The notes beneath the pieces were generated by a model. That model did not search any database. It saw only the letters and a program-made list of their open reading frames with translations, and was not told the origin of the DNA. A stretch of DNA of 10,053 nt from Clostridiales bacterium (lineage in GTDB: Bacteria; Bacillota; Clostridia; Tissierellales; Sedimentibacteraceae). Both the position numbers and the translations under genes were made by a program. This document shows, one piece after another, positions 1 through 10,053 of this stretch. Position 1 is the stretch's first letter; each line of letters opens with the position of its first letter. The DNA lies in the NCBI GenBank assembly GCA_003487955.1, contig DNNJ01000112.1:1732-11784 (forward strand), read 5' to 3'.

Positions 1-108
1 GTGGCTGCTATATGTAATATAAGTCCGCAGGAGTTGGCAAGAAAAAATTTAGTGCCGGTGCTCTGCGGAATCGGTGCTGCGATTATAATGGCGCTGGTGA
101 CACTATAA
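1..108 (+). CDS. C-terminal end of a probable integral membrane permease (partial)
   Basis: Frame 1 is open from the left edge and ends with TAA at 106-108, giving 35 residues; the start lies outside the window. Residues 1-14 contain the motif SPQELARKN, and residues 15-35 form one hydrophobic segment rich in V, I, L, G and A that runs almost to the stop. A short polar loop followed by a final membrane helix at the very C-terminus is typical of secondary transporters, but the family cannot be named from this much. It converges with the minus-strand operon, with a 237-bp gap between the two stops, so it is probably a separate transcription unit. An alternative is a chance open frame at the edge, but the amino acid make-up looks like a real membrane protein. 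Confidence 0.6.
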   Translation: MAAICNISPQELARKNLVPVLCGIGAAIIMALVTL

Positions 109-196
109 AGGAAAAGGACTACACCTCCTATATTAAGGTAAGTCCTCGCCATTATGAGAATCAAGTAAGGATAATATAATCGCCCAACCACACCAC

Positions 197-301
197 TTAT
201 CCCGACTTTTTTGTTATCCCAACTTTTAGTGAATAATCACAAGAAATATTGAAATCTTAGATGTTTTCAATATTATATTTAACCTTAAAGTTGGGATAAC
301 A
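197..301. repeat. Nested inverted-repeat element (MITE-like or IS remnant)
   Basis: A perfect 15-bp inverted repeat bounds 212-301: TGTTATCCCAACTTT at 212-226 and AAAGTTGGGATAACA at 287-301. The termini are TG and CA, as in several insertion sequence families. Inside lies a second perfect inverted repeat, AATATTGAAA (245-254) and TTTCAATATT (265-274), with a 10-nt loop. Just outside the left end is a direct, near-identical copy of the arm, TTATCCCGACTTTT at 197-210, exactly 17 bp from TTATCCCAACTTTT at 214-227. Repeated internal and external copies of the terminus recall IS21-like ends, but no transposase is present and no clear target duplication is visible. It sits in the gap between two convergent genes and could also fold as a hairpin in either transcript; neither side has a good T-run. 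Confidence 0.55.
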
Positions 302-345
302 TTTATATCAATCCATATAACCACTATTCATTTTTCAAAAGTCAG

Positions 346-2229
346 TTATGCTAAAGACTGTGATGCTGAATTTTGTTTAGCTCCGATAAACCTTTGATAT
401 AGAATAAGTGCTACGAGAATCAGTAATCCGATGAGATCTGTATAGGTACCAACCACTAAAAAACAGATGGCAGAAGTCGCCAAAGCTATTCGTTTGAATG
501 GATTTAAATTTCCATAGAAATACCCTTGCATTGCACCTGCTATCAAAAATACACCAACAAATGCGGTAATAGTAGCTTGTACAATTTGTAAAGGGGCTCC
601 TTCTAACAGAATTGCCGGGTTATATGCTGCCACAAATGGGACAATATACGCAACAACAGCAAGTAATGAGGCCATTACACCTGTTTTCATTGGATTGGAA
701 TCAGCTACATTTGCTGCTGCATATGCTGCGACTGCAACCGGCGGTGTTATATTGGAGATTATTGAGAAATAAAACACAAACATGTGTGCTGCAAATGGAG
801 AGACGCCTAGATTTATAAGCAGCCGACTACCTAAAGCAGACGTAATAACGTATGCCGCAGTGCTTGGCACGCCCATCCCGAGTATAATGCACGAAACTGC
901 AACTAGCAATAAAGCAAAAAACTTTATACCTTGTGAAATACTGATCACTACACTTGAGAAACTCAATGCAAGACCACTATAAGTAACAGCGATAACAATT
1001 AGTCCAGCACCTCCAAGTGCTGCCATGCTCATAGTTGAGCTTCTTGCTCCTGCATATAACGCATTAATTATCTTCTTTGGTGTCATTCTATTCTCTTTAC
1101 TGAAAAAACTTACTACAACACAAGCGGAAGTAGCCCAAAGTCCTGAACGCAATGTAGATGTTCCCGTTAGAAGTAGCACAATAAGTAAAATAATGGGGAA
1201 AAATAAGTAACTTCTCTTCATAACTTGCTTAATCTGTGGAAGGTCCTTCTTTTGTTCACCTTTCCTGTTTTCTTTGCGACATTTAAAGTGTATCATTGCA
1301 AATAATGAAAAGTAGTAAAGTACAGCAATAATCGAAGATTTTATAGCCACAGAAGCATATGGTATGGCAAGATTTTCTGCCATCAAAAAAGCCGCAGCTC
1401 CCATTATTGGCGGCATTAGCTGCCCCCCAGTAGAAGCCGCTGCATTAACTGCCCCTGAAAATTCTGGGCTAAACCCACTTTTTTTCATAAGAGGAATAGT
1501 AAATGTTCCAGTCGTATAGACTGTAGCAACTGCAGATCCTGTCATAGTACCAAAAAGACCAGCACTGATTGTTGCAATCTTTGCGGAACTTCCACTGGTA
1601 TGTCCTGCAATTGCACGTGAAAAATCTGTAAAGAAGCCGCCTGCACCACTCTCCACTGCAAAAGCACCAAATATGCAAAATACAATAATAAATGTTGCAG
1701 AAGTACCCATAAGACTTCCGAATATACCCTGATCGGTAAGCATTGTACTAGTTTCAATTATTCGTTCGACGGAAAGTCCCTTATGGGATAGTATTCCTGT
1801 CAGATGCGGACCTACATAAAGATATATAAGTCCTATAACTATAAGTAACGTCATCACACTTGATACACAACGTCTAGAAGCCTCAATCATACATACTACA
1901 AGTACAATTCCTAAAATTATCTGAACTGTTGTTAGCTGTGAGACAAAAATCATCCTTGTTTCAAGAATTGTCTTGTTCATAATGACATAGATACAAGGTA
2001 TTATTGAAGCAATTGCAAAAATCGCATCGACCACTGTTATTCTATCTTTTGGCGACTTTTTGGTCGCGGGATATAGAAAAAAGACCATTGGTAATAATAT
2101 GCCTACATGTATACCACGTTGTATAAATGGAGCTAGTACGCCGGCGGCAGCAGTATAAAGAGAGAATATTGATATGAATACTCCCATAACCATACAAGTA
2201 TAATTGGAGATGCCTTTCAGCTTTCTCAT
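346..2229 (-). CDS. TRAP transporter fused permease (4TM/12TM, DctQM-type), TAXI-associated
   Basis: This 627-residue integral membrane protein is the permease of a tripartite ATP-independent periplasmic (TRAP) transporter, with the small (DctQ-like) and large (DctM-like) subunits in one chain. Fused 4TM/12TM permeases of this length normally pair with TAXI-type binding proteins. Residues 1-140 hold about four hydrophobic helices and form the small-subunit part. The DctM core begins near 165, with the conserved stretch GLFGTMTGSAVATV at 224-237, then ASTGGQLMPPIMGAAAF at 265-281, and a second-half counterpart at 451-502 (GMGVPSTAAYV and NITPPVA). Uptake is driven by an ion gradient, usually Na+. 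The start is supported by GAGG seven bases upstream. It lies 19 bp after the binding-protein gene and is surely co-transcribed with it. It is the last gene of the operon; I see no good terminator before the inverted-repeat element downstream. The substrate cannot be told. Confidence 0.95.
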   Translation of the reverse strand: MRKLKGISNYTCMVMGVFISIFSLYTAAAGVLAPFIQRGIHVGILLPMVFFLYPATKKSPKDRITVVDAIFAIASIIPCIYVIMNKTILETRMIFVSQLTTVQIILGIVLVVCMIEASRRCVSSVMTLLIVIGLIYLYVGPHLTGILSHKGLSVERIIETSTMLTDQGIFGSLMGTSATFIIVFCIFGAFAVESGAGGFFTDFSRAIAGHTSGSSAKIATISAGLFGTMTGSAVATVYTTGTFTIPLMKKSGFSPEFSGAVNAAASTGGQLMPPIMGAAAFLMAENLAIPYASVAIKSSIIAVLYYFSLFAMIHFKCRKENRKGEQKKDLPQIKQVMKRSYLFFPIILLIVLLLTGTSTLRSGLWATSACVVVSFFSKENRMTPKKIINALYAGARSSTMSMAALGGAGLIVIAVTYSGLALSFSSVVISISQGIKFFALLLVAVSCIILGMGVPSTAAYVITSALGSRLLINLGVSPFAAHMFVFYFSIISNITPPVAVAAYAAANVADSNPMKTGVMASLLAVVAYIVPFVAAYNPAILLEGAPLQIVQATITAFVGVFLIAGAMQGYFYGNLNPFKRIALATSAICFLVVGTYTDLIGLLILVALILYQRFIGAKQNSASQSLA

Positions 2230-2248
2230 TATTTAACCTCACTTTCTT

Positions 2249-3319
2249 TTAGTTCATATATCCATGATCTTTGTAGAATTGCTCTGCACCTGGGTGAAGT
2301 GGAACGCTTCCAGTGTTTTGCCAAGCGGTTGCTATATCAAAATCTTTGAAGCTAGGACTTATTTCCTTGAATTCATCTACATTTGTTTCTATTATTTCAA
2401 GAATACGATAAACAGTATCATTATCTAGTTCAGCACTGCAACCCAGTCCAGATGACATCTGCAAAGTCTTAACATCAGAATCCTGGAAAGAATAGGTTCC
2501 AGCAGAAATTGTGTATCTAGATAAAGCATAGTTGTTTACCATATAATCTATTAGGTCTTCTGGCATAGATAGAAGCTTTAAATCAGTAAAAGCGGCAAGT
2601 TCCTGTGTTGTACTAAAAGGCATTGAGCCCTGATTGAACATAACATCCACATGCCCATCTTGAACGAGCTGTGACCAATCGCTATATGGTGTATATGTAG
2701 TACCGCCACCCCAACTCTTTATGTCATCCTCAGTTACATCGTAGTAATTAAGCATGATATCAAAAAACAGAGCGGGGGTTGTGGAACCTTTGTTAGGTGT
2801 CAACCAACGAATACCCTTTTTGTTGTTAAATATATCATCAATATCTACAACATCAACGTTGTCCCTTGCAACTACCTCAATTACTTGAGGACTAAGACCT
2901 GTAGCAATAATGTTAATCCCTGGATATGATTCTTCATAAGGAGCTTCACCTTCATATGCTAATTGACACATTGGAGGATATACCCAACCAATATCAAATG
3001 TTCCAGAGCCAATAGTAGCTGAGTTACCTATACCAGAACCTGGTGCTACTCTAATGGCAATCAGTGGTTCTTTTTCTTGAATCAAATCAGTAAAAGCAGC
3101 AAATGTCGAATACCAACCGCCGCCAACTGCACCAGCAACACCATTTAGATTAGCACCCATCCACTCAAGCGACACTCCACTTGGTTTTTCACTATCAGGA
3201 GCTTTAGATTCTGGTTGATTGTTCTCCGGAGTGTTACTTGGAGTGGAATTATTACTACCGCATGCACTAAATGTGGCTACCATACATAATACTAGAATTA
3301 AAACTATTAATTTTTTCAT
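2249..3319 (-). CDS. TAXI family TRAP transporter substrate-binding lipoprotein
   Basis: This 356-residue extracytoplasmic solute receptor captures the substrate and hands it to the fused permease encoded next. The N-terminus is a lipoprotein signal peptide: MKK, a hydrophobic run at 4-17, then the lipobox FSAC with the lipidated Cys at 20. A Ser/Pro/Asn/Glu-rich linker at 21-47 would tether it to the membrane in a monoderm cell. Family hallmarks are the early Gly-rich segment at 60-70 (GVAGAVGGGWY), the SGIGNSATIGSGTFDIGW region at 95-112 and the C-terminal VPLHPGAEQFY at 339-349. Known TAXI proteins bind glutamate, 2-oxoglutarate or similar acids, so an anionic substrate is likely but not proven. 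The start has a strong GAGGAGG ribosome binding site. A stable hairpin lies in the leader about 25 bp upstream, separating it from the COG2309-family gene (198-bp gap). This may set the expression level of the transporter genes apart from the enzymes. Confidence 0.95.
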   Translation of the reverse strand: MKKLIVLILVLCMVATFSACGSNNSTPSNTPENNQPESKAPDSEKPSGVSLEWMGANLNGVAGAVGGGWYSTFAAFTDLIQEKEPLIAIRVAPGSGIGNSATIGSGTFDIGWVYPPMCQLAYEGEAPYEESYPGINIIATGLSPQVIEVVARDNVDVVDIDDIFNNKKGIRWLTPNKGSTTPALFFDIMLNYYDVTEDDIKSWGGGTTYTPYSDWSQLVQDGHVDVMFNQGSMPFSTTQELAAFTDLKLLSMPEDLIDYMVNNYALSRYTISAGTYSFQDSDVKTLQMSSGLGCSAELDNDTVYRILEIIETNVDEFKEISPSFKDFDIATAWQNTGSVPLHPGAEQFYKDHGYMN

Positions 3320-3343
3320 TTTTCTTCCTCCTCTATAATTGGT

Positions 3344-3373
3344 TTAGAACAACCACTTTTTAAGTGGTTCTAA
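3344..3373 (-). promoter_or_regulatory. Leader hairpin upstream of the TAXI binding-protein gene
   Basis: TTAGAA (3344-3349) plus CCACTT (3353-3358) pairs with AAGTGG (3362-3367) plus TTCTAA (3368-3373). This gives a 12-bp stem with a 3-nt bulge (3350-3352) and a TTT loop. In the minus-strand transcript it ends about 25 nt before the binding-protein start codon and leaves the GAGGAGG site free. No T-run follows it in that direction, so it is not a classical terminator. It could stabilise a processed transporter mRNA or be an operator; the sequence does not decide between these. Confidence 0.5.
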
Positions 3374-3459
3374 ATATTAATTTATTTTTAGCAAAATGCA
3401 ATAATTAATTAAAACTAACTTTTATGGCTATAAATTATTTAAGCAAAACATTATTCTAC

Positions 3460-3485
3460 TATCAAAATTAAACCAAAGGTTTTAA
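3460..3485 (-). terminator. Possible weak or leaky terminator after the COG2309 gene
   Basis: Read on the minus strand, TTAAAACC (3485-3478), a TTT loop and GGTTTAA (3474-3468) form a 7-bp stem with one bulged A, followed by TTTTG. The stem is AT-rich and the T-run short, so most polymerases would probably read through. It lies about 30 bp after the stop codon of the upstream gene and could lower expression of the transporter genes. Confidence 0.25.
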
Positions 3486-3517
3486 GGCACATATTAGATC
3501 ATAGTCACGTTTGTAGC

Positions 3518-4510
3518 TTAATCCAAAGCTTCATCTTGAAACACTCCATCTTTCAACAACATAATATCATCAATATAAAGAGTTGCATCTTTAGCAATCA
3601 TATCTATGTGTAATGGTGCACTTACTTGACCTCCTGGAAAATTAGAGGCATTGTTTCCTGCCGCAATATGTACTGTTCCAAGAGGTGCTTCATCTTCCAA
3701 TAATGTTCCGCAAGGTATAGCATTTGGATTCAAACCAATACCTAACTCACTTATGCGAAAACAATTGGGGTTGTCGTGCATAGTGAAAATACTTTCTAGC
3801 AGGTCTGCATCATTGCCACCCTCAATCAATTCAATTACTCCATTGCGCACTGTAAGCTTAACAGGTTCAGTAACAATACCTACGCCGGCAATACTGGCAT
3901 TTATAACAAAGACTCCATTTGTGCACTCCTCAACCGGGGCAATGCAAGCCTCAATGTTCGGAGGGGCCGCAAATGAACCTGGTGTTGTAGCAATACCATC
4001 TACAGCTCTACCCGTACGTCCTTCAAGTGAAAAAGAAATATCCGTCCCGTTTTCTTCGCAGATAATTCGTGCTGTCTTTGCGTTTGTTAAAATATCTTTA
4101 ACCTTGCAAGCAACGATTGATCTTGCAGGGAAATCAGCCTCAATTGCTCCGTATACCAACATATGCGGGTAAACTTCAGGCATCGTAATTATGCGACAGC
4201 CTAAAGCTCTGGCAGCTTTTACAGCCGATGTGTGTGACATAGATTTAGTTGTAATCAGAAAAGCAACAGTGGCTTTTTCTATTGCTGCTCCAACTACATC
4301 CGGAGGAGGCGTTCCATGGCTCTTTGTTGGTTCAAATATTATCATGTTAGTACAAGCGCCAATAGCAAGGCAGGCCTTGGTTACTTGATTTGCAACCTCA
4401 AACGAAGCATAATCGCATACAATTGCAACAATGTCTTCTGTGGAAACTCCAGCACAATCACGGGCTATCTTCATAGCGCCTCTACTCATAAGATTGTCTT
4501 TAATACACAT
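3518..4510 (-). CDS. COG2309-family (M29 aminopeptidase / NicX-like) metal-dependent protein
   Basis: This 330-residue protein resembles the COG2309 superfamily, which includes thermophilic M29 aminopeptidases (AmpS, AmpT) and the non-heme iron 2,5-dihydroxypyridine dioxygenase NicX. Supporting segments are PPNIEACIAPVEECTNGVFV at 183-202, matching the conserved 'N-P-E-x-x-x-x-P ... GV' region; ISELGIGLNPNA at 253-264; and the C-terminal EDEAPLGTVHIAAGNN at 272-287 followed by LHIDM at 300-304. Likely metal ligands are E255, H281, H301 and D303, by analogy with the family. At 330 residues it is shorter than typical M29 peptidases (about 400) and closer to NicX-type members. It has no signal peptide, so it should act in the cytoplasm. 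The ribosome binding site AAGGAGGT lies 9 bp before the ATG. A 112-bp gap separates it from the aminotransferase gene upstream. Its role (peptide or amide hydrolysis, ring opening, or something new) is open. Confidence 0.75.
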   Translation of the reverse strand: MCIKDNLMSRGAMKIARDCAGVSTEDIVAIVCDYASFEVANQVTKACLAIGACTNMIIFEPTKSHGTPPPDVVGAAIEKATVAFLITTKSMSHTSAVKAARALGCRIITMPEVYPHMLVYGAIEADFPARSIVACKVKDILTNAKTARIICEENGTDISFSLEGRTGRAVDGIATTPGSFAAPPNIEACIAPVEECTNGVFVINASIAGVGIVTEPVKLTVRNGVIELIEGGNDADLLESIFTMHDNPNCFRISELGIGLNPNAIPCGTLLEDEAPLGTVHIAAGNNASNFPGGQVSAPLHIDMIAKDATLYIDDIMLLKDGVFQDEALD

Positions 4511-4561
4511 CGATCTTTTACCTCCTTATTTATTTAAAATAATTTCCTTTTAGCCAAACAG

Positions 4562-4590
4562 TTTTTAATATTAATAATAACCAATGTCAA
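4562..4590 (-). promoter_or_regulatory. Possible internal sigma-A promoter before the COG2309 gene
   Basis: On the minus strand TTGACA (4590-4585) is followed after 17 bp by TAAAAA (4567-4562). The -35 box is perfect and the -10 box poor. It lies in the 112-bp gap between the aminotransferase and COG2309 genes and could give the downstream genes some sigma-54-independent expression. In such AT-rich DNA this may be chance. Confidence 0.25.
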
Positions 4591-4622
4591 GCAAATTACC
4601 TTTTACTCTGATCAACCATTTG

Positions 4623-5786
4623 TTAAAAAGAATATTTAAGAAACGTTCCTGCTACTGCTTTTGAAGCTGTTCCCAGCTCAATTTTATATCCAAGTTCAAA
4701 TAATGACATTTCAATGGCACCCATTACAGCATAAATATCCAACTTATGAACAGATCCCAAATGTCCTATTCTAAAAATTTTCCCTTGTAATTGTTGTAGT
4801 CCACCACCTATAACTACACCGTATTTTTCTCTTAGTATGGTAGAAAATTCCTCAAACTTAATTCCATCCGGCATATTAATAGCAGTTACAGTATCAGATT
4901 GGTATCCTACTTCAGAAAACAAAGTTAATCCCATAGCCGTTATTGAATTTCGAGTTGCTTCTGCCATTATAGCATGCCTTGTCCAGACATTCTCCAATCC
5001 TTCTTCTTCAATAATATCTAAAGATTCTTTTAGCCCAAACAACAAAGTTGTAGGAGGCGTATAAGGTAATTGTTTTTGTTCCATTTTTGCTCTTACTGCC
5101 TTATAGTCCCAATACCATTTAGGCAATTTTGATTCTTCAGAAAGCTTCCATGCTCTTTCACTTATAGCAATAATACTTAGCCCAGGTGGCAGCATAAACC
5201 CTTTCTGTGATGCAGTTATAGCAACATCTACTCCCCATGCATCTGTCTCAAATGGAAGGCAAGCGAGTGAACTAACTACATCAACAATTAATAATGCTGG
5301 GTGCCCACTTTCCTTCATCATTTTGCCAACTGTCTCAATATCATTTACGATTCCAGACGTTGTTTCATTTTGCGGTAAACATACTGCTTTTATCTTTTTT
5401 TCTACATCCTGCTTAAGAACAGTTTCAATATCCTCAACCTTTACAACTTCTCCCCACTCTTTTTGAATTTTTATTGTATTGACTCTATACCTTTCGGCAA
5501 TTAATGCAACCCTTTCGCTAAACAAACCATGACAAGCTGTAACAATCGTATCTCCAGGTGAAAAAAGATTAACTATAGCTGATTCCAAAGCCCCACTACC
5601 TGAACTTGGAAACATAAGAATATCATTATTAGTTCTAAATATCTTTTTCAAGCCATCTACACAATTTGTTAACAGTTTCTCGAATTCAGGACCCCTATGA
5701 TTTATAAGTGGCATCGAAAGGGTTCTAAGTATTCTATTTGGTACATTAGTCGGTCCAGGTATTTGTAAATATTCTCTCCTTTCCAT
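4623..5786 (-). CDS. PLP-dependent aminotransferase, class V, alanine-glyoxylate/serine-glyoxylate type
   Basis: This 387-residue fold-type I PLP enzyme belongs to the alanine--glyoxylate/serine--glyoxylate aminotransferase family (COG0075). It has the expected length and shows the whole set of family landmarks in order: IPGPTNVPNRIL at 9-20, the phosphate-binding SSGSGALE at 61-68, the ETTSG loop at 141-145, D169 in VDVVSS (pairs with the PLP ring nitrogen), the Schiff-base lysine K195 in TASQKG, YTPPTT at 242-247, and the substrate-carboxylate arginine R339 in FRIGHLG. Members move an amino group between alanine, serine, glycine/glyoxylate and related acids; (S)-ureidoglycine and pyridoxamine transaminases are also in this family, so the substrate stays open. 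It is cytoplasmic. It lies 11 bp after the aldolase gene, whose stop codon abuts an AAAGGAGG site, so the two are probably translationally coupled. Next to an aldolase that would release glycine, a glycine/glyoxylate role is attractive but inferred. Confidence 0.9.
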   Translation of the reverse strand: MERREYLQIPGPTNVPNRILRTLSMPLINHRGPEFEKLLTNCVDGLKKIFRTNNDILMFPSSGSGALESAIVNLFSPGDTIVTACHGLFSERVALIAERYRVNTIKIQKEWGEVVKVEDIETVLKQDVEKKIKAVCLPQNETTSGIVNDIETVGKMMKESGHPALLIVDVVSSLACLPFETDAWGVDVAITASQKGFMLPPGLSIIAISERAWKLSEESKLPKWYWDYKAVRAKMEQKQLPYTPPTTLLFGLKESLDIIEEEGLENVWTRHAIMAEATRNSITAMGLTLFSEVGYQSDTVTAINMPDGIKFEEFSTILREKYGVVIGGGLQQLQGKIFRIGHLGSVHKLDIYAVMGAIEMSLFELGYKIELGTASKAVAGTFLKYSF

Positions 5787-5797
5787 AATTTCCTCCT

Positions 5798-6853
5798 TTA
5801 TAAACTATCAACAATGTCTTCAATTGCTCTAATTACCTCATAAAGATGACTTTCCCCTACGCCATAATGGGTTACCATTCTAAAAGATACTTCAGAAATT
5901 CTTTTCACCTTAATTCCTTTTTGCATCAGTTTGCCAATAAAGCAGTCTATAGTGGTTGGCAAATCTTCAATAGAACCTGAAATAATATTTGTATGTATTT
6001 TTGATATTTCTACTTTCAATCCATTGATTTTTGCCAAACCTTTACCTAAGATTAAGGCATGTTTATGATCAATTTCAATTTGTGGAAGCATCGTATTTAA
6101 TGCCACAATTCCAGGTGCCGCCAAGAAACCTGCCTGTCTATAACCTCCACCCATCCTTTGCTTCATCCATCTAGCCTTTGCAATAATATCTTTGTTCCCA
6201 GCAAGTATCGCTCCAAATGGTGCTGCAAGACCTTTTGTCAAGGCAAACATAACTGTATCTGCATTTTTGACAATCTCTTTAACAGGTGTTTTGGAAGCAA
6301 CTTGTGCATTGAAAACTCGCGCACCATCTAAATGAACTAGTATATTATTCCTTTTTGCTAAATTACAAACATTATTTAAGTTATCAAGTGGTACTACATA
6401 TCCTGCATTCAGATTGTTTGTATTTTCTATGCATATTAAAGAAGTCTTCGCATTTTGGATACCTTTTTCTTGAATAAGACCTTCCATTTTCTTAATATCA
6501 TAAACTCCGTTTGGCACTTCCATTGGTCTCGCTTGTACTTGACAAAGTGCTGCAAGTGCTCCGACCTCTAAATTATAAATATGCGAGGTATTCCCTACAA
6601 TAACTTCTTCTCCACGATTAGTTAGTGTCATAACTGCTATTTGGTTGCCCATAGTTCCTGAGGTAACAAATAGAGCAGCTTCTTTGCCAAGTATATCTGC
6701 TGACATTATTTCTAATTCTCTTACAGTTGAATCTTCCCCCATAATGTCGTCTCCAACCACAGCCTTGTACATTGCTTCCCTCATTTCTTGAGAAGGTTGT
6801 GTTACGGTATCAGATCTAAGATCAATAAATTCTTCTATATCTTCACCTCCCAT
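5798..6853 (-). CDS. Threonine aldolase-family PLP enzyme (beta-hydroxy-amino acid aldolase), divergent active site
   Basis: A 351-residue fold-type I PLP protein of the low-specificity L-threonine aldolase family, which cleaves beta-hydroxy-alpha-amino acids to glycine and an aldehyde. Landmarks: DLRSDTVTQPS (11-21), SGTMGNQ (65-71), PLP-stacking H91, LDGAR with D176 and R179, the Schiff-base K207 in LTKGLAAPFG, GGGYRQAG (235-242) and carboxylate-binding R325 in RMVTH. Against E. coli LtaE, as I recall its sequence, several residues near the substrate side chain differ: Tyr30 is M38, Phe87 is L95, His126 is Q133, and the His of the ENTHN motif is N146. This hints at another substrate. It is the first structural gene after the sigma-54 promoter. 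The ATG at 6853 has no good ribosome binding site, whereas a perfect GGAGGTGA lies inside codons 2-4, seven bases before an in-frame ATA (6838). The protein may really begin there as (M)EEFIDLRSD, the usual family N-terminus. Confidence 0.88.
   Translation of the reverse strand: MGGEDIEEFIDLRSDTVTQPSQEMREAMYKAVVGDDIMGEDSTVRELEIMSADILGKEAALFVTSGTMGNQIAVMTLTNRGEEVIVGNTSHIYNLEVGALAALCQVQARPMEVPNGVYDIKKMEGLIQEKGIQNAKTSLICIENTNNLNAGYVVPLDNLNNVCNLAKRNNILVHLDGARVFNAQVASKTPVKEIVKNADTVMFALTKGLAAPFGAILAGNKDIIAKARWMKQRMGGGYRQAGFLAAPGIVALNTMLPQIEIDHKHALILGKGLAKINGLKVEISKIHTNIISGSIEDLPTTIDCFIGKLMQKGIKVKRISEVSFRMVTHYGVGESHLYEVIRAIEDIVDSL
6843..6850 (-). promoter_or_regulatory. Perfect Shine-Dalgarno inside the annotated aldolase start; suggests an ATA start at 6838
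   Basis: GGAGGTGA on the minus strand is fully complementary to the 16S 3' end, but lies just after the ATG at 6853-6851 and seven bases before ATA at 6838-6836. A nine-codon upstream frame (ATG at 6872, TGA at 6845-6843) ends on this same site, so coupling with a mini-ORF is another possibility. Confidence 0.45.
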
Positions 6854-6926
6854 TTTGCTTAAAATGTCCCATCTGTATTCTAGTCACTATAATGTATTTA
6901 TAATTAGCAACACTAATAATATATAT

Positions 6927-6942
6927 AGCAAGGACCATGCCA
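6927..6942 (-). promoter_or_regulatory. Sigma-54 (-24/-12) promoter of the catabolic operon
   Basis: The minus strand reads TGGCATGGTCCTTGCT. GG and GC are separated by exactly 10 bp, and the sequence matches the consensus TGGCACG-N4-TTGCW with one change in the -24 block (T for C). The predicted start site is about 6917, leaving a leader of roughly 60-80 nt before the aldolase. It sits between the sigma-54 activator gene and the first structural gene, with tandem activator-type palindromes about 100-160 bp upstream. A 6-bp inverted repeat (AAGGAC 6930-6935, GTCCTT 6954-6959) brackets the -24 region. Confidence 0.85.
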
Positions 6943-6945
6943 TGT

Positions 6946-6974
6946 TTGACACTGTCCTTATCAACTGATATACA
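6946..6974 (+). promoter_or_regulatory. Possible plus-strand sigma-A promoter antisense to the regulator
   Basis: TTGACA (6946-6951), a 17-bp spacer and TATACA (6969-6974) form a near-consensus sigma-A promoter on the plus strand, firing at about 6981 toward the palindromes and the 3' end of the regulator gene. No plausible coding region follows, so any product would be antisense RNA. It almost touches the -24 element at 6942. It may be a chance match. Confidence 0.35.
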
Positions 6975-7014
6975 GGCATTCATTCTAATATTGTGAAAGG
7001 CTACGTTTTAAGCG

Positions 7015-7076
7015 TGAAACGTTTTAGTTTCTTTTGCGAAACATTTTTGTTTTGAATGTGAACCACCCTTGTTTCA
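7015..7076. promoter_or_regulatory. Three tandem activator-binding palindromes with 22-bp period (upstream activating sequence)
   Basis: The three sites fit TGAAAC-N6-GTTTCA: 7015-7032 (TGAAAC/GTTTCT, one mismatch), 7037-7054 (CGAAAC/GTTTTG, three mismatches) and 7059-7076 (TGAACC/GTTTCA, one mismatch). All are preceded by G. Starts are exactly 22 bp apart, about two helical turns, so bound dimers would lie on one face of DNA. A weaker fourth copy may exist at 6994-7010 (TGAAAG/GTTTTA). They occupy the enhancer position about 100-160 bp upstream of the sigma-54 start site and end just before the regulator stop codon. They are the likely sites of the Fis-type HTH of the neighbouring activator. 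Confidence 0.75.
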
Positions 7077-7080
7077 CATG

Positions 7081-9033
7081 CTAAATTAAATTTTGCCGTG
7101 ATGCATCCAAATTGTACTTTTTCATTTTTCTCCATAGGGTAGTCCTAGATATACCAAGCGCCTTAGCTGTTAAATTAATAATCCCCATATTATCTTTTAA
7201 CGCACGCAAGATTAAGTCTTTCTCTAAGTTATTAATAACTTCATGATCTCGTAATAATTTATTATTTTTATTAATTATCCATTGGGTATCCAATTTGCAT
7301 TCAATTGAATCTCCATTACTATTATCAACACTAATAAATTTATCTTTAATATCATCCAATTCAATGTATGTCTGTTTTGTACCAACCATTAACCTTTCAA
7401 CAAAGTTTTTAAGTTCCCTCACATTACCTGGCCAATTATATAAACTTAAATATTCTACAGCAGATATACTTAGGGCTATAGGAGGTCTTTTTAATTTTTG
7501 GCTATAGCATAAAATAAAATGATTTAAAAGTGCTTTAATATCCTCTTTATTATCTTTCAAGGGAAGCATCTCTATTTTCAAAACATATAGCCTATAAAAT
7601 AAATCCTCTCTAAACTTCTTTTCTACTACAAGGTTATAAAGATTCTTGTTTGTAGCGGTAATAACCCTCACATCTATAGGAATTACTTTATTATCTCCAA
7701 TCCTCATAACTTGTCTTTCCTGTAACACTCTTAACAATCGTCCCTGAATCATCGGACTCATTTCACTTATTTCATCTAAGAATATAGTTCCACCATGTGC
7801 AAGTTGAAACAGACCTCGTTTACCTTTTCTGTCTGCTCCAGTAAATGATCCTGGTGCATACCCAAACAATTCGGATTCCAAAAGGCTCTCAGGAAGTGCT
7901 GCACAGTTAACTGCTACAAATGGTCCATCAGATCTATTACTATAATTATGAATGCTTTGAGCCATAACTTCCTTACCAGTGCCTGTTTCACCCTCAATTA
8001 AAATTGTTGAATTTGCCTTTGCATATTCTTTACCGATTCTTATAGCTTCTAAAGATTTACTGCTTACTCCTATAACATCTTTAAATGTATATTTAGCATA
8101 AAGTCCAGTACCAGTAATTTCTCTTCTTATCTGCTCTTCCATTTGTTGAATTCTCTGTACATCTTGTAACAATGCTACAGCATCAACTACTTCACCGTTT
8201 ACTTTTATAGGTATATTAGACACCATTATTTTCTTTTCGCGAACGTATTTAATAACCTCCATCTCACCAATACCGCTATCTATTATATCAGTAAGCTCAA
8301 GTTCAGGAAGCACATCATCTATATGCCTACCTATAACGTCTTTACAATTAATTTTCAATAACTTTTCAACTGTTGAGTTAATAATACTTATGTATCCGTT
8401 TTTATCAACTGATATAATACCATCTTTAGAGTTCTCTACTATAGTTCTGAATCTTTCCCCTCTTTTATTCTCATCACGTGTAGCTATCGCAATTCTTTTC
8501 GCTTCTTCGATTGCACTAATAATAGCTTCTCTTCCAGTTTTTATAACAATCGTTTCGATACCATATTTAGGCCCATATTTTGCAATAATACCTCCACCAA
8601 TAACGACCTTTATTCCTTTACTTGAAATATCAGAAATCTTTTCTTCTACTTCTTTTTCATTTGCAACATGAATTATTTGATATTTTATTCCAGTTATTTT
8701 TTTGAAACTTTCAATTGCTGTAAGCATATTGCTAAAAGCTAATATCGCAATATTGTCATCCACCTTTTTAGCTTCTATTATAGCATTGAAAACATCTGTC
8801 ACCGTTATTGGAATTGACACTGTTGGTATATTAAGGCCAACATCGTTTAATAGAAGCTGTGTACCACCTCTTGCAATAATAACATTAAAGCCCTTTGCTT
8901 CATACTCTTTAGCTATATCAAGACCTCTTTTCATGGATCCCTCTATTATATGAATGCTTTCTTCAAATTCAGAAGCCGCTGACTCAGCCACTCTTACCAA
9001 GTCTTTTGGAATTATTATAGCAATTTTAATCAT
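7081..9033 (-). CDS. Sigma-54-dependent transcriptional activator, PrpR-like (PrpR_N-PAS-AAA+-Fis HTH)
   Basis: A 650-residue enhancer-binding protein. Residues 1-190 resemble the PrpR_N sensory domain, with Rossmann-like repeats (RGGTQLLL at 55-62, VIGGGIIAKYG at 144-154); in PrpR this domain senses a propionate-derived metabolite. Residues 191-300 form a PAS domain (SKDGIISVDKNG at 202-213) ending in a coiled linker. The AAA+ domain spans about 320-550: Walker A GETGTGKE at 348-355, the sigma-54-contacting loop GSFTGA at 395-400 (Ser for the usual Ala of GAFTGA), Walker B GGTIFLDE at 414-421, and WPGNVRELKNF at 534-544. The Fis-type helix-turn-helix at about 605-642 includes NLTAKALGISRTTLWRKM (620-637). 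The start is fixed by AGGAGG seven bases upstream. It has its own extended -10 promoter, and the sigma-54 promoter and palindromes just downstream are the obvious targets. The effector is unknown, but is probably the operon's substrate or a product of it. Confidence 0.95.
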   Translation of the reverse strand: MIKIAIIIPKDLVRVAESAASEFEESIHIIEGSMKRGLDIAKEYEAKGFNVIIARGGTQLLLNDVGLNIPTVSIPITVTDVFNAIIEAKKVDDNIAILAFSNMLTAIESFKKITGIKYQIIHVANEKEVEEKISDISSKGIKVVIGGGIIAKYGPKYGIETIVIKTGREAIISAIEEAKRIAIATRDENKRGERFRTIVENSKDGIISVDKNGYISIINSTVEKLLKINCKDVIGRHIDDVLPELELTDIIDSGIGEMEVIKYVREKKIMVSNIPIKVNGEVVDAVALLQDVQRIQQMEEQIRREITGTGLYAKYTFKDVIGVSSKSLEAIRIGKEYAKANSTILIEGETGTGKEVMAQSIHNYSNRSDGPFVAVNCAALPESLLESELFGYAPGSFTGADRKGKRGLFQLAHGGTIFLDEISEMSPMIQGRLLRVLQERQVMRIGDNKVIPIDVRVITATNKNLYNLVVEKKFREDLFYRLYVLKIEMLPLKDNKEDIKALLNHFILCYSQKLKRPPIALSISAVEYLSLYNWPGNVRELKNFVERLMVGTKQTYIELDDIKDKFISVDNSNGDSIECKLDTQWIINKNNKLLRDHEVINNLEKDLILRALKDNMGIINLTAKALGISRTTLWRKMKKYNLDASRQNLI

Positions 9034-9084
9034 ATAAACCTCCTGATATGTTATAGATAGTTCATCTAATTGTACATTATGTTA

Positions 9085-9093
9085 ATTATACCA
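9085..9093 (-). promoter_or_regulatory. Extended -10 promoter of the PrpR-like regulator gene
   Basis: The minus strand reads TGGTATAAT: a perfect TATAAT (9090-9085) with a TGn extension (9093-9091). There is no good -35 box, as is common for extended -10 promoters. Transcription would start near 9078, leaving a leader of about 45 nt with AGGAGG before the ATG at 9033. Confidence 0.6.
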
Positions 9094-9129
9094 TTTTAAA
9101 TAATTATTGAGTTTGGTAATAAAACACTC

Positions 9130-9171
9130 TGAATCGCAAACTTACCGATTTTGAATCCAAAGTTTTACCAA
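9130..9171. repeat. Imperfect direct repeat upstream of the regulator promoter
   Basis: TGAATCGCAAACTTACCGA at 9130-9148 and TGAATCCAAAGTTTTACCAA at 9152-9171 are related sequences whose starts are 22 bp apart. TTGGTA...AAAC at 9113-9124 is roughly the inverted form of GTTTTACCAA. They lie some 40-80 bp upstream of the extended -10 and may be operator sites for the regulator gene. The sequence does not match the TGAAAC palindromes downstream. Confidence 0.35.
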
Positions 9172-9212
9172 CTAAAATCTTTCCCCCTTTATTCTTATTC
9201 ATCTTCTATTTT

Positions 9213-9236
9213 TACGATTCAATTTACTAAATCGTA
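9213..9236. repeat. Small perfect inverted repeat
   Basis: TACGATT (9213-9219) and AATCGTA (9230-9236) form 7-bp perfect arms with a 10-nt loop. It is not followed by a T-run on either strand; it may be a protein-binding site or chance. Confidence 0.3.
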
Positions 9237-9470
9237 TACTGAAAATAAACGGAATGAAAACATTCTATGTTTAAATTCACTTAATAAAAATTTTTAATTT
9301 CAAATATTTATTTTGGTAAGCTTTAGGGAATAAGCTTTATAGTGAAGAGATGTTGTAAAAAATATTGATATGGGTTCTGAGTAATAGAACTTTCATAATA
9401 TAGTTCAGTATAAAAAATATATAAGACGTTTCTCCGTCAAAAAATAGATGACAGGTCAATAACTTATAAA

Positions 9471-9503
9471 AGATCAGGACCTTCGCTATCGCCCAGGATG
9501 ACA
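9471..9503 (-). repeat. Degenerate copy of the dispersed GTCATCCTGAGCG...GCGAAGGATC-type repeat
   Basis: The minus strand begins GTCATCCTGGGCGATAGCG and continues AAGGTCCTGATC. This closely resembles the intergenic repeat with core GTCATCCTGAGCG-AGCGAAGGATCT that I recall from many Clostridia and other bacteria. One arm is present; GATGACAGG at 9447-9455 may be a remnant of a second end. It lies about 20 bp downstream of the uvrA stop codon and codes for nothing. Confidence 0.5.
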
Positions 9504-9521
9504 AAAATGGAATTTTCCATT
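9503..9521 (-). terminator. Short hairpin directly after uvrA, possible terminator
   Basis: On the minus strand AATGGAA (9521-9515), AA, TTCCATT (9512-9506) runs into TTTTT (9507-9503). The arms are 7-bp perfect but the 2-nt loop means about 6 bp really pair. It starts 1 bp after the uvrA stop codon. It is AT-rich, so efficiency is uncertain. Confidence 0.4.
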
Positions 9522-9522
9522 A

Positions 9523-10053
9523 TTACAGTACCTTTTTCAAGTATTGCCCTGTATAGGAGCCTTTTACTTTTGCGACTTCCTCAGGAGTGCCTTGTGCTAC
9601 AATTGAGCCTCCGCCGTCACCGCCTTCAGGGCCTAAATCTATAATGTAATCTGCAGTTTTTATAACATCTAAATTATGTTCAATTATAATAACTGAATTG
9701 CCTGCTTCCACAAGTCTGTCCAATACCTCTATAAGCATGTGAATATCAGCTATATGAAGACCGGTTGTAGGTTCATCCAAAACATAGACTGTTTTTCCTG
9801 TTCCCCTTTTGCTAAGCTCATATGCGAGCTTAACACGCTGCGCTTCTCCTCCTGATAATTCAGGGGAAGGCTGACCTAATTTTAAATATCCCAAGCCAAC
9901 ATCCTGCAATGTTTTTATTTTATTGTTAATTCTCGGAATATTTTCGAAAAATTCCAACGCTTCATCAATAGTCATATCTAAAACATCAGCAATATTTTTG
10001 CCCTTATATTTAACTTCCAATGTTTCTCTGTTGTACCTCTTGCCTTTGCACAC
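9523..10053 (-). CDS. uvrA: Excinuclease ABC subunit A, C-terminal part (5' end outside window)
   Basis: The last 176 residues of UvrA, the damage-recognition ATPase of nucleotide excision repair; the full protein is about 940 residues, so most lies beyond the right edge. The first visible codons read (V)[18 protein letters not shown]; this 'CxGxRYN' follows the second zinc-finger region of UvrA, and the GTG at the edge is an internal valine, not a start. Next come the helical [16 protein letters not shown] segment, the ABC signature [12 protein letters not shown] (66-77), Walker [13 protein letters not shown] (88-99) and the switch-histidine strand [11 protein letters not shown] (120-130). 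The C-terminus [22 protein letters not shown] is nearly invariant in UvrA. It marks a conserved chromosomal site to the right of the accessory-looking operon, and a short hairpin follows its stop. Confidence 0.97.

Follow-up and report, generated by a model that had tools for sequence, protein, structure and literature searches.

Related Systems

In the beta-hydroxyaspartate cycle (BhcA-D), an aldolase connects a C4 hydroxy amino acid with glycine and glyoxylate. GntG of guanitoxin biosynthesis is grouped with the L-allo-threonine aldolases, and VcGluPQM is a TAXI-TRAP glutamate transporter whose receptor, VcGluP, was mutagenised at the ligand residues Y45, S75, Q93, E125, Y200, and M201 (PMC11574862). 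M29 aminopeptidases (AmpT, AmpS, PepS) carry the catalytic motif E-E-H-Y-H-D, and loss of the catalytic tyrosine abolished activity of a Listeria enzyme (PMC7023490). NicX, a 2,5-dihydroxypyridine 5,6-dioxygenase, coordinates Fe through His265, Ser302, His318, and Asp320 (PMC7910607), while in the oxamate branch of allantoin degradation AllF, AllG, and AllH are subunits of oxamic transcarbamylase (PMC11326118).

The window (the whole stretch of DNA analysed, 10,053 nucleotides) comes from a genome that is 79.66% complete. On its minus strand, five ORFs spanning 6853-346 encode two enzymes, one of the threonine-aldolase family (TA) and one a class V aminotransferase (AT), together with a COG2309 protein and the two parts of a TRAP transporter, a TAXI receptor and a fused permease, exactly where a preliminary description had placed these families (Table 1). 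With a probability of roughly 0.46, we read the locus as a sigma-54-switched catabolic operon built from two modules, which would import a compound, hydrolyze it, and break down a beta-hydroxy amino acid. The gene families, the conserved residues, a promoter and half-sites repeated in a second locus (L081), the recurrence of the TA-AT pair, and the gene order of the COG2309-TAXI-TRAP trio all support this reading.

Table 1. Features of the window
Feature	Coordinates	Strand	Assignment
TA	5798..6853	(-)	PLP-dependent beta-hydroxy-amino-acid aldolase, GntG / L-allo-threonine aldolase type
AT	4623..5786	(-)	class V aminotransferase, serine/alanine/aspartate-glyoxylate group
COG2309 protein	3518..4510	(-)	M29/NicX-fold metal enzyme, predicted small-molecule hydrolase
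TAXI-type TRAP receptor	2249..3319	(-)	lipoprotein-like N terminus, by eye
Fused TRAP permease	346..2229	(-)	family models
Activator, PrpR_N-PAS-AAA+(sigma-54)-HTH	7081..9033	(-)	likely operon regulator; domain matches
GAAAC/GTTTC half-site cluster	7015..7076	(-)	possible activator binding region
Sigma-54 (-24/-12) promoter TGGCATGGTCCTTGCT	6927..6942	(-)	11/12 consensus bases
Stem-loop before TAXI start	3343..3374	(-)	possible mRNA processing or stabilising element

Promoter and Activator

The single sigma-54 promoter previously proposed was recovered. Scored against the sigma-54 consensus, TGGCATGGTCCTTGCT was the only site in the window with at most one mismatch (0.06 expected; when the window was shuffled 200 times, such a site arose in 11), and its score was equalled in 5 of 5,000 shuffles of the intergenic region. 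The best sites before COG2309 (8/12, reached in 871 of 5,000 shuffles) and before TAXI (6/12, reached in all 5,000) were at chance level. Scans for sigma-70 promoters and terminators returned no match on the minus strand of the 112-bp AT/COG2309 gap (4511-4622) or the 198-bp COG2309/TAXI gap (3320-3517), which is weak evidence because the totals for the window resembled those for shuffles (38 vs. 38.9 and 7 vs. 5.3, respectively). Transcription of all five genes as a single operon behind one good sigma-54 promoter is plausible. The stem-loop before TAXI (-10.4 kcal/mol, z -1.77) is a weak signal, with 10 of 200 shuffles folding equally well.

The half-site cluster contains four five-letter copies, a number reached in 1 of 5,000 shuffles, and two copies of the six-letter form TGAAAC/GTTTCA (80 of 5,000). 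Upstream of TA in L081, four of each form were found (0 of 5,000 shuffles each), the motif having been chosen only after both sequences were inspected. The cluster is possibly the binding region of the activator, whose PrpR_N (PF06506) and PF00158 domains scored 131.3 and 225 bits. This protein scored below the equivalog cut-offs of both PrdR (406.7; NCBIfam cut-off 795) and PrpR (369.2; cut-off 499.2). L081 carries a counterpart before TA, split into two ORFs (68% and 66% identical), and keeps the sigma-54 promoter and half-sites before its TA-AT pair; the activator is likely the regulator of the operon. Its gene adjoins the operon and lies outside the interval covered by the preliminary description.

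The Recurring TA-AT Pair

TA belongs to Beta_elim_lyase (PF01212; 309.6 bits). It exceeded the cut-off of the GntG aldolase model (NF041359; 360.1 bits vs. 230) and fell below that of low-specificity L-threonine aldolase (PRK10534, NF007825; 248.3 vs. 312), and its closest solved structure was the L-allo-threonine aldolase 2fm1 (E 3e-92). All six residues checked, H91, D176, R179, K207, R239, and R325, which we take to be catalytic, were kept in 122 of 122 aligned sequences. The genes neighbouring TA are not those known from the guanitoxin cluster. AT matched Aminotran_5 (88.4 bits), and its best solved relative was the serine-glyoxylate aminotransferase 6pk1 (E 2.8e-82). Its top NCBIfam model, the aspartate-glyoxylate aminotransferase BhcA (NF045640), scored 404.9 bits against a cut-off of 650. 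K195 and R339, which we take to be functional, were present in all 122 sequences of an alignment that takes in clusters without known neighbours. The carbon-carbon cleavage and transamination suggested previously are thus supported at the level of family.

Eleven more distant ATs (39-44% identical) each adjoin a gene of about 530 aa, and the two such neighbours scanned both encode D-3-phosphoglycerate dehydrogenases. The window AT fell outside this group (support 100/100), from which it differs at 11 positions nearly fixed within each set, and it therefore forms a separate branch. A serine-biosynthesis paralogue was rejected on the same placement.

Among the 119 TA clusters listed, 36 had a longest contig identical in size to that of one of the 119 listed AT clusters, compared with a mean of 0.83 and a maximum of 3 when sizes were offset by 1 to 60. 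By this measure TA-AT looks like a recurring, unnamed pair. Sources of the shared-contig cases include Tissierella, Schnuerera, Geosporobacter, and Clostridium, several of which are amino-acid fermenters. The window, L081, and L026 grouped together in both the TA and AT trees (100/99 and 100/100).

If the substrate were threonine or allo-threonine, either as such or within a small peptide, COG2309 would act in a peptidase-like manner, TA would release glycine and acetaldehyde, AT would shuttle amino groups among glycine, alanine, and glyoxylate, and relatives with an SDH_alpha lyase would form 2-oxobutyrate. The kinship of TA with L-allo-threonine aldolases, its GntG subfamily score, and the M29-type metal residues of COG2309 suit this scheme; however, TA missed the low-specificity L-threonine aldolase cut-off, COG2309 lacks the aminopeptidase tyrosine, and an AT of the glyoxylate group would be unnecessary for cleaving threonine. 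We consider it unlikely.

L081 has TA-AT without the uptake trio, beside relatives of AllF, AllG, and AllH, a symporter, and an amidase, so that different uptake and first-step genes accompany the pair in the two loci. This coupling would fit a ureido or purine-derived substrate of the allantoin branch, with AT resembling (S)-ureidoglycine-glyoxylate aminotransferase. Against such a role, AT scored 280 bits with the serine-glyoxylate enzyme, 162 with PucG, and 138 with the ureidoglycine-glyoxylate enzyme, the window's genes include no All-family protein, AllFGH among them, and we know of no role for TA in the allantoin pathway; it seems very improbable.

COG2309 and the Transporter

The COG2309 protein passed the Peptidase_M29 cut-off (31.4 bits vs. 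27) and is nearest to NicX in fold and size, being about 80 residues shorter than the M29 aminopeptidases. With residues mapped through profile alignments, the M29 metal residues (E187, E255, H281, H301, and D303) were found in 39 of 39 COG2309 sequences. The catalytic tyrosine of that motif was found in none of the 39, its column, located by the distance of seven from the His, being occupied by A288 in the window protein. The NicX ligands His265, Ser302, His318, and Asp320 align with E255, A283, H301, and D303. Ring opening by a NicX-like protein, as previously suggested, is unsupported because two of these four iron ligands are replaced. On these ligand residues, a ring-opening dioxygenase was rejected, and COG2309 is probably a metal hydrolase. 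The idea of a NicX-type Fe(II) dioxygenase opening an N-heterocycle also sits poorly with the six named COG2309 relatives, whose labels, such as Oscillospiraceae, Gracilibacter, and Firmicutes, denote groups of anaerobes; we regard it as largely refuted.

Both transporter components exceeded curated cut-offs, the receptor with 140.4 bits for TRAP_TAXI (cut-off 84.35; NMT1_3, 140 bits) and the permease with 608.6 bits for TRAP_fused (cut-off 320.65; DctM, 269.1 bits), placing them in the TAXI-TRAP family. The window thus shares with VcGluPQM the receptor family and a TRAP membrane component. Unlike VcGluP, it keeps none of the six mutagenised residues; in an alignment to chain 9ibo with hand-numbered columns, Y45 corresponds to W, S75 to G, Q93 to Y, E125 to Q, Y200 to N, and M201 to Q. 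A glutamate-type ligand was rejected on these differences, and the pocket, compared at these residues, lends no support to the anionic amino-acid-like ligand proposed earlier.

Two Modules in Relatives

The COG2309-TAXI-TRAP trio occurs in the same order on one strand in the window and in L021, L023, L024, and L026. Among the six relatives it was thus complete in four, interrupted in L022, whose contig ends beyond the TAXI start, and absent from L025. Its partner is TA-AT in the window and L026 and an SDH_alpha lyase in L022, L023, and L024, whereas L021 and L025 have neither beside COG2309. The full five-gene set occurred only in L026, so the conserved five-gene neighbourhood set as a check earlier was recovered in one of the six loci found. 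Around more distant COG2309 relatives (at most 36% identical; 20 regions), TAXI and TRAP relatives were present only in L052. No other COG2309 above 37% identity was found in 100 genomes, including the window's own and 24 congeneric ones; the five-gene set is therefore very patchy. As judged from their occurrence across these loci, the five genes divide into two modules, one being TA-AT and the other COG2309-TAXI-TRAP. Of the preliminary description, an uptake and catabolism set under a sigma-54 promoter stands by family, and its treatment as one five-gene unit gives way to this division.

The modules could be chance neighbours, TA-AT with the activator forming one unit and the trio a second, expressed separately and serving a substrate of its own. 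Either module is found in the absence of its counterpart (the trio lacks TA-AT in L021, L023, and L024), the gaps of 112 and 198 bp separate AT, COG2309, and TAXI, and 58 COG2309 clusters shared a single contig size with TA or AT clusters where chance predicts 0.9, giving no sign that TA-AT usually accompanies COG2309. Yet L026, at 43-49% identity to the window, has both modules side by side, and the two loci lie apart on the COG2309 tree, which favours an association that is old or has arisen repeatedly; the empty promoter and terminator scans of the gaps, weak as they are, point the same way. We find chance adjacency rather improbable. On the COG2309 and TRAP trees the partner labels require at least two changes, and because 500 of 500 shuffles were equally low with two to three rows per label, this indicates only that partner labels are unclustered. 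A single old partnership of trio and partner enzyme, followed by losses, is conceivable.

Proposed Pathway

In the two-module catabolic operon that we favor, the PrpR_N activator would sense the substrate or a metabolite and switch on the promoter before TA. Import of a small polar compound would fall to the TAXI receptor and TRAP permease; COG2309, judging by its metal residues a two-metal M29-fold hydrolase with a changed active site, may open or deconjugate that compound. The product would be a beta-hydroxy- (or beta-substituted) alpha-amino acid; TA is predicted to cleave this acid, giving glycine plus an aldehyde, and AT to transaminate either that aldehyde or glyoxylate, with glycine as the probable product. 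A nutrient pathway is plausible, in which the transporter and an unusual metalloenzyme are coupled to a recurring pair of enzymes that probably splits hydroxylated amino acids. Counting against this operon are the full set in one of six loci, the 112-bp gap between pair and trio, the AT score below the BhcA cut-off, and a COG2309 without the aminopeptidase tyrosine.

The boldest candidate for the amino acid, and a quite unlikely one, is beta-hydroxyaspartate or its conjugate. In the corresponding anaerobic route, which in full we hold to be slightly less likely still, the tyrosine-less M29-fold hydrolase would free beta-hydroxyaspartate from an imported conjugate, and aldolase and glyoxylate aminotransferase would yield two glycines, the SDH_alpha Fe-S lyase being an interchangeable end in relatives. 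Such a route would be undescribed and a catabolic mirror of the beta-hydroxyaspartate cycle. BhcA is the best-scoring NCBIfam model of AT and the aldolase idea would be shared; in contrast to that cycle, AT stays under the BhcA cut-off, the direction would be catabolic, and the window aldolase is of PF01212, BhcC having another fold. No BhcB or BhcD family was found among the window's genes.

In relatives, the product of the trio would pass to the SDH_alpha lyase instead, eliminating the beta-substituent. Should TA-AT and SDH_alpha both work with this trio, the possible chemistry would be limited to amino acids whose beta-substituent can be removed, and the substrate of the orphan TAXI and COG2309 subfamily would therefore be testable with a short ligand list. 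In L024, the trio is followed by a gene for a RidA-type protein, a family that suits an enamine-releasing lyase.

Organization of the proposed composite operon

Seven long genes occupy the minus strand of the window (see table), whose source genome is incomplete (427 contigs, 79.66% complete). The five-gene set of the preliminary description, namely a threonine-aldolase-type PLP lyase (TA), a class V aminotransferase (AT), an M29/NicX-fold metal protein (COG2309), a TAXI receptor and a fused TRAP permease, was borne out as observed, and the general idea was right too. Rather than a single unit, the putative catabolic operon is a composite, built from a TA-AT module and a COG2309-TAXI-TRAP trio. 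TA and AT are separated by 11 bases and TAXI and the permease by 19, with 112 bases between AT and COG2309 and 198 between COG2309 and TAXI. As a catabolic operon it is ordinary enough, yet its structure is sharp and testable.

Features of the window, genes in order of transcription
Feature	Position	Strand	Remark
uvrA (presumed name), last part	10053-9523	-	First; Pfam ABC match below cut-off
PrpR_N-PAS-sigma-54 activator	9033-7081	-	Second
Sigma-54 promoter-like site TGGCATGGTCCTTGCT	6942-6927	-	11/12 consensus bases
TA	6853-5798	-	Third
AT	5786-4623	-	Fourth
COG2309	4510-3518	-	Fifth
TAXI	3319-2249	-	Sixth
Fused TRAP permease	2229-346	-	Last
Inverted repeat, 18 nt	197-301		Arms 212-229 and 284-301; partial copy 197-216
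Convergent gene, 3' end	1-106	+	Continues into region L110

The convergent gene product appeared by eye to be long, hydrophobic and transporter-like, and a Pfam scan of its readable part gave no match. Between this gene and the permease stop, the repeat arms (94% complementary, 54 nt apart) may represent a terminator, a repeat element or an insertion remnant.

Relatives of the COG2309-TAXI-TRAP trio

Scanning the named genomes yielded six COG2309 loci (L021 to L026). The trio was complete in L021, L023, L024 and L026; the L022 contig ends after the TAXI start, and L025 has no TAXI-TRAP beside COG2309. Across the complete loci, in that order, identities to the window dropped in parallel for COG2309 (77, 76, 55 and 48%), TAXI (69, 72, 51 and 43%) and TRAP (77, 76, 55 and 49%). 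In contrast, when COG2309 relatives with at most 36% identity were considered, one of the 20 surrounding regions (6 to 20 kb), L052, contained TRAP and TAXI relatives. In a set of 100 genomes that comprised the window's own and 24 others of its genus, 46 had some COG2309 match at E 0.001, with none above 37% identity in any other of the 100. In L026 (2428-3382), the first ~37 COG2309 residues are apparently in a different frame from the remainder, owing to a sequence error or a frameshift.

Relatives of the TA-AT pair

TA proteins of the window, L026 and L081, a locus where TA-AT relatives lie beside AllFGH relatives, grouped apart from the 15 other rows (support 100/99), all from the family of G227, a genome encoding an AT relative; long branches were flagged for L105 and L026. 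The same three AT proteins grouped apart from 11 others (100/100). Among the best 120 of 154 TA matches and the best 120 of 7887 AT matches, with the window's own entry removed from both (119 clusters each), 36 of the 119 TA clusters shared a longest contig of identical length with AT clusters, evidence drawn from lengths rather than observed neighbourhoods; control lengths offset by 1 to 60 matched 0.83 times on average and never more than 3 times. Seven of these common lengths fall in the range of 3 to 6 kb, hence TA and AT lie close together in those cases. Distribution of the pair is patchy, since besides the window only G227, among 391 genomes of its class (≤4 candidates scored per genome), encodes an AT above 44% identity. 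The presumed catalytic residues H91, D176, R179, K207, R239 and R325 of TA and K195 and R339 of AT were kept in 122 of 122 sequences.

In L081 (8108-15861), the genes after TA-AT encode proteins of the AllF, AllG and AllH families, an SDF symporter, a FAH-family protein and an amidase, and this stretch may form a second, separate catabolic cluster. Its activator relative (3752-5535) is interrupted, through sequence error or gene decay, and reads as two open frames that share 68% and 66% identity with the window activator.

A sigma-54 promoter-like site precedes TA-AT

Scored against the sigma-54 consensus, the site upstream of TA was equalled in 5 of 5000 shuffles of its 227-base gap, and 0.06 sites as good are expected across the whole window. 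The best sites before COG2309 (8/12; 871 of 5000 shuffles), TAXI (6/12) and the activator (7/12) were at chance level. Farther upstream, GAAAC/GTTTC half-sites occur four times, a number reached in 1 of 5000 shuffles, and twice in the six-letter form (80 of 5000); this motif was picked only after inspecting the window and L081. L081 has the same arrangement: its TA (72.5% identity to the window) and AT (69%) are preceded by an 11/12 site (11 of 5000) and by four half-sites, whichever form is counted (0 of 5000).

Possibly exchangeable or ancestral partners of the trio

Immediately before COG2309, L022, L023 and L024 encode SDH_alpha, an Fe-S lyase family (PF03313, 196 to 217 bits; 38% identity, L023 versus L024), while AT-TA occupy this position in L026 and L021 has no enzyme gene there. 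An 11/12 sigma-54 site (2 of 5000 shuffles) falls at the start of the listed L024 SDH_alpha frame and would precede the gene if translation starts further in, as the shorter L023 protein, compared by eye, suggests. Comparable sites were not found before SDH_alpha in L023 or within the 80 bases available before AT in L026. On the COG2309 and TRAP trees, each partner label required at least two changes. Each label is represented by just two or three rows, and 500 of 500 label shuffles scored as low, so the result shows no more than an absence of clustering among the labels. One reading is that TA-AT and SDH_alpha were swapped beside the trio, another that a single ancestral TA-AT partnership was followed by losses.

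Predicted substrates

Their shared position beside the same trio suggests that TA-AT and SDH_alpha would take the same kind of trio product. SDH_alpha relatives eliminate a beta-substituent from serine or cysteine, and TA would act on a beta-hydroxy alpha-amino acid. Among such acids, beta-hydroxyaspartate would best account for a glyoxylate-group aminotransferase next to an aldolase, because aldol cleavage would split it into glycine and glyoxylate. The L081 symporter most resembled DctA (192 bits) and GltP (167) among NCBIfam models, all below cut-off, a resemblance that would suit an acidic C4 substrate. Threonine-type substrates are possible.

PMC11574862 names Y45, S75, Q93, E125, Y200 and M201 as ligand residues of the glutamate receptor VcGluP, Y45 and Q93 being the most important. 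We took chain 9ibo, which the structure search itself does not name, as VcGluP because these residues match its letters at one constant offset. Aligned to 9ibo, the window TAXI has W, G, Y, Q, N and Q, with both Y45 and Q93 altered; as these pocket residues are replaced, we make no ligand prediction.

More distant COG2309 neighbourhoods

In regions L066 (7608-19648) and L058 (4501-17461), a TctA-type transporter lies between two COG2309 copies, with a PrpR54-like activator close by; L066 also encodes aconitase- and isopropylmalate-dehydrogenase-family proteins. L052 (1354-12025) has TAXI and TRAP close to two COG2309 copies of equal score, plus an Oxidored_FMN protein and an aldehyde ferredoxin oxidoreductase. 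A recurring cluster places distant COG2309 beside AroM and DUF1177 proteins, scanned in L063 (9184-11761) and apparently, by eye, also present in L054 (9848-13562), where the scan also detected an S-Me-THD-like protein.
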